Numbered from the stretch's first letter, positions 1-64,000 are shown. The stretch is 64,000 nt of DNA from Allocoleopsis franciscana PCC 7113 (GCF_000317515.1 NC_019738.1:6908001-6972000); one strand, 5' to 3'. Notes: generated by a model not told the origin, from the letters alone. Numbers and translations are program-made.

Positions 1-138
1 TTTCAGCTTTTTCAACTGGATACTTATTTCCGCCACGCTGTAATAGTATCCTCAAGTAGTATGAGCAAACAGCTATATAGAAAACCAATAATACTCTCTT
101 AAACAAAGACCTCTTGGCAGGAAGATAGGTACATCATT

Positions 139-822
139 TCATGATTTAGCTAACAGTTCGGCTGCCACTAATCCTTTTTGAACCGCTAAAATAGCTGCTT
201 GGGTGCGATCGCGAACTTCCAGTTTTTGCAAGATAGCGTGGACATGTACCCGCACTGTACCTGTAGCAATGTGCAGCATTTCGGCAATTTCCTGATTCGT
301 CTTCCCTGCGGCAATCAGTGCCAATATTTCTTGTTCCCGATGAGTGAGGAGATTTTGTGACTCCCCAGCCGTCTTTATCTGTACAGGTAGATTGCCTGTC
401 ATTGCTGCACGAATTTCTGCCGTGACGGTTTGATCCCACCACGACGCCCCCGCCGCTACCGATCGCAGTGCTAAAATTAATAGCTCCGCTTCAATTCCTT
501 TAAGACAATATCCAGAAGCACCAGCTGCAATTAGCCGCTCAATTAGCTGCTTTTGAGAGTGAGAGGTTAGAACTAAAACGGGCATCTGTGAATGGTGCTG
601 TTTAATTTGACGACAAGCCTCAACACCCCCAACCCCCGGCAATCCCACATCCAACAGTACGACATCAGGTAGGTGCTGATTGGTCAGTTCTATAGCCGTT
701 TCGCCATCGACTGCCTCAGCGATAACTTCCAATCCGGGCTCTTTAGACAGCCGCATGGAGAGTCCTAAGCGGAACAGTTCGTCATCTTCTACTAACAAAA
801 TCCGCATTGGTGCTGGTTTCAT
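139..822 (-). CDS. NarL/FixJ-type response regulator
   Basis: A 227-residue DNA-binding response regulator. The N-terminal receiver domain (about residues 6-122) has the acidic pair at D13-D14 and the phospho-acceptor D58 in a VVLLDVGLPG context. A LuxR-type helix-turn-helix follows (about 160-222, with LTHREQEILALIAAGKTNQEIA). An alternative start is Met6. No intact kinase gene adjoins it. Directly upstream on the same strand lies a broken histidine-kinase tail (838-1000), so it was probably the second gene of a kinase-regulator operon. The intact kinase at 10357-11481 resembles that remnant and is a candidate partner by inference. The family call is firm; its target genes are unknown. Confidence 0.93.
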   Translation of the reverse strand: MKPAPMRILLVEDDELFRLGLSMRLSKEPGLEVIAEAVDGETAIELTNQHLPDVVLLDVGLPGVGGVEACRQIKQHHSQMPVLVLTSHSQKQLIERLIAAGASGYCLKGIEAELLILALRSVAAGASWWDQTVTAEIRAAMTGNLPVQIKTAGESQNLLTHREQEILALIAAGKTNQEIAEMLHIATGTVRVHVHAILQKLEVRDRTQAAILAVQKGLVAAELLAKS

Positions 823-837
823 CTCAGATACAGTGAG

Positions 838-1000
838 GGATTTGAGGCAGGCACCGCAGGGAAGTCAAATCAAAATAATGTCCCCTGAGGTTTCAGGCTC
901 TCTGTCCAAATTGTACCGCGTCAGCCTCAACGGTCTGATAGGTCAGGTAGGATACCTAGGCTAAACTTACGGCAAGGCGATCGCTCAGACATTTTTGCAC
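838..1000 (-). pseudogene. Histidine kinase 3' remnant
   Basis: Read on the minus strand, this stretch aligns without gaps to the last ~46 codons of the kinase at 10357-11481. It keeps the LSDR-A motif, then YL--Q-VEA, then DNA resembling the acaatttggg/gcagag part. Stop codons fall inside the alignment (for example TAG where the intact gene has the Leu of GSGLGL), so it cannot be functional. The glycine-rich ATP-lid motif is destroyed. It sits where the kinase partner of the response regulator at 139-822 would be expected. Resemblance upstream of about 1000 is weak. Confidence 0.7.
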
Positions 1001-1182
1001 TTATAGTTCATCCTCCTTTAGGAGCCGTTTAGGAAGCCGTTATAGTTACTTAAGAAACTAGATATATATATTTTAATATAGACAAATTACAGCTTGCATT
1101 ATAAGTTGTAAATGCTCAAAAAAGCTACCATATTAATTACAATTCTAAGAAACTTAAACCAAGAGTTTGGTTTGTTCTAAAA

Positions 1183-1473
1183 ATGGTTTTGCAACCAAAA
1201 CTAGTTGCAGTAATATTGTTATCTCTATTTGGCTTCGTAATTATTTGGGTAACTATCTTTTTTGCCATTAAGATTGCTGGCAAAGTTTTCCCAAAAGTAA
1301 AGCGCTATTCCTTTAAGCGAGTTTCTTGTAAGGGTTGTCGATTTTTTACAAACAACCCTTATCTTAAGTGTACAGTACATCCCTCCACAGTTCTAACGAA
1401 ACAATCTCTTAATTGCCCTGATTATCAGTCTGATGAGCCGCGTGTAATTGAATTCCGAGAAGAAAAGAAATAA
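1183..1473 (+). CDS. Small membrane protein with four-cysteine domain
   Basis: A 96-residue protein with one hydrophobic segment (about residues 7-31) followed by a basic linker and a compact cysteine domain: C49-x2-C52-R-F-F, NNPYLKC63, VHP, then LNC78-x-DY. A clear paralogue lies at 17855-18283 with the same cysteines and the same RFF, NP-LKC, VHP and LNC-DY words. The CxxC plus two later cysteines suggests a metal or iron-sulfur site on one face of the membrane (inference). I do not recognise a named family. There is no strong ribosome-binding site, but ATG 1183 places the membrane segment at the N-terminus. Confidence 0.75.
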   Translation: MVLQPKLVAVILLSLFGFVIIWVTIFFAIKIAGKVFPKVKRYSFKRVSCKGCRFFTNNPYLKCTVHPSTVLTKQSLNCPDYQSDEPRVIEFREEKK

Positions 1474-1493
1474 TTCAATGAATTTATATTGGA

Positions 1494-1684
1494 ATTGGAT
1501 ATCTAACATCAGATATATATCAAGACAGGATAATAAAATTGCTCTATATATGCAGGGAAATATATTGTTTTTCCCGCCGGACGGCAGTACATTAATTGTT
1601 ATCAGCAAGATTCAAGTCAGCCTAATCCAGCATTTCACTCTGAAAATTATCCATTGGAGCCTGGGGTAGGAAAGCTAGCCATTT
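1494..1684. repeat. Structured intergenic repeat, copy 1
   Basis: This non-coding stretch has a diverged second copy at 6643-6795 with a detached tail near 7058-7086. The best conserved block, 1597-1639, differs at only one position from 6746-6788. A second conserved block, 1494-1522, contains a small hairpin (atatct/agatat). A third hairpin, 1555-1560 pairing with 1570-1575, has two base pairs that changed on both sides relative to copy 2, which points to selection on RNA or DNA structure. It lies between the cysteine-domain gene and the small gene at 1820. Its function is unknown. Confidence 0.6.
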
Positions 1685-1819
1685 TGACTCTTTCTACTAG
1701 TTATTGGATTCTTCGCCACATGAATGTCAAAGATAAGGACGAATAAAACCTTTCACAGACAACCAGCAAAGTAACGTAAAAATGAAAAGAACATCAAAGA
1801 CGAATTTTCCAATAAAGCT

Positions 1820-2086
1820 ATGACAAACGTATCTGATTTTTTGTATAGTCGTAGTCGCTACTATGGAGCTGTCAAGCCAGAGAACTTGGTGTTTAACGCC
1901 AATTTGCAAGAATTTGCACAGAGAGTTACTTATATTAGCTGTTTAGAAACCGCAGGGAAGTTGACACCAGAAGAAGCTTACAAACAAATTCAGTCGCTCT
2001 GGAAACAGCTCAAACAGACCAAGAAACAACTGGGAATAGGCGAACACTCCTTTGAAACAAAACCAGCGGACAACACTGAATATTAG
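1820..2086 (+). CDS. Small conserved cyanobacterial protein
   Basis: An 88-residue soluble protein with a tyrosine- and arginine-rich start (FLYSRSRYYG) and a predicted helical remainder (NLQEFAQRV, TPEEAYKQI, LWKQLKQTKKQLG). The sequence looks like a small cyanobacteria-restricted family (DUF7219-like, from memory), with no known activity. There are no membrane segments or cysteine clusters. It stands alone between the intergenic repeat upstream and a palindromic repeat downstream. ATG 1820 gives the usual family-like N-terminus. Confidence 0.75.
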   Translation: MTNVSDFLYSRSRYYGAVKPENLVFNANLQEFAQRVTYISCLETAGKLTPEEAYKQIQSLWKQLKQTKKQLGIGEHSFETKPADNTEY

Positions 2087-2166
2087 AGTGGTGAAGTCTA
2101 CGGCAAGCTTGGCTTCACACCTCATTCTATCGGCAGCATGTCAAGGAGAGCAGATACCCCCTTCAG

Positions 2167-2240
2167 GTAGGTTGGGTTGAACGAAGCGTGAAACCCAACA
2201 TTTATCAAGGTGCTGGGTTTCGTTTCTCAACCCAGCCTAC
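2167..2240. repeat. Palindromic GGTTGGGTT/AACCCAGCC repeat
   Basis: An imperfect long hairpin. gtaggttgggttga (2167-2180) pairs with tcaacccagcctac at the other end, and an inner arm gaaacccaaca pairs with tgctgggtttc, giving one mismatch or G-U pair per arm. Such GTAGGTTGGGTT palindromes are a widespread intergenic repeat in cyanobacteria. It may also serve as a terminator for the gene at 1820-2086. Confidence 0.65.
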
Positions 2241-2301
2241 AAAGTTGACATCCTCCCATTCTATCCATTAGCCCACAATTCAATCGAACAATAGTTTTAT
2301 C

Positions 2302-2880
2302 ATGCTCGTAGCTCCTGCTTATGTATCTCCTCCGATAAGACGAATCTTCAGTCGGCACGACTTAGTTCCTCAAGAGCCAAACTTCCTTTGGAGAATTGAG
2401 CAAGGAGTTGTTCGCACCCTCTGTTGGAGTGAAGAAGGCACCGCGATCGTCTCCGGATATTGGACTTCAAAGGATGTAGTGGGACAACCTTTGTCTAGCA
2501 ACAAACCCTATCAAATTCAGTGCTTGACACCTGTTGAAGTTAGCCTTATCCCCGATTACCTTTGGCACCAAGAGTTAGATGCCATCCGCTTGCACGCTCA
2601 ACAAACCGAAGAAATCCTGAACATTGTTCGTTCTAAACAGATTTATCAGCGCCTAAAGCAACTTTTATTCTGGTTAGCCCAGAAGTTTGGGCGTCGGGTA
2701 GAAGAAGGAACATTGATCGATTTGCCGATTTCCCATCAAGATATCGCAGACATGATTGGGGCAACGCGCGTCACCGTAACGAGGGAGCTACAGAAGTTCG
2801 AGCAAGAAGGCATTATTACTCGCCCCTACCGAAAATACATTCTTTTACGAAAAGGAAACGGGTTGAAAGAAACTCTGTAG
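2302..2880 (+). CDS. CRP/FNR-family transcriptional regulator
   Basis: A 192-residue regulator. The N-terminal half (about 15-85) is a short beta-roll sensor domain (LWRIEQGVVRTL, GTAIVSGYW). A long helix follows (about 90-125), then a winged helix-turn-helix (about 140-185: ISHQDIADMIGATRVTVTRELQ, and EGIITRPYRKY in the wing). No cysteine set for an FNR-type cluster is visible, and the sensor is shorter than in CRP, so the ligand is unclear. It is a stand-alone gene. A degraded copy of its last codons and 3' flank appears at 10278-10332. Confidence 0.88.
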   Translation: MLVAPAYVSPPIRRIFSRHDLVPQEPNFLWRIEQGVVRTLCWSEEGTAIVSGYWTSKDVVGQPLSSNKPYQIQCLTPVEVSLIPDYLWHQELDAIRLHAQQTEEILNIVRSKQIYQRLKQLLFWLAQKFGRRVEEGTLIDLPISHQDIADMIGATRVTVTRELQKFEQEGIITRPYRKYILLRKGNGLKETL

Positions 2881-2953
2881 CGAGAGTCAGCGACCATTAA
2901 GTAACACGACTTCTTAAAATAGAATAGTTCAATCAAACAACCATCCCTATGTT

Positions 2954-3613
2954 ATGGCTAAGACTAATCTGACGGCTGTAATACTGACCCTGCTAGTGAT
3001 CGTGGGTCTGTTCAGTGTAGCTGGAGCTTTAGTTTGGATGGGTTCCCTCATGAAGTCACGGTCTGGGTCTACACCGTCGGTTACCGTTGCCACACCGACA
3101 CCGACCACCAACAGTTCTGGCTCGCTTAACCAGATAGCAAAGAGCGATCGCCAAGTTGACTACAGTAAGCTGCGGACATACTTGCAGCAAAAAAATTGGA
3201 AAGCTGCTGACCGGGAAACATACGAACGCATGTTAGAGGCTGCCGGACCACAGGCTCAAGCGCTCGGTTATACACCTCAGACGGAAATGGACACGCTCTC
3301 CTGTACAGACTTAAAAACCATTGATGGACTTTGGAGTGCAGCCAGTGAAGGCAAGTTCGGTTTTACCGCTCAACAGAGAATTTTGAAGGCGTTAGGCGAC
3401 TATCGAAAGATGTATGAGCAGGTGGGATGGCAGAAGTTATCTGGTGAGTGGCTGATTGAGTGGACCTATAATCCGCAAACCAAACGCTTGGATTACAAGC
3501 CAGGGAAAGAACCAAACTTTACCACCCCCCCGCCCGGTCACCTGCCTACTGTGGAGAGAGGCTATAACTTCGATGTTTCTCTCGATGCGGTGCTCAAAAG
3601 GTGTGGCTTTTGA
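2954..3613 (+). CDS. Membrane-anchored GUN4-domain protein
   Basis: A 219-residue protein. Residues about 7-30 form a membrane anchor (VILTLLVIVGLFSVAGALVW), then a Thr/Ser/Pro linker (40-65), then a GUN4 domain to the end. Hallmarks are DYSKLRTYLQQKNWKAAD, the LSCTDLKTIDGLW helix, GKFGF, and GHLPTV near the C-terminus. The GUN4 fold binds porphyrins. The true Gun4 stimulates Mg-chelatase, but cyanobacteria carry several GUN4-domain paralogues with other architectures, so a direct chlorophyll role is not assured here. Confidence 0.85.
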   Translation: MAKTNLTAVILTLLVIVGLFSVAGALVWMGSLMKSRSGSTPSVTVATPTPTTNSSGSLNQIAKSDRQVDYSKLRTYLQQKNWKAADRETYERMLEAAGPQAQALGYTPQTEMDTLSCTDLKTIDGLWSAASEGKFGFTAQQRILKALGDYRKMYEQVGWQKLSGEWLIEWTYNPQTKRLDYKPGKEPNFTTPPPGHLPTVERGYNFDVSLDAVLKRCGF

Positions 3614-3658
3614 GTCAGCACCTCTTGAGTGCAAGATATCCTGAATTTCTACAACCAC

Positions 3659-3859
3659 TTACCCATATAGTGGTGTGAAAACTGTAGGCTTTGATTGTAT
3701 TAGTCTGTTAATGCACATTTTGCCGTAGATTAGTGCCTCATCAATTGTCGAAAAACAGAAGGGTTCGTGATACTCATTCCCTTCTGGGTCTTTATAGTCA
3801 ACGGTAATGCCATTCCACTCTTTTTTGATGACAAGAGTCCATTGTTGGTAAGTTATCAT
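3659..3859 (-). CDS. Small hypothetical protein
   Basis: A 66-residue reading frame with a protein-like composition (aromatic and acidic N-terminal half: WTLVIKKEW, ITVDYKDPEGNEY; then an alpha-helical EALIYGKMCINRLI). It looks like a small beta-beta-alpha protein. I recognise no family. It converges with the GUN4-domain gene, and an AT-rich region lies upstream. There is no membrane segment. It is supported by composition and an ATG start only. Confidence 0.5.
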   Translation of the reverse strand: MITYQQWTLVIKKEWNGITVDYKDPEGNEYHEPFCFSTIDEALIYGKMCINRLIQSKPTVFTPLYG

Positions 3860-4395
3860 CTTGAACTTCTTTAGATTTGCAAGGGTTTACAAGGTGTTTT
3901 TTTAGGCAATATCATACTGCCAATTTATTAATTTTAATTTTAATCCAGAAAGACTGAAATCAAGAAATTAAAGACCCATTAACTAAAAAATATATCTTAT
4001 AAAATGTATAAGCGTAAAGGTATAAATCAAACATCTGGTTTTAAAATATCTCAATATTTATCTCTGTAATTATATTCTTAAAAATAGACAAAAACCTAGT
4101 AATAAATTTTGGGATATATAAAAAATAAACAATCAGTCTATACCTCAAACAACACCTGTTTATATCACTTAGACTAAAAGTTTATTTCTTGATTTTTAAG
4201 GTTACAAATTTTTGTTTTGCTTATAATTAAAGGAATAATGATTCTCTGTCTGTGTAGTTCTACAAATTTTCAGTATTAGGGTGTATTTACTTTTAGTTAA
4301 AAACAACAAAAAATACCTTGAACAACAATCAAGGTAATAGCGAACGATTGTTGTGATTTTTGAATTTTAAATGCTTTGAAATTTGGAGAACAAAA
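3860..4395. other. AT-rich intergenic region
   Basis: About 535 bases of strongly AT-rich DNA between a minus-strand gene and the stress gene at 4396. I see no reading frame worth calling. The right end forms the leader of the downstream gene and holds the overlapping hairpins listed separately. Confidence 0.6.
4314..4354 (+). promoter_or_regulatory. Leader with two mutually exclusive hairpins
   Basis: taccttga (4314-4321) pairs perfectly with tcaaggta (4329-4336). acaacaatc (4322-4330) pairs perfectly with gattgttgt (4346-4354). The two stems share bases 4329-4330, and the second uses the loop of the first, so they cannot coexist. They lie 42 bases ahead of the ATG of the stress gene at 4396. 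A regulatory role is inferred. Confidence 0.4.
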
Positions 4396-4944
4396 ATGGT
4401 TACTACGCCTACAGCTTACAGTCCCAACCAACGTGCTATCGGAGTCTTTGAAAACTTTCAAAATGCAGAAAAGGCACTTCACGAGTTAGAAACTGCGGGG
4501 TTTGACATGAACAGAGTTTCTGTTATCGCGCAGGATACTCCCGCTAAAAGCGATATGGCAGGAGCCAACATACAGGATGAACAGATTGGAAATAAAGCTA
4601 ACGAAGGGGCAGCTACAGGAGCGATCGCGGGCGGGGCTTTAGGAAGTATAACTGGCTTACTCGCGGGCTTGGGTGAGCTAGCAATTCCTGGTATTAGTTT
4701 GCTCCTGTTAGCTGGAGAAGCCACGGCTGTTGCTTCTACCCTTGCTGGTGGCACGATGGGTGCAGCCGCAGGGGGTTTGAGTGGTATCCTAGTTGGTTTA
4801 GGAATTCCCAAAGAGCGAGCGAAGGTTTACAGCGATCGCGTACTTCGCGGCTATTACCTCCTGAGGGTTAATGGTACGCCAAATGAGATAGCTCGCGCCG
4901 AAACCATCTTACAAAATCGGGGGATTGAAGAGTGGGGCATCTAA
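4396..4944 (+). CDS. General stress protein 17M-like, glycine-zipper protein
   Basis: A 182-residue protein. The N-terminal domain (about 8-45: RAIGVFENFQNAEKALHELETAGFDMNRVSVI) matches the YflT/GspM-like general-stress domain. The centre (about 65-140) is a Gly/Ala-rich hydrophobic glycine zipper likely to sit in the membrane. The C-terminus (ERAKVYSDRVLRGYYLLRV-G) repeats the same fold signature. I chose ATG 4396, not the upstream in-frame ATG at 4360, because ggagaa precedes it at 4385-4390. A paralogous domain forms the C-terminal part of the protein at 9030-9944. A stress role is inferred from the family. Confidence 0.8.
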   Translation: MVTTPTAYSPNQRAIGVFENFQNAEKALHELETAGFDMNRVSVIAQDTPAKSDMAGANIQDEQIGNKANEGAATGAIAGGALGSITGLLAGLGELAIPGISLLLLAGEATAVASTLAGGTMGAAAGGLSGILVGLGIPKERAKVYSDRVLRGYYLLRVNGTPNEIARAETILQNRGIEEWGI

Positions 4945-5109
4945 TACGAGGCTACCAAACCTTGAACTCACCACAATTCTCACAGCATCAAAAGTATTGA
5001 TCGCAACCTCTAATATCAGTCTCCTTCTTCTTTAGACAACATTCAAAAGAGGAAGACAAAACGATGTGGCAAAACACTGAAAAGTAAAGCGGAGAAAACT
5101 CAACACACT

Positions 5110-6558
5110 ATGAAACCGAAAGAAACTATCTTTGTCATTCCCACTTATCGATTAAGAGATGTGGCACAAACCATCGAAGAGTATGACCATAATTTTTGGG
5201 TCAATGGACACGCTCCTAAAATAATTGTCTTTGATGATTCAAGCGTCGCCAATCACGAAAAGTACTATCCCATTCTCGAACAAACTAAGACCGTCAACGA
5301 TGTGTTTTATGTGGGTCCTCATGAGAAGGAGGAATTTATCACCTTTTTAAACCAAAGGCTTCGTGATAAAAAGCTTGAGTCGCTGGTAAGAAACTTATTT
5401 CGTCCCAGTTATGGAGGGAATAGAAACTTCACCTTAATGTATACACTTGGACATTTAATGGTGAGTTCTGATGATGATATGAGACCTGATGCGTTGATTG
5501 AAAACAGCCCAGAGTCTTTATCAGTTGATGAAATCTGCCGAGGTAAATTATTCAAGGCGAACCAAGATGGCTTCGCTCATCGGTCTTTCGATTTACTCAC
5601 CGCTTTTGAAGATGTTTTAGGTAAAGAAGTTAGCCAAATACCAAATAACTTCGAGATAGGTGACTTAGTCGTTGATACGGCGATGGAATTAGAAACCAAC
5701 ACGACCAAGGGTTATTTTAAAGAGAATTCCCTATCACTGCAACCGGGTAAAATTTTGGATAATGCTGTGGTCAAAATTGCCCAAACTTTTCGGACGGGAA
5801 CAAACGACATCGATACGCTCGATTTTGTTCATATGTATCTCAACAATGACAGCCAAATCAGCCCGGACGAGCTCAACGATGTTTATGTTCTTGTAAATTT
5901 CAGACCTGTAGTTACCAACAAAAACTGGAGGATGGATTGCGGCGTCGCTGGATATGATAATCAGTTTGGGTTGCCTCCCTTTTTTCCGACTCGACTCAGG
6001 TTTGAGGATTACATCTATAGACTTTGGATACAACAAGAGGGTGTTATAGCTGCACACGTCGATGCTGTGCAGAACCATATTCGGAATAATTATATGCGAA
6101 ACCCTCTCGTTAGTGAGATTTTTAATGAGGAAATATGTAACTTGCTCAAAAAGAAGATCAAGAACAGCGTCTGTAAGCTTGAAGACTTGGCGATTGAGTT
6201 TGATTACTCTGGTGAGGTGACTTCACAAGACTCTGAGGAAATATTGCAAAAAATTACCACCATCTACGACCAAGCGGTCAAAGCTTCAGCGTCTACTCAA
6301 AATCCAGAACGCCAGCAGTCTCTCCAATTGTTTGCCGAGAGTTTATCAAGAGTATTCTATGGATTTGAAACTGACTTTTTTCAGCAAAATGTCTCCCGCA
6401 TTGTCGATGATGTCATCAACCAATTTCAAGCGTCTCTAGAGATCTGGCCGACTCTAGTCGAAATCTGCTACCTCCAAAAGGATAAAAAAGATCTGCCGCA
6501 GACCAGGGTTCAGAATCAGAAGCTCAAGTCCAGGAACGGTGCTTTGAAAAATTCGTAG
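5110..6558 (+). CDS. Putative GT-A-fold glycosyltransferase-like protein
   Basis: A 482-residue cytosolic protein. The N-terminus begins IFVIPTYRLRDVAQTIEEYD and continues KIIVFDDSS, as in GT-A glycosyltransferases. LMVSSDDDMRPDAL (about 117-130) looks like a DxD metal- and nucleotide-sugar-binding motif, and a WRMDCGVAGYDNQFGLPPF segment near 276 may be the acceptor or GED-like part. The final ~150 residues look helical. I cannot assign it to a known family. It is followed by a strong hairpin and then a GT4 enzyme, which hints at a shared glycoconjugate or solute pathway. Confidence 0.6.
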   Translation: MKPKETIFVIPTYRLRDVAQTIEEYDHNFWVNGHAPKIIVFDDSSVANHEKYYPILEQTKTVNDVFYVGPHEKEEFITFLNQRLRDKKLESLVRNLFRPSYGGNRNFTLMYTLGHLMVSSDDDMRPDALIENSPESLSVDEICRGKLFKANQDGFAHRSFDLLTAFEDVLGKEVSQIPNNFEIGDLVVDTAMELETNTTKGYFKENSLSLQPGKILDNAVVKIAQTFRTGTNDIDTLDFVHMYLNNDSQISPDELNDVYVLVNFRPVVTNKNWRMDCGVAGYDNQFGLPPFFPTRLRFEDYIYRLWIQQEGVIAAHVDAVQNHIRNNYMRNPLVSEIFNEEICNLLKKKIKNSVCKLEDLAIEFDYSGEVTSQDSEEILQKITTIYDQAVKASASTQNPERQQSLQLFAESLSRVFYGFETDFFQQNVSRIVDDVINQFQASLEIWPTLVEICYLQKDKKDLPQTRVQNQKLKSRNGALKNS

Positions 6559-6594
6559 GGTGTTGCATCACCAAATGTAGAGACGTAGCCTGAT

Positions 6595-6635
6595 CTAGAG
6601 ACGTAGCATACTACGTCTCTAGGAATATAATTTTT
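6595..6635 (+). terminator. Perfect 12-bp hairpin terminator
   Basis: ctagagacgtag (6595-6606), loop cata, then ctacgtctctag (6611-6622) form a perfect stem. A T-run follows at 6631-6635 after a short AT-rich gap. A partial direct copy of the left arm (tagagacgtag) lies just upstream at 6578-6588. It probably ends transcription of the gene at 5110-6558. The tagagacgtag word is also a common cyanobacterial repeat. Confidence 0.6.
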
Positions 6636-6642
6636 GTTTAGG

Positions 6643-6795
6643 ATTGGGTATCTAGCATCAGATATATATCAAAGACCTGCTAAAAAAATAGTGAAAATAT
6701 ATTGGAGAATATATTGTTTCTCCAGTAAGGCAGCGCTAGATTAACTGTTATCAGCAAGATTCAAGTCAGCCTAATCCAGTATTTCACTTGGAATT
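6643..6795. repeat. Structured intergenic repeat, copy 2
   Basis: The second copy of the element at 1494-1684. Conserved blocks are 6643-6671 and 6746-6788. The hairpin arms are 6704-6709 (ggagaa) and 6718-6723 (ttctcc), against gggaaa and tttccc in copy 1, that is two compensated pairs. The terminal block of copy 1 (ggagcctggggtaggaaagc) reappears only at about 7058-7086, so this copy seems interrupted by roughly 270 bases. It lies upstream of the GT4 gene at 7107. No reading frame runs through it. Confidence 0.6.
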
Positions 6796-7106
6796 ACCCA
6801 TTTGGAAAACACGGTTGGAGCGGAGGAACCATTTTTTGGGGCAAATCTTCTAACGTTATCTCTGTGAAATAAACAGATAACAAGAGAAGGACATCTCTCA
6901 GTCCTAGCCCGTCAGCTAACTCCGTAGGCATTGAGAGGAGACTGAAGAGTCAGCAGGTTAAAAAAATAGGCTACTCGTATCAGTTTCCCTGGCTGGTGTA
7001 TATCTCTTCGTTTTACCTACCCTTAACTTGCTAAAGACCAAAACTATCCGTTTATTCATGGAGTTTGGGGTAAGAAAACTAGCCATAAGGTGAAAATCAA
7101 CTCATC

Positions 7107-8384
7107 ATGTTTCTCAGACAAAAAAATCGCATTGCTTTAATTTCTGTTTGTGGTGACCCAGCTATAGAAATTGGCAAAGAAGAAGCTGGCGGACAGAATG
7201 TTTACGTGCGTGAAGTTGGGTTAGCTTTAGCACAGGCGGGCTGGCAAGTGGATATGTTCACTCGTCGTAGCAGTCTCGAACAAGCGGCTGTTGTTCAGCA
7301 TAGCCCAAATTGCCGAACGATTCGGTTAACGGCTGGTCCGGCAACGTTTATCAATCGAGATGAAGTCTACTCCTACCTACCCGAGTTTGTCTACTCATTC
7401 CTTGTATTCCAGCAGCGAGAAGGATTGAGATATTCCATCATTCATACGAATTACTGGTTGTCGTCCTGGGTAGGGATGGCACTGCGGAAGTATCAGCCTT
7501 TAATTCAAGTGCATACTTATCACTCGTTAGGGGCGGTGAAATACTCTACTATGAGTGACCTTCCCCCGATCGCATCCACGCGACTAGCCGTAGAAAAAGC
7601 GTGTTTGGAAACAGTGGATCGAGTTGTTGCCACCTCTCCTCAAGAAGCAGAACACATGCGGCAGTGGGTTTCTACAAAAGGAACAATTGAAATTGTTCCC
7701 TGTGGCACCGATATCGACAGGTTTGGTGGAATTCCCCAAAATGAGGCGCGGCAACAGTTAGGAATTGCACCGGATGCCAAGGTTGTGCTTTATGTCGGTC
7801 GCTTCGATCCGCGTAAAGGGATAGAAACGCTAGTGCGATCGATCGCGAAATCCAGTTTGCACGGTCAGGCTAATTTGCAGTTGATTATTGGAGGCGGCTT
7901 TCATCCAGGTCAAAGCGACGGGATAGAACTCGATCGCATCCAAGATATCGTCAACGAACTGGGACTGCAAAACATTACAACATTCCCAGGACAACTCGGC
8001 GATACCAACTTACACCTCTACTATGCAGCAGCTGATGTTTGTGTGATTCCCAGTCACTACGAACCCTTTGGTCTTGTTGCACTTGAAGCAATGGCTAGTG
8101 GAACTCCCGTAGTTGCCAGCAATATTGGGGGTTTAAAGTTTACTGTAGTTCCAGAAGTAACGGGTTTACTGGTACCTCCTAAAAATGAAGTCGCCTTTGC
8201 TCAAGCAATCGATCAAATTCTGGCTAATCCCGCTTGGGCTTTCCAACTCGGTCAAACAGGTCGGCAACGGGTAGAAATTGCCTTTAGCTGGTATAGCGTG
8301 GCATCGAGACTCGGCAGTCTTTACACACAACTCCTCGATCGAGCAGCATCGGTGTCTGGCAGCAAATCTCAGGTAGCCGCTTAA
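7107..8384 (+). CDS. GT4 glycosyltransferase (sucrose-phosphate-synthase-like fold)
   Basis: A 425-residue GT-B enzyme of family GT4. The N-terminal acceptor domain has the EEAGGQNVYVREV loop shared by sucrose-phosphate synthases and MshA-type enzymes. The C-terminal donor domain has VLYVGRFDPRKGIETL, then the E-x7-E motif in HYEPFGLVALEAMASGTPVV, which binds the nucleotide sugar. Length is typical for a single-domain GT4 enzyme; no phosphatase domain is fused. The exact donor and acceptor cannot be read from sequence. It stands alone, preceded by the structured repeat and followed by a GC-rich hairpin. Confidence 0.9.
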   Translation: MFLRQKNRIALISVCGDPAIEIGKEEAGGQNVYVREVGLALAQAGWQVDMFTRRSSLEQAAVVQHSPNCRTIRLTAGPATFINRDEVYSYLPEFVYSFLVFQQREGLRYSIIHTNYWLSSWVGMALRKYQPLIQVHTYHSLGAVKYSTMSDLPPIASTRLAVEKACLETVDRVVATSPQEAEHMRQWVSTKGTIEIVPCGTDIDRFGGIPQNEARQQLGIAPDAKVVLYVGRFDPRKGIETLVRSIAKSSLHGQANLQLIIGGGFHPGQSDGIELDRIQDIVNELGLQNITTFPGQLGDTNLHLYYAAADVCVIPSHYEPFGLVALEAMASGTPVVASNIGGLKFTVVPEVTGLLVPPKNEVAFAQAIDQILANPAWAFQLGQTGRQRVEIAFSWYSVASRLGSLYTQLLDRAASVSGSKSQVAA

Positions 8385-8429
8385 GACTCGAAACAGTAAA
8401 AGCGGTAGTAATTTAAGGACTTTCTTTTC

Positions 8430-8460
8430 GGGGGGTGATGTTTTCAAAGCACTCCCCCCC
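8430..8460 (+). terminator. GC-rich hairpin after GT4 gene
   Basis: ggggggtg (8430-8437) can pair with cactcccccc (8450-8459) with one bulge across a 12-base loop. There is no strong T-run after it, so this is only a probable terminator. Confidence 0.4.
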
Positions 8461-8509
8461 ATTGAACTTTAATACCAATTGAACAGAAACCGTTTTGCAA
8501 CGAAACAAT

Positions 8510-8986
8510 ATGAAATTCAAACTTTCTACTTTTATAAATTCTTCTTTGATTACTGTGGGATTAGTTGGACTACTGCCAAGCACTTTTAATTACAATCTAG
8601 AACCTCAAATTAACACCCAAAAGGCACAATATTTGGTTAATTTCTCTGAAAGTAGTACGGGAGATTCGGGTGAATGGACTCAAAATCAAGGATTGGTACA
8701 GGAAGTTCAAGCCACTGAGAGTATGCAATTTCTTCCTGTTGCAGTTGCTTCTGAAGAGACTGAATCTAGTCAACCCAACTTCAGAGAGCCAACTGACCCG
8801 GTTGATGGCATCTTTTTAAGAGGATTCATTCTCTTGGCGTTCATCAGCGGCAGTTTGGTGTGGCTGCGTTGGGAGAGAAATCATAAAAAACAGCGTGCTA
8901 AGCATGTATCTGATATCCTCCAGGAAGTTGAAAATTTAGAAAAGATAGGGAAGGTAACGCCTAACGTAACTCGATTGAAACCTTAA
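8510..8986 (+). CDS. Exported or membrane protein, paralogue of the next gene
   Basis: A 158-residue protein with an N-terminal hydrophobic segment (about 5-25) and a second membrane helix near 102-120 (FLRGFILLAFISGSLVW) followed by a basic tail. The first ~95 residues parallel those of the next gene: MKFK, TVGL, LP, LE-Q-N, GEWT-NQ-LV, then LPV-VA and SSQPNF in the same order. It lacks the stress domain of its neighbour. I chose ATG 8510, matching the MKFK start of the paralogue, over an in-frame TTG at 8495. I recognise no family. Confidence 0.65.
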   Translation: MKFKLSTFINSSLITVGLVGLLPSTFNYNLEPQINTQKAQYLVNFSESSTGDSGEWTQNQGLVQEVQATESMQFLPVAVASEETESSQPNFREPTDPVDGIFLRGFILLAFISGSLVWLRWERNHKKQRAKHVSDILQEVENLEKIGKVTPNVTRLKP

Positions 8987-9029
8987 TTTTTCAGAAGCAA
9001 CTATCAGTAGAATTGAACTTCATTTCACT

Positions 9030-9944
9030 ATGAAATTTAAATTTTTTATTCTTATAAGTGCTGCTGTGGCTACTGTGGGATTACTTGAACCACTTCCAAA
9101 CGCTTTTGGCCTTAGCCTAGAATCCCAAACAAATATAAAAAATGTACAGCCTTTGCATGACGTGAGAAGCCTTAAGAAGTCTTTGGGTGAGTGGACTCAC
9201 AATCAAGAATTAGTAAAGCCAACTAAAAGTATTTCATCTCTTCCTGTAACAGTTGCAACGCCACCGACTCAGTCCAGTCAACCCAACTTTGCTAGGAAAA
9301 TGGCTCATTACATTAATGCTTTCGGCGCAGTTTTTCTTCTCTGTGTGCTCATCGGCTATCTCTTGGGAGAGCTTCGGTCTTTGTCTATAAAGTACCGTGC
9401 TATGCAGGTGACTGTTCGAGATATCTGTGTGATTGGTGTATTCCCTAGCCGTGAAGCAGCAGGACAAGCTCTCGACCAACTGGTATTTTCTGGCTTTTTC
9501 TTGGAAAAGGTTTTTTTGGTAGGTAAAAACTCAGCTTTCGATGAGCAATCTGTTGATGCCCAGATCATGAGCGCTCTTGTCAAGCAATCCTCTACAGGCT
9601 TAAGAAAAGGGTTAGCGATCGGCAAAGTGTCGGGAGGCTTGATTGGTTTATTGTTGGGATTAGGTATTTTGGCGCTGCTTGGTGTTGAGCAGATAGCACT
9701 GGCTCCTGCCGCTGGTTTTGCTCTTGTGTGCGGCGGTATTTGCACAGTAGTAGGCGGCGTCATTGGAGCTTTTACTGGTTTGAGAATAACCAAAAAGCAA
9801 GCTAAGAAATACAGTGAACGGGTCGCGCGTGGTGATTACTTGCTAATTGTCAATTGCACAAAGGATGAAATTAAGCAGGCCAAACGCATCCTTAACGCAC
9901 AAGCAATTTGCAACGGTTATCCCGAAAAAAAAGCAGCTCCATGA
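9030..9944 (+). CDS. Membrane protein with C-terminal general-stress domain
   Basis: A 304-residue protein in two parts. Residues 1-~110 parallel the preceding gene (signal-like start, GEWTHNQELV, SSQPNF, then a membrane helix at about 92-112). From about 130 on it carries the GspM-like domain of the protein at 4396: ICVIGVFPSREAAGQALDQL, a Gly-rich double hydrophobic zipper (about 195-250), and KKQAKKYSERVARGDYLLIV. It looks like a fusion of the small exported protein with a stress domain after tandem duplication. There are 43 bases between the two genes, so they are probably co-transcribed. Confidence 0.75.
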   Translation: MKFKFFILISAAVATVGLLEPLPNAFGLSLESQTNIKNVQPLHDVRSLKKSLGEWTHNQELVKPTKSISSLPVTVATPPTQSSQPNFARKMAHYINAFGAVFLLCVLIGYLLGELRSLSIKYRAMQVTVRDICVIGVFPSREAAGQALDQLVFSGFFLEKVFLVGKNSAFDEQSVDAQIMSALVKQSSTGLRKGLAIGKVSGGLIGLLLGLGILALLGVEQIALAPAAGFALVCGGICTVVGGVIGAFTGLRITKKQAKKYSERVARGDYLLIVNCTKDEIKQAKRILNAQAICNGYPEKKAAP

Positions 9945-9980
9945 GTATTGAATAGTTTTGTAAAAGATTAGGGCGCTTCA

Positions 9981-10235
9981 ATGGATTTATTAATTTTGAT
10001 GCTCGATATTCTTATGACATTTTGCGGCTACCAGATTAGCAAAAATATCGGTTCGGTGCCTTTTGTTATAAGTATTCTTCTCTTGGTTTTAACCCTCGCC
10101 TTAATAAAAGTTACTACTTCAACAATACAGATAAATAGTCAAGAGTATCTTTATTTCCCTCTACCTATAGAGTTTTTGGCATTTTTAGTACTTGGGTGGG
10201 TCGGCTTTCAGCAGGGGAAGCAGAGGGAGAGGTAA
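9981..10235 (+). CDS. Small two-helix membrane protein
   Basis: An 84-residue protein that is mostly hydrophobic. Helices lie at about 20-46 (FVISILLLVLTLALI) and 58-76 (FPLPIEFLAFLVLGWVGF), and it ends in QQGKQRER. It starts 36 bases after the stress-domain gene and could be the last gene of that group. I recognise no family. Confidence 0.5.
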   Translation: MDLLILMLDILMTFCGYQISKNIGSVPFVISILLLVLTLALIKVTTSTIQINSQEYLYFPLPIEFLAFLVLGWVGFQQGKQRER

Positions 10236-10277
10236 TTAGAGCTTATCTAAATAGTATTGCGTTGTTACTATCTTTTT

Positions 10278-10332
10278 AAAAAAGCGAACTCATCGAAAGA
10301 AACTCCATAGCAAGAGTCAGCCAGTAAATCGT
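10278..10332 (+). pseudogene. Remnant of CRP-type gene 3' end
   Basis: Bases 10295-10321 match 2865-2891, the last codons, stop and first flank of the CRP-type gene, at 24 of 27 positions. The match continues more loosely upstream (ttttaaaaaagcgaact against ttttacgaaaaggaaac) with a one-base shift. It could also be a short repeat shared by both places, but the position straddling a stop codon favours a gene tail left by duplication. Confidence 0.45.
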
Positions 10333-10356
10333 TAATTGGGGAGCTTCGCTCATTCC

Positions 10357-11481
10357 TCAACTTAGTGTGTAAGCAGGGAGTTGGAAGCCAAACAGTGCGC
10401 CACTCGATGTCCGATTCTCTGCCCAAATTGTGCCACCATGAGCCTCAACGATTTGACGAGACAGGTATAATCCAAGTCCTGAGCCTTTAGCTTGGCGATC
10501 GCTCAATCCTTGATAAAAGCGCTCAAATAAGTTAGGGAGTTCTCCGGGAGTGATACCAGGGCCGCGATCAAGTACCAATACTTGTTGCTGTGTACCAGTA
10601 GACTCTAAAACAACTTCCACCTTACCACCACGAGGAGAATGGTTGATGCTGTTGATGATTAAGTTAGCAAAGACTCGCTGTAACTGTAATGCATCGCCAT
10701 CCACCCAGAGGGGATAGGGAAAATTGGATTGGCCGTAGTTGAGATAAACATAGACTCGGCGTGATGCCGCTAAATCCGTTAGGGTGGCAATCACTTCCTG
10801 AGCAATTTCGGCTAAATTAACAGGCGATCGCTGAAGTTGTAGCCCTTCTGTATCGTAGCGGTAAATATCCAGCACCGTCTCGACGAGTTGTAGAGTGGAA
10901 CGGTGAGAGCGAGTCATCATTTCTAGCACATTTTGCTGCGCTGATGTCACCTTGCCAAATTGACCATTTTGAAAGGATTTTAGGGTTTCAATTGCTCCTA
11001 GTAGTGGTGTTTTCAAGTCGTGGGTGAGAGTGGAAACAAAATCCTCACGAATTCGTGCAAGTTGTTCTTGAGCGCGTAATTGAGCTTGTTGTTGGGCAAT
11101 GGCTTCTTCGTAAAGGCGGTTGCGATCGCTCAACCAACCCGTTACGATTAGCGCTAATACTGCAATTAACCGATTTGCTAACGTTGATAAGTTATAGGGT
11201 TTAAAGCTGGGAACGAGCAAATTTAATAAGGTAAACACAGAGGCGGCTAGCGTTACTTGAAACGTTGCTTTTCGACTCAATCGAGAACTTGTTAACAAAA
11301 TTGGGCCGGTATAAAGGTAGCCAAACACGTAGGGAGAGGGCGTGGCATACTCCAAGGCAATCACTACAGCAATCGTTCCAGCAATCAGCCAGCAGGTGTT
11401 GTGATAGTTGAGTGCTAGTGCTTTTGCCTGCTTGTTTCTAATTCCTATGCACTTCCCAAGAACTGAAAACTGAGTTCGCAT
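10357..11481 (-). CDS. Membrane sensor histidine kinase
   Basis: A 374-residue kinase. The N-terminal part (about 25-120) has four hydrophobic segments, in the style of the KdpD-like DUF4118 membrane module. A short coiled linker follows (about 123-145), then a HisKA domain with THDLKTPL (phospho-His near 155) and a HATPase domain with NLIINSINHSP (N box), DRGPGI (G1) and GSGLGLYLS (G2). No HAMP or PAS domain is evident. It is divergent from kdpA with a 387-base gap, and no regulator gene adjoins it. Its C-terminus has a decayed relative beside the regulator at 139-822. Confidence 0.92.
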   Translation of the reverse strand: MRTQFSVLGKCIGIRNKQAKALALNYHNTCWLIAGTIAVVIALEYATPSPYVFGYLYTGPILLTSSRLSRKATFQVTLAASVFTLLNLLVPSFKPYNLSTLANRLIAVLALIVTGWLSDRNRLYEEAIAQQQAQLRAQEQLARIREDFVSTLTHDLKTPLLGAIETLKSFQNGQFGKVTSAQQNVLEMMTRSHRSTLQLVETVLDIYRYDTEGLQLQRSPVNLAEIAQEVIATLTDLAASRRVYVYLNYGQSNFPYPLWVDGDALQLQRVFANLIINSINHSPRGGKVEVVLESTGTQQQVLVLDRGPGITPGELPNLFERFYQGLSDRQAKGSGLGLYLSRQIVEAHGGTIWAENRTSSGALFGFQLPAYTLS

Positions 11482-11868
11482 TCTGGCAATTCCTCTTAAT
11501 TATAATGTTTTTAACTTCTAAATCTAAAGATAATTCACAGGAATAGTTAGGGTTTTATGTTGAGCTATAACAAGCGTTTAGTCGTTCTATATCTGTAAGT
11601 ATAGATACCCTACTTATACCTAGAATAATAGCGATGTATCAAATAATTGTAGATGTATTTTATAGCTACCAGTAGATTTACAGCTCTTGAATATCGCGCA
11701 ATCATAAGTTCATATCCCAATTCTATGTAATGCAGAGATTTCCAGAGTATTTTGGGAAACGCGAATACTTTTATTTAGCAAAAATACGAAATGAGTGGAT
11801 TTTATTAGTTTGTACGAAAAAAACTAGACAAAAACCAAAGAGAGTTTTATTAGGAGACTTGACTCTTC
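11482..11868. promoter_or_regulatory. Divergent kinase/kdpA intergenic region
   Basis: 387 bases between the minus-strand kinase and kdpA must hold both promoters. A ribosome-binding site taggag (11851-11856) precedes the kdpA ATG. I could not identify a convincing operator. An 83-residue frame across the right half overlaps the kdpA start and is judged spurious. Confidence 0.45.
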
Positions 11869-13557
11869 ATGTGGCAAGGATTTTTACAAATAGCGATAAC
11901 GCTGGTGATTTTAGTTGCGATCGTACCCTTCTTGGGGCGATACATGGCGCGTGTGTTCTTAGGAGAACGAACGCTACTTGACCCAGTAATGACCCCTGTA
12001 GAGGGCATTATTTACACCGCTACAGGTGTTCGGCATCGAGAAAATATGACAGGTTGGCAGTATGCGCGTGCAGTACTGTGGAGTAATCTCGCCATGTTTA
12101 TCTTGGTGTACTTAATCTTCATGTTTCAAGGATTTCTCCCCTTGAACCCTACAGGATTAGAGGCACCAAGTTGGGATTTAGCACTGCATACAGCGATTTC
12201 GTTTGTTACCAATACCAACCAACAGCATTACTCCGGTGAAACTACCTTCACGTATGCTAGTCAAATGCTAGCTCTGGGGTATTTAATGTTTACATCGGCA
12301 GCAACAGGGCTTGCAGTTGCGATTGCCTTTATTCGCGGTTTAACAGGTAGACCTCTGGGTAACTTTTACATAGATTTAACCCAGTCTATTACACGGATTT
12401 TGCTGCCTATCTCCATTGTGGGAGCAATAGCATTGCTTATCTTGGGAGTACCTGAAACCCTAGCAGGGCCAGAAATTGTAACTACCTTAGAAGGGGCACA
12501 ACAAGTTATTGCTAGAGGGCCAGTTGCCCACTTTGAAATCATCAAAGAATTGGGAGAAAACGGTGGCGGTTTCTTTGGCATCAACTCCGCCCACCCCTAT
12601 GAAAATCCCAACGGTTTGGCCAACCTCATAGAAACCGTAATTATGGTGTGCATTCCCGCCTCCTTAATTATCACTTACGGTATCTTTGCCGGGAACAAAA
12701 AGCAGGGATGGCTAATATTTTGGATGGTCTTCATCCTCTATGCAATCCTAATTACGATTAGCGCCATTGGCGAGTATCAAGGGAATCCCTTAGTTAACAA
12801 TATCTTGGGTAGCCAACAACCTAATTTAGAAGGGAAAGAAGTTCGATTTGGTTGGGCGTTGACCGCACTTTGGGCAGTAACAACCACAGGGACAATGTGC
12901 GGTGCTGTGAATGGAATGCACGATTCCCTTATGCCTCCGGGTGGCTTTTCCACACTGTTCAATATGTTCATCCAAATCGTTTGGGGAGGACAGGGAACGG
13001 GGACAGCTTACCTATTTATCTACCTAATTCTGACCGTATTTCTCACCGGTTTGATGGTCGGACGAACCCCCGAATTTTTAGGTCGCAAAATTGAAAAACG
13101 GGAAATCGTTTTGGCAAGCGTGATTCTACTCGTTCACCCCATTATTATCTTGATTCCCAGTGCCATTACCATCGCCTTTCCCGAAGCCCTTAGCGGCATC
13201 ACAAACCCTCTCTATCACGGCGTCTCTCAAGTCGTTTATGAATACGACTCAGCCGCCGCTAATAATGGTTCTGGTTTTGAAGGATTAGCGGATGGAACAT
13301 TGTGGTGGAACTTGAGTGCTAGTGTCAGTCTCTTAGCAGGACGCTATCTCCCAATTATTGCCCTGCTGCTGTTAGCAGATAGTATGTATCGCAAGCAACC
13401 CGTCCCCGAAACTACAGGTACACTTCGCACCGATACAGGTTTATTTACAGGCATTACGGCTGGAGTCATTTTGATTTTGGGCGCACTAACATTCTTCCCA
13501 GTTCTTGCCTTAGGGCCAATTGCTGAAGCCTTTTTAATTGGTGCTGGCGCTACTTAA
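11869..13557 (+). CDS. kdpA: Potassium-transporting ATPase subunit A
   Basis: The 562-residue K+-channel-like subunit of the KdpFABC pump, an inner-membrane protein with about ten helices. The four selectivity-filter loops are visible: [11 protein letters not shown] near 120, [15 protein letters not shown] near 232, [16 protein letters not shown] near 345 and NNGSGFEGL near 466. Length is normal for the family. The start is fixed by taggag at 11851-11856. It is followed by 196 bases containing a CTCTGCG repeat before kdpB. Confidence 0.98.
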
Positions 13558-13669
13558 AACTTGTAGTGTAAGAATCTTCCCCACTTAGGCAAAAGAAACA
13601 ACTCCGTAAACAAAAACCCGCACTCCCCCTATCACCTTCCTTTACATCAAAATCCCCTCAACCTCCACT

Positions 13670-13723
13670 CCAAAACCTCTGTGCAACTCTGCGCTAAACT
13701 CTGCGACCCTCTGCGTTAAAAAA
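13670..13723. repeat. CCTCTGCG...TCTGCGTTAAAAAA dispersed repeat
   Basis: Several CTCTGCG units in a row, ending in ctctgcgttaaaaaa. A second copy lies at 57474-57528 with the same start (tccaaaacctctg) and the same end. It sits in the kdpA-kdpB gap. It is a known style of cyanobacterial intergenic repeat. Confidence 0.7.
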
Positions 13724-13753
13724 TCCAACTCCGACATCACTCAATCAGACGAA

Positions 13754-15853
13754 ATGAACACCCAAAAACAGGACAGACTAGAAGCAAAGCCACCTAGAAA
13801 CCGTAGAAAAGGTGAACACAAACGACATCAACGAAAAGTTAATACAAAAGGACTTTACAAAAGAGCCTTCCGCGATGCCTTCGTCAAACTCAACCCCCGC
13901 GTAATGCTAAAAAACCCAGTCATGTTTGTTGTCTGGGTCGGCACAATTATCACCTTTCTCCTAACAATTGAACCCACCTTATTTGGTCTCGTACCTGGAG
14001 AAAATCAGCGTTTCTTCAACGGGTTAGTAACACTCATTTTGTTGTTCACTATTTTGTTTGCCAACTTTGCGGAAGCGGTGGCCGAAGGACGAGGTAAAGC
14101 ACAGGCAGATTCATTACGTTCCACCAAATCAGAGACTACTGCCCGCAAACTCCTGCCTAATGGTTCAACCCAAGAAATCAGTTCCACTGAACTGCACAAG
14201 GGCGACCAAATTAAAGTGATTGCTGGGGACATTATTCCCGCCGATGGGGAAGTGATTCAGGGTGTTGCGTCGGTGGATGAGTCGGCAATTACCGGGGAAT
14301 CTGCACCCGTCCTCAAAGAACCGGGAAGTGATGTGGCTAGTTCCGTTACGGGAGGGACGCGCATTCTCTCCGATGAACTGATTATTAGGGTTACGGCTGA
14401 ACCCGGTAAAGGATTCCTCGATCGCATGATTGCCCTGGTTGAAGGTGCGGAACGGACGAAGACACCCAACGAGATTGCCCTCACCGTCTTACTCGCGGTT
14501 CTTACTCTCGTCTTTTTGATTGTTGTTGCGACAATTCCCCCGATCGCAGCGTATGTCGGTAGTCCTGTAGGCGTTGTCACCTTAATTGCCTTGTTGGTGG
14601 CACTGATTCCCACAACAATAGGCGGATTGCTAAGTGCGATCGGGATTGCCGGGATGGATCGGGTTGCCCAGTTTAACGTCATCGCCACCTCTGGACGGGC
14701 AGTTGAGGCTTGTGGCGACGTGAACACCTTGGTATTGGACAAGACGGGCACAATTACTCTAGGTAATCGCTTAGCAGAAGAATTCATTCCTGTCAATAGT
14801 CACTCTTCAGCAGAAATGGCTCGCGTGGCATTAGCCGCGAGTCTATTTGACGAGACGCCAGAAGGTAAGTCAATCGTCAAGTTGGCAGAAAAGATGGGGG
14901 CAAGGGTTGATTTTGACCGCAGCGCGGCTGAAGGTGTTGAGTTTACCGCCAAAACTCGCATGAGTGGCACCAATTTACCCGATGGGGATGAGGTGCGTAA
15001 AGGTGCAGTGGATGCAATTAAAGGCTTCGTGCGTTCTCGTGGTGGACGTTTAACAGCTGACCTTGATGAAGCTTATCACCGAGTTTCGCGTTTAGGTGGT
15101 ACTCCCCTGGCGCTTTGTAAAGATGGCGACATTTACGGCGTTATTTACCTCAAAGATATTGTCAAACCTGGCATTCGGGAACGATTCGATCAGTTGCGAC
15201 GGATGGGTGTCCGCACGGTGATGTTAACGGGTGATAACCGGATTACTGCCGAAGTGATTGCGGCTGAAGCTGGGGTAGATGATTTCATCGCCGAAGCTAC
15301 ACCCGAAGACAAAATTGCTGTGATTCAACGGGAACAAGCAGAAGGTAAATTAGTTGCCATGACGGGCGATGGTACTAACGATGCCCCTGCTTTAGCCCAA
15401 GCAAATGTCGGTTTAGCGATGAATTCGGGTACGCAAGCCGCAAAAGAAGCAGCAAACATGGTGGATTTGGATTCCGACCCCACCAAGCTGATTGATTTAG
15501 TCACGATTGGTAAGCAATTACTGATTACTCGTGGGGCATTAACTACATTTTCCATTGCTAACGATATCGCTAAATATTTCGCGATTATTCCAGCAATGTT
15601 TGCTCCAGTTGCTATTCTTAATATCTTGGGATTAGCCAGTCCACAATCGGCTATTCTGTCAGCCCTCATCTATAACGCATTAATTATTCCGGCACTGATT
15701 CCATTAGCACTTAGAGGGGTTAAGTTTAAACCTGTAAGCGCCAATCGGTTGTTGTTGGAAAATATCCTGATTTATGGCTTAGGAGGGGTGATTGCGCCGT
15801 TTGTCGGCATCAAAATTATTGACGTAATTATTTCAGTGATTGGATTGGCTTAG
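13754..15853 (+). CDS. kdpB: Potassium-transporting P-type ATPase subunit B
   Basis: The 699-residue catalytic P-type ATPase subunit of the Kdp pump. It has the actuator motif TGES (about 180), the phosphorylation motif DKTGTIT (about 329), LTGDN (near 493) and [10 protein letters not shown] (near 538), with membrane helices at about 55-100, 235-300 and 600-699. An unusually basic N-terminal tail (residues 1-45, many Lys/Arg) precedes the first helix. It lies between kdpA and the small KdpF/G-like gene and is transcribed the same way. Confidence 0.98.
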
Positions 15854-15889
15854 AAACGAAACACTTCAGAAATAAGTAGGAGTAAAAAG

Positions 15890-16159
15890 ATGAAGCGAGT
15901 TGATGAATTGAGAGAAATACTACCGAGAGATTGGAGTGAAGTAGGCGAAATTTTGGGCGAACAGTGGAGACGAAATCCTTTGCCGATTCAGCTCTTTCTC
16001 TTACTGTGCTTGAACCTACTGATTGCTCCATCGGTGGATGCAGCTACGGGAGCAGAAATTACTCGTAAGGCAGCTTATGCACTGGGAATTTTGGGCATTG
16101 TAGTAGTCGGGCTTGGCGTTTACTTATTCGTCGTGATTTTTCAACCGGAGCGGTTTTGA
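15890..16159 (+). CDS. KdpF/KdpG-like small Kdp subunit
   Basis: An 89-residue protein between kdpB and kdpC. A soluble start (1-30) leads to one hydrophobic segment (about 31-50, ending in VDAAT) and a second (about 62-84) ending in YLFVVIFQPERF, which resembles the whole of KdpF with its terminal PE-F motif. Cyanobacterial kdp operons are reported to carry a gene called kdpG here, sometimes with kdpF. This protein looks like a KdpG-type N-terminal part plus a KdpF-type helix. Its role is presumably to stabilise the KdpABC complex. RBS-like taggag lies upstream. Confidence 0.75.
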   Translation: MKRVDELREILPRDWSEVGEILGEQWRRNPLPIQLFLLLCLNLLIAPSVDAATGAEITRKAAYALGILGIVVVGLGVYLFVVIFQPERF

Positions 16160-16232
16160 AAATTCAAAATCCCTGTTGTCGCAACTTTTCGCAACTTTGA
16201 AAATTTCAGGGAAATACATAAGAGATTAAGTC

Positions 16233-16916
16233 ATGGTTAGAGAATTGATTACTGGTATTCGTTCTACCCTAGTACTTTGGGTTTTGACAGCACTAATTTA
16301 TCCTTTTTTGATGGTTGGGATAGGTCAAGCCTTCTTCCCCAATCAAGCAAATGGTAGTTTGATTAGAAATGCTCAAGGACAAATTGTAGGTTCAGCCTTA
16401 ATTGGTCAACCGTTCTCCTCAGAACGCTACTTTTGGAGTCGTCCCAGTACGACTAATTACAGCAGCTTCTCTCCCGAAGAGTATGACCCAAAAAATCTAG
16501 AAAATTTAGCACAAAGAACGGGTGTATCGGGTGCTAGCAACCTCGCGCCTAGTAATACATCACTTCTGCTCCAACCCTGGTATGAAACACCAGCAAATAA
16601 AGATATGCTCGAACGGTATCAATCACCCGATAATCCAGATTTAATAAATTTAGTTCAGGAGAGAGCAAACACACTCAAACAGGCAGGGATTGAGCCAACG
16701 GCTGATTTAGTTTATACCTCTGGTTCTAGCTTAGACCCGCATATTAGCGTTGAGGCAGCATTGGCACAAATTCAACGAATATCCAAAGTGAGAGGACTTG
16801 ACCCCAATCAAGTTGAACTTCTTATTAATCGATATACAGATGGTAGATTTCTCGGCATCTTTGGAGAACCAGGAGTCAATGTTTTAAAGCTGAATTTAGC
16901 GCTAGATAGTCCGTAA
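16233..16916 (+). CDS. kdpC: Potassium-transporting ATPase subunit C
   Basis: The 227-residue KdpC subunit. It has one N-terminal membrane helix (about 12-34), then GSALIGQPF, FWSRPS, a SGSSLDPHIS motif near 165 and VNVLKLNL at the end, all typical. A linker of about 60 residues in the middle makes it a little longer than the E. coli protein, as is usual in cyanobacteria. It completes the pump set kdpA-kdpB-kdpF/G-kdpC, and a possible terminator hairpin follows at once. Confidence 0.97.
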   Translation: MVRELITGIRSTLVLWVLTALIYPFLMVGIGQAFFPNQANGSLIRNAQGQIVGSALIGQPFSSERYFWSRPSTTNYSSFSPEEYDPKNLENLAQRTGVSGASNLAPSNTSLLLQPWYETPANKDMLERYQSPDNPDLINLVQERANTLKQAGIEPTADLVYTSGSSLDPHISVEAALAQIQRISKVRGLDPNQVELLINRYTDGRFLGIFGEPGVNVLKLNLALDSP

Positions 16917-16923
16917 ATTATCA

Positions 16924-16943
16924 GGCACGGTTCTTACCGTGTC
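16924..16943 (+). terminator. Hairpin after kdpC
   Basis: ggcacggt (16924-16931), loop tctt, then accgtgtc (16936-16943) gives an 8-bp stem with one G-U pair. It is not followed by a T-run, so termination may be partial and the downstream regulatory genes could still be read through. Confidence 0.4.
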
Positions 16944-17056
16944 CCTAAAAAACTAATGTTCCGCGATCGCCCAAATTTGATCAAGCGCAGCGTTGTGTAA
17001 AGAAAAATCTAATGCACCGACACTTAACCCCAACACTTAAACAGAAGGAGGCTCGG

Positions 17057-17725
17057 ATGATGCCTAATGCCCGAATCTTGATTGTGGATGACGAGAAAAA
17101 TATCCGGCTGACGATCGCTCAATCGTTAGACCCTTTAGGATATGAAGTTATGACGGCTCTCAATGGTGAGGATGCACTCAAACAGTTACAACTCGAGGAG
17201 TATGACCTAATTCTATTAGACCTGAGAATGCCGGGAATCGATGGTTTGGAGGTGCTAAAACGTGCTGTTGAGATGCATCCAGATATCCAAATCGTCATTC
17301 TTTCAGCGCATGGTACGGTTGATAATGCCGTTGAAGCGATGAAACTGGGTGCAGTAGACTTTATACAAAAGCCTTTTACTCCCCAAGAACTTCGAGGTAT
17401 CGTTTACCAGGTTCTAGAACACGATTCCCTCAACACTCAAGAGAGTTCTTCTTATCAAGGCGCAATGAAGATAGCGAAACACTGCGCCCGCAAGCGACAA
17501 TTTGATAGAGCGATCGCGCACGTCAAACAGGCGATTGGCTGCGATCCATCGCGAGCAGAAGCATTTAATCTTTTAGGGGAATTGCAAGAAATAGAAGGCG
17601 ATCGCATCGAGGCGTTGAAGAATTACCGAGTGGCAACCGACCTCGATCCCACCTACAAACCCGCGCAAAATAACCTCACGCGAGCCACGCGCTCGCCTAA
17701 AAGCCGTCCTCCCTTAATTTTCTAA
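17057..17725 (+). CDS. Response regulator with C-terminal TPR
   Basis: A 222-residue protein. The receiver domain (about 5-122) has the acidic pair D11-D12, the phospho-acceptor D55 (LILLDLRMPG) and the signature Lys in FIQKPF. The C-terminal part (about 140-215) has TPR-like helices (AEAFNLLGELQEIEGDRIEALKNY; YKPAQNNL) and no DNA-binding domain. It therefore probably signals by protein contact. I chose ATG 17057 because gaaggagg lies at 17044-17051; an in-frame ATG at 17012 has no such site. A copy missing exactly 450 bases lies at 20190-20405. It sits between kdpC and the kinase at 18343. Confidence 0.88.
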   Translation: MMPNARILIVDDEKNIRLTIAQSLDPLGYEVMTALNGEDALKQLQLEEYDLILLDLRMPGIDGLEVLKRAVEMHPDIQIVILSAHGTVDNAVEAMKLGAVDFIQKPFTPQELRGIVYQVLEHDSLNTQESSSYQGAMKIAKHCARKRQFDRAIAHVKQAIGCDPSRAEAFNLLGELQEIEGDRIEALKNYRVATDLDPTYKPAQNNLTRATRSPKSRPPLIF

Positions 17726-17854
17726 TCCCATTTCACTTTATAGGCGCTACAGGTAGTTTGAGGATGAGTTTTTGGTATTAGGTTTTCAAAGATTGCCCTA
17801 ACTTATAAAACTTACTCCCTATCGAAGAAGGCTGACCGATTGCTAAGGAAAGAA

Positions 17855-18283
17855 ATGAATAGTTTAGAGCCTTTAAACCTCTATGGTCTAGATGGTGAAT
17901 TTTTGAATCAATCCAGTGCGAAAGAGGTTAAGCTGGTTAAAGCTGGTTCAGAGGCAACACAATCATCCTTTGAGATTCAAAACGATTCATCAGAATTAAT
18001 GCCTCTTTTTTATCTTTTTATTTTACTGCTGATCGTAATTTTTGTTGAAAGAATTGGTGGCAAATTTTTTCGCAAAACTACCAAAGTAAAGACTAATGCT
18101 CAATTAAAACCCCTCCCTTGTGAAAGTTGTCGCTTTTTTATCGATAATCCTCATCTAAAGTGTGCTGTCCATCCGGCTAAAGCCTTAACACCCCTCGCTT
18201 TAAATTGCCAGGATTATCACCCTGATAGTATCGCTTTCCCAAAAAATAAAGCCCGATTTACAAGCTCTAAAGTAGATGAATAA
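17855..18283 (+). CDS. Membrane protein with four-cysteine domain, second copy
   Basis: A 142-residue paralogue of the protein at 1183-1473. An extra ~45-residue N-terminal segment is followed by one membrane helix (about 47-66: LMPLFYLFILLLIVIFV) and the same cysteine domain: CESCRFF, NPHLKC, VHP, LNC-DY. I chose ATG 17855 with aaggaa at 17845-17850 over a TTG 15 bases upstream. It lies between a Kdp-linked response regulator and a histidine kinase, so a redox- or metal-sensing accessory role in that signalling set is conceivable (inference). Confidence 0.75.
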   Translation: MNSLEPLNLYGLDGEFLNQSSAKEVKLVKAGSEATQSSFEIQNDSSELMPLFYLFILLLIVIFVERIGGKFFRKTTKVKTNAQLKPLPCESCRFFIDNPHLKCAVHPAKALTPLALNCQDYHPDSIAFPKNKARFTSSKVDE

Positions 18284-18342
18284 AAAGAGATAATTTTTTA
18301 GATACGGCCTCGTGCGAGATAAAAAATTTAACTGAAGGGGCA

Positions 18343-20181
18343 ATGAAACTGAGAACAAAAATTTTAGCTGGCTACGGTGTTGCCCTCACCTTAGTGATTC
18401 TGGTTTGCGGCTGGGGTATTATTAACATTCGCCGCTTAGGCAGAGCCAGTGAAGCCATTCTGCGGGAAAACTACCGCAGCATTCTTGCGGCTGAAAATAT
18501 GATCGATGCTATTGAGCGGCAAGATAGCGCCACGTTGTTGGTTTTGCTAGGGAATGAAGAGCAAGGAACCGAGCAGTTTAGTGCCAATGAAGTGTTGTTT
18601 TTGCAGTGGTTAGGTCGCGCGAAGGACAATATCACCATTCCTGGAGAGAAAGAAGTCCTCCTCAACCTGGAAAAAAACTATAAAGACTATCTGCTCACGT
18701 TTTCCCAATTGCGAAGACAGCAACTGCGCCAGACTCCAGTTTCTACCGATTACTACTACGACACACTACTGCCTGCCTTTGAGTCGGTGCGCCAGACGAG
18801 TGTTGAGTTGCGAGAGTTAAACCAAAAAACAATGGTGCTCGCTTCACAACGCACTCAAGCGCTTTCCCATCAGGCAATTGGGTCAATGGCTGTTACTGGG
18901 GGAGCAGCAGCCGGTTTGGGTTTAGGATTTAGCTTACTGCTTTCGACGCGCTTGGTTCGACCCCTTAAGGAAATGACTCGCGCTACCGAACGAATTGCCG
19001 AAGGTGATTATGATATCGCCATCACCGTGAAATCCGATGATGAATTGGGTCTTTTGGCGCAAGAAATTACGACCATGAGCCAAAATCTCAAGGTCTTCCA
19101 CGAGCTAAATGTAGGTCAGGTTATTGCCGAAAAACAACGCAGTGAATCGATTATCCGTAGCATCAGTGATGGATTGGTTGTTGTGGATGCGGAGTTTGAA
19201 ATTATTGCGATTAATCCTATCGCTGCTGCCATTTTGAATACCACTGCCGAACAGGCTAAGGGAAAGCATTTTCTCAGTGTTTTTAATCATCAACAACTTT
19301 ATGAATACCTAAACATAACTGCCCAGACGGGAACGCCGCCCCAGTTAAATGAAAACCAATCTATCCTCTCAAAACAGACGGAAAACCAGGCGCAGTATTA
19401 CAAATTTGCTATTACTCCTGTAACGACAGAAGAAGGCACGATGCTTGGTGTTGTCCTCTTATTGCAGGATGTCACCAAACTCAAGGAATTAGACACTCTT
19501 AAAAGTGAGTTTGTAGCGACGGCATCCCACGAACTGCGAACCCCCCTAACGGGCATGGCGATGAGTCTTAACCTCCTGTTGGAAACTGCCCAACAGAAAC
19601 TATCTAATCGCGAACAAGAGCTGCTACACGCAGCCGTAGAAGATGTGGAACGCTTACGGACTTTGGTGAATGACCTTCTCGATCTTTCCAAAATTGAGTC
19701 CGGTCGAATTGAACTGGAGTTTATTGCTGTAGAGGTTGAGCTATTAATCGAGAAAGCTATTTCAATTTTGAGTGTACAGGCACAGGAGAAACAGATTGAA
19801 CTAACGCCCAGCATACCAACAGATATTGAGCCAGTGAAAGCAGACCCAAACAAAATCATCTGGGTGCTGATTAATTTAATTGCTAATGCTCTGCGTTACA
19901 CCGAGGCAGGGGGACATATCCAGGTGAGTGCTCAGCAGAAAGATGATTGGGTTTACCTATCAGTTGCCGATAATGGCCTTGGTATTCCTTGGGAGTATCA
20001 AGCAAAAATTTTCGATAAGTTTGTCCAGGTAAAAACTGATAAAGATGTGGGTGGGAGTGGTTTGGGGTTAGCGATTTGTAAGGAAATTGTCAAAGCACAT
20101 AGTGGGACAATTTGGGTTGATTCCGCCCCAGGCGAAGGCAGTACATTTACGTTTACGCTGCCTGTTGTTAATGAGCGGTGA
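18343..20181 (+). CDS. HAMP-PAS sensor histidine kinase
   Basis: A 612-residue membrane kinase. It has a helix at about 7-29, an extracytoplasmic four-helix-type sensor (30-180), a second helix at about 184-205, a HAMP domain (206-258), a PAS domain (about 268-375, IISDGLVVVDAEFEIIAINP-like), HisKA with ASHELRTPL (His near 394) and HATPase with NLIANALRYTE, DNGLGIP and GGSGLGLAI. It lies between the receiver-TPR regulator and the reduced KdpD, replacing the kinase half missing from KdpD. A Kdp role is inferred from position only. Confidence 0.93.
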   Translation: MKLRTKILAGYGVALTLVILVCGWGIINIRRLGRASEAILRENYRSILAAENMIDAIERQDSATLLVLLGNEEQGTEQFSANEVLFLQWLGRAKDNITIPGEKEVLLNLEKNYKDYLLTFSQLRRQQLRQTPVSTDYYYDTLLPAFESVRQTSVELRELNQKTMVLASQRTQALSHQAIGSMAVTGGAAAGLGLGFSLLLSTRLVRPLKEMTRATERIAEGDYDIAITVKSDDELGLLAQEITTMSQNLKVFHELNVGQVIAEKQRSESIIRSISDGLVVVDAEFEIIAINPIAAAILNTTAEQAKGKHFLSVFNHQQLYEYLNITAQTGTPPQLNENQSILSKQTENQAQYYKFAITPVTTEEGTMLGVVLLLQDVTKLKELDTLKSEFVATASHELRTPLTGMAMSLNLLLETAQQKLSNREQELLHAAVEDVERLRTLVNDLLDLSKIESGRIELEFIAVEVELLIEKAISILSVQAQEKQIELTPSIPTDIEPVKADPNKIIWVLINLIANALRYTEAGGHIQVSAQQKDDWVYLSVADNGLGIPWEYQAKIFDKFVQVKTDKDVGGSGLGLAICKEIVKAHSGTIWVDSAPGEGSTFTFTLPVVNER

Positions 20182-20189
20182 AAGGAACG

Positions 20190-20405
20190 ATGTCTAAGGC
20201 CAGAATCTTGATTGTGGATGATGAGAAAAATATCCGGCTGACGATCGCTCAATTAGGGGAATTGCAGGAAATAGAAGGTGATCGCGTCGAGGCGTTGAAG
20301 AATTACCGAGTGGCAACCGACCTCGATCCCACCTACAAACCCGCGCAAAATAACCTCACGCGAGCTACGCGATCGCATAAAAGTCGTCCTCCCTTAATTT
20401 TCTAA
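20190..20405 (+). pseudogene. Internally deleted copy of the response regulator
   Basis: A 71-codon frame that is an almost exact copy of the regulator at 17057-17725 with 450 bases (150 codons) cut out in frame. The first ~20 codons (ARILIVDDEKNIRLTIAQ) join directly to LGELQEIEGDRVEALKNY and the shared C-terminus. The duplicated 3' flank extends past the stop. The phospho-Asp and the rest of the receiver are gone. The frame stays open and has a ribosome-binding site (gaaagga), so a small TPR peptide may still be made. It overlaps neither neighbour and starts 8 bases after the kinase. Confidence 0.8.
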
Positions 20406-20511
20406 TCCCATTTCACTTTATAGCCGCTATAGGGAGTTTTCAGAATAGTATTTACAGTAAAAGAAACACATCAAAAAATTTACAATTCTATATCCAAAGT
20501 TCCCTATTCCC

Positions 20512-21666
20512 ATGATTCATCAAAACGAGATAGCCAACCAATTGAATAGTACTGAACCTAATGACACCCTTTCTCGCCGCCGTCGAGGTAAGCACAAAAT
20601 GTTTATTGGCATGGCTCCCGGCGTAGGCAAAACCTATCGAATGCTGGAAGAAGCCCATCGACTTAAGGAAGAAGGCATTGATGTGGTGATTGGCTTACTA
20701 GAAACTCATGGGCGTGAAGAAACAGCAGACAAAGCCGTTGGATTAGAGATGATGCCTAAAAAGCTAATTGTTCACGGCGGCGTTACTTTGGGAGAAATGG
20801 ATACAGACGCTATTTTGGAGCGCCAACCTCAATTAGTCCTCGTCGATGAACTTGCACACACCAATATACCCGGTTCGTTGCGAGAAAAGCGCTACCAGGA
20901 TGTTGAGGTTATTTTGGAAACTGGTATTGATGTTTATTCCACAGTTAACATTCAGCACTTAGAGAGTCTCAATGACTTAGTAGCAAAGATTACTGGGGTG
21001 GTGGTGCGTGAGCGAATTCCTGATCGCATTCTTGATGAAGCCACAGAAGTTGTAGTCGTAGATGTCACACCCGAAACCCTACAAGAACGGTTAATCGAAG
21101 GCAAAATTTATGCTCCAGAAAAAATTGAACAATCCCTACAAAACTTTTTTCAGAAGCGTCATTTAGTTGCGTTACGGGAGTTAGCTTTACGAGAAGTTGC
21201 TGACAATATAGAAGAATCAGCAGAGAAAAACTCTACTCCAGCAGCTCAGTTTTGTAATGTTCACGAGCGAGTTTTGGTTTGTATTTCCACTTACCCTAAT
21301 TCAGCTCAGTTGCTCAGAAGAGGAGCAAGATTAGCTACTGTCATGCGATCACGCCTGTATGCGTTATTTGTCGATCACCCAGAACGCTTCCTCACTAGGG
21401 ATGAAAGCCTTTATATTGAAACCTGCAAAAATTTTTGTCTGGAGTTTGGTGGCGAGTTTATCTGCGTAAAATCTGCAAATGTGGCTGATGCAATCGCAGC
21501 GACAGCACGACAGTACCACATTACTCAAGTCATTCTAGGACAGTCTCATAAATCTCGTTGGGAAATACTCTGGAGGGGTTCTCTTGTTCAGAAATTAGTA
21601 CGATATCTCAAAGATGTAGATTTGCATATTATTGCGACCGAAAAAAAAGAATTTAAGCGCTTTTGA
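20512..21666 (+). CDS. kdpD: Truncated KdpD (KdpD + USP domains only)
   Basis: A 384-residue cytosolic protein equivalent to only the N-terminal part of E. coli KdpD. The KdpD domain (about 25-232) has a Walker A motif GMAPGVGKT at 33-41 and VLVDELAHTN (Walker B-like). A universal-stress-protein-like domain follows (about 245-380, with LGQSHKSRWE). The membrane module, HisKA and ATPase domains are absent, as is typical of cyanobacterial KdpD. ATG 20512 follows a duplicated spacer. Signalling probably needs a separate kinase, for which the genes at 18343 and 10357 are the nearby candidates. Confidence 0.93.
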   Translation: MIHQNEIANQLNSTEPNDTLSRRRRGKHKMFIGMAPGVGKTYRMLEEAHRLKEEGIDVVIGLLETHGREETADKAVGLEMMPKKLIVHGGVTLGEMDTDAILERQPQLVLVDELAHTNIPGSLREKRYQDVEVILETGIDVYSTVNIQHLESLNDLVAKITGVVVRERIPDRILDEATEVVVVDVTPETLQERLIEGKIYAPEKIEQSLQNFFQKRHLVALRELALREVADNIEESAEKNSTPAAQFCNVHERVLVCISTYPNSAQLLRRGARLATVMRSRLYALFVDHPERFLTRDESLYIETCKNFCLEFGGEFICVKSANVADAIAATARQYHITQVILGQSHKSRWEILWRGSLVQKLVRYLKDVDLHIIATEKKEFKRF

Positions 21667-21820
21667 GATTGAGCCGGGTGATTGGGCTAAGTCTCCTACC
21701 CGAAGAGAAGGCTTCTTGCTCTTCCTTCACGGCTAAAGAAGCGGAGCTTTGAGATTTTGCGATCGCGCCTTCATTCCGATAAGCTAAGAACGCACGATCA
21801 CCCAGTACAAATAACATTCT

Positions 21821-23002
21821 ATGCCTCTCGTAATCGGCTTAATCAGCGGCACATCGGTGGATGGCATTGATGCCGCCTTAGTAGACATTACTGGTACTGA
21901 TGTTGATTTAAAAATTGAGCTACTCGCTGGTGCAACTTATCCCTATCCAGAAACGCTCAGAGAGCAAATTCTGCAAGTTTGCGCTGGTGCGGCTGTATCA
22001 ATGGCTGAATTGGCAGAGTTAGATGATGCGATCGCCATTCAATTTGCCCAAGCAGCACGAGACATTCAAATCAGCCATCCCCCAGCCGACCTGATTGGCT
22101 CCCACGGTCAAACCGTCTATCACCGCCCACCGCTCAAGCTGGGGAATCAACCAGCGGTCGAAACTCTTCCCGGTGCGTCCCTAGGATATACTCTCCAACT
22201 GGGACGAGGAGAACTCATCGCCCACCTGACGGGGATCAAGACGGTGAGCAATTTCCGTGCGGCTGACATGGCGGCACAAGGACAGGGTGCCCCACTCGTG
22301 CCCAAGGTGGATGCTTACCTATTTTCGTCACCCACTCAGCACCAATGTATCCAAAATATTGGTGGTATCGGCAATTTAACTTACCTACCCGTGCGTCAAG
22401 ATGATTGGATCGATCGAGTTTGTGGCTGGGATACGGGGCCGGGTAACACCCTTTTGGACTTAGCTGTGCAACATTTCACAGGAGGTAGCCAAACTTACGA
22501 CCAAGATGGGAATTGGGCAGCCAGTGGCACTCCCTGTGACGCCCTAGTCGAACAGTGGCTCAGTCAAGACTATTTCCAAATCGCACCGCCAAAATCTACA
22601 GGCCGGGAGTTGTTTGGCTGGGATTACTTCAATCAGTGCTTGGTAGAAGGGGAGGCGTATAACTTGACACCCACTGATCTGTTAGCTACGTTGACCGAAC
22701 TGACGGTGAGGTCAATTATCATGAGCTACCAAAACTTTTTACCCCAGATGCCCCAGAGAGTCCTGTTATGTGGGGGTGGAAGCCGCAATCTTTACTTGAA
22801 ACAACGCTTAACTGATCAGCTAGGAGCGAGCCAGGTACTAACCACGGATGAAGCAGGAGTGAGTGCAGATTTTAAAGAAGCGATCGCTTTTGCAGTGTTG
22901 GCTCATTGGCGAAATCTCGGTATCCCCGGTAACCTACCCAAGGTAACTGGAGCCAACTCAGCCGTACTCCTAGGGAATGTCTATCCGTCTCTTGGAGCTT
23001 GA
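21821..23002 (+). CDS. anmK: Anhydro-N-acetylmuramic acid kinase
   Basis: A 393-residue sugar kinase that phosphorylates and opens 1,6-anhydro-MurNAc during peptidoglycan recycling in the cytoplasm. Seen here are the N-terminal [18 protein letters not shown] phosphate-binding motif, [48 protein letters not shown] and the late LLCGGGSRN motif. Length is normal. It is separated from kdpD by 154 bases with small hairpins and begins a housekeeping stretch. Confidence 0.97.
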
Positions 23003-23183
23003 ACTTAGACAAACCTCCCTGTAGGCAACAGGAGTCCGGTTATACTTAAACTTACTTGCTACTTTTCATTCTCATTGATGCCGCTTGAGGCAATTCCCGA
23101 AGTTACGCTAATTACTGGTTGCAAGTGATCTGAGTGCGGAGAATGAGAGAGGCAATATTAGATAATAAGTAAAGGGTAACACC

Positions 23184-23630
23184 GTGGCTCACACCTTTTT
23201 ATTGGAGGCAGGACGCTGGACACTCCAGGGAAATTGGCTGGAGCGCAATGGGATGCCAATTCCTGTCAGAGGTATGACACTCATTGCCTGGGGTCGGGAA
23301 AATTGGTTTACCATGGTCACCAAGCTAGTGTTTCCCGACAGTGAGCGCGAGGATATATCTTTTCAGTATCGGGGGCGTCTTGACGCTGGCGAACGACAGT
23401 ATACCTTTGTCTTAAAACACAGTGTCTTAGGACATGTGGAAGGCGAAGGCTGGGTGACTCCAGAATCCATTGTTCAACGTTATTGGGTATTAGGCGATCG
23501 CCACCGCCGTAGCGGCTTTGAAACAAGCCATCGGCTCAATGAAAATACCTACTATTTGTCCAGTGGGATCATGGCAGGTCACTATCTGACCAGTACCATG
23601 GAGGCGACTCTAGAACGTCAGCCAGAGTAA
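23184..23630 (+). CDS. Conserved cyanobacterial beta-rich protein
   Basis: A 148-residue soluble protein with alternating hydrophobic strands and many Trp/Tyr/Arg residues (EAGRWTLQGNWLE, ISFQYRGRLD, GEGWVTPESIVQRYWVLGD, GFETSHRLNENTYYLSSGIMAGHYL). It looks like a small beta-barrel or lipocalin-like fold. I recognise no named family, though it resembles proteins common in cyanobacteria. GTG or ATG ambiguity: it starts at the gtg of gtggctcac (23184) with no stronger alternative. Confidence 0.7.
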   Translation: MAHTFLLEAGRWTLQGNWLERNGMPIPVRGMTLIAWGRENWFTMVTKLVFPDSEREDISFQYRGRLDAGERQYTFVLKHSVLGHVEGEGWVTPESIVQRYWVLGDRHRRSGFETSHRLNENTYYLSSGIMAGHYLTSTMEATLERQPE

Positions 23631-23966
23631 CCCTATACTTCCAGATCAGTCTGGGGTGAGTTCGACTCAATGGAGTAACTCTATGGGCAACAACTGGATA
23701 GATGTATCTTAAATGACCATGCGTTCTGACAACAGGCAACGAGTAACGTGCTAGAACACTAGCCGCCGCATGTTGCTCAGTTTGTCGCCTCTTCTTTTAG
23801 GGAAAATTCCATCGATGCCAAAAGCAAGCGAGTGAAATTAGAATGGCGAAAGATCGTAGGTCATTCAGGGCAGTTCTGGTCTGACAAATTCCCAACTTGT
23901 CTTTAGGAAGACATCGCTCTCATCGGTATCTTTAATTCAACCGCTTAAAGCTGCTAGAACAAAATC
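23631..23966. other. Intergenic region before Ser/Thr kinase
   Basis: 336 bases of mixed composition. I see no plausible gene, RNA or clear hairpin. It must include the promoter of the kinase gene. Confidence 0.5.
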
Positions 23967-25502
23967 ATGACAACAGACCCCAACTATGGTCGCTTAGTCG
24001 CCAATCGCTATCAACTGGTCAAGCTGATCGGCAAAGGCGCTATGGGTCGGGTTTATCAAGCCAAAGATATGCTTCTGGGCGGAGTCATCGTTGCCGTCAA
24101 ATTTCTGTCCCAGGCATTGCTGAGCAAGAAAATGCGCGATCGCTTTTATGGGGAAGCAACGATCTGTGCCATGCTGGGCGAACAAAGCAATCACATTGTT
24201 CGAGTGAGGGACTATGGCGTAGATGAAAATGAGATTTCCTTCTATGTCATGGAATACTTGGAAGGAGAAAGCTTAAGCGAAGTTATTCGACAGCAGCCTC
24301 TCTCTTTACCTCGGTTTTTGAATATGTCCCGCCAAATTTGTTCGGGACTGCAAACAGCTCATAAGGGCATCGTTCGTGATGGTAAACTCAGCCCAGTCAT
24401 TCATCGGGATATTAAACCCAGTAACATTCTCATTGTTCAAGATGAATCCTTCGGAGAGTTAGTCAAAATTCTCGACTTTGGCATTGCCAAACTGCTTCAG
24501 TCCGAAGGCGATCAAACACACTCGTTTATGGGTACCCTCGCTTATTGTTCACCCGAACAAATGGAGGGTAAAGAATTGGATAAACGCTCCGACATTTACA
24601 GTCTGGGCATCATGATGTTTGAGATGCTGACGGGTGAAATGCCCATCATGGGTGAAACACATTCTTTTGGCGGCTGGTACAAAGCTCATCACGATTTCCC
24701 TCCTCGCTCGTTTGAATCCGTTAATCCAGACCTCAAATTACCAAAACACCTCAAGAAGCTAGTTCTTAGCTGTCTGGCAAAAGACCCCAACCATCGTCCT
24801 CAAAGCGTCGAGGAAATCCTGCGAGTCTTGAAATCCATACAGGAATGTCTTAAACGGGGTGAAGAGCTGGTTGGGGAGTGGGGAGGTAAGGTGGAAGAGT
24901 TGCCTCCACCGGCCTCACCAACGCAGGAGCGCAATCGTACATCGGATGAAATTTGTCTAGCCACTTCTTGGCCTAAAGACAAACCCCAAGCAACAATTGT
25001 TTTTCCCCATATCCTTAAAGCCAACAATGAACATTTAGCCACCCTTTGGGTGATGCTCAACAAAAAAGACATTCAGGAACGTTTGGTTAGTACACGCTAC
25101 AACCAATTCCTCTTTTTGCCATCACCCCATCCAATTGTGCTATGGATTACTGTTCTGCATAACCGCGAATATGGTGCTCGTTGGCTTCCTTGCTACCTAG
25201 ACCTTAAAACCGATATCGGTCAAAAAATGGTGAGACTCTTAGGAGAAGCGGGAAGCTACCGTCTCTTATTCTTTGCTCTATCAGAACCCCATAAATGTGC
25301 TAAAGTAATGACCTCAAATATTGCTCCTGCTCAATGCAAATTGCTGAAAAATTGGGCAAACTCTAGTCAAACTTTACTATCTTCTGGTCAATCTCAGTTA
25401 ACGAAAAAGATTCTCAAACAGGAATTTGAGAAACTCAAGCCTAAGATTCTGATGAAGCTAGAAGCCATTCATACCGATTTTCCAACAGATCTTTCGGGCT
25501 AA
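23967..25502 (+). CDS. Serine/threonine protein kinase
   Basis: A 511-residue eukaryotic-type kinase. The catalytic domain (about 15-280) has GKGAMGRVY (P-loop), K45 in VAVKF, HRDIKPSNIL (catalytic loop), DFGIAK (metal-binding DFG) and SPEQ in place of APE. All key residues are present. A short low-complexity linker (about 300-320) leads to a C-terminal domain (about 325-505) without membrane helices or repeats, seen in other cyanobacterial kinases but unnamed to me. It stands alone and converges with pntB across a terminator hairpin. Confidence 0.93.
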   Translation: MTTDPNYGRLVANRYQLVKLIGKGAMGRVYQAKDMLLGGVIVAVKFLSQALLSKKMRDRFYGEATICAMLGEQSNHIVRVRDYGVDENEISFYVMEYLEGESLSEVIRQQPLSLPRFLNMSRQICSGLQTAHKGIVRDGKLSPVIHRDIKPSNILIVQDESFGELVKILDFGIAKLLQSEGDQTHSFMGTLAYCSPEQMEGKELDKRSDIYSLGIMMFEMLTGEMPIMGETHSFGGWYKAHHDFPPRSFESVNPDLKLPKHLKKLVLSCLAKDPNHRPQSVEEILRVLKSIQECLKRGEELVGEWGGKVEELPPPASPTQERNRTSDEICLATSWPKDKPQATIVFPHILKANNEHLATLWVMLNKKDIQERLVSTRYNQFLFLPSPHPIVLWITVLHNREYGARWLPCYLDLKTDIGQKMVRLLGEAGSYRLLFFALSEPHKCAKVMTSNIAPAQCKLLKNWANSSQTLLSSGQSQLTKKILKQEFEKLKPKILMKLEAIHTDFPTDLSG

Positions 25503-25512
25503 GAATTGAAAA

Positions 25513-25551
25513 GTTGAAGGTTGGAATTTCAAACCACCTTCAACCTTCAAC
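25513..25551. terminator. Bidirectional terminator hairpin
   Basis: gttgaaggttg (25513-25523) pairs perfectly with caaccttcaac (25541-25551). It lies between convergent genes (Ser/Thr kinase and pntB), flanked by A/T-rich bases on both sides (aattgaaaa and taataattttc). Confidence 0.65.
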
Positions 25552-25571
25552 CTAATAATTTTCAACTCTGC

Positions 25572-26975
25572 TTAAAGCTGCTTCACCTGAGAAACAAGCT
25601 GCGCGACGACATCTTTGGCGCTACCAAAAAGCATCATCGTTTTGTCTTTGTAAAACAGCTCATTATCAACACCAGCAAAGCCCGTACTCATGCCGCGTTT
25701 AATTACAATCGCGTGCTTAGCCTTGTCTACCTCTAAAATCGGCATTCCGTAAATTGGACTCCCCGCATCACTGCGAGCGGCTGGATTAACCACATCGTTG
25801 GCACCAATCACCAGAGCCACATCGGTTTCATCGAATTGGGGATTGATGTCATCCATATCGTAAAGCTGGGGATAAGGCACATTCGCCTCCGCCAACAACA
25901 CATTCATGTGTCCCGGCATCCGACCCGCAACCGGGTGAATGGCATATTTAACCTCAACACCCAGTTTATCCAACTGATCCGCCAACTCTCGCACGGCGTG
26001 CTGTGCCTGAGCCACCGCCATCCCATAGCCAGGAACAATCACGACATTTCGGGCATAGCCCAGCATCATCGCCGCTTCTTCCGCATCAACACTCTTGACG
26101 GTCTGGTCACTGCTGCCACTAGCACCAGCAATGGCAACAGAACCACTCGAACCAAAGGCACCGAACAGCACACTAGCCAGGGAGCGGTTCATCGCTTTAC
26201 ACATAATCTGAGTGAGGATGATTCCCGACGCACCGACCAATGCGCCAGCAATGATTAACATGTTATTCATCACGACAAAACCCGCAGCACTCGCGGCTAG
26301 GCCAGAGTACGAGTTGAGCAGGGAAATCACCACCGGCATATCACCCCCCCCAATGGGGATGACAAACAGCACGCCGAGAAGCAAGGAGATGGCAAGCAGC
26401 CCCAAGAAGATAGAAAGATGACCGGGTGTGGCAATCAGAAAGCCACTCACCACGAAAAACCCAATCAAGATCAAAGCGTTGATAGGTTGTTGCAAGGGAA
26501 ACGTCATCGGAGCTCCGGGGAGAAGTCCTTGCAATTTCGCAAACGCCACTAAACTCCCCGTCAGGGTAACCCCACCAATCAATACACCAAGAATAATCGT
26601 AATCGTAGCGTACAGGGTGACCGGTTCCCCAGTACTCAACAAGCGCCAGAATTCGCCAATCCCTACCAAGGCAGAGGCTGCACCCCCCAGACCATTGAGC
26701 AGACCGACCATCTGAGGCATGTCGGTCATTTGCACTTTTAACGCTGCGATCACACCCAGCACTGAGCCAATGACCAGCGCCAAGAGAATCATCTGATAGT
26801 TGAGTACCTGCCGTTCTAGTAGGGTCGCCACGATAGCCAGCAACATGCCTACGGCAGCTATGACATTTCCCTGACGTGCTGTTGCCGGGGAACCCAGCTT
26901 TTTCAGGCCAAAAATAAATAGCGATGCTGCCACTAAATAGCTCAGCTCAATCCCAGTCGGGAGAAAGTCGGTCAT
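25572..26975 (-). CDS. pntB: NAD(P) transhydrogenase subunit beta
   Basis: The 467-residue beta subunit of proton-translocating transhydrogenase, which couples the proton gradient to hydride transfer between NADH and NADP+. It has about nine membrane helices (residues ~8-265), then a soluble NADP(H) domain with VPGYGMAVAQAQ (nucleotide-binding loop), HPVAGRMPGHMNVLLAEA and GANDVVNPAA. Length is normal. Its ATG overlaps the end of the upstream subunit by four bases (ATGA), showing tight coupling. It is the last gene of a three-gene minus-strand operon. Confidence 0.97.
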   Translation of the reverse strand: MTDFLPTGIELSYLVAASLFIFGLKKLGSPATARQGNVIAAVGMLLAIVATLLERQVLNYQMILLALVIGSVLGVIAALKVQMTDMPQMVGLLNGLGGAASALVGIGEFWRLLSTGEPVTLYATITIILGVLIGGVTLTGSLVAFAKLQGLLPGAPMTFPLQQPINALILIGFFVVSGFLIATPGHLSIFLGLLAISLLLGVLFVIPIGGGDMPVVISLLNSYSGLAASAAGFVVMNNMLIIAGALVGASGIILTQIMCKAMNRSLASVLFGAFGSSGSVAIAGASGSSDQTVKSVDAEEAAMMLGYARNVVIVPGYGMAVAQAQHAVRELADQLDKLGVEVKYAIHPVAGRMPGHMNVLLAEANVPYPQLYDMDDINPQFDETDVALVIGANDVVNPAARSDAGSPIYGMPILEVDKAKHAIVIKRGMSTGFAGVDNELFYKDKTMMLFGSAKDVVAQLVSQVKQL

Positions 26976-27268
26976 GCCTTCACCTCTTTCTTCTTAAACA
27001 TTTGCAACATCCGATCCGTCACCAGGAAACCACCCACCACGTTGACCATTGCCAGTACGATGGCAAGTAAGCCCAAAATCACAGTGATACTCGACTCTTT
27101 AGGGCCAGAGATAATCAATGCCCCAATCACAGCAATGCCAGAAATGGCGTTAGCTCCGGACATCAGGGGGGTATGGAGTGTTGGCGGCACTTTGTTGATC
27201 ACTTCAAAACCAACAAAAGACGCCAGCACAAATACAAACAAACTGGAAAGTAATGTAGCTGCTGTCAT
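26972..27268 (-). CDS. pntA: NAD(P) transhydrogenase subunit alpha, part 2
   Basis: A 98-residue membrane protein with three to four helices, corresponding to the C-terminal membrane part of E. coli PntA (SSLFVFVLASFVGFEVI, PPTLHTPLMSGANAISGI, VTDRMLQMFKKK). In cyanobacteria and some other bacteria PntA is split into two genes, as here. It overlaps pntB by four bases and follows part 1 after 61 bases. Confidence 0.95.
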   Translation of the reverse strand: MTAATLLSSLFVFVLASFVGFEVINKVPPTLHTPLMSGANAISGIAVIGALIISGPKESSITVILGLLAIVLAMVNVVGGFLVTDRMLQMFKKKEVKA

Positions 27269-27329
27269 AAATTTACAAACGGTTTTTTTGTCACTAAATG
27301 CAACAAGTTAGAGAGGAACATAAGGTGCG

Positions 27330-28475
27330 TCACACGGCTGTTCTAACCTGAACTAAGGCTTCCTTTACCCGTGGATTGAGAATTTCTCCGGCATGGGTAA
27401 CACAAGTACTATTGATGATGTCGTCATCAAAGTTCAGCTGTAACTCCCCATCCTTAACCAGGTATTGCAACAGGGTGGAGATATTCTTGGCGTACATCTG
27501 ACTGGCGTGTACAGGCATAGAAGAAGGCAAGTTAATCGGGCCAATAATCGTAACCCCATTACGCACAACATCCTTACCGGGTTCCGTGCAAGCGCAGTTG
27601 CCGCCTTGTTCTGCTGCTAAGTCCACAATCACAGAGCCAGGATGCATCTGTTGCACCATTTCTTCCGTCACCAGTAAGGGTGCTTTTTTCCCCGGAACCT
27701 GAGCTGTTGTAATAACAACATCGGCATTTTTAACATGTTCCGTCACAACTTCTTGAGTCCGCTGCTTGGATGCCTCAGAAATTTCCTTGGCGTAACCCCC
27801 GGCGGCTACGGTTTCTTCTTCGAGTGTGACTTCGACAAACTTAGCCCCGAGACTCTGCACTTCTTCTTTAACGGCTGGGCGAATATCGAAGGCTTCCACG
27901 ACAGCACCTAAGCGTCTAGCCGTGGCGATGGCTTGTAGACCCGCCACACCAGCGCCCATCACAAAGACCTTGGCGGGTTTAATTGTACCTGCCGCCGTTG
28001 TCAACATGGGGAAGAACTTGGGTGAAGCCGCTGCCGCAATCAGTACCGCTTTGTATCCTGCCACGCCCGCCTGAGAGGAGAGAGCATCCATACTTTGAGC
28101 ACGACTGGTACGCGGAATCAGCTCCATACTAAATGCCGTGACTTTTCGATTCGCGAGTTGCTCAATCACCTCTGGCTGACCTAAGGGATTGAGGAAGCTA
28201 ATCAAAACACTCCCTTCCCGTAGCTGATGAATTTCATGCTCTTTGGGGAGGCCAACTTTTAGGAGAATATCGGCTTCACCCCACAAAGCACTGACATCAG
28301 AGATGATTTTGGCACCAGCGGTTTCGTAAGTCTCATTACTGAAAAATGAACCCTCTCCGGCACCACTTTCTACACAAATTTCTAAGCCCTGTTTCACTAA
28401 TCGGGCAACCGTATCCGGATTTAGCGCGACGCGACGCTCACCGACTTCAATTTCTTTCGCGATCGCTATTTTCAT
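27330..28475 (-). CDS. pntA: NAD(P) transhydrogenase subunit alpha, part 1
   Basis: The 381-residue soluble NAD(H)-binding part of the alpha subunit, related to alanine dehydrogenase. It has KEIEVGERRVALNPDTV at the start, MELIPRTSRAQSMDALSSQA (mid), a Rossmann GAGVAGLQAIATARRLGA (about 172-190) and the mobile-loop region near VEVTLEEETVAAGGYAKE. It ends without the membrane helices, which are supplied by the next gene. First gene of the pnt operon. Confidence 0.96.
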   Translation of the reverse strand: MKIAIAKEIEVGERRVALNPDTVARLVKQGLEICVESGAGEGSFFSNETYETAGAKIISDVSALWGEADILLKVGLPKEHEIHQLREGSVLISFLNPLGQPEVIEQLANRKVTAFSMELIPRTSRAQSMDALSSQAGVAGYKAVLIAAAASPKFFPMLTTAAGTIKPAKVFVMGAGVAGLQAIATARRLGAVVEAFDIRPAVKEEVQSLGAKFVEVTLEEETVAAGGYAKEISEASKQRTQEVVTEHVKNADVVITTAQVPGKKAPLLVTEEMVQQMHPGSVIVDLAAEQGGNCACTEPGKDVVRNGVTIIGPINLPSSMPVHASQMYAKNISTLLQYLVKDGELQLNFDDDIINSTCVTHAGEILNPRVKEALVQVRTAV

Positions 28476-29019
28476 GAACGCTCCTTGTGACTTAAGCTAG
28501 TGAGGATGAGTAAACTTACTTAAACAGAACTAGCCGTTTGAATTGGCAAGGCAGATATCTCTCTGGCGGCACCAGAGAGCAACTAATACTTTGCACTTAG
28601 CAAGCCGATTTGGCAAGGGATGCCAGTAATGTTCTCACTTGCATCCTAGTGTTGCCTACCCGATCCCGAAGGCGATCTTTAACTTGTCTTAAATATTCAC
28701 TGAATCCATCAAATGGTTGTTAGGCATTGACAAGTGACTCAAAAAACTTTAATAAAAGTTTAAGAACAAGGGGATTCTGGTTAAAATCTACTGTACTAAT
28801 CGCCAACATGCCTCATGGTTTCTACCGACCCGACCTTCTTGGAGGTATTGACGGGCGGCTCAAGGGTCAAAACCAGTCTCCCAGGCACTTTTTCCAAGTC
28901 TTTAACGTCTCCACCTGAGATTATCCGCAGTAACTCAACTTTGATACTCTCAATAAAGAGTCAAAAATAGTAAAGTTTAGTGACAAACCTCATTACCCTT
29001 CGGGAAGAGTAGTCAGCCT
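28476..29019. other. Divergent pnt/DUF2808 intergenic region
   Basis: 544 bases between divergent genes. A 63-residue frame from a TTG at 28727 is unsupported. The right part includes an A/T-rich stretch (28925-28985) that probably contains the promoter of the DUF2808 gene. I see no RNA gene. Confidence 0.5.
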
Positions 29020-29556
29020 ATGTTATCCAAAAAATCGTTGATGCGACCCATGATTTCTGCCGTAGCCGTTACGGGTTGTATAATCACGGGGTTTGCTGTC
29101 AAAAGCTGGGCACAGAACAACCCAGGTTTTACCCTGTGGAGCGGTGTGGCTCGTGAAAATCAGCTGAACTATTACTTAGATTATGGCGGTCAGCCGAACG
29201 GCTGGGATCGTTACCGCTTTAAAATTCCGGCCAAGAAATTGGAGTTAGGGGTGGCTCAGATTGCCATTTCTTATCCCGATTATTTCGACGGCAAGTTTGA
29301 CCCCAAGAGAGTTGAGGTACGTGTCAAAGGCAAAAAAGTGCCGATCTCTGAAGTGAACTGGAATAAAGAAAATCACGTCATTCAGATCCAGTTAGATCAG
29401 GCAATCCAGGCGGGGAATAGTATCGAAATTGTCTTCTCAAACGTTAAAAATCCCCCCTTTGGTGGAATGTACTATTTCAATGCTCAGGTAATGACGCCCG
29501 GTGATATTCCACTCCCCCGTTACGTCGGCACTTGGATTTTGAGTATTGGTGGATAG
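29020..29556 (+). CDS. Secreted DUF2808 protein
   Basis: A 178-residue protein with a signal peptide (hydrophobic about 11-27, cleavage likely after KSWA). The mature part fits the cyanobacterial DUF2808 family: N-terminal FTLWSGV, a YYLDYGG segment, YRFKIPAKKLELGVAQIAISYPDYFDG-type strands, and a C-terminal GMYYFNAQVMTPGDIPLPRYVGTW block. The function of the family is unknown; such proteins are periplasmic or extracellular. Alternative start Met8 is possible. Confidence 0.88.
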   Translation: MLSKKSLMRPMISAVAVTGCIITGFAVKSWAQNNPGFTLWSGVARENQLNYYLDYGGQPNGWDRYRFKIPAKKLELGVAQIAISYPDYFDGKFDPKRVEVRVKGKKVPISEVNWNKENHVIQIQLDQAIQAGNSIEIVFSNVKNPPFGGMYYFNAQVMTPGDIPLPRYVGTWILSIGG

Positions 29557-29736
29557 TTAAACACCCTTGTGTCAGGGGATTGGAAGGGACGAAGTGAGCC
29601 GATGAGAACTTTATAACTTCCCAGCTTTCCATGGCTTACCAGGGAGGAGCCACCCCGTTCGCGGTCAAAGTGCTACCCTAGTAAATTGTGACTCTTGCAC
29701 AAAGGGTCAGATTGATTTTTTTTGAAGTAAAAGTAT

Positions 29737-29874
29737 ATGACTCAACGCACTCTAGGCGGCACCAGCCGCAAACGGAAAAGAAAGTCGGGTTTTCGCGCAC
29801 GGATGCGTACCCAAGATGGTCAAAATGTCATTAAAGCTCGCAGAAAAAAAGGACGTTATCGTCTCTCGGTATAG
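29737..29874 (+). CDS. rpmH: 50S ribosomal protein L34
   Basis: A 45-residue, very basic protein, too short for most gene calls. It begins [20 protein letters not shown] and continues [19 protein letters not shown], the unmistakable L34 pattern. It opens the conserved rpmH-rnpA-yidC cluster. A pyrimidine-rich stretch and tgaag precede the ATG. Confidence 0.98.
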
Positions 29875-29953
29875 TTTGAGTGACTATTGCATCGAGTAGT
29901 CGGTTGCCTTCCTTGTTTAGCTGTCGGTTGTGTCCTCGTACTGGAGTATAAGC

Positions 29954-30358
29954 GTGGCATTGCCTCAAGTGCATCGACTCAGGCACTGGCGAGATTTTCA
30001 GCTCGTGTATCAAAAAGGAATACGCCGAAATGGGCGTTATTTAACTTTGCGAGGTTTGTCCCGACGCACCAGTACAGTGGACGCCCCAATTTCCGAGAGG
30101 TTATCGTCGCCCAATCAAGACCCGCCGCCAACTCGCATTGGCATCTCTGTCAGTCAAAAAGTTAGTAAAAAAGCGGTTGTTCGCAATCGAATTAAGCGGC
30201 GCATTAGGGCAGCTTTACGCCAGTTGTTACCCCAACTTTCTCCAGGATGGCAACTGATAGTAGGGGTACGACCTGGAGCCGAGCGGTGCGATTATGCACA
30301 ATTTTTGCGAGAATTAGAGCAGTTGTTGGCAGAAGCAGAGGTATTAAATGGGCATTAA
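29954..30358 (+). CDS. rnpA: Ribonuclease P protein component
   Basis: The 134-residue protein subunit of RNase P, which helps the RNA subunit trim tRNA 5' ends. It has LRHWRDFQLVYQKGIRRNG near the start and the RNR signature in KKAVVRNRIKRRIRAALR. I chose GTG 29954, giving the usual cyanobacterial MALP-VHRL start with ggag at 29943-29946, rather than GTG 29930. Its end overlaps the next gene by 11 bases. Confidence 0.95.
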   Translation: MALPQVHRLRHWRDFQLVYQKGIRRNGRYLTLRGLSRRTSTVDAPISERLSSPNQDPPPTRIGISVSQKVSKKAVVRNRIKRRIRAALRQLLPQLSPGWQLIVGVRPGAERCDYAQFLRELEQLLAEAEVLNGH

Positions 30359-30740
30359 AGAAGAAGTTTTTTACGAAGGTGGCCCCCATGTTGGTGATTT
30401 GATTATTAATATTTTGTTAGGGTTCACGGTGATTTGCTTGCCCTTGACAGTGGGAGCCATTGTTCGTGCCCTATGGCTGCGTTATCGCATTACGGATCGC
30501 CGTATTTCGATCACAGGGGGTTGGCAAGGGCGCGATCGCACAGACATTATTTTTTCAGAGGTGGTCAAAGTCGTTAAAGTTCCCCGTGGTTTCGGATCGT
30601 GGGGGGACATTGTGGTGACCCTCAAAGATGGCAGTCGCCTGGAAATACGAGCCATCCCCCGGTTCCGCGAAATCTATGACCACATTGCTGAAAAAGCCGC
30701 CCAAAAAACGGGTAGACCCCTCGACTCTGTAAAGGCTTAG
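30348..30740 (+). CDS. PH-domain (YdbT/DUF304-like) membrane protein
   Basis: A 130-residue protein with a hydrophobic region (about 12-45, two helices) and a bacterial PH domain (about 48-125: YRITDRRISITGGWQGRDRTDIIFSEVVKVVKVP). It overlaps rnpA by 11 bases and precedes yidC, a gene order found across cyanobacteria. Its role is unknown; the position suggests membrane-protein insertion or assembly. Confidence 0.88.
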   Translation: MGIKEEVFYEGGPHVGDLIINILLGFTVICLPLTVGAIVRALWLRYRITDRRISITGGWQGRDRTDIIFSEVVKVVKVPRGFGSWGDIVVTLKDGSRLEIRAIPRFREIYDHIAEKAAQKTGRPLDSVKA

Positions 30741-30942
30741 AGCTAGGGGTGTCGTAAGAGGCTCAACCTCTGTGACCGACCAAGAACAAGAATCAACTCT
30801 TCACATCCCCAAACTTCTGCCTTTAAGCCAAGCAGAATTGGGGTGTTTATCAATGCGTACCGGATAACCGTCTCGCATTGGGACAAATATTAGATAGATT
30901 AGATTCAGAAAACTTTACAGCGCCTAGGTAGACTTTACACGA

Positions 30943-32094
30943 ATGGATTTTGGTGTCGGGTTTCTTTCCAACAACGTCATGCTGCCAATCCTGGATTTCT
31001 TTTACGGGATTGTGCCAAGCTATGGTCTCGCCATCGTGGCGCTGACCCTGGTGATTCGCTTTGCCCTCTTTCCCTTGAACGCTGGTTCCATTCGCAATAT
31101 GAGGCGTATGCGAATCACCCAACCGCTGATGAAAAAGCGGCAAGAAGAGATTCAAAAACTCTACAAAGATGACCCAGCTAAACAGCAGGAAGAAATGAGC
31201 AAACTCTTCAAAGAGTTTGGCAATCCCTTAGCTGGCTGTCTACCGGTCGTGCTGCAAATGCCGGTATTGTTTGCCCTGTTTGCCACCTTGCGGGGTTCAC
31301 CCTTTTCGGACGTTAATTACGCCGTCAATCTCCAAATCTTTCCCAGAGAGCAAATGGAGTTGATTCAGCCCCAAGCGTTTGTAACCAAACCCCAAAACAT
31401 TTACATCGCTGATGGCGTTCATGCCCCAGTCGCAGCTATTCTCCCAGGGGGAAGCCGTTTAGTCGTTGGAGAAAAAACCCAAGTAGAGTTTCAAACGGTT
31501 GAAGGCAAATCGCTTAACAAATTGTTAACCGAGTATCCAGAGACGAAAATTGCTCCCAAATGGCAAGTCACCAAAGGGGCAGAACACATCCGGATTCAGG
31601 CAGACGGAACTCTGGAAGCATTAGAACCCGGAGAAGTAACGCTTCAGGGCAGCCTTCCTGGATTAGCCGCTGATAAAGGATTCCTCTTCATTGAGGCTCT
31701 AGGACGTGTGGGTGCTTTTGAACCCGATGGAGCGATTCACTGGGATGTCATTGGCATGATTCTTGTGTTTGGCATTAGTTTGTATGTAAATCAGCTTCTT
31801 TCAGGTCAGAATGCTTCGAGTGATGACGCCTCAAAGCAGCAAGCAACGGTGAATAAGCTCACTCCAATCCTGTTCTCTGGGATGTTCTTATTCTTCCCCT
31901 TGCCCGCTGGTGTACTGATGTATATGGTGATAGCCAATATTTTTCAGACAGCCCAGACCTTTATTTTGATGCGCGAACCCTTGCCCGAAAACATTCAAAA
32001 AATGATGGAGACGCAAGAGAAAGAAACCAAAGCTGGGGAGAAGCGTGAATCACTGCCTTTTGAACGGCGTTCTAAGAAAAAGGCTTCGAGTTAG
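30943..32094 (+). CDS. yidC: Membrane protein insertase YidC/Alb3
   Basis: A 383-residue insertase that places proteins into plasma and thylakoid membranes. It has an N-terminal helix pair around 15-40, the conserved arginine-containing hydrophilic groove region near 50-60, a cytoplasmic hairpin rich in Lys/Glu (75-100) and [21 protein letters not shown] ~110-residue insert between helices includes a Big_2-like stretch ([19 protein letters not shown]). The C-terminal helices and a basic tail (KKKASS) follow. It is two bases from jag. Confidence 0.97.
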
Positions 32095-32096
32095 TT

Positions 32097-32588
32097 ATGG
32101 ACAATCAGCTCATGCAGCGAGGTCAGCAGTGGCTTGAGGAACTCCTGCGTTTATCCAAGTTCGGGGCACCGGTGAGACCAACTCTTACCCATGACTCAGG
32201 TGAAGACAAGCCAAATTATTGGTTAACCATCGATCAAACCCGACTGACTCCCAAACAAGTTGAAATTTTGATTGGCCCAGACGGAATTGTGCTGGATGCG
32301 ATTCAGTACTTGGCTAATTCCATTTTGAATTTGGGGCAGGACGAAGAGGGACAAGCCGCGTATACCATAGAAATCGATGGTTATCGCCTTCGGCGACAAG
32401 AGGAACTCCGGGCGATGGCAGATCATGCCGCCCAAACGGTGCGCGAGACGGGACAAGAATATGAACTAAAATCTTTGTCCTCCGCAGAACGCCGTCAAGT
32501 TCATACCTTTTTGAAGGAATGCGAAGACTTGGAGACTCAAAGCCGAGGACAGGAACCTGACCGACGCCTAGTTGTGCGTCTACGCTAA
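32097..32588 (+). CDS. jag: Jag-type KH/R3H RNA-binding protein
   Basis: A 163-residue cytosolic protein. A KH-like domain (about 40-90, with LIGPDGIVLDAIQYLAN) is followed by an R3H domain (about 100-163, with ERRQVHTFL). The N-terminal Jag domain found in Firmicutes is missing, as in other cyanobacteria. It starts two bases after yidC, so the two are translated together. Confidence 0.92.
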   Translation: MDNQLMQRGQQWLEELLRLSKFGAPVRPTLTHDSGEDKPNYWLTIDQTRLTPKQVEILIGPDGIVLDAIQYLANSILNLGQDEEGQAAYTIEIDGYRLRRQEELRAMADHAAQTVRETGQEYELKSLSSAERRQVHTFLKECEDLETQSRGQEPDRRLVVRLR

Positions 32589-32685
32589 AGAGTTGTTGGG
32601 GAACGATGAGTATTTCCAGATAGCTCTGTGTTTAAGGGTTTATTGTTTAGCTGCCTAGGGGTTAATAAAAAAAAGGATAAGCATC

Positions 32686-33195
32686 ATGGAAGCCATTCAT
32701 ATTCCTTGGCTGCTTAAGCTACCAGAGCAGACAGAGGTCATTCAAGTTAAGGAGTGTATTGCTGGTTTAGAGACGCTCACCCCAGTGCGCGGTCGAATGC
32801 AAGTGACGCATCAAGGGAATTATCTAGAAGTTTCGGCCCAAGCGGAAACCATTATTACCTTAACGTGCGATCGCTGCTTGCAGCAGTACAACCACCGTCT
32901 ACAAGTTGATGCCTCGGAAATGGTTTGGTTAGATGAGTCAGCCGACCAACCCGATGAAGGCCCCTTAGAACGGGAAACGGCGTTGGAAGACTTGGTCGAA
33001 ACGCTGCCACCCCAAGGTTATTTTCAGCCAGACGTTTGGCTATACGAGCAACTCTGTTTAGCAACTCCCCCTCGGCAGCTTTGTGACTCGGATTGCCCAG
33101 GCATTCAGATTAATGATCATGAGCCGGGGAGTGCCGCGCTTACGGATCAGCGTTGGCAAGCTCTGGCAAACCTGAAAAAACAACTTCCTGGATAG
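32686..33195 (+). CDS. YceD/DUF177 family protein
   Basis: A 169-residue protein of the DUF177 (YceD) family, linked to 23S rRNA or ribosome maturation in other bacteria and plants. It has LTCDRCLQQYNHRL (CxxC) near 66, an acidic middle (DLVETLPPQ), and a second cysteine set LCDSDCPGI near 132-140, probably a zinc site. It belongs to the conserved rpmH-ycf46 gene run. The next conserved gene is displaced by the tnpB element. Confidence 0.88.
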   Translation: MEAIHIPWLLKLPEQTEVIQVKECIAGLETLTPVRGRMQVTHQGNYLEVSAQAETIITLTCDRCLQQYNHRLQVDASEMVWLDESADQPDEGPLERETALEDLVETLPPQGYFQPDVWLYEQLCLATPPRQLCDSDCPGIQINDHEPGSAALTDQRWQALANLKKQLPG

Positions 33196-33383
33196 TTTGC
33201 CGATTTGGAGGAAGTATTAGAGATACGCAATTTGAAAAAGTTGTCTCAAGATTTAACTCCTCGCTCCTGTTGTCCCCCGCTATAACTGTATCCTCACGCT
33301 TAGCTCCGGCGTTTAGCGGCCCGATGTTAGGCTTCTTAATTGGAGGAACGGAAATTTCCACATTTTGATCTTTGTAAGTGTTT

Positions 33384-34656
33384 TACTGCAATATGTATAA
33401 TGCAGTAAGGAGGGAGCAAGATGCTGCACAAAGCGGTCAAGGTTCGACTGTATCCAACGGCTTTGCAACAAGTCCTACTGTCTCAGCACTTTGGTTGTGC
33501 CAGATGGTGGTGGAATTATGCTTTGAACAAGTCAATTGAGACTTATAAGGAAACAGGTAAAAGCCTTAATCAGTCAGCGCTTAATGCCTTTTTGCCAAAG
33601 CTCAAGAAAGCAGAGGAAACTATATGGTTGTCTGAATGTTATAGCCAAGTTTTACAGGCAACAACCCTCAATCTAACCACAGCCTATAAAAACTTTTTTG
33701 CAGGTCGTGCCAGGTTTCCGCGTTACAAGTCAAAGCATGGCAAGCAATCGCTCCAGTATCCTCAAAACGTTAAAGTACTTGATGGATTTGTTCAGTTACC
33801 TGGTAAGGTTGGCAAAGTTAAAGCCAAGCTGCACAGGAATATAGAAGGAACAATTAAAACCGTAACGGTCAGTTTAGACCCATCAGGCAAGTATTTTGCC
33901 TCAATACTGACGGAGAGTGAAGGCGACAATCCGACTGTTTCAACTAACGGCAAAGTGATTGGGGTTGACTTAGGATTGACTCATTTCGCCATTACAAGCG
34001 ATGGCTGCAAAGTCTCTAAGTATGACAACCCTAGGCATCTAGTCAAACATGAGAAAAACCTCAAGCGCAAGCAACAAAAACTAGCTAAAAAACAAAAAGG
34101 AAGTAATTCAAGGAACAAAGTTAAGAAAACTGTAGCTAAAGTGTACGAACGGGTAACTAAATCCCGTCAGGATTTTCTACATAAGCTTTCACGAAAGCTC
34201 GTCAATGAAAACCAAGTTGTCGTAGTAGAGAATCTTAATGTCAAAGGCATGGTACGCAATCACAATTTAGCTAAAGCAATATCTGATATTGGATGGGGAA
34301 CCTTTGTCAATTTTCTCTTCTACAAGCTAGAGAAAAAAGGTGGCAAATTGGTTGAGATTGACCGTTGGTTCCCTAGCTCCAGGCTCTGCTCTAATTGCTA
34401 TTACCAGATTGATAGTTTGTCTCTTGATATTAGAGAGTGGACTTGTCCTAATTGCGGCACTCGTCACGACCGGGATGGTAACGCAGCAACGAACATTAGA
34501 GCCGAAGGCATCAGAATGCTACAGACGGATGGAACAGCCGTCTCTGCTAACGGAGGGGAAGTAAGACCAAAGCTTGGACGCAAGTCCGTTCTCAGGCATT
34601 CCCCCGTGATGTTAGAAGCCCACACTATAATCGCTTCGATTTAGTGTGGGTAGTTC
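33384..34656 (+). mobile_element. Solitary IS200/IS605-type tnpB element
   Basis: The element encloses a tnpB gene without tnpA. A left hairpin (tactgca 33384-33390 with tgcagta 33401-33407) precedes the gene. A right hairpin (cccacacta 34619-34627 with tagtgtggg 34642-34650) straddles the stop codon, followed by tagttcac, typical of the right ends of cyanobacterial IS1341-type elements and of the region encoding the guide (omega/re) RNA. The left boundary could lie further out. It sits between two genes that are usually adjacent (DUF177 and ycf46). Confidence 0.75.
33421..34644 (+). CDS. tnpB: RNA-guided nuclease TnpB (IS1341-type OrfB)
   Basis: A 407-residue TnpB with an N-terminal helix-turn-helix (about 1-50), a middle OrfB domain and a RuvC-like nuclease split by a zinc ribbon. 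Catalytic residues look intact: D183 in GVDLGLTHF, E270 in VVVENLNVKG and the late HDRDGNAATN. The zinc ribbon has CSNC and CPNC pairs. A good ribosome-binding site (aaggaggg, 33407-33414) precedes the ATG. By family knowledge, it should cut DNA guided by RNA from the element's right end. No frameshift is seen. Confidence 0.95.
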   Translation: MLHKAVKVRLYPTALQQVLLSQHFGCARWWWNYALNKSIETYKETGKSLNQSALNAFLPKLKKAEETIWLSECYSQVLQATTLNLTTAYKNFFAGRARFPRYKSKHGKQSLQYPQNVKVLDGFVQLPGKVGKVKAKLHRNIEGTIKTVTVSLDPSGKYFASILTESEGDNPTVSTNGKVIGVDLGLTHFAITSDGCKVSKYDNPRHLVKHEKNLKRKQQKLAKKQKGSNSRNKVKKTVAKVYERVTKSRQDFLHKLSRKLVNENQVVVVENLNVKGMVRNHNLAKAISDIGWGTFVNFLFYKLEKKGGKLVEIDRWFPSSRLCSNCYYQIDSLSLDIREWTCPNCGTRHDRDGNAATNIRAEGIRMLQTDGTAVSANGGEVRPKLGRKSVLRHSPVMLEAHTIIASI

Positions 34657-34689
34657 ACTTCTTTGTGTTGCCCTTAACCTTGGTGTGTC

Positions 34690-36204
34690 ATGAGTTTTAA
34701 TGATGAATTTGAGCTGCTGCTCCGGGCGCGCTATCCCTTAATCTATATTCCCACCCCCGAAGAAGAGCGAGTGGAAGCCTCAATCGCACAAGCTGGGAAA
34801 CGTCTAGGCGATCGCGCTGTCTATATCTGGGATTTCGTGGACGGCTACCAGGGCAACCCCAATGATGTCGGTTTCGGACGCCGCAATCCGTTACAAGCGC
34901 TAGAATTTGTGGAGAAAGTAGCCCAAAGTGCCGCAGCTATCTTTATATTAAGAGATTTTCACCGTTTTTTAGACGATATATCCGTTTCTCGCAAACTTAG
35001 AAACTTATCAAGACGCCTAAAATCCCAACCCAAGAATATTGTCATCCTATCCCCACAAATTACCGTTCCTGCTGAACTGGCGGAAGTGCTGACAGTAGTG
35101 GAATTTCCGTTACCCAACGCCTCGGAAATTAAAGCCGAAATTCAACGGTTGATCAGCGCGACAGCACAATCCTTGAGCGATAAAGTCTTAGATGAGCTGG
35201 TACGTTCCGCGCAGGGGCTATCCCTAGAACGGATTCGTCGGGTTCTGGCGCGTGCGATCGCCTCTCATGGCGAAATTCAACCCGAAGACGTGGAATTAAT
35301 TTTAGAAGAAAAACGCCAATCGATTCGGCAGACGCAAATTTTAGAGTTTTACCCAACCACGGAAAGAATTTCTGATATCGGTGGCTTGGATAACCTGAAA
35401 GACTGGCTGCTGCGGCGGGGTGGTGCTTTTACCGAACGTGCCAGACAATACGGTTTGCCCCATCCTCGCGGCTTGCTGTTAGTGGGAATTCAGGGAACCG
35501 GAAAATCCTTAACCGCAAAAGCGATCGCCCATCACTGGCACCTACCCTTGCTACGCTTAGATGTGGGGCGTCTATTTGGAGGCTTAGTCGGAGAATCCGA
35601 ATCCCGCACTAGGCAGATGATTCAGTTAGCAGAAGCGCTTGCTCCCTGCATCCTGTGGATTGATGAAATTGATAAAGCCTTCTCAGGAATAGATTCTAAA
35701 GGAGATGCCGGCACAACCAGCCGCGTTTTTGGCACCTTTATCAACTGGCTAGCCGAAAAAAAATCCCCCGTTTTTGTCGTCGCCACCGCCAACAACATCC
35801 AAGCATTACCCCCAGAAATGCTGCGTAAAGGGCGGTTCGATGAAATCTTCTTTGTGGGGTTGCCCAGCCAAGAAGAACGCAGAGCCATTTTTGAGTTACA
35901 TTTATCTCGATTGCGGCCTCATAACTTAAAGAATTACGATTTAGACCGATTAGCCTATGAAACCCCTGATTTTTCAGGTGCGGAAATCGAGCAAACCCTA
36001 ATCGAAGCCATGCACATTGGTTTCAGTCAAAACCGAGATTTCACTACCGATGATATCTTGGAATCTGCCAGCCAAATCATTCCCTTAGCTCGAACCGCAC
36101 AAGAGCAAATCCAATTTTTACAAAACTGGGCAGCAGCCGGAAAAGCCCGAATGGCTTCTAGAGATAGCCGTTTGAGCAATCGCATTCAGCGTCAATTTCA
36201 GTAA
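34690..36204 (+). CDS. ycf46: Ycf46-type AAA ATPase
   Basis: A 504-residue AAA ATPase. The N-terminal domain (1-~225) begins [23 protein letters not shown], characteristic of Ycf46. The AAA domain (about 235-440) has Walker A GIQGTGKS, Walker [12 protein letters not shown], sensor and arginine-finger regions ([16 protein letters not shown]). It is encoded in chloroplast genomes of red-lineage algae; in cyanobacteria, it has been linked to inorganic-carbon responses. It is the last gene of the conserved run, now 45 bases after the tnpB stop. Confidence 0.93.
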
Positions 36205-36240
36205 TCCGATTGTGATGGGTAGTAGTTAATTAAAGCGACA

Positions 36241-36280
36241 TTACCCATTACCCATTACCCATTACCCATTACCCATTACC
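36241..36280. repeat. Heptanucleotide tandem array (ttaccca)n
   Basis: Five perfect ttaccca units and a partial sixth, immediately before the SH3 gene. Such short tandem arrays (STRR) are common in filamentous cyanobacteria and prone to length change. The array ends 11 bases before the ATG, so it occupies the place of a ribosome-binding site. Confidence 0.9.
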
Positions 36281-36291
36281 AACAACTCCCT

Positions 36292-36759
36292 ATGAGTTTG
36301 TCAGGCATCTTTAAGTTTATCCTCGGTTTTTTTGTCGGCATCATATTCTTGATCATTTTTGGTATTGGTACCGCTTATTACTTCTGGACAAGGCTCTCTA
36401 TTACTCCTGCCAAACCCATCTTCGCAGAAGAGCAACAGAAGAAGTCCCCGACGGTTAAGAAAGCCAGTTTAACTCCAGCGTCTAAATCGAAACCCAGCAG
36501 CCAACAGAGTCCCACACCCAGTAAGTCCCCCATCCAAGAACTGCCACCAGGGGCTTATAAAGCGCGTGTAACCTGGCCAGAAGGCTTAAGTCTTCGCGAC
36601 GCACCCACGCTCAATTCAACCCGGATTGGTGGTGTTGCCGCCAATCAAGCCGTGTTCATTCTTAAACAAAGTGATGATGGAAAATGGCAACAGGTGCGCG
36701 TAGTAGAGGGTAATCAAGAGGGCTGGATTAAGGCAGGCAATACAGCAAAAAGTGAATAA
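36292..36759 (+). CDS. Membrane-anchored bacterial SH3 protein
   Basis: A 155-residue protein with one N-terminal membrane helix (about 7-30), a Ser/Pro/Lys-rich linker (about 45-82) and a bacterial SH3 domain (about 88-153: LSLRDAPTLNSTRIGGVAANQAVFILKQ, GWIKAGNT). Such domains bind cell-wall peptides. The start codon lies directly after the heptad array with no clear ribosome-binding site, so its expression may depend on repeat number. Confidence 0.85.
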   Translation: MSLSGIFKFILGFFVGIIFLIIFGIGTAYYFWTRLSITPAKPIFAEEQQKKSPTVKKASLTPASKSKPSSQQSPTPSKSPIQELPPGAYKARVTWPEGLSLRDAPTLNSTRIGGVAANQAVFILKQSDDGKWQQVRVVEGNQEGWIKAGNTAKSE

Positions 36760-36861
36760 TTGATCTGAAGCGCTCAGTTGTGCAGGATGAAAAAGTTCTC
36801 TCGTTTCTGTTTCAGTTTCAAGGGTTACCAAAACAGAGATTTATACCTCGAAAAGCTTGCC

Positions 36862-38076
36862 CTAATTTCTCTCAGAATACACCCTCCCTTTCCAAGCACC
36901 GCCTCGACCTTGCCAGTGTCGTATAGCAGAGTCTAGAGTCATCAGAGTATACAAAAAAGCGATCGCAGGTAAGGAAAATGCCAATCCAGGTGAACACCCA
37001 TACAATCGCACGATAGGGAAGTAAGCCACACTCATCAACAGCCATGCCGATAAACCCGCGATCGCAACCAGCCCATTTCCCGTCAATCCACCCCAGATGG
37101 CTCCCACAGGCGGCACTAAATAAATCAAAGCCATAGCACATATCGTCCCAAACAGCAATAGGGGCGAATAGTTTAACTGGGTATAGGCAGTGCGAGCCAC
37201 CATTTCCCAAATTGTCTCTAAAGAGGGATAAGGGCGTAAACTGCGGGTTAAAGTCGTAAGTCCTAACCAAATGCGACTTCTGCCTTTCCCTTCCTCTGAA
37301 CCACTCGACTTCACAGCTTGAGCTAAGGCACAATCATCAATGAGCGCTTGGCGAACCACCTGCAATCCACCAATGCGACTTAACGCTTCACGGCGAATTA
37401 AAATACATCCCCCAGCAGCAGCGGCGGTAGGATTAAAGGGGTCATTCACCCAACGAAAGGGATAGAGTTTTTGAAAGAAGAAAACAAAGGCTGGGATTAA
37501 AAATTGCTCCCAAAAATCCTGGCATCGCAGTCGCACCATCAAGGAAACAAGCTCTAAATCTGCCTGCTGGGCTTTGGCGATGAGGCGGCGGAGATTGCCA
37601 CTATCATGTTCAATATCAGCATCCGTCAACAGCAAATAGTCAGGCGGTGGGGTTAGGTTCTGAGCATGGCGAATCCCTTGTTCCATCGCCCAAAGCTTTC
37701 CCGTCCAACCCGCAGGCAGGGGTACACCTGGAATCATCTGCAACTGCCAGCTTTTGTTCAGGTCTTGGGCAACCTGTTGGGCAACACTCGCTGTACCATC
37801 AGTGCTGTGATCGTCCACCAAAATGACTGAATAGGAGCCAGCATAGTCTTGGTTGAGGAGCGATCGCAAGCTTACAGGGAGCAATTCAGCCTCATTCCGA
37901 GCCGGGACGACAGCACAAACCGATGGATATAATGTTGAACGGGTGTTCTGTGGCGGTGTTTCTATCTCTTCTAGACGCTGATCCGTTCGCCAAAATTGAC
38001 CCCGAAAGCCCAGCAATCCGAGCCAAATCACCAAAGATAGAACGGTCAATCCTAACCCCATCTCACTCAGCAGCAT
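36862..38076 (-). CDS. hpnB: Hopene-associated glycosyltransferase HpnB
   Basis: A 404-residue GT2-type membrane glycosyltransferase. It has one N-terminal helix, then CAVVPARNEAELLPVSL, DDHSTDGTA, LLTDADIEHD (DxD metal site) near 160, IDDCALAQAV and three to four C-terminal helices. This architecture and the WAMEQGIRHA and GGCILIRREAL segments match HpnB, a protein found next to squalene-hopene cyclase genes. I chose the inner ATG (38076) over 38106. It diverges from the SGNH hydrolase and the cyclase; HpnB's exact sugar step is not settled. Confidence 0.85.
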   Translation of the reverse strand: MLLSEMGLGLTVLSLVIWLGLLGFRGQFWRTDQRLEEIETPPQNTRSTLYPSVCAVVPARNEAELLPVSLRSLLNQDYAGSYSVILVDDHSTDGTASVAQQVAQDLNKSWQLQMIPGVPLPAGWTGKLWAMEQGIRHAQNLTPPPDYLLLTDADIEHDSGNLRRLIAKAQQADLELVSLMVRLRCQDFWEQFLIPAFVFFFQKLYPFRWVNDPFNPTAAAAGGCILIRREALSRIGGLQVVRQALIDDCALAQAVKSSGSEEGKGRSRIWLGLTTLTRSLRPYPSLETIWEMVARTAYTQLNYSPLLLFGTICAMALIYLVPPVGAIWGGLTGNGLVAIAGLSAWLLMSVAYFPIVRLYGCSPGLAFSLPAIAFLYTLMTLDSAIRHWQGRGGAWKGRVYSERN

Positions 38077-38154
38077 GTTGAGTCTTGTGTACGTCAAAAA
38101 GCACAATACACCATCTTTAGCCTTGTCTTTCAGAACTCAGGAGTCGAGATTAAG

Positions 38155-38904
38155 TTGAACTTAAAGCCCTCAATTGGCAGATTCAGGCTGCCAGCTTTCT
38201 TTGCCGGAACTCTCTTAAGTGTCTTGTGCATTACGACGGCGATATCAACAGCAGTGCCATCCGACAAGCCAACGCGGATCATGCCCCTTGGCGATTCGAT
38301 CACGCAGGGGAATACTCAGCATAATAGTTATCGTCGCCCCCTCTGGCTTGAGTTACGTCAGGCCGGTTACAACATTGATTTTGTTGGGTCAACACGAGAG
38401 AATTTCGGAGGGTTGTCTCCCTTATCAGATTTTGACCCCGATCATGAAGGACATTGGGGTTGGCGCGTGGATCAGGTATTGGAGAAAATTGACGGCTGGA
38501 TGCGAATCAGCGAACCCGACATCGTGCTGATTCATCTGGGGAATAACGATCTGACTCAAGGACAAAGCCTGGAAAGTACCATAGAGGAACTTCGGCAACT
38601 GATTCAACGGATACGTATTGTCAACCCACGGGTAAAGCTGCTGATTGCACAGATTATCCCCTGTGGAAATCCACCGCGAATTCAACAACTGAATCAGCGA
38701 ATTGGACATTTAGCCCGGAGAACCAGCACTCAAAACTCACCCATCGTTGTGGTAAATCAGTTTAGTGGCTTCAACCCCAAAGCAGGCGTCGATACCTACG
38801 ATGGCTGTCATCCCAGTGAAGCAGGTGAACAAAAAATGGCATCTCGTTGGTTTGCTGCCCTGAAAAAAGTACTTCCAAACCCTGAAAAAAGCCCAAGTCC
38901 TTAA
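38155..38904 (+). CDS. Secreted SGNH/GDSL hydrolase
   Basis: A 249-residue esterase or lipase-type hydrolase with a signal peptide (about 10-33). The four SGNH blocks are visible: block I PLGDSITQG (nucleophile Ser), block II GWRVDQV (Gly), block III HLGNNDLTQ (Asn) and block V YDGCHPSEAG (Asp and His). The start is TTG 38155, preceded by caggag. It lies between hpnB (opposite strand) and the cyclase gene, 79 bases before the chosen cyclase ATG, so it may act on a hopanoid or lipid ester (inference). Confidence 0.88.
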   Translation: MNLKPSIGRFRLPAFFAGTLLSVLCITTAISTAVPSDKPTRIMPLGDSITQGNTQHNSYRRPLWLELRQAGYNIDFVGSTRENFGGLSPLSDFDPDHEGHWGWRVDQVLEKIDGWMRISEPDIVLIHLGNNDLTQGQSLESTIEELRQLIQRIRIVNPRVKLLIAQIIPCGNPPRIQQLNQRIGHLARRTSTQNSPIVVVNQFSGFNPKAGVDTYDGCHPSEAGEQKMASRWFAALKKVLPNPEKSPSP

Positions 38905-38983
38905 TCAATACTGCTTGGAAATCTTATCGGTTTTCCGTTATGATTCTGCCTTGTGTGGGGGTGTTACAGATAGACGGAAACCA

Positions 38984-40915
38984 ATGCAGACACAAGACAA
39001 GGCTACAGCATCGAGATTAGCAGAAGCGATCGCTGCAACACAAAACTATTTACTCTCGATTCAAAATCCAGCAGGCTACTGGTGGGCTGAGTTAGAATCT
39101 AATGTCACCATCACCGCAGAAGCCGTTCTGCTCCACAAGATTTGGGGAACTGACACAGAACGTCCCTTACACAAAGTAGAACATTACCTGCGATCGCAAC
39201 AACGAGAGCATGGGGGGTGGGAACTCTTTTACGGGGATGGTGGAGAGTTAAGTACTTCCGTTGAAGCCTATATGGCGCTCAAGTTGTTGGGGGTATCGGA
39301 AACCGACCCCGCCATGCTTCGAGCCAAAACCTTTATCTTACAACGGGGCGGAATTAGTCGCAGTCGCATTTTTACTAAAATCCATTTAGCCCTGATTGGC
39401 TGCTATAGCTGGCAAGGCGTTCCTTCTTTGCCACCGTGGGTGATGCTGTTGCCAGAGCAGTTTCCCTTCAACATCTACGAAATGTCAAGCTGGGCACGCT
39501 CAAGCACGGTTCCTCTCCTCATTGTCCTTGATCGCAAACCGGTGTTTCAGGTCAATCCCAGAATTACCCTCGATGAACTCTATACCGAAGGCAGGGAACA
39601 TGCCCGGTTTGATTTACCCCGAAATTCTGATTGGACAGACGTATTTCTGGTTCTGGATAATGCTTTTAAATTCGCCGAAAGCCTAAATCTTGTCCCTTTT
39701 CGCCAAGAAGGCATCAAGGCGGCTGAAAAATGGATTTTAGAGCGGCAAGAAGCCACAGGAGACTGGGGGGGAATTATTCCCGCCATGCTGAACTCGCTTT
39801 TGGCGTTGCGTTGCTTAGATTATGATGCCGCCGATCCGATTGTCCACCGGGGATTGAAGGCAGTTGATCACTTTGCCATTGAAACCGAACAGAGTTATTG
39901 TGTTCAGCCTTGTGTTTCCCCTGTTTGGGATACCGCGTGGGTGATTCGCGCCTTAATGGATTCGGGTTTCTCACCGAAGCATCCTGCCATTGTTGGGGCG
40001 GGAGAATGGTTATTGAGCAAGCAAATTTTAGATTACGGCGATTGGGCGGTTAAGAATAAACAAGGAAAACCTGGTGCTTGGGCGTTTGAGTTTGAGAATC
40101 GTTTTTATCCCGATGTGGATGATTCGGCAGTGGTGGTGATGGCTTTACATCAGGTGCAGCTTCCGAATGAACGGTTGAAACAAGCAGCGATCGCTCGTAC
40201 TGTAAATTGGATTGCCTCGATGCAATGTCAAGCTGGGGGTTGGGCGGCGTTCGATCTCAATAATAATCAGGATTGGCTCAATCAGTTGCCCTATGGTGAC
40301 TTGAAAGCGATGATCGACCCGAACACGGCAGATGTTACGGCACGGGTGTTAGAAATGCTGGGGTGGTGTAACCTGTCAATCGATGCCAACCAAACGGCAA
40401 GAGCGATTGATTATCTGATTCGTGAACAAGAGGCGGATGGTTCCTGGTTTGGTCGTTGGGGAGTTAATTATATTTATGGAACCAGTGGTGCTCTGTCTGC
40501 CCTAGCGCTAATCGCGCCTCAAACTCACTCTCGGCATATTGAACGGGGTGCGGCTTGGCTGGCTGGATGCCAAAATTCAGATGGAGGTTGGGGCGAAACC
40601 TGCCGCAGTTACGATAACCCAGCTCTCAAAGGACAAGGAACGAGTACAGCTTCCCAAACCGCTTGGGCTTTAATTGGCTTAATGGCGGCGGGTGAGGCGA
40701 CTGGAAAATTCGCTAGTGAGGCAATCGAACGGGGTGTAAATTATCTTTTAAATACCCAGCGATCGGATGGCACCTGGAACGAATCAGAATTTACAGGGAC
40801 TGGTTTTCCTAGTCATTTTTATCTGAAATATCATCTCTATCAACAATATTTTCCGCTCATGGCTTTAGGCCGTCATCAAACTTTGTTGACTCAGCAGGGC
40901 GCAATTTCTGGCTAA
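38984..40915 (+). CDS. shc: Squalene-hopene cyclase
   Basis: The 643-residue membrane-associated enzyme that cyclises squalene to hopene, the hopanoid skeleton. The catalytic DxDD motif is present as DVDD at 377-380, followed by SAVV. Several QW-type repeats are visible (QQREHGGWELFYG, QCQAGGWAAFD, QNSDGGWGE, QRSDGTWNE). I chose ATG 38984, which gives the usual length and start (then a family-typical AIAATQNYLLSIQNPAGYWW). An in-frame TTG at 38915 would add 23 unlikely residues. Confidence 0.97.
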   Translation: MQTQDKATASRLAEAIAATQNYLLSIQNPAGYWWAELESNVTITAEAVLLHKIWGTDTERPLHKVEHYLRSQQREHGGWELFYGDGGELSTSVEAYMALKLLGVSETDPAMLRAKTFILQRGGISRSRIFTKIHLALIGCYSWQGVPSLPPWVMLLPEQFPFNIYEMSSWARSSTVPLLIVLDRKPVFQVNPRITLDELYTEGREHARFDLPRNSDWTDVFLVLDNAFKFAESLNLVPFRQEGIKAAEKWILERQEATGDWGGIIPAMLNSLLALRCLDYDAADPIVHRGLKAVDHFAIETEQSYCVQPCVSPVWDTAWVIRALMDSGFSPKHPAIVGAGEWLLSKQILDYGDWAVKNKQGKPGAWAFEFENRFYPDVDDSAVVVMALHQVQLPNERLKQAAIARTVNWIASMQCQAGGWAAFDLNNNQDWLNQLPYGDLKAMIDPNTADVTARVLEMLGWCNLSIDANQTARAIDYLIREQEADGSWFGRWGVNYIYGTSGALSALALIAPQTHSRHIERGAAWLAGCQNSDGGWGETCRSYDNPALKGQGTSTASQTAWALIGLMAAGEATGKFASEAIERGVNYLLNTQRSDGTWNESEFTGTGFPSHFYLKYHLYQQYFPLMALGRHQTLLTQQGAISG

Positions 40916-41541
40916 TTCAGTCCTCAGGTTGTAACTGTTGCAGGGCAACCCCAAAAATGCTGTCTTGACACTCTATTCAACACCCTCATGATTTACACTG
41001 AGTCTCTCTTACCTTCTCCATTTTCTCTCAGTTAAGGGAAGAATATTAGGAAAAGCTTTTACTCATGGGTTTGGGAGACTCTCAAGGTAAATCGAAAAAC
41101 TAGAACTTTGCTAATGATTAGGTAATATCAGACTTTGTCACGGCGCAAAAGTTAGTTCTTGAGTATTCATTACCAGTCTATATTAGAGTCATACTTTGCC
41201 TGGGTCACCTTAAAGAGTTCTCGGACTTCAAATGTAATTTTGAACTGTTGTTTTGAATACATGGAGCCATAACATAAGTATAAAATCGTCAATTTAAAGC
41301 GAAAAATTAACTATCAATTATCTTTGATTTGTATTTTCTTAAGAAGAGAAATAAAACTCAAAATCTTAATATGAAAATCGTCCATATTTCAAGTATGATG
41401 AATGTTTCTGAACCTACCTTTTCTCCCTAGAGAAGCCCACCAATATATGGAGAAGTTGCTGATTTACCGACAACGAAAGTGACAAAAGAAGATATGTTGG
41501 ATTGTAGTTTGGTGTAACAGTCAATCATAGGAGTGCAACAG
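40916..41541. other. Intergenic region downstream of cyclase
   Basis: About 626 bases, AT-rich in its right half. A 19-codon frame near 41371 starts like a GT4 enzyme (MKIVHIS) but stops at once. I see no gene, clear terminator or RNA. Confidence 0.5.
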
Positions 41542-42372
41542 ATGGCTCTACGTGAAGATGCCTTAGAAGTTTTAGAAGAAACTAGCCGGACTTTTTACAT
41601 CCCAATTAGTTATTTACCCTTGAGGCTGCAAGAAGCCGTTACATCCGCTTACTTATGTATGCGTGCCATTGATGAAATCGAAGATCATCCAAGCATCGAT
41701 AATTCCTCTAAGGCAAAACTGTTGCGAATGATTAGCCTGAAGTTGCAAGCCGCTGTTGATGGCTTTGCGATCCATGACTTCTCTGACGGATTCAGTCTAC
41801 ACCAAGAGATATTACCAGAGGTAAGCATTCGGATTGGCGAATGGTCAAGTTTAGCACCTGTAGATATTGCGCCTCGAATTTGGGATGCTACGGCAGCCAT
41901 GGCGGATCGAATGGCTTACTGGGCAGACAACAATTGGACGATTCAAACCGAGTCGGACTTAAATCGGTATACTTTTAGCGTTGCAGGTGCGGTGGGATTG
42001 TTACTCTCCGACTTATGGACTTGGTATGATGGGACGCAGACCAACCGGATGCAGGCGGTTGGGTTTGGTCGAGGCTTACAAGCGGTCAACATTCTCCGTA
42101 ACCACACCGACGATTTGGCGCGTGGAGTAGACTTTTATCCCGAAGGTTGGAGTAAAGATGCGATGCAAGCCTATGCACGTCGCAATTTAGCCCTTGCCGA
42201 TGCCTACACTAACGCGCTTCCAGAAGGTCCGGCTTTGACGTTTTGTCAAATTCCCTTATTGTTGGCTCACGGCACCTTGGATGCATTGAGTAACGGCAAG
42301 GAGAAGCTTAGCCGTAGTGATGTGCTGGCTCTCATTGAGCAGGTAGGGAAGCATGAGACAGTGATTGGATAA
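41542..42372 (+). CDS. Squalene/phytoene synthase family protein
   Basis: A 276-residue trans-isoprenyl diphosphate synthase of the squalene/phytoene synthase family. The first Asp-rich motif is DEIED (44-48). The second reads NILRNHTDD (183-191), with Asn187 where the family usually has Asp. FGRGLQAVNILR and YPEGW fit the family. I chose ATG 41542 (aggag at 41529-41533); an in-frame GTG at 41533 is less likely. The position 0.6 kb after the cyclase suggests it may supply squalene, but the motif change leaves this open. Confidence 0.85.
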   Translation: MALREDALEVLEETSRTFYIPISYLPLRLQEAVTSAYLCMRAIDEIEDHPSIDNSSKAKLLRMISLKLQAAVDGFAIHDFSDGFSLHQEILPEVSIRIGEWSSLAPVDIAPRIWDATAAMADRMAYWADNNWTIQTESDLNRYTFSVAGAVGLLLSDLWTWYDGTQTNRMQAVGFGRGLQAVNILRNHTDDLARGVDFYPEGWSKDAMQAYARRNLALADAYTNALPEGPALTFCQIPLLLAHGTLDALSNGKEKLSRSDVLALIEQVGKHETVIG

Positions 42373-42392
42373 GCCGGCTAAAGCTAATCATG

Positions 42393-42416
42393 GGGCTGAC
42401 GTTTGAACGTTAGCCC
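42393..42416. terminator. Hairpin between convergent genes
   Basis: gggctgacgt (42393-42402), loop ttga, then acgttagccc (42407-42416) form a 10-bp stem with one G-U pair between the synthase and the minus-strand ABC transporter. Confidence 0.55.
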
Positions 42417-42449
42417 TAGGCTAGGGAGCTTGGATATCGGTTGAGTCAT

Positions 42450-44078
42450 TTATGGGTGCGATCGCTTGTCAAACTCCACCATGCCATAATCCAGTTTTAT
42501 CATGCGGTCTGCTAAATAAAAATAGTGGTCATCATGGCTGATAACGAGTACCGTTTTGCCCTTATCTCTGAGTTGGGGTAGAAACTGTGTGTAGAAGATT
42601 TCCTTAAATAAGGGGTCTTGATCTGCCGCCCACTCATCAAATAGATAAATCGGTCGATCTTCTAAATAGGCGGTTAGTAACGCCAATCGTTTCTGCTGTC
42701 CTTGAGAGAGGGCAGTGGTCGAAAGTTTTCCCTGTTCAACTTTAACTTTGCGGTCGAGTTGGAGTTGTTTGAGATAATCTTGAGCTTGTAGATCTACATC
42801 CGCTGGATTAAACCCCACAAGTCGATCAAATAGATAGAAATCAGAGAAAACCACGGAAAAGTGTTGGCGATACCATTCCCGATTTTGTTGATTAATAAGT
42901 TGTCCATCTAACCGAATTTCTCCTGTTTCTGGAATATAGAGTCCGGTAATCAGCTTTGCTAGGGTTGATTTACCACTGCCATTGCCGCCAATGATGAACA
43001 GTAATTCTCCAGGGCGAAGCGTTAGGTTAATCGGGCCAACGGTAAAATTGATATCTTCTTGCTCTCGTTGATAGGTATGAGTCACACCTTTGAATTCCAA
43101 GCTTTGCCAGGATGACTTGAACTCAGGTGGAATCATCGCCACTTCATGGCAACTCGTGAGCGAAAAACCTAATGTTTCAATCTTCTGTAAAGCCACATTA
43201 GCTTTACTAATCAGGGGAAGTTTGTTAACAATATTATCCATGGGGCCGATTAAATACGTGAAGGTCAAGACGTAGCCGGCGAGAGTTTGCAAATCGATTA
43301 CGATGAGATTTGGCAGCACGAATAGGACTAAACCGATCGCGAAGAAAAAGATGAGTTTACCCCAGCTATCGGTAGTGGCAAATAAAGTTAGACCCTCGGT
43401 ATTATGACGGCGGAAGTTAGTTGCTGTAACTTGCAAATCTTGGGTGAGGAAATCTTGACGGCGTTGATAGTTAAGTTTGAGTTCTTTCACTCCTTCGGTA
43501 ATGGTGCGGAAGTGGTTAAACAGTTGGTCTTGTTCTTCGCGGGCGAGGGCAATCAATTGTCTTCCGCGTTTGAGCAGCACCCGACAGCTGCCTAATGCAA
43601 TCACCGACAACACCACAACAATCAGAAAGACTTTCCAGGATAGCCAAGTGATATAGACTAAGCTTCCCGCAACAATGGCAACATTAATGCAAAGAAAAGG
43701 AATGACATAAACAGCATTAGAAATCGCTTGCACATCTTCCGTGAGGGTTGCTAACAGTCGGGGAAAACCCAGCTTTTCCAGATGGCTTAACTCCGTGGCG
43801 AGAATTTGACGACTCAGGCGCATTTGCAGTTGGAAGATGGCATTTTGGGACAGGTGAATCAGCACCACCCTCGCTAAGATACTGGTGAGGAGTGCAACCA
43901 GCGCCAATCCAGCAAAACCCCACGCGATCGCTCTTGAGGCGGAAGCCACACCACTACCCATCGCATAACCGATCAGCGCAATCAAACCCGCACTACTACC
44001 CCCACTCAAAAAACCGGTGACAATTGCGATCGCCACCATTCTCCAGGAAGAACGCAGGAGAAAGTAAATTAAATTCAT
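42450..44078 (-). CDS. Cyclic-peptide-type ABC exporter
   Basis: A 542-residue fused ABC transporter. Six membrane helices (residues ~1-290) are followed by an ATPase domain with GGNGSGKST (Walker A), ALSQGQQKRLALL (a variant signature), LFDEWAADQDP (Walker B) and SHDD (H-loop). The layout and the DEWAADQDP box match the SyrD/PvdE cyclic-peptide exporter group. ATG 44078 puts the first helix (MNLIYFLLRSSW) at the N-terminus; an in-frame ATG at 44135 is unlikely. No peptide synthetase gene is nearby. Confidence 0.88.
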   Translation of the reverse strand: MNLIYFLLRSSWRMVAIAIVTGFLSGGSSAGLIALIGYAMGSGVASASRAIAWGFAGLALVALLTSILARVVLIHLSQNAIFQLQMRLSRQILATELSHLEKLGFPRLLATLTEDVQAISNAVYVIPFLCINVAIVAGSLVYITWLSWKVFLIVVVLSVIALGSCRVLLKRGRQLIALAREEQDQLFNHFRTITEGVKELKLNYQRRQDFLTQDLQVTATNFRRHNTEGLTLFATTDSWGKLIFFFAIGLVLFVLPNLIVIDLQTLAGYVLTFTYLIGPMDNIVNKLPLISKANVALQKIETLGFSLTSCHEVAMIPPEFKSSWQSLEFKGVTHTYQREQEDINFTVGPINLTLRPGELLFIIGGNGSGKSTLAKLITGLYIPETGEIRLDGQLINQQNREWYRQHFSVVFSDFYLFDRLVGFNPADVDLQAQDYLKQLQLDRKVKVEQGKLSTTALSQGQQKRLALLTAYLEDRPIYLFDEWAADQDPLFKEIFYTQFLPQLRDKGKTVLVISHDDHYFYLADRMIKLDYGMVEFDKRSHP

Positions 44079-44185
44079 GAAAGTATTAACTTTGTAATAG
44101 AAAACAATTATCAATGCTGAATGCCGAATGGACAATGAGCAACGACGCTTGATAATGGATTACTGAGAAGGGACAGGAGTCAGCG

Positions 44186-45163
44186 ATGGGACAGGTACAG
44201 ATACCAGGAGAGAAGCGGTTACCCAGTTTTTCAATCGTCTTAGAAACAGAAAACTTGGCGAATGCCGATCTTAAGGGTTTGTCTCAGTCTTTGGCATCAC
44301 TGGCAGATCAAGATCTCGCGCCAACCCATGCCAATGAGGTTTGGCTGATTGATAGCGGCGATGCTCCCGCCAAGCTGCTAGAGCAACTTTGTGAACAATA
44401 CCCCTGGATTAAAGTCCATCAAGTTCCTGTGGGGACTGGCTATTACAAAGCCAAGATGTTGGGTGCTGAAATCTCTACAGGAGAAATTGTGGTTTACTTT
44501 GATTCGGATTGTAGCTATGAGACGAACTGGTTAAGAAACATCCTGATACCCTTTACTCAAGGAGATGAGGTTCAACTTGTAGCTGGGGAAACGATGACAC
44601 GGGGATTAGGAGTGTATGGAACCGCAATGGTACTCGCGTACATCTTTCCCCCCTATTCCAGAGAGCAAAACCTGACTCCAACCTCTCAATACTTCCTGAA
44701 TAATGTGGCGTTTCGGCGTGAGTTTTTGCTGAAGCATCCTATTCCGATCGAGCTTCCTCTGTATCGCGGTAATTGTGCCATTCATGCTCACGAACTTTGT
44801 CAGCAAGGGTACACTCTTTGGAGACAGCCACAAGCGAGGGCAATGCACGCTCCACCATCAAGTTTATCCCATTGGTTTTGGCGGTTTTTGCTGATTGGTC
44901 ATGATTATTATTGGCAGAATACTTTGTTGACTAAAGGGAATGTGGCTAAAGGGAGCTATCGGGATTCAATGGCTGGGATAAAGGAGAAGTTAGGCATTTT
45001 TCGCGATCGTTTCGGGAAAATGCTAGCACATGAACCCCGTCACCTAATTTATCTGCCTTTTGCTGTTCCAGTTGCGTTGATTACTTCCGCTTTAGTGGCT
45101 TTGGGTTATTTTATTACTTCTTGGAAGCTGAGTACAGCGTGGCAGAAATCAGTGACCCGATGA
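44186..45163 (+). CDS. GT2-family glycosyltransferase
   Basis: A 325-residue family-2 glycosyltransferase. It starts with FSIVLETENL, then LIDSGD, YKAKMLGAEISTGEIVVYFDSDCSYE (DSD metal site near 110) and a LYRGNCAIHAHELCQQGYTLW region. One C-terminal helix pair (about 295-315) anchors it to the membrane. ATG 44186 diverges from the ABC exporter. The substrate is unknown; the surface-gene surroundings suggest a role in envelope glycans. Confidence 0.85.
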   Translation: MGQVQIPGEKRLPSFSIVLETENLANADLKGLSQSLASLADQDLAPTHANEVWLIDSGDAPAKLLEQLCEQYPWIKVHQVPVGTGYYKAKMLGAEISTGEIVVYFDSDCSYETNWLRNILIPFTQGDEVQLVAGETMTRGLGVYGTAMVLAYIFPPYSREQNLTPTSQYFLNNVAFRREFLLKHPIPIELPLYRGNCAIHAHELCQQGYTLWRQPQARAMHAPPSSLSHWFWRFLLIGHDYYWQNTLLTKGNVAKGSYRDSMAGIKEKLGIFRDRFGKMLAHEPRHLIYLPFAVPVALITSALVALGYFITSWKLSTAWQKSVTR

Positions 45164-45290
45164 ACACTAATTCAGATGAATTTCTGGAACTTGTATCTAT
45201 CTAAAACGTGATTTTTTTATCCCCGCCGCAGAATTTTTTGGGGAAATAGGATTAAAATTATCTGGCATAACGGTATTGAGACCTACCGAC

Positions 45291-48200
45291 ATGGTGAAGA
45301 GCTGTCAGGGTTGGAGTGAGCGATTCGGCGTTGCGGCTGGGGCAATGAGGGGAGCGATTTCCTGTGGAGTAGCTTCGCTTCTAGCATTTTCCGGAAATCA
45401 GGTTTTAGCTCAGGTGACTTCCGATGGCACGTTGAACACGCAAGTAGAAGTCAACGGAAATACCTATAACATTACAAATGGCACACGGGTTGGCGGCACC
45501 AATGTGTTCCACAGCTTCGGCAGTTTTAGCGTACCGGTGGGCGGGAGTGTTAATTTTACAGATGTCGCTAGCTTCACGAATATTTTCGGGCGAGTTACCG
45601 GTGGCACTCCATCGGATATTCAGGGAACGATTCGATCCGTAGGTAGCGCCAATCTCTTTTTAATCAATCCCAGTGGAATTATCTTTGGCCCTAATGCTCG
45701 GTTAGATATTGGTGGCTCATTTGTGGGTACAACCGCAAACGCGATTCGCTTTCCTGGCGGTGGTGAGTTCTCCATGACTTCACCTGTTACTCCGGGTGAT
45801 ACGTTGCTAGCGGTCAATCCTTCTGCACTGTTTTTCAATCAAACTCCAGCGGGTGCGATCGTTAATCAGTCCATCGCACCCAATTCTACTGATTCCACCC
45901 TAAAAGATGGTCTACGAGTGCCTGACGGTCAGAATTTGTTTCTGGTGGGCGGTGATGTCAGATTAGAGAATGGTGGAACCGTGAGAGCGCTCGGTGGTCG
46001 CATTGAGTTGGGAGGATTGGCTGGAACTGGGGAAGTCAAGATTGAAGAACTAACCACTGGCAGCAACCCGCAATTAAATTTTCCCAATGTGGGATTGACG
46101 TTTCCCGATGGCGTAACCAGAGCGAATGTCTCACTCACCAATGGTGCAATCGTTGATGTCGTTGCTCTAGGCGGTGGCGATATAGCGATCAACGCTCAGA
46201 ATATAGATGTTTCGGGAGACAGTTTCGTTTGTGCAGGGCTAGGAACAACGGCATCTTCTTGTGATACCCCAAGCACAAGTTTTGGGTCATCTAACCCAAA
46301 GGCAGGAAATATTGTAATTGATGCTTCAGGAGCGGTGAACATCAGGCAGAGTCGCATTGAAAACAATGTTAATCCTGGCGCGACTGGTAATTCTGACAAT
46401 ATATTTGATGTCATCGCTAGCGGAAATTTCTCTAAGCTCTTTGGCTCCATCCTCATCAGTACTGGGTCACTGTCGATACTGGATGGCGCTAGCGTGAGTA
46501 CTAGTACCTTTGGAAATGGAAATGCCGGACTCGTATTTGTGGATGCTAGCGATTCTGTCACTGTTTCAGGCTACAGAGGAGAGCAAAGGAGTAGAATTGC
46601 TAGTGCTGTCGTGAATGGAGCTGTGGGCGATGCTGGCGGTATTTTGATCCGAACGGGTTCGCTTTCCTTAACGGATTATTCCCTGCTCAATAGCAGTACG
46701 GCTGGAATAGGAAACGCTGGTGCTGTGGTTGTCGAGGCCGATGGAGCCGTTTCACTCGTTAACGATAGTATCATCTTCAATAACGTGGAAGCTGGGGGTA
46801 AAGGTGCTAGTGGCTTAATTGACATCACCGCCGAGTCACTTTCCTTACTCAATGGCTCTCAACTGCAAACTCTAGCTCGGGACGTTGAAATAGGCAGCGC
46901 TGGAAGCGTAAAGATTAATGTCCGCGATACGGTCACGATTAGTGGACTAGGCAATCCCGCTTTCGGTAATCAAGGAGAGGCTTTGCCCAGTGCCATTTTC
47001 AGCAGTATAGGGTCTGGAGTTACTGGCAATGCGGGTAACATTCAAATCAGCACTCGCGTTCTGTCCTTAAGTGACGGTGGAAAGATAGACACCAGCCTGG
47101 GTGGATTTGGGACAGCCGGAAGTATTTTTATTAAAGCGACAGACTCTATCTCTCTAGCAAACGAAGCTCAGATTAGGACTGTTATTGAACAAGGTGCCAC
47201 GCAGAGCGCAGGCTCTAGCAATCCTTTTGCTGGCGGTGTCGTTGATGCTCTCTTGGGCAAGGGGGGTGATATCACTGGCACAATCTTGATGTCTACCGGG
47301 ACGCTTTCCTTAACAGATGGTTCTCGATTAGAAACCAGTACTCAGGGAAACGGTAATGCTGGAGCTGTAGTTGTAGCGGCTCGCGATGAAGTTTCTCTTA
47401 AAGGAGGAGTCATTAGTAGTGCTGTTGGCGAACAGGCTACAGGTAATGCTGGCGCAATTTTGATGGAAGTTGGGTCACTCTCCATTGCGAGTACCTCTAC
47501 TAATGCGGCTGGATTAACGACTGAGACTGATGGGCAGGGAGATGCTGGACTGATATACGTGGTCGCTGACAAGGATATTTCCATCAGAGGGGAAGAGAAT
47601 GGCAATGAAGTCGGCATCAGTACTGAGGTGGCACAAGGAAGCGCAAGCATTGGTGGTGCTATTCTCCTTGGCGCTAGGTCACTATTTCTCCGAGATGGTG
47701 CCAAAGTGAGTGTAGACAATCAAGGCTCAGGTGTTGCAGGTGATATTCTAATTAGTACTCGCGAAGACATTATTCTCAGAGATCAGTCAAGCATCAGAGC
47801 GCTCTCAGCCTCCGGTCAAGGTGGAAACATTTTTCTAGCCTCAGGAGACTTCTTAGTCTTGGTAAACCGTAGTCAGGTCTCCACTCAGGTCGGTGCTGGA
47901 GATGGTGGTGATGTTACGGTTGACACCCGATACATCATCACTGCTCCGTTCAACGATAACAATATCAGTGCTTTTGCTCAATCTGGAGCAGGAGGAGCGA
48001 TTGATATTACAGCCAATCGCCTCTATGACATTAGGGAACGAGTCGATGTTCTTGTGAGTAATGACATTGATGCCACAGCTAGGTCTGGAGTTGATGGGAC
48101 TGTGACCAGTAATGTCCTCAACGCCGACCCCACTCAAGGATTATCCAACCTACCCGCCAACCCCATCGACCCCACGACTCTAATTGCAGAAACCTGTGCT

Positions 48201-48554
48201 CCCCGTGGTGGTATCGCCGAGAGGCAAAAAAACCAATTTATTGTCACCGGACGCGGCGGTTTACCCCCTGACCCCAATGCGGCCTTCCCCGGTGAGGCAG
48301 TGGTCAATGATTTGGCAATCCCGGAGGAGGGAGAACCCAATACTACAGATGAACCCAATTCCACCAACCCCGACAGTCCTAATCTGGTAGCAACCACTTC
48401 CCCTCCAGAGGCAGACATCGTCGAAGCTCAAGGCTGGGTCTATGCCAAAAATGGCGATATCATCTTTACCGCTCAAGCCCCAACAAAGGCTTCAGCCCCG
48501 GTAACTCCTAACAATCCCATGCTCAAACCCGCATCTACCTGTAATGCTTTTTAA
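45291..48554 (+). CDS. Filamentous-hemagglutinin-type TpsA exoprotein
   Basis: A 1087-residue secreted beta-helix protein of the two-partner secretion type. The signal peptide (about 20-41, ending VLAQ) is followed by the TPS domain (about 42-165) with VGGTNVFHSFGSFSV and NPSGIIFGPNARLDIGGSFVGTTA. The rest is an array of Ser/Asn/Gly-rich beta-helix repeats (G-I-L--T-SLSL-DGS-LSTST-G-GNAG). A short C-terminal part holds CAPRGG and a proline-rich stretch. ATG 45291 is preferred to an upstream TTG. It overlaps tpsB by 11 bases. Confidence 0.95.
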   Translation: MVKSCQGWSERFGVAAGAMRGAISCGVASLLAFSGNQVLAQVTSDGTLNTQVEVNGNTYNITNGTRVGGTNVFHSFGSFSVPVGGSVNFTDVASFTNIFGRVTGGTPSDIQGTIRSVGSANLFLINPSGIIFGPNARLDIGGSFVGTTANAIRFPGGGEFSMTSPVTPGDTLLAVNPSALFFNQTPAGAIVNQSIAPNSTDSTLKDGLRVPDGQNLFLVGGDVRLENGGTVRALGGRIELGGLAGTGEVKIEELTTGSNPQLNFPNVGLTFPDGVTRANVSLTNGAIVDVVALGGGDIAINAQNIDVSGDSFVCAGLGTTASSCDTPSTSFGSSNPKAGNIVIDASGAVNIRQSRIENNVNPGATGNSDNIFDVIASGNFSKLFGSILISTGSLSILDGASVSTSTFGNGNAGLVFVDASDSVTVSGYRGEQRSRIASAVVNGAVGDAGGILIRTGSLSLTDYSLLNSSTAGIGNAGAVVVEADGAVSLVNDSIIFNNVEAGGKGASGLIDITAESLSLLNGSQLQTLARDVEIGSAGSVKINVRDTVTISGLGNPAFGNQGEALPSAIFSSIGSGVTGNAGNIQISTRVLSLSDGGKIDTSLGGFGTAGSIFIKATDSISLANEAQIRTVIEQGATQSAGSSNPFAGGVVDALLGKGGDITGTILMSTGTLSLTDGSRLETSTQGNGNAGAVVVAARDEVSLKGGVISSAVGEQATGNAGAILMEVGSLSIASTSTNAAGLTTETDGQGDAGLIYVVADKDISIRGEENGNEVGISTEVAQGSASIGGAILLGARSLFLRDGAKVSVDNQGSGVAGDILISTREDIILRDQSSIRALSASGQGGNIFLASGDFLVLVNRSQVSTQVGAGDGGDVTVDTRYIITAPFNDNNISAFAQSGAGGAIDITANRLYDIRERVDVLVSNDIDATARSGVDGTVTSNVLNADPTQGLSNLPANPIDPTTLIAETCAPRGGIAERQKNQFIVTGRGGLPPDPNAAFPGEAVVNDLAIPEEGEPNTTDEPNSTNPDSPNLVATTSPPEADIVEAQGWVYAKNGDIIFTAQAPTKASAPVTPNNPMLKPASTCNAF

Positions 48555-50520
48555 ACTGCGCCTCAGCAGAAGACATTCCTTTTTGTCTCTAGGTTTATTG
48601 ACCTTGACTAGCGGCTTGATCATGTCGCCGGCTCAAGCGCAAAGGGTTGACCCTGCCGTTGTCGCCGGGAATTCGGATGACATTCAATTACACAACGACC
48701 GTAAAAATCAGTGGTTAGGAATAGTTTTCGACAATAAAGATTCAGGGCAACTGATAGCCACTCCTGAAAACTCGCCCTTTTCACAGGAAAAGAAGATATT
48801 CACGACCACTTCTAATCCTTCCCTTCACTTCACCCCACTTGCCCAGCTTCCCACATTCCCCCCTGGACAAGATACACCGCCCCTTCCCTCGGATATCACT
48901 CCCCAAAGACCCACTCAACCCCTGCCAGAACCGTCGCCCCCGCCTTCAATCCCGGCTTCAGAAGACTTACTTCAGTCCCCCCCTCCAACACCGACAACAC
49001 CTGAACCCGTCCCCGGTGAAGTCCCTGAAACCATTAACATTGAACGATTTGAGTTTGAGGGCAATACGGTCATCAGTGATGAAGAACTCGCTGAAGCCAC
49101 CGCCAAATATACCAACCGCCCCCTGCCCTTTGGGGAAGTCTTCGAGGTGCGTTCTGTCATCACCGAACTCTACAGGAAACGGGGTTACATCACCTCTGGT
49201 GCCATCATCCCGCCCCAACGGTTTCGCATGGCACAAGGGGTGGTGAAAATCCAAGTGGTGGAAGGGGGATTAGAATCCATTGAAATCAGAGGCACGCGGC
49301 GGCTCAATCCTGAGTATATTCGCAGTCGGCTTGCCCTAGCGGCGGGTAAACCTTTAAATCGAAGTCAGCTGATTGAAGGGCTACAACTGCTGCAACTTGA
49401 CCCCTTAATTCAAAACCTATCGGCTGAATTAACAGCGGGGACACGTCAGGGGTCGAGTTTGCTCATCGTACAAGTCGAAGAGGCGAAAACTCTCCATCTT
49501 GACCTGTCTCTGAATAATAACCGCTCGCCTACGATTGGCACGTTCGAGCGTCGATTGGACTTTACTCAAGCCAACTTGCGGGGACAAGGGGATAGTCTCA
49601 ATATCGGCTATAGCAATACCAATGGCAGCAATACCCTGGATGCCACGTACACCTACCCCCTCAACCCCCGGAATGGCACCCTCAGCTTCAGCACCAGTTT
49701 CACACTGAGTAATGTCGTCGAGTCTCCCTTCAACCGGATTGATTTGGATGCCAATTCGCGTTACTTTGCGCTAACTTGGCGTCAACCCCTCCAGCGCAGC
49801 CTTTCTGAGGAATTTGCCATTGGCGCATCGCTGACGAATCAGAAAAGTAAAGTCACCATTTTTGATGTTCCCGTCAGACTTTCCCCAGGAACAGAAGAAG
49901 ATGGCAGTACTACTGTTACCGCCTTGCGCTTTTTCCAGGAATGGACGCAGCAAAGCAACCGTCATGTCTTTGGCGTTCGCTCCCAATTCAGTCTCGGACT
50001 CGGTTTCTTGGGGGGTACGGTTAACGAAGATGCTCCGGATAGTAACTTTTTGGCTTGGCGGGGTCAGGTTCAGTGGGTGCGTCTTTTGGCTCCCGAAACC
50101 TTGTTAATTGTACGAGGAGACTTGCAATTAACAACTAACGCACTGTTGCGATTAGAGCAGTTTGGACTCGGTGGTCAAGATACTATCCGGGGTTATCGTC
50201 AAAATGTATTCCTCTCCGATTATGGGGCATTGGCTTCGGCAGAAATTCGCATCCCCATTATGCGTCTCCCCCGACAGAACGCACTTTTGCAAGTGGCTCC
50301 CTTCCTCGATGTTGGAGCCGTCTGGAACAGTTCAGGAAATCCCGACCCTGAACCCGATCCCAATTTTCTGGCCTCTGTGGGACTCGGTTTAAGGTTCCAA
50401 ATGAGCGATCGCCTTTCGGCTCGTGTTGATTTCGGTATTCCCCTAATTGATGTGATTTCTAGTGAAAAAACCTTACAGGAAAAAGGTTTATATTTCTCTA
50501 TCGGTTACCGCATTTTTTAA
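48544..50520 (+). CDS. TpsB outer-membrane transporter (ShlB/FhaC family)
   Basis: A 658-residue Omp85-superfamily barrel that exports and folds the TpsA protein. It has a signal peptide (about 10-30), a long Pro/Thr/Ser-rich linker (about 85-155), POTRA-type domains (about 158-320: INIERFEFEGNTVISDEELAEA, and LESIEIRG) and a C-terminal 16-strand barrel with GGQDTIRGYRQ, the conserved lid motif. It starts 11 bases before the tpsA stop, so translation is coupled. Confidence 0.95.
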   Translation: MLFKLRLSRRHSFLSLGLLTLTSGLIMSPAQAQRVDPAVVAGNSDDIQLHNDRKNQWLGIVFDNKDSGQLIATPENSPFSQEKKIFTTTSNPSLHFTPLAQLPTFPPGQDTPPLPSDITPQRPTQPLPEPSPPPSIPASEDLLQSPPPTPTTPEPVPGEVPETINIERFEFEGNTVISDEELAEATAKYTNRPLPFGEVFEVRSVITELYRKRGYITSGAIIPPQRFRMAQGVVKIQVVEGGLESIEIRGTRRLNPEYIRSRLALAAGKPLNRSQLIEGLQLLQLDPLIQNLSAELTAGTRQGSSLLIVQVEEAKTLHLDLSLNNNRSPTIGTFERRLDFTQANLRGQGDSLNIGYSNTNGSNTLDATYTYPLNPRNGTLSFSTSFTLSNVVESPFNRIDLDANSRYFALTWRQPLQRSLSEEFAIGASLTNQKSKVTIFDVPVRLSPGTEEDGSTTVTALRFFQEWTQQSNRHVFGVRSQFSLGLGFLGGTVNEDAPDSNFLAWRGQVQWVRLLAPETLLIVRGDLQLTTNALLRLEQFGLGGQDTIRGYRQNVFLSDYGALASAEIRIPIMRLPRQNALLQVAPFLDVGAVWNSSGNPDPEPDPNFLASVGLGLRFQMSDRLSARVDFGIPLIDVISSEKTLQEKGLYFSIGYRIF

Positions 50521-50535
50521 TTCTTATCAATACAA

Positions 50536-53280
50536 ATGTTGAAAAATATTCTTGGTTTATTTGTTTTTAGAAAACCGCGAAGAGATAAAGCAATAAACTC
50601 TAGTCTGGGCGACTGTAAGTCGCGCCTACACGAACAAAGTCCGCCGACGCGGACTGTTGAAATATTACAAGGGATTTGGAATAAACTCTTTTGGTATAAA
50701 CGAAAAACGACAAAAACAGTTTTTGTTTTACTCTTTATTACAACTTTTTGTTTCGTCCAAACCTTTCCGTGGCTATTAGGAAAAACTCTGCCAGTTGTTG
50801 CCCAGACACCTGCGGCAGTAACCAATACCCAACAGACAACGAATCCAGAAGCCCTAGTAGAGGAAGCGAAAAAACTCTACCGAGAACAACAGTTCCCAGA
50901 AGCCTTAACCCGTTTACAACAAGCGGCTGATGCCTTTGCTGCGAGAAAAGATTTACTCAATCAAGCGATGAGCCTTGACCTTCAGGGGCAAGTTTACCTC
51001 GCTCAAGGACAACCGGCAATAGCTGTAGAATGCTTCTCAACGGCGGCGTCCCTGTATGAGCGAGGAAAAGACCAAACAGGCGAAGTCAAAAGTCGAATTA
51101 ATCAAGCCCAGGCATTTCGTAAAGCGGGATTTTATCGCCGTGCATTGGACATTCTTGAACAGCTAAAGGAAAATCTGCCTAAGGAAATTGAACCCCAGCT
51201 TAAAGCAATTGTCTTACGAAGTTTAGGGATTACTCAACGATTAATTGGTGATTTGAATGAAGCGCAACAGAATATAGAGGAAAGTTTGAAGATTGCTGAA
51301 AGCTTACCCTCATCAGAACAAAAAGAACATGTTAGCTCTGCTTACTTGGTGCTAGGAAATATTGCTAAAGACAAAAGTAAAACAGCTAAAGAACGAGGTG
51401 AAATAAGCGCAGTCGAGCAGCCCTTTCAAGAGGCGATCGCTTATTACCAAAAAGCAGCAGAAACAGCGACGACACCAATCGCCAAAATAGAGGCTCAACT
51501 TAATGAACTGAGCTTATTTGGCGATCAAGACAAACCCTTCACCGATGCAGAGCGGGAGTTATTAGGGCAAGTTCGAGAAACAATTGATCAATTACCTCTT
51601 GCTCATACAGCCGTACATGCTCGAATTAACTGGGCACGGATGGTAATGGAACCGAAAAATGAGGCAAAGGTTAGTACTCAAGATATTACCCGACAACTGA
51701 CGATCGCACTTGAACAAGCCCGAAAACTTCAAGACACCCGTTCCCAATCCTACGCCTTAGGACAGTTGGGAGAACTTTACCAACAGTTAGGGCAGTTAGA
51801 GCAAGCAGAGAAAAACACAAAACAAGCATTAGCGATCGCACAATCCCTCGGTGCAGGTGATATTACCTATCGCTGGCAATGGCAATTGGGACAAATTCTC
51901 AAACAACAGGGAAAATCGGAAGGTGCGATCGCATCTTACGGTGCGGCGGTTAAAAATCTTGAATCAATTCGTAGTGATTTGGTTAAGCTTAACCCTGATG
52001 CTCAATTCTCTTTCCGAGATAGCGTTGAACCGGTTTATCGAGAGTATGCGGGGCTATTGTTGCAATCCAAAAATCCCGAAGATTTGAAGAATGCTCGTAC
52101 AGCGATTGAATCCCTTCAGCAAGCCGAACTCGTCAATTTCCTGCGAGAAAATTGTATAACCTCTAAGCCCGAATCGGTTGATAAAATTCTGGCTGAGGCT
52201 GACCAAAAAGCGGCGCTAATTTACCCCATTGTTTTGCAAGATAGCTTAGAAGTTGTGGTAACGCTGCCGGGGAATCAGTTGAGACACATTACGATTCCCC
52301 AACCACGAGGTGAAGTTCAAGGCATCTTTACTCGACTGCGGCAATCGATTATTCGTGAGGGAGACGGAGTTCGGGGCGCTGAACCCATAATTGTCTACAA
52401 GCCTGGTGCTGAGCGGGATCGATATTTAGAACTGGCTCAACAGGTCTACAACTGGCTCATCCGGCCTTTTGAGCAGGATATCACAGCCAGTGGAATCGAA
52501 ACCCTTGTCTTCGTCCTAGATGCTCCCCTGTTGAACCTGCCACTGGCTATCCTTCACGACGGTGAGAAGTTTTTGGTGGAAAAATATGCGATCGCTCAGA
52601 CTCCAGGACTGCAACTTTTAGATGCCAAACCTTTAGTAAGGGGGCAACTTACAGCGCTTAAGGCTGGACTGTCTGAAGCCAAAGAAGAAAAAATAGGAAA
52701 CCCCCCAAAAACATTGCAATTTCAAGCACTGGAAAATGTAAAGCTGGAATTAAAAGGAATCCAGTCAGAGATACCCGGTGAACTCATCCTCGACGAAGAA
52801 TTTACCAACGCTAAAATTCAACGAGCCATTGAATCAACTCCTTTCCCCATTGTTCATCTGGCAACTCATGGTTTGTTTAGTTCTAATACTGAAGAAACCT
52901 TCATTCTCACTTCAGATGGCCCTCTCAACATTGACCAACTCAAGCAACTGCTGCAAGGTAGAGAAGAAGATAGCAAAAAAGCCATTGAGTTACTCGTACT
53001 CAGTGCTTGTGAGACAGCCGTTGGCGATGAGCGAGCCGCGCTAGGATTAGCGGGAGTAGCGGTCAAAGCTGGAGCACGCAGTACCTTGGCAACCTTGTGG
53101 CAAGTCGATGATGAAAGCACATCTAAATTAATGATTCAGTTTTATAAGGAGTTGAAAGACACGCAAGTTAGCAAAGCCAAAGCTCTGCGCCAAGCTCAAC
53201 TTTGGCTCATGCAGCAGGATAATCAGTACAAAAATCCTTACTACTGGGCACCTTTCATTTTGGTCGGAAATTGGCTTTAA
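50536..53280 (+). CDS. TPR-CHAT caspase-fold protein
   Basis: A 914-residue protein. One membrane helix lies at about 56-76, then a long TPR region (about 100-510: LQQAADAFAARKDLLNQAMSL, SQSYALGQLGELYQQLGQ) and a C-terminal CHAT protease domain (about 600-914) with the catalytic His in HLATHG (about 778) and Cys in LSACETA (825). The N-terminal ~50 residues include a short DNA repeat read as protein (50608-50657). No other in-frame start exists before the helix. It is 15 bases after tpsB, so it belongs to the same operon. Confidence 0.93.
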   Translation: MLKNILGLFVFRKPRRDKAINSSLGDCKSRLHEQSPPTRTVEILQGIWNKLFWYKRKTTKTVFVLLFITTFCFVQTFPWLLGKTLPVVAQTPAAVTNTQQTTNPEALVEEAKKLYREQQFPEALTRLQQAADAFAARKDLLNQAMSLDLQGQVYLAQGQPAIAVECFSTAASLYERGKDQTGEVKSRINQAQAFRKAGFYRRALDILEQLKENLPKEIEPQLKAIVLRSLGITQRLIGDLNEAQQNIEESLKIAESLPSSEQKEHVSSAYLVLGNIAKDKSKTAKERGEISAVEQPFQEAIAYYQKAAETATTPIAKIEAQLNELSLFGDQDKPFTDAERELLGQVRETIDQLPLAHTAVHARINWARMVMEPKNEAKVSTQDITRQLTIALEQARKLQDTRSQSYALGQLGELYQQLGQLEQAEKNTKQALAIAQSLGAGDITYRWQWQLGQILKQQGKSEGAIASYGAAVKNLESIRSDLVKLNPDAQFSFRDSVEPVYREYAGLLLQSKNPEDLKNARTAIESLQQAELVNFLRENCITSKPESVDKILAEADQKAALIYPIVLQDSLEVVVTLPGNQLRHITIPQPRGEVQGIFTRLRQSIIREGDGVRGAEPIIVYKPGAERDRYLELAQQVYNWLIRPFEQDITASGIETLVFVLDAPLLNLPLAILHDGEKFLVEKYAIAQTPGLQLLDAKPLVRGQLTALKAGLSEAKEEKIGNPPKTLQFQALENVKLELKGIQSEIPGELILDEEFTNAKIQRAIESTPFPIVHLATHGLFSSNTEETFILTSDGPLNIDQLKQLLQGREEDSKKAIELLVLSACETAVGDERAALGLAGVAVKAGARSTLATLWQVDDESTSKLMIQFYKELKDTQVSKAKALRQAQLWLMQQDNQYKNPYYWAPFILVGNWL
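50608..50657. repeat. Double-hairpin repeat inside CHAT gene
   Basis: gcgact-gta-agtcgc followed by agtccgc-cgac-gcggact: two perfect short hairpins joined by gcctacacgaacaa. This is a common cyanobacterial intergenic repeat. Here it lies within codons ~25-41 of the CHAT protein and reads LGDCKSRLHEQSPPTRT without a stop. Confidence 0.75.
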
Positions 53281-53320
53281 GAGTTCGTAGTAAGCGCAAA
53301 GAGTGCTAAAGCGATGACTA

Positions 53321-53440
53321 ATATCATGTCCGGTTGAATACTTACACTCTGGTGGCAACAAGGCAGAGGACAGAGGGCAGAGGGCAGAAGGAAAGAGGAA
53401 AGGTCGAAGGAAATGATAACTGTTTAGTCGGACATGATAT
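53321..53440. repeat. Inverted-repeat-bounded purine-rich element
   Basis: atatcatgtccg (53321-53332) and cggacatgatat (53429-53440) are perfect 12-base inverted repeats about 120 bases apart. Between them is a purine-rich run of ggcagagg/gcagaagg units (about 53360-53402), a familiar cyanobacterial low-complexity repeat. No gene is inside. It may be a small non-autonomous element (MITE-like) or just a long hairpin. Confidence 0.55.
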
Positions 53441-53482
53441 AACACCCAAACTCAATTCAGCAAGCCCTAACCAGGTGAACGA

Positions 53483-53710
53483 TTAGAGGGACTCAAACAT
53501 AGCTGTAAAGCCGTCCAGAGTCATGCACTCTTCCACAAATTCTTCAGTATCGCTGACGCTTTCGAGCTGATATTCCATGATGCGTCGCTCATCGTCCCGC
53601 ATCTTTTTAGAAGACAAGGGAGTGGCAGGATATTTAGCGGCGATCGCCTTAAAGGCTGTAGCAGAGTTGCGCCAACTTTCAGCAGAACATTGGATAATCA
53701 CTCGCCACAT
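53483..53710 (-). CDS. Small hypothetical protein
   Basis: A 75-residue soluble protein with a hydrophobic strand at the start (MWRVIIQCS), a basic helix (SAESWRNSATAFKAIAA) and an acidic C-terminal half (EYQLESVSDTEEFVEECMTLDGFTAMFESL), like a small alpha/beta fold. I chose the inner ATG at 53710, which gives a natural start (MWRVII); the frame is open to 53734. I recognise no named family. It lies opposite the methyltransferase gene at 53885, with 174 bases between. Confidence 0.6.
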   Translation of the reverse strand: MWRVIIQCSAESWRNSATAFKAIAAKYPATPLSSKKMRDDERRIMEYQLESVSDTEEFVEECMTLDGFTAMFESL

Positions 53711-53884
53711 AATTAAAGATCCCGTTACGTTCATTGCACCAGTAGTCTGGAAACCATTGTGTCATGATTTTGGCGTAACCTGTCTATCCGGCGTATAATT
53801 TATCGGCTCATTCATGAGTGCCTTTTGGCAAATCCGTCTGTTTGAACATCGTTCAATACATCAGAAAACCTAAAAACGAGAGCA

Positions 53885-54946
53885 ATGACTAAAAAAATCG
53901 ATAGCAATTCCCAACTTCCTTTATCAACATCAACGGCTGGCTGTCGCATCGCTCAACCCAGTTCTGAGTTTTACTCAATTTTTTCGCAAGAAGAAATTTT
54001 AGGGATAATTGATGCTTTGGAACTTCGGCGAGAAATTCCTTTAAAATATTCTTACAAAGGTAGAGGGGGTAAAATTTGGGATAATTTTTACCTAAAATAT
54101 ATTACGCCTAGATGGTATAGAGCATCTAGTACTGAAATTGACCTTTTAAAAGAGAATTTTGAATGCATTAACGATTATGCCCAAAATTGTCAAAAGGTCA
54201 ATATTGTAGATGTAGGCGCCGGAAATTCATATCCCGTAAAAGAATTTGTTACTAGACTTAACAAATTGGGTCGAATGAATAAATATATAGCATTAGATAT
54301 TAGCGAAGAATTGCTGCGCGTCTCTAGAGAAAACTTTAAAAAATGGTTTCCTAAAATCGACTTTTCAAGCTATCAAATTGATATAGAAAATAATTTTTTG
54401 GCAAAAATATTATTAGAAGATCAAGCTAACCTTGAACCGGAACATACAGCCCAAATTTTCTTCCATTTAGGTGTAACCATGGGCAATCATCAAAATAGAG
54501 CTGGAGTATTCAGAAACTTTAGGGACAGCATGAACAAGAATGATTTATTGATATTCACTAATGAAATTGGTTCTAGTTCTCAATGGGATGGCAGAGCTAG
54601 AGGGGGTCTTAAATATCATGTAGAACCTGTGTATAGCTGGATTAAAAACGAGCTTGGGATTAGAGCAGAAGATTGTGAGTTGGTAAGGAAGTATGATGAT
54701 AAAATAGATAGTATAGTTGCCACTATAAAACTCCATCATCCTTATACTCTAAATTTCAGTTTTGGAAAAATAGATAAGAGTGTAGAAATGGCGGAAGGTG
54801 AAGAGATTACGATTTGGAGACAGCATAAGTATGAACTACCTGAACTTCAACAAGATATAGAACGATCTGGGCTGCAAATCGTTCACTACAGTACTGACAA
54901 ATACTTATCCAATGTGATGGTGATTTGTGAGGTTGCCAGCCACTAG
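53885..54946 (+). CDS. EgtD-like SAM-dependent methyltransferase
   Basis: A 353-residue methyltransferase resembling the histidine-specific (EgtD, Methyltransf_33) family. The SAM-binding motif is VDVGAGNSYPVKEFV (about 110), followed by YIALDISEELLRVS, then FFHLGVTMGNHQNRAGVFRNF (the EgtD-like region) and a C-terminal FGKIDKSVEMAEGEEITIWRQHKY block. Substrate cannot be assigned; true EgtD makes hercynine for ergothioneine. Base composition is notably richer in A/T than its neighbours, which hints at transfer. It is 23 bases from the radical SAM gene, so likely co-transcribed. Confidence 0.75.
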   Translation: MTKKIDSNSQLPLSTSTAGCRIAQPSSEFYSIFSQEEILGIIDALELRREIPLKYSYKGRGGKIWDNFYLKYITPRWYRASSTEIDLLKENFECINDYAQNCQKVNIVDVGAGNSYPVKEFVTRLNKLGRMNKYIALDISEELLRVSRENFKKWFPKIDFSSYQIDIENNFLAKILLEDQANLEPEHTAQIFFHLGVTMGNHQNRAGVFRNFRDSMNKNDLLIFTNEIGSSSQWDGRARGGLKYHVEPVYSWIKNELGIRAEDCELVRKYDDKIDSIVATIKLHHPYTLNFSFGKIDKSVEMAEGEEITIWRQHKYELPELQQDIERSGLQIVHYSTDKYLSNVMVICEVASH

Positions 54947-54969
54947 CCTTCAAATTAATAGGAAAACAA

Positions 54970-56055
54970 TTGTCCAACCCAATCGTAGAAAAGCCGAAGC
55001 TAGAACCCCAGGCGCGTGAATCAAGATTGTGGATGCCTGAGCGTGTCTTATTTACACCTGCTGCATTGGCAGAACCTTGGGGTCAACAAATTTTGTCTCG
55101 CGTACAAGCGTTGAATTTGCCGATTGAGGAGCTACCTCGAAACCGCCTCACAGGTCTGCGTGGTTCCGATGAGCGGGAAACTTACAATAACAGTAAGCGT
55201 ACTCTTGCCGTTGTGACCACACCGCCCAGTGCGTTCAAACTTAGCCCCATTCCACCTTCGGCTGACTGGCAGTTTCACATTGCAGAAGGTTGTCCAGCGC
55301 ACTGCCAATATTGCTACTTGGCGGGGAGTTTGTCCGGCCCACCCGTTATCCGTGTTTTTGCCAACTTACCCCAGATCTTAGACAATCTGACGAAGTACGA
55401 GCAAGCGGGTCACAGGACAACTTACGAGGTGAGTTGCTACACTGACCCCTTAGCGATCGAGCATCTCACGGGCAGTCTGGAGATGTGCATCCGCCATTTT
55501 GGGACACGAGAGAAGGGATATCTGCGTTGGGTGTCGAAGTTCGATGCCGTGGATAAACTGCTCGACTTGCCACACAACAGCCATACACGCTGCCGGATGA
55601 GCGTCAATGCAGCCCCGATTTCGGGTCGGTTTGAGGGCGGTACAGCATCGGTGAGTGCCCGACTTCAGGCTTTGCGGCGGTTGGCGCTGCCCCGCTCAAA
55701 AGGCGGCGGAAGTTACCCGGTGGGTTTAGTGATTGCGCCGATTATGCCCATAGAGAATTGGAGGTCACATTATCATCGCCTGTTTGACCAGATCAGCGAA
55801 GCACTTGATTTTGAGTGTGACCTTACTTTTGAGTTAATCTCCCACCGCTTCACACCAGGGTCGAAAGAAGTGCTGCAAAAATGGTATCCTCACACCCAAC
55901 TGGATATGGATGAGGCAACACGTAGCATCAAGCGCAACAAGTTCGGCGGTACGAAGTATGTTTACAATGCTGACACGATGAAGCAGTTGAGATGCTTCTT
56001 TGAGAGTGAGATTGCTAAACGCTTTTCCATTGCTCGTGTTCTGTACTGGACGTAG
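54970..56055 (+). CDS. Spore-photoproduct-lyase-like radical SAM protein
   Basis: A 361-residue radical SAM protein. The Fe-S motif is GCPAHCQYC (C108, C112, C115). N-terminal LWMPERVLFTPAAL and mid KFDAVDKLLDLPHN-type motifs match the SPL family of cyanobacteria and others that do not sporulate. Such proteins are not proven to repair spore photoproduct. A TTG start at 54970 follows a weak ribosome-binding site. The pairing with a methyltransferase suggests a joint pathway (inference). Confidence 0.8.
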   Translation: MSNPIVEKPKLEPQARESRLWMPERVLFTPAALAEPWGQQILSRVQALNLPIEELPRNRLTGLRGSDERETYNNSKRTLAVVTTPPSAFKLSPIPPSADWQFHIAEGCPAHCQYCYLAGSLSGPPVIRVFANLPQILDNLTKYEQAGHRTTYEVSCYTDPLAIEHLTGSLEMCIRHFGTREKGYLRWVSKFDAVDKLLDLPHNSHTRCRMSVNAAPISGRFEGGTASVSARLQALRRLALPRSKGGGSYPVGLVIAPIMPIENWRSHYHRLFDQISEALDFECDLTFELISHRFTPGSKEVLQKWYPHTQLDMDEATRSIKRNKFGGTKYVYNADTMKQLRCFFESEIAKRFSIARVLYWT

Positions 56056-56130
56056 AAGTGGGTGCCTCCCCCTTTTGTCACAATGCCTAACGATTAAAGG
56101 ATTTTGTTGGTCAATTGACGAGGGGGCTGA

Positions 56131-56153
56131 CCCCTCCCCGTATCGGGGAGGGG
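56131..56153. terminator. GC-rich hairpin
   Basis: cccctccccg (56131-56140), loop tat, then cggggagggg (56144-56153): a perfect 10-bp stem after the radical SAM gene. A similar cluster of gccccccc/ggggg words surrounds it (gggggctgacccctcccc), a style seen in repeats. Confidence 0.5.
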
Positions 56154-56271
56154 CTTTCAAGCTCCCCCTTTCCTTGTTGGGCACCGGAGCGATCGCCGGA
56201 ACTCATACGAGAACTTTACTGAGGATGAGGAGGTTGGGGGGTAGGATTTAATCTCCTTCCTCCTTACCCCT

Positions 56272-57099
56272 TCAAGACTGGGCATACATTGGGAGGAGTT
56301 CCCCTGTACTCGTTAACAACAGCACTTCCGACGCGATGGCATATAGCTGCTCAATCAATCCCAAGTCTTCACAAATATCCAAGGGCTTACTGTTCTTTTT
56401 GTTTCTGGCACGAACCCTTAAATCGACATGGTAGCGATCGCGAAATTCTGCATACAAGTGTCGCCATACCTCACGATAAGATAAGCCATTGGCAACGGCA
56501 TATTCTCGTACTAATCGATTGATTTTAGCGCGAGTCGAAAGAGCAGAAGCCTCGACAGTAGGAGGGCTGAGTTTCTTGATAGAAGGCAGCTTTTCTTCTC
56601 GGATTGGGTCGATGGCGTGAAGCTTCTTGGTTAATTCCTGGACTTCAGAAACTTGCCGTTGAAGTTCCACACTCTGCTGTTGATAGGATGCGATTAAAGC
56701 CGTCATCATCTGTTGATTCTGCTGTTGGATAGAATTCAACTGTGACATCAAATCATTCTGGTCTTCTGAGCGAGAATAGCCGCCTGTCTCCCGCACTGAA
56801 GGGAGTATCTCATGATTAATCCAACGTTTGAATTGTTTGGCTTCAGCCTTATGAGATTGGCTAATCAAGGCATAAAGTCCAGCTTCGGTAACAGCTAGAA
56901 CTTTTCTCATTCTGCCCAGTGAGTCGGGGATGAAGACGGTGTCTTTTTCATCTTCGTCCAAATTTAAGACGGCATCCCGATAATTTTTAATACCCAAGGC
57001 TGTGCATGTATCGACCGCAATCCATAAAGGCCGTGCTGGAGTACCAAATATGCGTATATTTTTCCCTTCAAAATTGAAGAGACCTAAGTTAGAGTTCAT
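56272..57099 (-). CDS. BRO-N domain phage-type protein
   Basis: A 275-residue protein. The N-terminal BRO/antirepressor domain (about 5-110: FEGKNIRIFG, IAVDTCTALGI, TVFIPDSLGRMRKVLAVTEAGLYALI, HEILPSVRETGGY) is followed by a Gln-rich coiled coil (about 115-160) and a helical C-terminal domain (about 190-275) with YREVWRHLYAEFRDRYHVDLR. BRO proteins are DNA-binding regulators spread by phages. No other phage gene is nearby, so it is an isolated captured gene. Confidence 0.85.
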   Translation of the reverse strand: MNSNLGLFNFEGKNIRIFGTPARPLWIAVDTCTALGIKNYRDAVLNLDEDEKDTVFIPDSLGRMRKVLAVTEAGLYALISQSHKAEAKQFKRWINHEILPSVRETGGYSRSEDQNDLMSQLNSIQQQNQQMMTALIASYQQQSVELQRQVSEVQELTKKLHAIDPIREEKLPSIKKLSPPTVEASALSTRAKINRLVREYAVANGLSYREVWRHLYAEFRDRYHVDLRVRARNKKNSKPLDICEDLGLIEQLYAIASEVLLLTSTGELLPMYAQS

Positions 57100-57650
57100 A
57101 AGTAAGACTCCTTTATTGCAGAAGTACGTAGCCGTTTATCTAGGCCAATGAGTGATTTTCAATTCCAGAAAGATACTTTTCTAACAGGCACTCGAAGAAC
57201 TAGAATTTGGAGGATTGCTTTTGTCTCTTCAACCCCGTATCTCTTTGATGGAATAATTAGAACTGATTACGCCTTAATCTCATCTTTTTCGTTCATTTTT
57301 GGCAGAGACTAACGGGTCTTTTCATCTCTATTAATTTTAACAAATCTGGATGAGATTGCCCACTTCAAAGAGTGGATCAACAGCCTATTTCAAGGTTGTA
57401 TCCAACAAACTAACAGAACCTTTCAACTGAGCTATATCACTGCCGCTAGCATCGGAATTAACTGAACTCAAAGTCCAAAACCTCTGCGCCCCTCTGCGTA
57501 CCCCTCTGTGACCTCTGCGTTAAAAAATATATATATTATTCCAATGCTCACAGAGTCGATATTATCTTCCGAGTTTCGCGGGTAAATCCGCCTTTTAGCC
57601 GTACCAAAAATGAACCAGCTTATCTGATGGAGAATCTACCCAACTTAACT
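57100..57650. other. Intergenic region with repeat
   Basis: 551 bases upstream of the BRO gene and downstream of the caspase gene (both minus strand). The only clear structure is the CTCTGCG repeat at 57474-57528. Otherwise I see no gene or RNA. Confidence 0.55.
57474..57528. repeat. CCTCTGCG...TCTGCGTTAAAAAA repeat, copy 2
   Basis: The second copy of the element in the kdpA-kdpB gap (13670-13723), with the same opening tccaaaacctctg and closing ctctgcgttaaaaaat. Internal CTCTGCG units differ in order. It sits in the gap between the caspase and BRO genes. Confidence 0.7.
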
Positions 57651-59882
57651 TCATTCCACTACCTCAACGATAGTGGAAATAGCCGCTAATTGGTTTGTCG
57701 ATACCGCTTGATTTCCTTTAGGAATAAGTTGCGGTGCAGCGCCGCCGGAACGGGAATTATTATCGATGTCCCCCAGTAAATTTCCGATAACATCTATCGG
57801 TTCATCTTCCTGTAGAGCCACAGGGTTTCCATTACGGGAGCCCGTCCTTCTAGCTATGCTCTGCAATCCCTTCAAAGCGGTGCGTAACGGAGCCACACTA
57901 GCCAGAACTAACACTTCAAATGTACCTGCCGTGTCCCCCACATTCCATACAAAATTATCCTCTGGCTGAGGGACAATTTTCGATTGTCCGGGGGCAACCA
58001 AAGATTTTTCTTCGGGGGCATCCCAATCGAGGGGAAACAAGTTGATAATTTCTCCAGATCCAGTAATAAACAGCAAGCTCACAAAGATATTCCGACTTTC
58101 ATTGTTTTTCACTTGAGCTTGGATATTGCTTCCTCGTTTAAACTGTAACTTTTGAGTATTAATCACTCCCGGTGGGAGTGGTGATTGGCTATTTCGGGAG
58201 CCTCGACTGCTAACCGTGCCGGAAGTACCCTTGCCATCTACAGCTTGAATGGAAGTGGTGACATTTAACTGAGAGGAATCACCATTATCAAGGCTTTTTA
58301 AAATGCGTCCTGCCAGTAACACCTTAAGTCTTGGACGCAGTCGCGTTACAGCATTTTCAGCGGTTTCTCCCACCCGACCAAAGGAACCTGAAATGGGCGC
58401 TTTGCCAGCCGTAAATAACCCTAAGGAACCCACGGGTGGAGGATTAGATTCTCCCTGTTTTCTCCAAGATTGGATGTCCTCTTGGGTGACCTTTCCTAAC
58501 AGATAGTCAACAGTATTTCGTTGTTCAACTGAAACAGGTTCAATTCGTTTTTGCCCCTGGAGTGCTGCCTGTACCTTGGCTTTTTCTGCACCCAGCGTCT
58601 CATCCACGCCAACTCTTAGGGTTAAATTTGTGGGAATTCCCCGCACCTGTTCCCGCAATAAAGTTCCCTCTTTTACCATTCCCGATTGAGGGGATTTAAT
58701 AACTTTGCCGTATCCTACTAATTCGACGCGGGATTCTTGCTGAATTTGTCCCTGTTCCTGTCCTTCATCATCAATGATGCTGAAAATCGCTCCTTTTTCA
58801 AACGCTTTCAAACTTTGAGACGCTATCCCACCCAGCCAAAATTCCACCTGGTCTCCTGTTACTTTCCGAATTACGGCTTCAGCAGCGGGTCGAGTTTTTT
58901 CTAAAAAGTAAAGGGGTTTATCACCATTGTTACTTCCCTGCTTTTCTTCAAATTCTGGTATTTGGTACATACCCGAAGATTTAGCTACATCTTGAGTGCG
59001 AAGAGCTAAATTCTCAAAGACAGTTTTAAAGGAACGGTTGCCCGGTTCTTGCCAGAGATAACGGGTCAAAAGATAAGTAAAAGCACCCGCATGAAACCCG
59101 TCAAAGGGGGCGTCCGTTGCTAATTGGTCGCGTGCTGCGGAGGCAATGACAACTCCCTTAGCCACTCCCTTTTCACGCACTTCCTGAAACTTTTGTTTGG
59201 AGTCATATAACTTTGAAATCCACTGTTTCTGATACTCCAATTCTTCAGGGCTAGCATCGAGGGTGACATCACTACTTTGACGAGCCGCTCTCGCAATTAA
59301 GTTACCGCGCTTACCCCCTCCGGAGTAACAGCAATCGAGGACAACCGTGAGATTTTCTGTGGGCAGGGCAGACATTAATAAAAATAGAGTCTGACCCATA
59401 ATATCGGGAACAGGAGTAGCGGAACTGGTTGCCGATTCAGGTGGGCGATCGCTAGGCACCATCGTACTATTAAATGGATCGTTCCCAATCGGGTCAGGGT
59501 CACGCACTCGCGAGCCATGTCCGGAGTAGTGAAAAACCACAACATCTCCTGATTTAGCTTGTTTAATTAAATGCTCCTCAAAAGTGGTCAGAATTCCCTC
59601 ACGAGTGGCTTGGGTGTTCGTCAGAATCTTAACGTCATTGGGGTTAAAACCAAAGCGATGAACCAGGAGTTCTCGCTGCATTTCCACGTCTGTCAGGCAC
59701 CCTTGCAACCCCCCTAAAGCCGTTGGATATTCATTAATTCCTACTAACAACGCCAGTTTACGGGGAGTACTTTGAGCCAGCACTTGGGCATAGCGATGGG
59801 CTTGTTGCGTCAAGTCCAGTTGACTTAAGCCTAAGCTAGCGAACAGAGAACTGCTAAATTGTAGGAAATGACGGCGTTTCAT
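57651..59882 (-). CDS. Caspase-like protease (peptidase C14), Tat-type signal
   Basis: A 743-residue bacterial caspase homologue. An N-terminal MKRRHFLQF motif with following hydrophobic residues suggests Tat export. The caspase domain (about 40-290) has KLALLVGINEYP, the catalytic His in HYSGHGSR (near 122) and the catalytic Cys in DCCYSGGG (near 185). The remaining ~400 residues include a DUF4384-like region near 590-680 (GEIINLFPLDW). The Tat signal and caspase domain fit periplasmic or outer-surface proteolysis. It is a single-gene unit. Confidence 0.92.
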   Translation of the reverse strand: MKRRHFLQFSSSLFASLGLSQLDLTQQAHRYAQVLAQSTPRKLALLVGINEYPTALGGLQGCLTDVEMQRELLVHRFGFNPNDVKILTNTQATREGILTTFEEHLIKQAKSGDVVVFHYSGHGSRVRDPDPIGNDPFNSTMVPSDRPPESATSSATPVPDIMGQTLFLLMSALPTENLTVVLDCCYSGGGKRGNLIARAARQSSDVTLDASPEELEYQKQWISKLYDSKQKFQEVREKGVAKGVVIASAARDQLATDAPFDGFHAGAFTYLLTRYLWQEPGNRSFKTVFENLALRTQDVAKSSGMYQIPEFEEKQGSNNGDKPLYFLEKTRPAAEAVIRKVTGDQVEFWLGGIASQSLKAFEKGAIFSIIDDEGQEQGQIQQESRVELVGYGKVIKSPQSGMVKEGTLLREQVRGIPTNLTLRVGVDETLGAEKAKVQAALQGQKRIEPVSVEQRNTVDYLLGKVTQEDIQSWRKQGESNPPPVGSLGLFTAGKAPISGSFGRVGETAENAVTRLRPRLKVLLAGRILKSLDNGDSSQLNVTTSIQAVDGKGTSGTVSSRGSRNSQSPLPPGVINTQKLQFKRGSNIQAQVKNNESRNIFVSLLFITGSGEIINLFPLDWDAPEEKSLVAPGQSKIVPQPEDNFVWNVGDTAGTFEVLVLASVAPLRTALKGLQSIARRTGSRNGNPVALQEDEPIDVIGNLLGDIDNNSRSGGAAPQLIPKGNQAVSTNQLAAISTIVEVVE

Positions 59883-60088
59883 AAGTTCTTGGATAAAACG
59901 GGTGGTAGATGAGATTTAGAGCGGTTGGTTAAAAGATAATATTTCTAATCCCTTTTTATCTCTGATTATGGAGAGCTTATGCAAAAATTACCTCGACGAC
60001 TGAGGGTGTGCGTGAGTCGCCATGAACACTATTCTTTGTTATTTAGCTAATTTAATCGATTAGAGTGAATGATAAATCTGAATGACGG

Positions 60089-60120
60089 CAAAAATAAATA
60101 GCCCCCCTGGGGCAGGGGGG
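60089..60120 (-). terminator. Intrinsic terminator on minus strand
   Basis: On the minus strand, cccccctg, loop ccc, cagggggg (60120-60102) forms an 8-bp GC stem followed at once by a T-rich run (60101-60089). It ends the minus-strand gene at 60173-60667 before the caspase gene. Confidence 0.75.
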
Positions 60121-60172
60121 TTGGGTAGATTAGGTTTGATTGGGAATAAAACAGAGAAAAGCGCTTTCTGGG

Positions 60173-60667
60173 CTAACGAGTGCCGCCACTGGATGCTCCG
60201 GCAGTCTGCTGCTGGTAAACACTGACCACTTTCTGAACATATTGAGCTTGAAAGCCACTTTTGCAGCCAGTATATGTACCTGTCATCCACCAACAAGCTG
60301 CACTGCGAACTGCCGCCGCCTCATTGCCAGTGGCTTTCATTTGCTTATTGAATTCCCGTCCCGCGATACAACTTACGGTACGGCGTGCCGCATCTGCATC
60401 GGCTTCAAATTGTGCAGGTGTTATTTGCTTGCCGATACATCGCTTTGTCCAATCAGGGATAATGCCCGGTAAAACTTGCCACGCGCTGTACATCCCATCA
60501 TTCGGGCGATTAGGGGGTGCCGCCTGCCGTAGTGCTTCAACCAATGCGTTGAGCTGGTTATCTTTGACTTGTGCTTGTGCAAATCCCGGCATTGCCCACA
60601 GCCCCGCACTAACCAGGAGTCCGCTCAGAAGTAGATGTTTGCTTGTTTTGATGAACTTGAAACTCAT
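60173..60667 (-). CDS. Secreted cysteine-containing hypothetical protein
   Basis: A 164-residue protein with a signal peptide (about 8-32, AGLWAMPGFAQA). The mature part has an early helix (QLNALVEALRQAAPP) and four cysteines (KRCIG, VSCIAG, ACWWMTG, GCKSG), likely two disulfides in the periplasm. Start ATG at 60667 (MSFKF) is preferred over the open frame to 60703. I recognise no named family. A strong terminator follows it. Confidence 0.7.
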   Translation of the reverse strand: MSFKFIKTSKHLLLSGLLVSAGLWAMPGFAQAQVKDNQLNALVEALRQAAPPNRPNDGMYSAWQVLPGIIPDWTKRCIGKQITPAQFEADADAARRTVSCIAGREFNKQMKATGNEAAAVRSAACWWMTGTYTGCKSGFQAQYVQKVVSVYQQQTAGASSGGTR

Positions 60668-60825
60668 GCTCGCTACCAATGGTATTGATGTATTGTTTCG
60701 CAATAATCTTTTACACTTTTTAGCAATAATATCCTATACCCCTCTGGGGTGAGTACAATTCAACCGAATCGAAACAAATTGGCTATTAGCCCAAAGCTGC
60801 GCCTAACGTGGCAAACTGAAAATTG

Positions 60826-61989
60826 ATGAACGGCGAGGTTCTGGCATCAATCATGATTACTGCGCTGGAAATACTGCTTCTTCTCCTCATTAGCGGCTCT
60901 ATAGTCTTTTATCTGGCTTGTGCTATCTGTACCGTTCAGTTTTTTACCTCTGCTGAGCCAGTGACGGACACTCCCAAACCGCCAGTATCCGTGATGGTGC
61001 CCGTTTGTGGTGTTGATGCGGGGGCGTGGGATAATTGGTCGTCATTATGTCGGCAAGATTATCCAGAATACGAAGTTCTATTGGGAGTTACCGACCCTCA
61101 AGACCCGGCTGTTCCCGTTTTGGAAACTTTGGTTGCTGCCTATCCTAAGCGAGTGCGACTGTTTACCGACTTAAAGCCTCGTGGGATTAACTATAAAGAT
61201 AGTAATCTGAGCTATCTGTTGGAGGAAGCTCAACACGAAGTTATCATCTTTGCCGATAGCGACATTCGGGTTCATTCTGACTATATTCACACCGTCACCG
61301 CACCCCTCGTCAATCCTGATGTTGGGATGGTAACTTGTGCGTTTATCGCCTACAATCCCCAGTTTTTGGGAGCCGCTTTAGCTTCCTGTGGTCGCTGCTT
61401 TGATTTTATTCCTAGCCTGTTAATTGCGCGTATCCTAGATGGTGGGCTGCGGTGTGCGGTGGGAACGACAATTGCCACGAGCAAAACCACTTTGGCTAAC
61501 TACGGTGGGCTGCATTTAAACCGTATTGGGTCAGACTATAACTTGGGCAAACGCGCAGCACAGGCTGGGTATCGGGTTGAATTGTCTCGCTATGTTCTGG
61601 AGTCGGATACAGGACAAGAGAGTGTGGGGGAGGTATTTCAGCGGGAGTTACGTTGGGCGAGGACGATTCGGTACAATCGCGGTGCTCAGTATTATACGAT
61701 GGTGTTCTGCTACGGTGCACTTTACTGTCTGCCTCTGCTATTAATATCGGGATTTGCGAATTGGGCGATCGCACTGACTGTAGTAACCTGGTTCATTCGT
61801 TACGCTCAGGTTTTGGTATCGATTTTCAGTCTGCGCTGTCCTAAACTCCTGATCTGGCTGTGGGCGTTGCCTTTACGGGATTTACTCAGCTTTGTTGTTT
61901 GGGCGATGGGGGCGTTTGGGCAAGGTGTTTATTGGCGGGGACGACGGCTGCGGGTGATGGGGGATGGTTTGATTACTCAGTGGGAGTAG
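60826..61989 (+). CDS. GT21-type ceramide/hopanoid glycosyltransferase (HpnI-like)
   Basis: A 387-residue membrane glycosyltransferase. It has an N-terminal helix (about 12-35), the nucleotide-sugar DxD motif in IIFADSDIRV near 140, GSDYNLGKRA (D2) and the (Q/R)xxRW motif in QRELRWART, then three C-terminal helices. This is the GT21 (ceramide glucosyltransferase) layout, shared by HpnI, which adds GlcNAc in hopanoid biosynthesis. Proximity to hpnP (0.63 kb downstream) favours a hopanoid role, but GT21 enzymes also act on other lipids. Confidence 0.82.
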   Translation: MNGEVLASIMITALEILLLLLISGSIVFYLACAICTVQFFTSAEPVTDTPKPPVSVMVPVCGVDAGAWDNWSSLCRQDYPEYEVLLGVTDPQDPAVPVLETLVAAYPKRVRLFTDLKPRGINYKDSNLSYLLEEAQHEVIIFADSDIRVHSDYIHTVTAPLVNPDVGMVTCAFIAYNPQFLGAALASCGRCFDFIPSLLIARILDGGLRCAVGTTIATSKTTLANYGGLHLNRIGSDYNLGKRAAQAGYRVELSRYVLESDTGQESVGEVFQRELRWARTIRYNRGAQYYTMVFCYGALYCLPLLLISGFANWAIALTVVTWFIRYAQVLVSIFSLRCPKLLIWLWALPLRDLLSFVVWAMGAFGQGVYWRGRRLRVMGDGLITQWE

Positions 61990-62067
61990 TTAAAAGCCAG
62001 GGGGAAGAATTAGGGGTGCCAATGCTAATCGGACTGACACCCAAAGTTACTTTTTTGTGCGATCGCA

Positions 62068-62370
62068 TTACGGGTAAAATTTGTGCGATCGCTTCAATCT
62101 CTCCAAAAATCGCCGCACCACATCATCTGGATATTTAAAGCATTCATTCGAGTCGAAACGATGAACCCAAACGCCGTGATCGAGAAAGAAACCATCTCGT
62201 TTATGGTCTTCTGCGGCGCGAGAGGCTGGGTGATAGGGTTCGCCATCAACTTCTAATATTGCCCAAATGCCTTCACGATGAACTTGAACTCGGTAAAATT
62301 CTTTATATAGATGAGGATGGAGCTACTTCAAAAATTGATGTGCTAATACCACAGCACCAGAAGTGCAATT
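62068..62370 (-). pseudogene. DUF559-type endonuclease remnant
   Basis: On the minus strand, this reads a PD-(D/E)xK-like tail: GIWAILEVDGEPYHP, AAEDHKRDGFF, GVWVHRF, YPDDVVRRFLERL and a stop at 62068-62070. An in-frame TAG interrupts it between FLK and LHPHLYKEF (about 62322), and the N-terminal part is missing beyond about 62370. The intact family is a common stand-alone nuclease-like gene in cyanobacteria. This copy cannot be functional as it stands. Confidence 0.7.
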
Positions 62371-62618
62371 CAAAGCTGGCTTAATGAGATGGCTTGAGGC
62401 AAAGTGCGGTAAGCTAGTCCCAATTCAAGCTGACTTTGCTAACTCTCAGATCTGGCACCAATCTCAAGTGAGTTGTTCATGGGACTGGCTTCCTACCTAC
62501 CTCACCCAACAAATCTCTCCACCGTGGGATGGGTGTCCTGCCTATCCTAAAAAGGGTACAAGATCCGATCCAAAGTACTGCCTGCTTGATTGCTCAGTTT
62601 TGTGAGGAGAAGTTCTGG

Positions 62619-64000
62619 ATGACTACTCAATTAAAGTCCTTCGATAATCCAGTTTCTGAAACCCCGGCTGGAAAAACCCGTTATATTCCGCAAAATCATC
62701 GACGTATCCTCTGCATTTTTCCCAAATATTCGCGATCGTTTGGCACCTTTCACCATGCCTATCCTCTCATGGGAGTCAGGAAGGTGCGGGCGTTCATGCC
62801 ACCTCAAGGAATTTTGGTGGTTGCGGCTTACTTGCCCAAAGAGTGGGAGATTCGCTTTATTGATGAAAATGTACATCCTGCCAAACGCGCAGATTACCAA
62901 TGGGCTGATGTAGTCATTGTCAGTGGGATGCACATTCAACGTCCCCAAATTAATCATATTAATCAACTTGCCCATCGAGCCGGAAAAATTACCGTTGTCG
63001 GTGGTCCTTCAGTATCCGGTTGCCCTGAATATTACCCGGATTTTGACATTTTGCATCTGGGGGAATTGGGGGATGCCACCGACCAAATGATTGAGTATTT
63101 AGACCAACAGAGGGAACGTCCTAAACAACAAATTCGCTTTGAAACAAAGGAGCGTTTGCCTCTGAGTGAGTTTCCCATTCCTGCTTACCACTTGCTGAAT
63201 ATTAACCACTATTTTTTAGCCAATATTCAGTTTTCTAGTGGTTGCCCTTATCGCTGCGAGTTTTGTGATATTCCTGAACTGTATGGACGCAGTCCTCGCA
63301 TGAAAACGCCGGAACAAATTCTGGCTGAACTGGATGCAATCCGCCAAGCCGGGAATCCGGGAGCGGTGTATTTTGTTGATGATAATTTTGTGGGCGATCG
63401 CCGCGCTCTCATGACGTTGCTTCCTCACCTAATTGATTGGCAAAAACGCAATGGTTATCCCGTGCAGTTTGCCTGTGAGGCAACCTTAAATCTCGCCCAA
63501 AGCCCCAAGCTTTTAGAAATGATGCGAGAAGCTTATTTTTGTACTGTTTTCTGTGGCATTGAAACGCCGGAAACGGAAGCACTCAAATCAATTTCCAAAA
63601 CTCACAACCTCAGTATGCCCATTCTGGATGCCGTGAAGGTTTTAAATAGTTATGGCATGGAAGTTGTATCGGGAATCATCATGGGATTGGATACTGATAC
63701 CTCTGAAACCGCAGACCGAATTTTAGAGTTTATTCGCTTGTCCCAGATTCCCATGTTGACTATTAATCTGCTTCATGCATTACCGAGAACTCCTTTATGG
63801 CGCAGATTAGAGCAGGAAGATCGCCTTGTTTTTGAGGAAGACCGAGATTCAAATGTGGAATTTTTAATGCCTTATGAACAGGTGATTGATATGTGGCGGC
63901 GCTGCATTACAGAGGCTTACGAACCAGAGTTTTTATATCAGCGATTTGACTATAATATGGAGCATACGTATCCGAATCGGATTAAGGTTCCCAATAGTCC
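62619..64000 (+). CDS. hpnP: Hopanoid C-2 methylase (partial, runs off the right edge)
   Basis: The first 460 codons of a cobalamin-binding radical SAM methylase that adds the C-2 methyl group to hopanoids. An N-terminal B12-binding domain (about 25-165) starts RRILCIFPKYSRSFGTFHHAYPL, then VSGMHIQRPQ and GELGDATDQ. The radical SAM motif is CPYRCEFC (C209, C213, C216), then VYFVDDNFVG, ACEATLN, FCGIETPE, IIMGLDTDT and INLLHALPRTPLW. This word order matches HpnP closely. ATG 62619 follows gaggaga at 62604-62610. The gene continues past base 64000. Confidence 0.93.
   Translation, partial: MTTQLKSFDNPVSETPAGKTRYIPQNHRRILCIFPKYSRSFGTFHHAYPLMGVRKVRAFMPPQGILVVAAYLPKEWEIRFIDENVHPAKRADYQWADVVIVSGMHIQRPQINHINQLAHRAGKITVVGGPSVSGCPEYYPDFDILHLGELGDATDQMIEYLDQQRERPKQQIRFETKERLPLSEFPIPAYHLLNINHYFLANIQFSSGCPYRCEFCDIPELYGRSPRMKTPEQILAELDAIRQAGNPGAVYFVDDNFVGDRRALMTLLPHLIDWQKRNGYPVQFACEATLNLAQSPKLLEMMREAYFCTVFCGIETPETEALKSISKTHNLSMPILDAVKVLNSYGMEVVSGIIMGLDTDTSETADRILEFIRLSQIPMLTINLLHALPRTPLWRRLEQEDRLVFEEDRDSNVEFLMPYEQVIDMWRRCITEAYEPEFLYQRFDYNMEHTYPNRIKVPNS

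What the first reader, a model, noticed from the sequence alone, without database searches (positions are those of the whole stretch)
10357..21666. Kdp potassium system with its sensor split into separate parts
KdpD here ends after its KdpD and USP domains. Inserted between kdpC and kdpD are a receiver-TPR regulator without a DNA-binding domain, a cysteine-domain membrane protein and a full HAMP-PAS kinase; another kinase with a KdpD-like membrane module faces away from kdpA. Truncated KdpD is known in cyanobacteria and its missing kinase partner is an open question. This locus supplies physical candidates, and the signal may pass by protein contact rather than direct DNA binding.
Basis: partly seen in the sequence, partly recalled or inferred. 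Interest (0 to 1): 0.75.

Follow-up and report, generated by a model that had tools for sequence, protein, structure and literature searches.

The report
Kdp operon with second potassium sensor
This cyanobacterial potassium-pump operon has the ordinary split regulators of its group plus an extra sensor kinase and a regulator that cannot bind DNA; across cyanobacteria that extra pair sits almost only beside potassium-uptake genes (Kdp or Trk), so it is probably an undescribed potassium-control switch and not the lost half of KdpD.

Summary
The genes are largely as described, but four corrections change the reading. (1) The short KdpD has no missing half: it keeps the atypical serine-kinase residues that switch off KdpB, and published work shows short KdpD is c-di-AMP-controlled. 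(2) The divergent kinase is standard in cyanobacteria: divergent from kdpA in 58 of 73 surveyed loci, followed by a NarL-type DNA-binding regulator in 54 of 58. (3) Also missed: a deleted second copy of the receiver-TPR gene at 20190-20405. (4) The inserted HAMP-PAS kinase and receiver-TPR regulator are unlikely to be KdpD's other half. In a scan of 388 cyanobacterial genomes made without reference to kdp, 15 of 16 receiver-TPR relatives lie at potassium-uptake loci: 9 at kdp, 6 directly upstream of trkA-trkA-trkH. Six kdp-operon versions without the kinase have lost the receiver's acidic pocket. So this is a known split Kdp regulator plus an accessory, apparently undescribed potassium-linked two-component pair whose output is probably protein contact. 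Its target and effect are unproven.

The parts
139..822 (-). NarL-type response regulator (receiver + LuxR HTH), the usual partner of the divergent kinase, displaced here by about 9.5 kb
   Evidence: 74% identical to the regulator next to the divergent kinase in L058; Response_reg + GerE; adjacent to that kinase in 54 of 58 loci
10357..11481 (-). Divergent membrane histidine kinase (H154), conserved across cyanobacterial kdp loci
   Evidence: HisKA + HATPase; homologue divergent from kdpA in 58 of 73 loci
11869..13557 (+). kdpA
   Evidence: TIGR00680, 858 bits
13754..15853 (+). kdpB; E182 and S183 correspond to E. coli E161 and S162 (serine-kinase target)
   Evidence: TIGR01497; alignment to E. 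coli
15890..16159 (+). kdpF-type small subunit (the 'KdpG' position)
   Evidence: PF09604
16233..16916 (+). kdpC
   Evidence: TIGR00681
17057..17725 (+). Receiver-TPR response regulator, D55, no DNA-binding domain (intact copy, probably the duplicate)
   Evidence: Response_reg + TPR; AF2 model; numbering
17840..18283 (+). Small membrane ORF with a C-x2-C-RFF...C...C motif; membership in the system doubtful
   Evidence: No Pfam hit; paralogues in this genome; absent from other kdp loci
18343..20181 (+). HAMP-PAS histidine kinase (H396), partner of the receiver-TPR regulator
   Evidence: HAMP, PAS, HisKA, HATPase_c; pair conserved in order kinase then receiver-TPR elsewhere
20190..20405 (+). Remnant of a second receiver-TPR gene with a 450-bp in-frame internal deletion (D55 lost)
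20512..21666 (+). Short kdpD (KdpD + Usp domains), atypical serine kinase by homology
   Evidence: PF02702 318 bits, Usp; G39-K40-T41, D112, E113, R193 conserved

Best explanation
Two layers of regulation meet at one Kdp pump. Layer 1 is the ordinary cyanobacterial split system: short KdpD acts as a soluble, c-di-AMP-stimulated serine kinase that phosphorylates KdpB S183 and stops the pump when potassium is high, and the divergent membrane kinase (10357) with its NarL-type regulator (139-822) switches kdp transcription. Layer 2 is an accessory two-component pair, the HAMP-PAS kinase (18343) and the receiver-TPR regulator (17057), that belongs to potassium uptake in general: relatives sit at kdp or directly upstream of trkA-trkA-trkH. 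The regulator has no DNA-binding domain, so its output is most likely protein contact through the TPR helices and conserved tail, tuning the neighbouring uptake system; KdpD is the likeliest contact here and the TrkA-type gating proteins at trk loci. Shown: gene and domain content, catalytic residues, recurrent linkage to potassium loci. Inferred: phosphotransfer from H396 to D55, the contact partner, the direction of the effect, and (from homologues) the roles of KdpD and the divergent pair.
For: Layer 1: serine-kinase residues conserved in 101/101 KdpDs and the target Ser in 72/72 KdpBs; diadenylate cyclase present; short KdpD stimulated by c-di-AMP (PMC11018627) and cyanobacterial KdpD binds it (PMC5897029); divergent kinase in 58/73 kdpA loci with NarL regulator in 54/58; divergent regulator required for kdp expression in D. 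radiodurans (PMC5716572). Layer 2: in a search made without reference to kdp, 15 of 16 receiver-TPR genes lie at kdp (9) or trkA-trkA-trkH (6) loci; two more trk cases and a receiver-TPR/kdpD pair in named genomes; at least two separate kdp associations in the kinase tree; orphan receiver-TPRs in kdp operons lose the receiver pocket but keep TPRs and tail; no HTH in the AF2 model.
Against: No binding, phosphotransfer or expression data. The pair is rare (15 of 388 genomes), is absent from three same-family kdp loci, is reduced to a tail fossil in another (L174), and its own second regulator copy in the window is deleted, so it is dispensable. One genome copy (L143) is not at a potassium locus. 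Receiver-TPR protein could act on something encoded elsewhere.
Confidence: 0.6

Rival explanations
1. The inserted or divergent kinase is the physically separate second half of KdpD: it docks on short KdpD, rebuilds an E. coli-like sensor and signals potassium through it.
For: Physical linkage of two kinases to kdpD; in Deinococcus the separate kinase has been described as the C-terminal half of KdpD (PMC5716572); kinase-regulator pair and kdpD stay adjacent without kdpABC in L072, L080, L088, L105.
Against: Neither kinase carries the DUF4118 or GAF parts of KdpD; relatives of the inserted kinase occur at trk operons without kdpD beside them; short KdpD works alone as a serine kinase in vitro (PMC11018627).
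Confidence: 0.12
2. The inserted pair is a phosphate sink or cross-talk module: the receiver-TPR protein competes for phosphate with the NarL regulator and so damps kdp transcription, with no direct contact to transport proteins.
For: Two kinases and two receivers at one locus; a lone receiver precedes the receiver-TPR gene in L037.
Against: At the trk loci no NarL regulator or divergent kinase was found beside the pair. Orphan receiver-TPRs in kdp operons have lost the metal-binding acids and so probably cannot act as phosphate sinks there.
Confidence: 0.13
3. The insert is a decaying or chance passenger: a kinase/receiver-TPR pair of unrelated function that landed between kdpC and kdpD and is being lost.
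For: Deleted second copy in the window, tail fossil in L174, absence in close relatives.
Against: Recurrent association with two unrelated potassium-uptake systems in distant lineages; kinase and intact receiver keep all catalytic residues.
Confidence: 0.15

Closest known systems
Short KdpD (KdpD/Usp) atypical serine kinase, e.g. Deinococcus geothermalis KdpD (PMC11018627)
   Same: KdpD + Usp domains only, downstream of the pump genes, serine-kinase residues and KdpB target Ser conserved
   Different: Adenine-coordinating W39 is Tyr here; c-di-AMP response of this protein untested
Separate kinase/regulator pair of Deinococcus radiodurans and Anabaena kdp (PMC5716572; cited there and in PMC11018627)
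   Same: Kinase divergent from the kdp operon, with its own DNA-binding regulator
   Different: In this genome the regulator is NarL-type and has been moved about 9.5 kb from its kinase; identity of the Anabaena genes was not checked here
E. coli KdpD/KdpE
   Same: KdpD domain, Usp domain, kdpABC operon
   Different: KdpD kinase part absent; no OmpR-type KdpE at the locus; regulator is NarL-type
Response regulators with TPR output (REC-TPR)
   Same: Receiver followed by TPR helices, probable protein-contact output
   Different: No described potassium-linked example was found in the papers searched; this family has its own conserved tail (RATxxxxRP) and potassium-locus linkage

Membership tests
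Short KdpD atypical serine kinase | KdpD domain with Usp, no membrane, GAF or kinase part | tested here: met
   PF02702 and Usp only, 384 aa
Short KdpD atypical serine kinase | Walker A GKT, Walker B D/E, adenine pair W39/R190, KdpB S162 | tested here: met
   GKT, D, E, R and KdpB E/S conserved; W39 replaced by Tyr, an aromatic
Short KdpD atypical serine kinase | NCBIfam NF038185 'KdpD-like non-kinase' curated score | tested here: not met
   456 bits against a cut-off of 550, over almost the full model; not filed under that model
Short KdpD atypical serine kinase | c-di-AMP-stimulated phosphorylation of KdpB | not testable with these tools
   Cyclase gene present; needs biochemistry
Split KdpD kinase half (TM/GAF/DHp-CA) | KdpD membrane module (DUF4118) and GAF before the kinase core | tested here: not met
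   No hit at E=5 for the 10357 kinase; hhalign probability 0.3% to E. coli membrane segment
KdpE (OmpR-type regulator) | Winged-helix OmpR-type DNA-binding domain | tested here: not met
   Regulator at 139-822 has a LuxR-type HTH; receiver-TPR has none
Cyanobacterial divergent kinase/NarL pair of kdp | Kinase divergent from kdpA, NarL regulator directly behind it | tested here: inconclusive
   Kinase placed as usual; regulator present in the window but 9.5 kb away
Potassium-linked kinase/receiver-TPR pair (proposed here) | Kinase and receiver-TPR genes adjacent at a potassium-uptake locus | tested here: met
   15 of 16 receiver-TPR genes at kdp or trk loci
Potassium-linked kinase/receiver-TPR pair (proposed here) | Phosphotransfer from kinase to receiver and an effect on potassium uptake | not testable with these tools
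   Needs biochemistry and genetics

The most novel reading that the evidence does not exclude
An undescribed two-component module controls potassium uptake in cyanobacteria without touching DNA: the receiver-TPR protein docks on the soluble gatekeepers of two unrelated uptake systems (KdpD/KdpB at kdp, TrkA at trk), and in one lineage it has become a phosphorylation-independent part of the Kdp operon after losing its receiver pocket.
Probability: 0.3. Interest if true: 0.75.

Novelty: new variant of a known kind. Interest (0 to 1): 0.52.

Why it matters
It moves the question from 'who is KdpD's lost half' (largely answered by the serine-kinase work) to a testable one: a kinase with a non-DNA-binding regulator tied to both Kdp and Trk would be an extra, fast layer of potassium control alongside c-di-AMP. 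The natural contrast between intact receivers (with the kinase) and pocket-less receivers (without it) in kdp operons offers a direct test of whether phosphorylation or simple contact carries the output.

Tried and rejected
- 'The kinase at 10357 is KdpD's own transmitter half': no DUF4118, no GAF, no profile match; kept only as a rival.
- 'The Cys protein is part of the system': not found in other kdp loci; a small local family.
- 'The receiver-TPR gene arose at kdp': the second genome copy and the trk copies give no support for this.
- A first, wide C-terminal alignment had no stretch conserved enough for the genome scan; a narrower one worked.
- A regular-expression test for the S. aureus c-di-AMP motif matched none of the sequences tried; the motif was recalled from memory, so this is not used either way.
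- Promoter and terminator scans gave about as many hits as shuffles and are not used.

Full report
WHAT IS THERE. The window lies in a 7.97-Mb cyanobacterial genome.

WHAT WAS MISSED. First, eight bases after the kinase there is a second receiver-TPR gene (20190-20405) from which 450 bp have been deleted in frame. Its arms are 60/66 and 143/150 identical to the intact copy, and the similarity runs on past the stop codon. In the trk loci and in the second genome copy the order is kinase then receiver-TPR, closely spaced, so the remnant probably sits in the ancestral place and the intact copy upstream is the duplicate. This is an inference; L037 has its receiver-TPR gene upstream of the kinase. 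Second, the NarL-type regulator that normally follows the divergent kinase is in this window at 139-822 (-), 74% identical to its counterpart in L058. About 9.5 kb of other genes now separate it from the kinase.

HOW COMMON EACH PART IS. KdpD was found in 176 of 388 sampled genomes of the class. Of 100 neighbourhoods analysed (window included), 96 have a KdpD ORF of at most 450 residues: the truncation is the rule here. Of 73 loci with kdpA and at least 1.5 kb upstream, 58 have a homologue of the 10357 kinase divergent from kdpA, and 54 of those have the NarL regulator close behind it. Three kdp loci from the window's own family show this plain layout with no insert between kdpC and kdpD (L171-L173).

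WHY KDPD NEEDS NO SECOND HALF. The KdpD domain is an atypical serine kinase that phosphorylates KdpB S162; the short form of D. geothermalis is stimulated by c-di-AMP, and the authors list cyanobacteria among the phyla with mainly the short form (PMC11018627). S. elongatus KdpD binds c-di-AMP (PMC5897029). In 101 aligned KdpDs (window and E. coli included) the GKT, D109, E110 and R190 positions are invariant; W39 is mostly Tyr or Phe. KdpB keeps E161 and S162 in 72 of 72. The genome has a diadenylate cyclase. A kinase and regulator divergent from a short-kdpD operon are known in D. radiodurans, where the regulator is required for kdp expression (PMC5716572).

THE INSERTED PAIR. A search of the same 388 genomes with the receiver-TPR protein, made without reference to kdp, found 17 matches at E <= 1e-30 in 15 genomes; one is a lone receiver beside another hit (L037), leaving 16 receiver-TPR genes. 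Nine are at kdp loci. Six lie immediately upstream of TrkA-TrkA-TrkH, each preceded by a relative of the window's kinase. One is the window genome's own second copy, with its kinase, near ftsZ. A scan of named genomes added Mastigocoleus testarum and a Xenococcaceae genome (trk), a Pleurocapsa genome (pair 1.8 kb from a sodium/proton-type antiporter with a Usp domain), and Coleofasciculus sp. LEGE 07092, where the receiver-TPR gene stands directly before kdpD. The record matching that last genome (G395) has no detectable kdpA. In L174, a same-family genome, only about the last two dozen codons of a receiver-TPR gene survive between kdpC and kdpD. Well-supported branches of the kinase tree require at least two changes between kdp and trk linkage.

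INTACT AND DEGENERATE RECEIVERS. In all 12 aligned receiver-TPRs that have the kinase beside them, and in L154, the receiver pocket is complete. In the six kdp-operon receiver-TPRs without the kinase (L032, L036, L076, L086, L099, L124) the two metal-binding Asp residues are His or Asn, the switch Ser is Cys or Ala, and seven residues are inserted before the Lys position. They form one clade with full support. They keep the TPR part and the tail, which suggests that the TPR part carries the function and that in this lineage it no longer depends on phosphorylation (inference).

MECHANISM. Most likely the divergent kinase and NarL regulator set kdp transcription, KdpD shuts the pump by phosphorylating KdpB when c-di-AMP is high, and the inserted kinase phosphorylates the receiver-TPR protein at D55, which then acts by contact on the uptake machinery. 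KdpD is the likeliest contact here because the receiver-TPR gene stays beside kdpD even in a genome without a detectable pump; at trk loci the TrkA proteins are the obvious candidates. The AF2 model (pLDDT 88.8) shows a receiver followed by five TPR-type helices and a short tail, with no HTH; PDB matches are to receivers and receiver-containing regulators.

LIMITS. There are no expression, binding or enzymatic data. The survey used a strict threshold and scored only a few candidates per genome, so counts are lower bounds. The comparison of the 10357 kinase with KdpD's membrane part used a single E. coli sequence and has limited power. Papers of subscription journals, including the work on the Anabaena L-31 regulator, could not be read.

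Noticed in passing
window 6785-6945 (+): c-di-AMP (ydaO) riboswitch upstream of a GT4 glycosyltransferase gene (7107-8384), inside the block that separates the divergent kinase from its NarL regulator; a possible second c-di-AMP/osmotic link at the same place.
   Followed up: no
L154/L176 (Coleofasciculus sp. LEGE 07092, G395) and L056 (G143): Near-complete genomes with kdpD but no detectable kdpA, so short KdpD may have a target other than the Kdp pump, or be a relic.
   Followed up: partly
L072, L080, L088, L105: NarL regulator, divergent kinase and kdpD stay together while kdpABC is absent from the site and kdpA lies elsewhere in those genomes; anmK follows kdpD as in the window.
   Followed up: partly
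L144 6752-7927 and 8103-8861 (own genome): A second copy of the divergent kinase and NarL regulator pair (61% and 63% identical) away from kdp.
   Followed up: no
window 1183-1473 (+) and 17840-18283 (+): Two paralogues of a small membrane protein with a C-x2-C-RFF...NP-x-LKC motif, one beside the NarL regulator and one inside the kdp insert; no Pfam family.
   Followed up: partly
L127, L128, L129: A few cyanobacteria have long KdpD ORFs of 754-893 residues, in L128 and L129 next to a divergent-type kinase and regulator.
   Followed up: no
window 4360-4944 (+) and 9030-9944 (+): A YflT-domain stress-protein ORF (4360) and an ORF with a weak YflT match (9030) in the same block, next to a Crp-type regulator at 2302-2880.
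   Followed up: no
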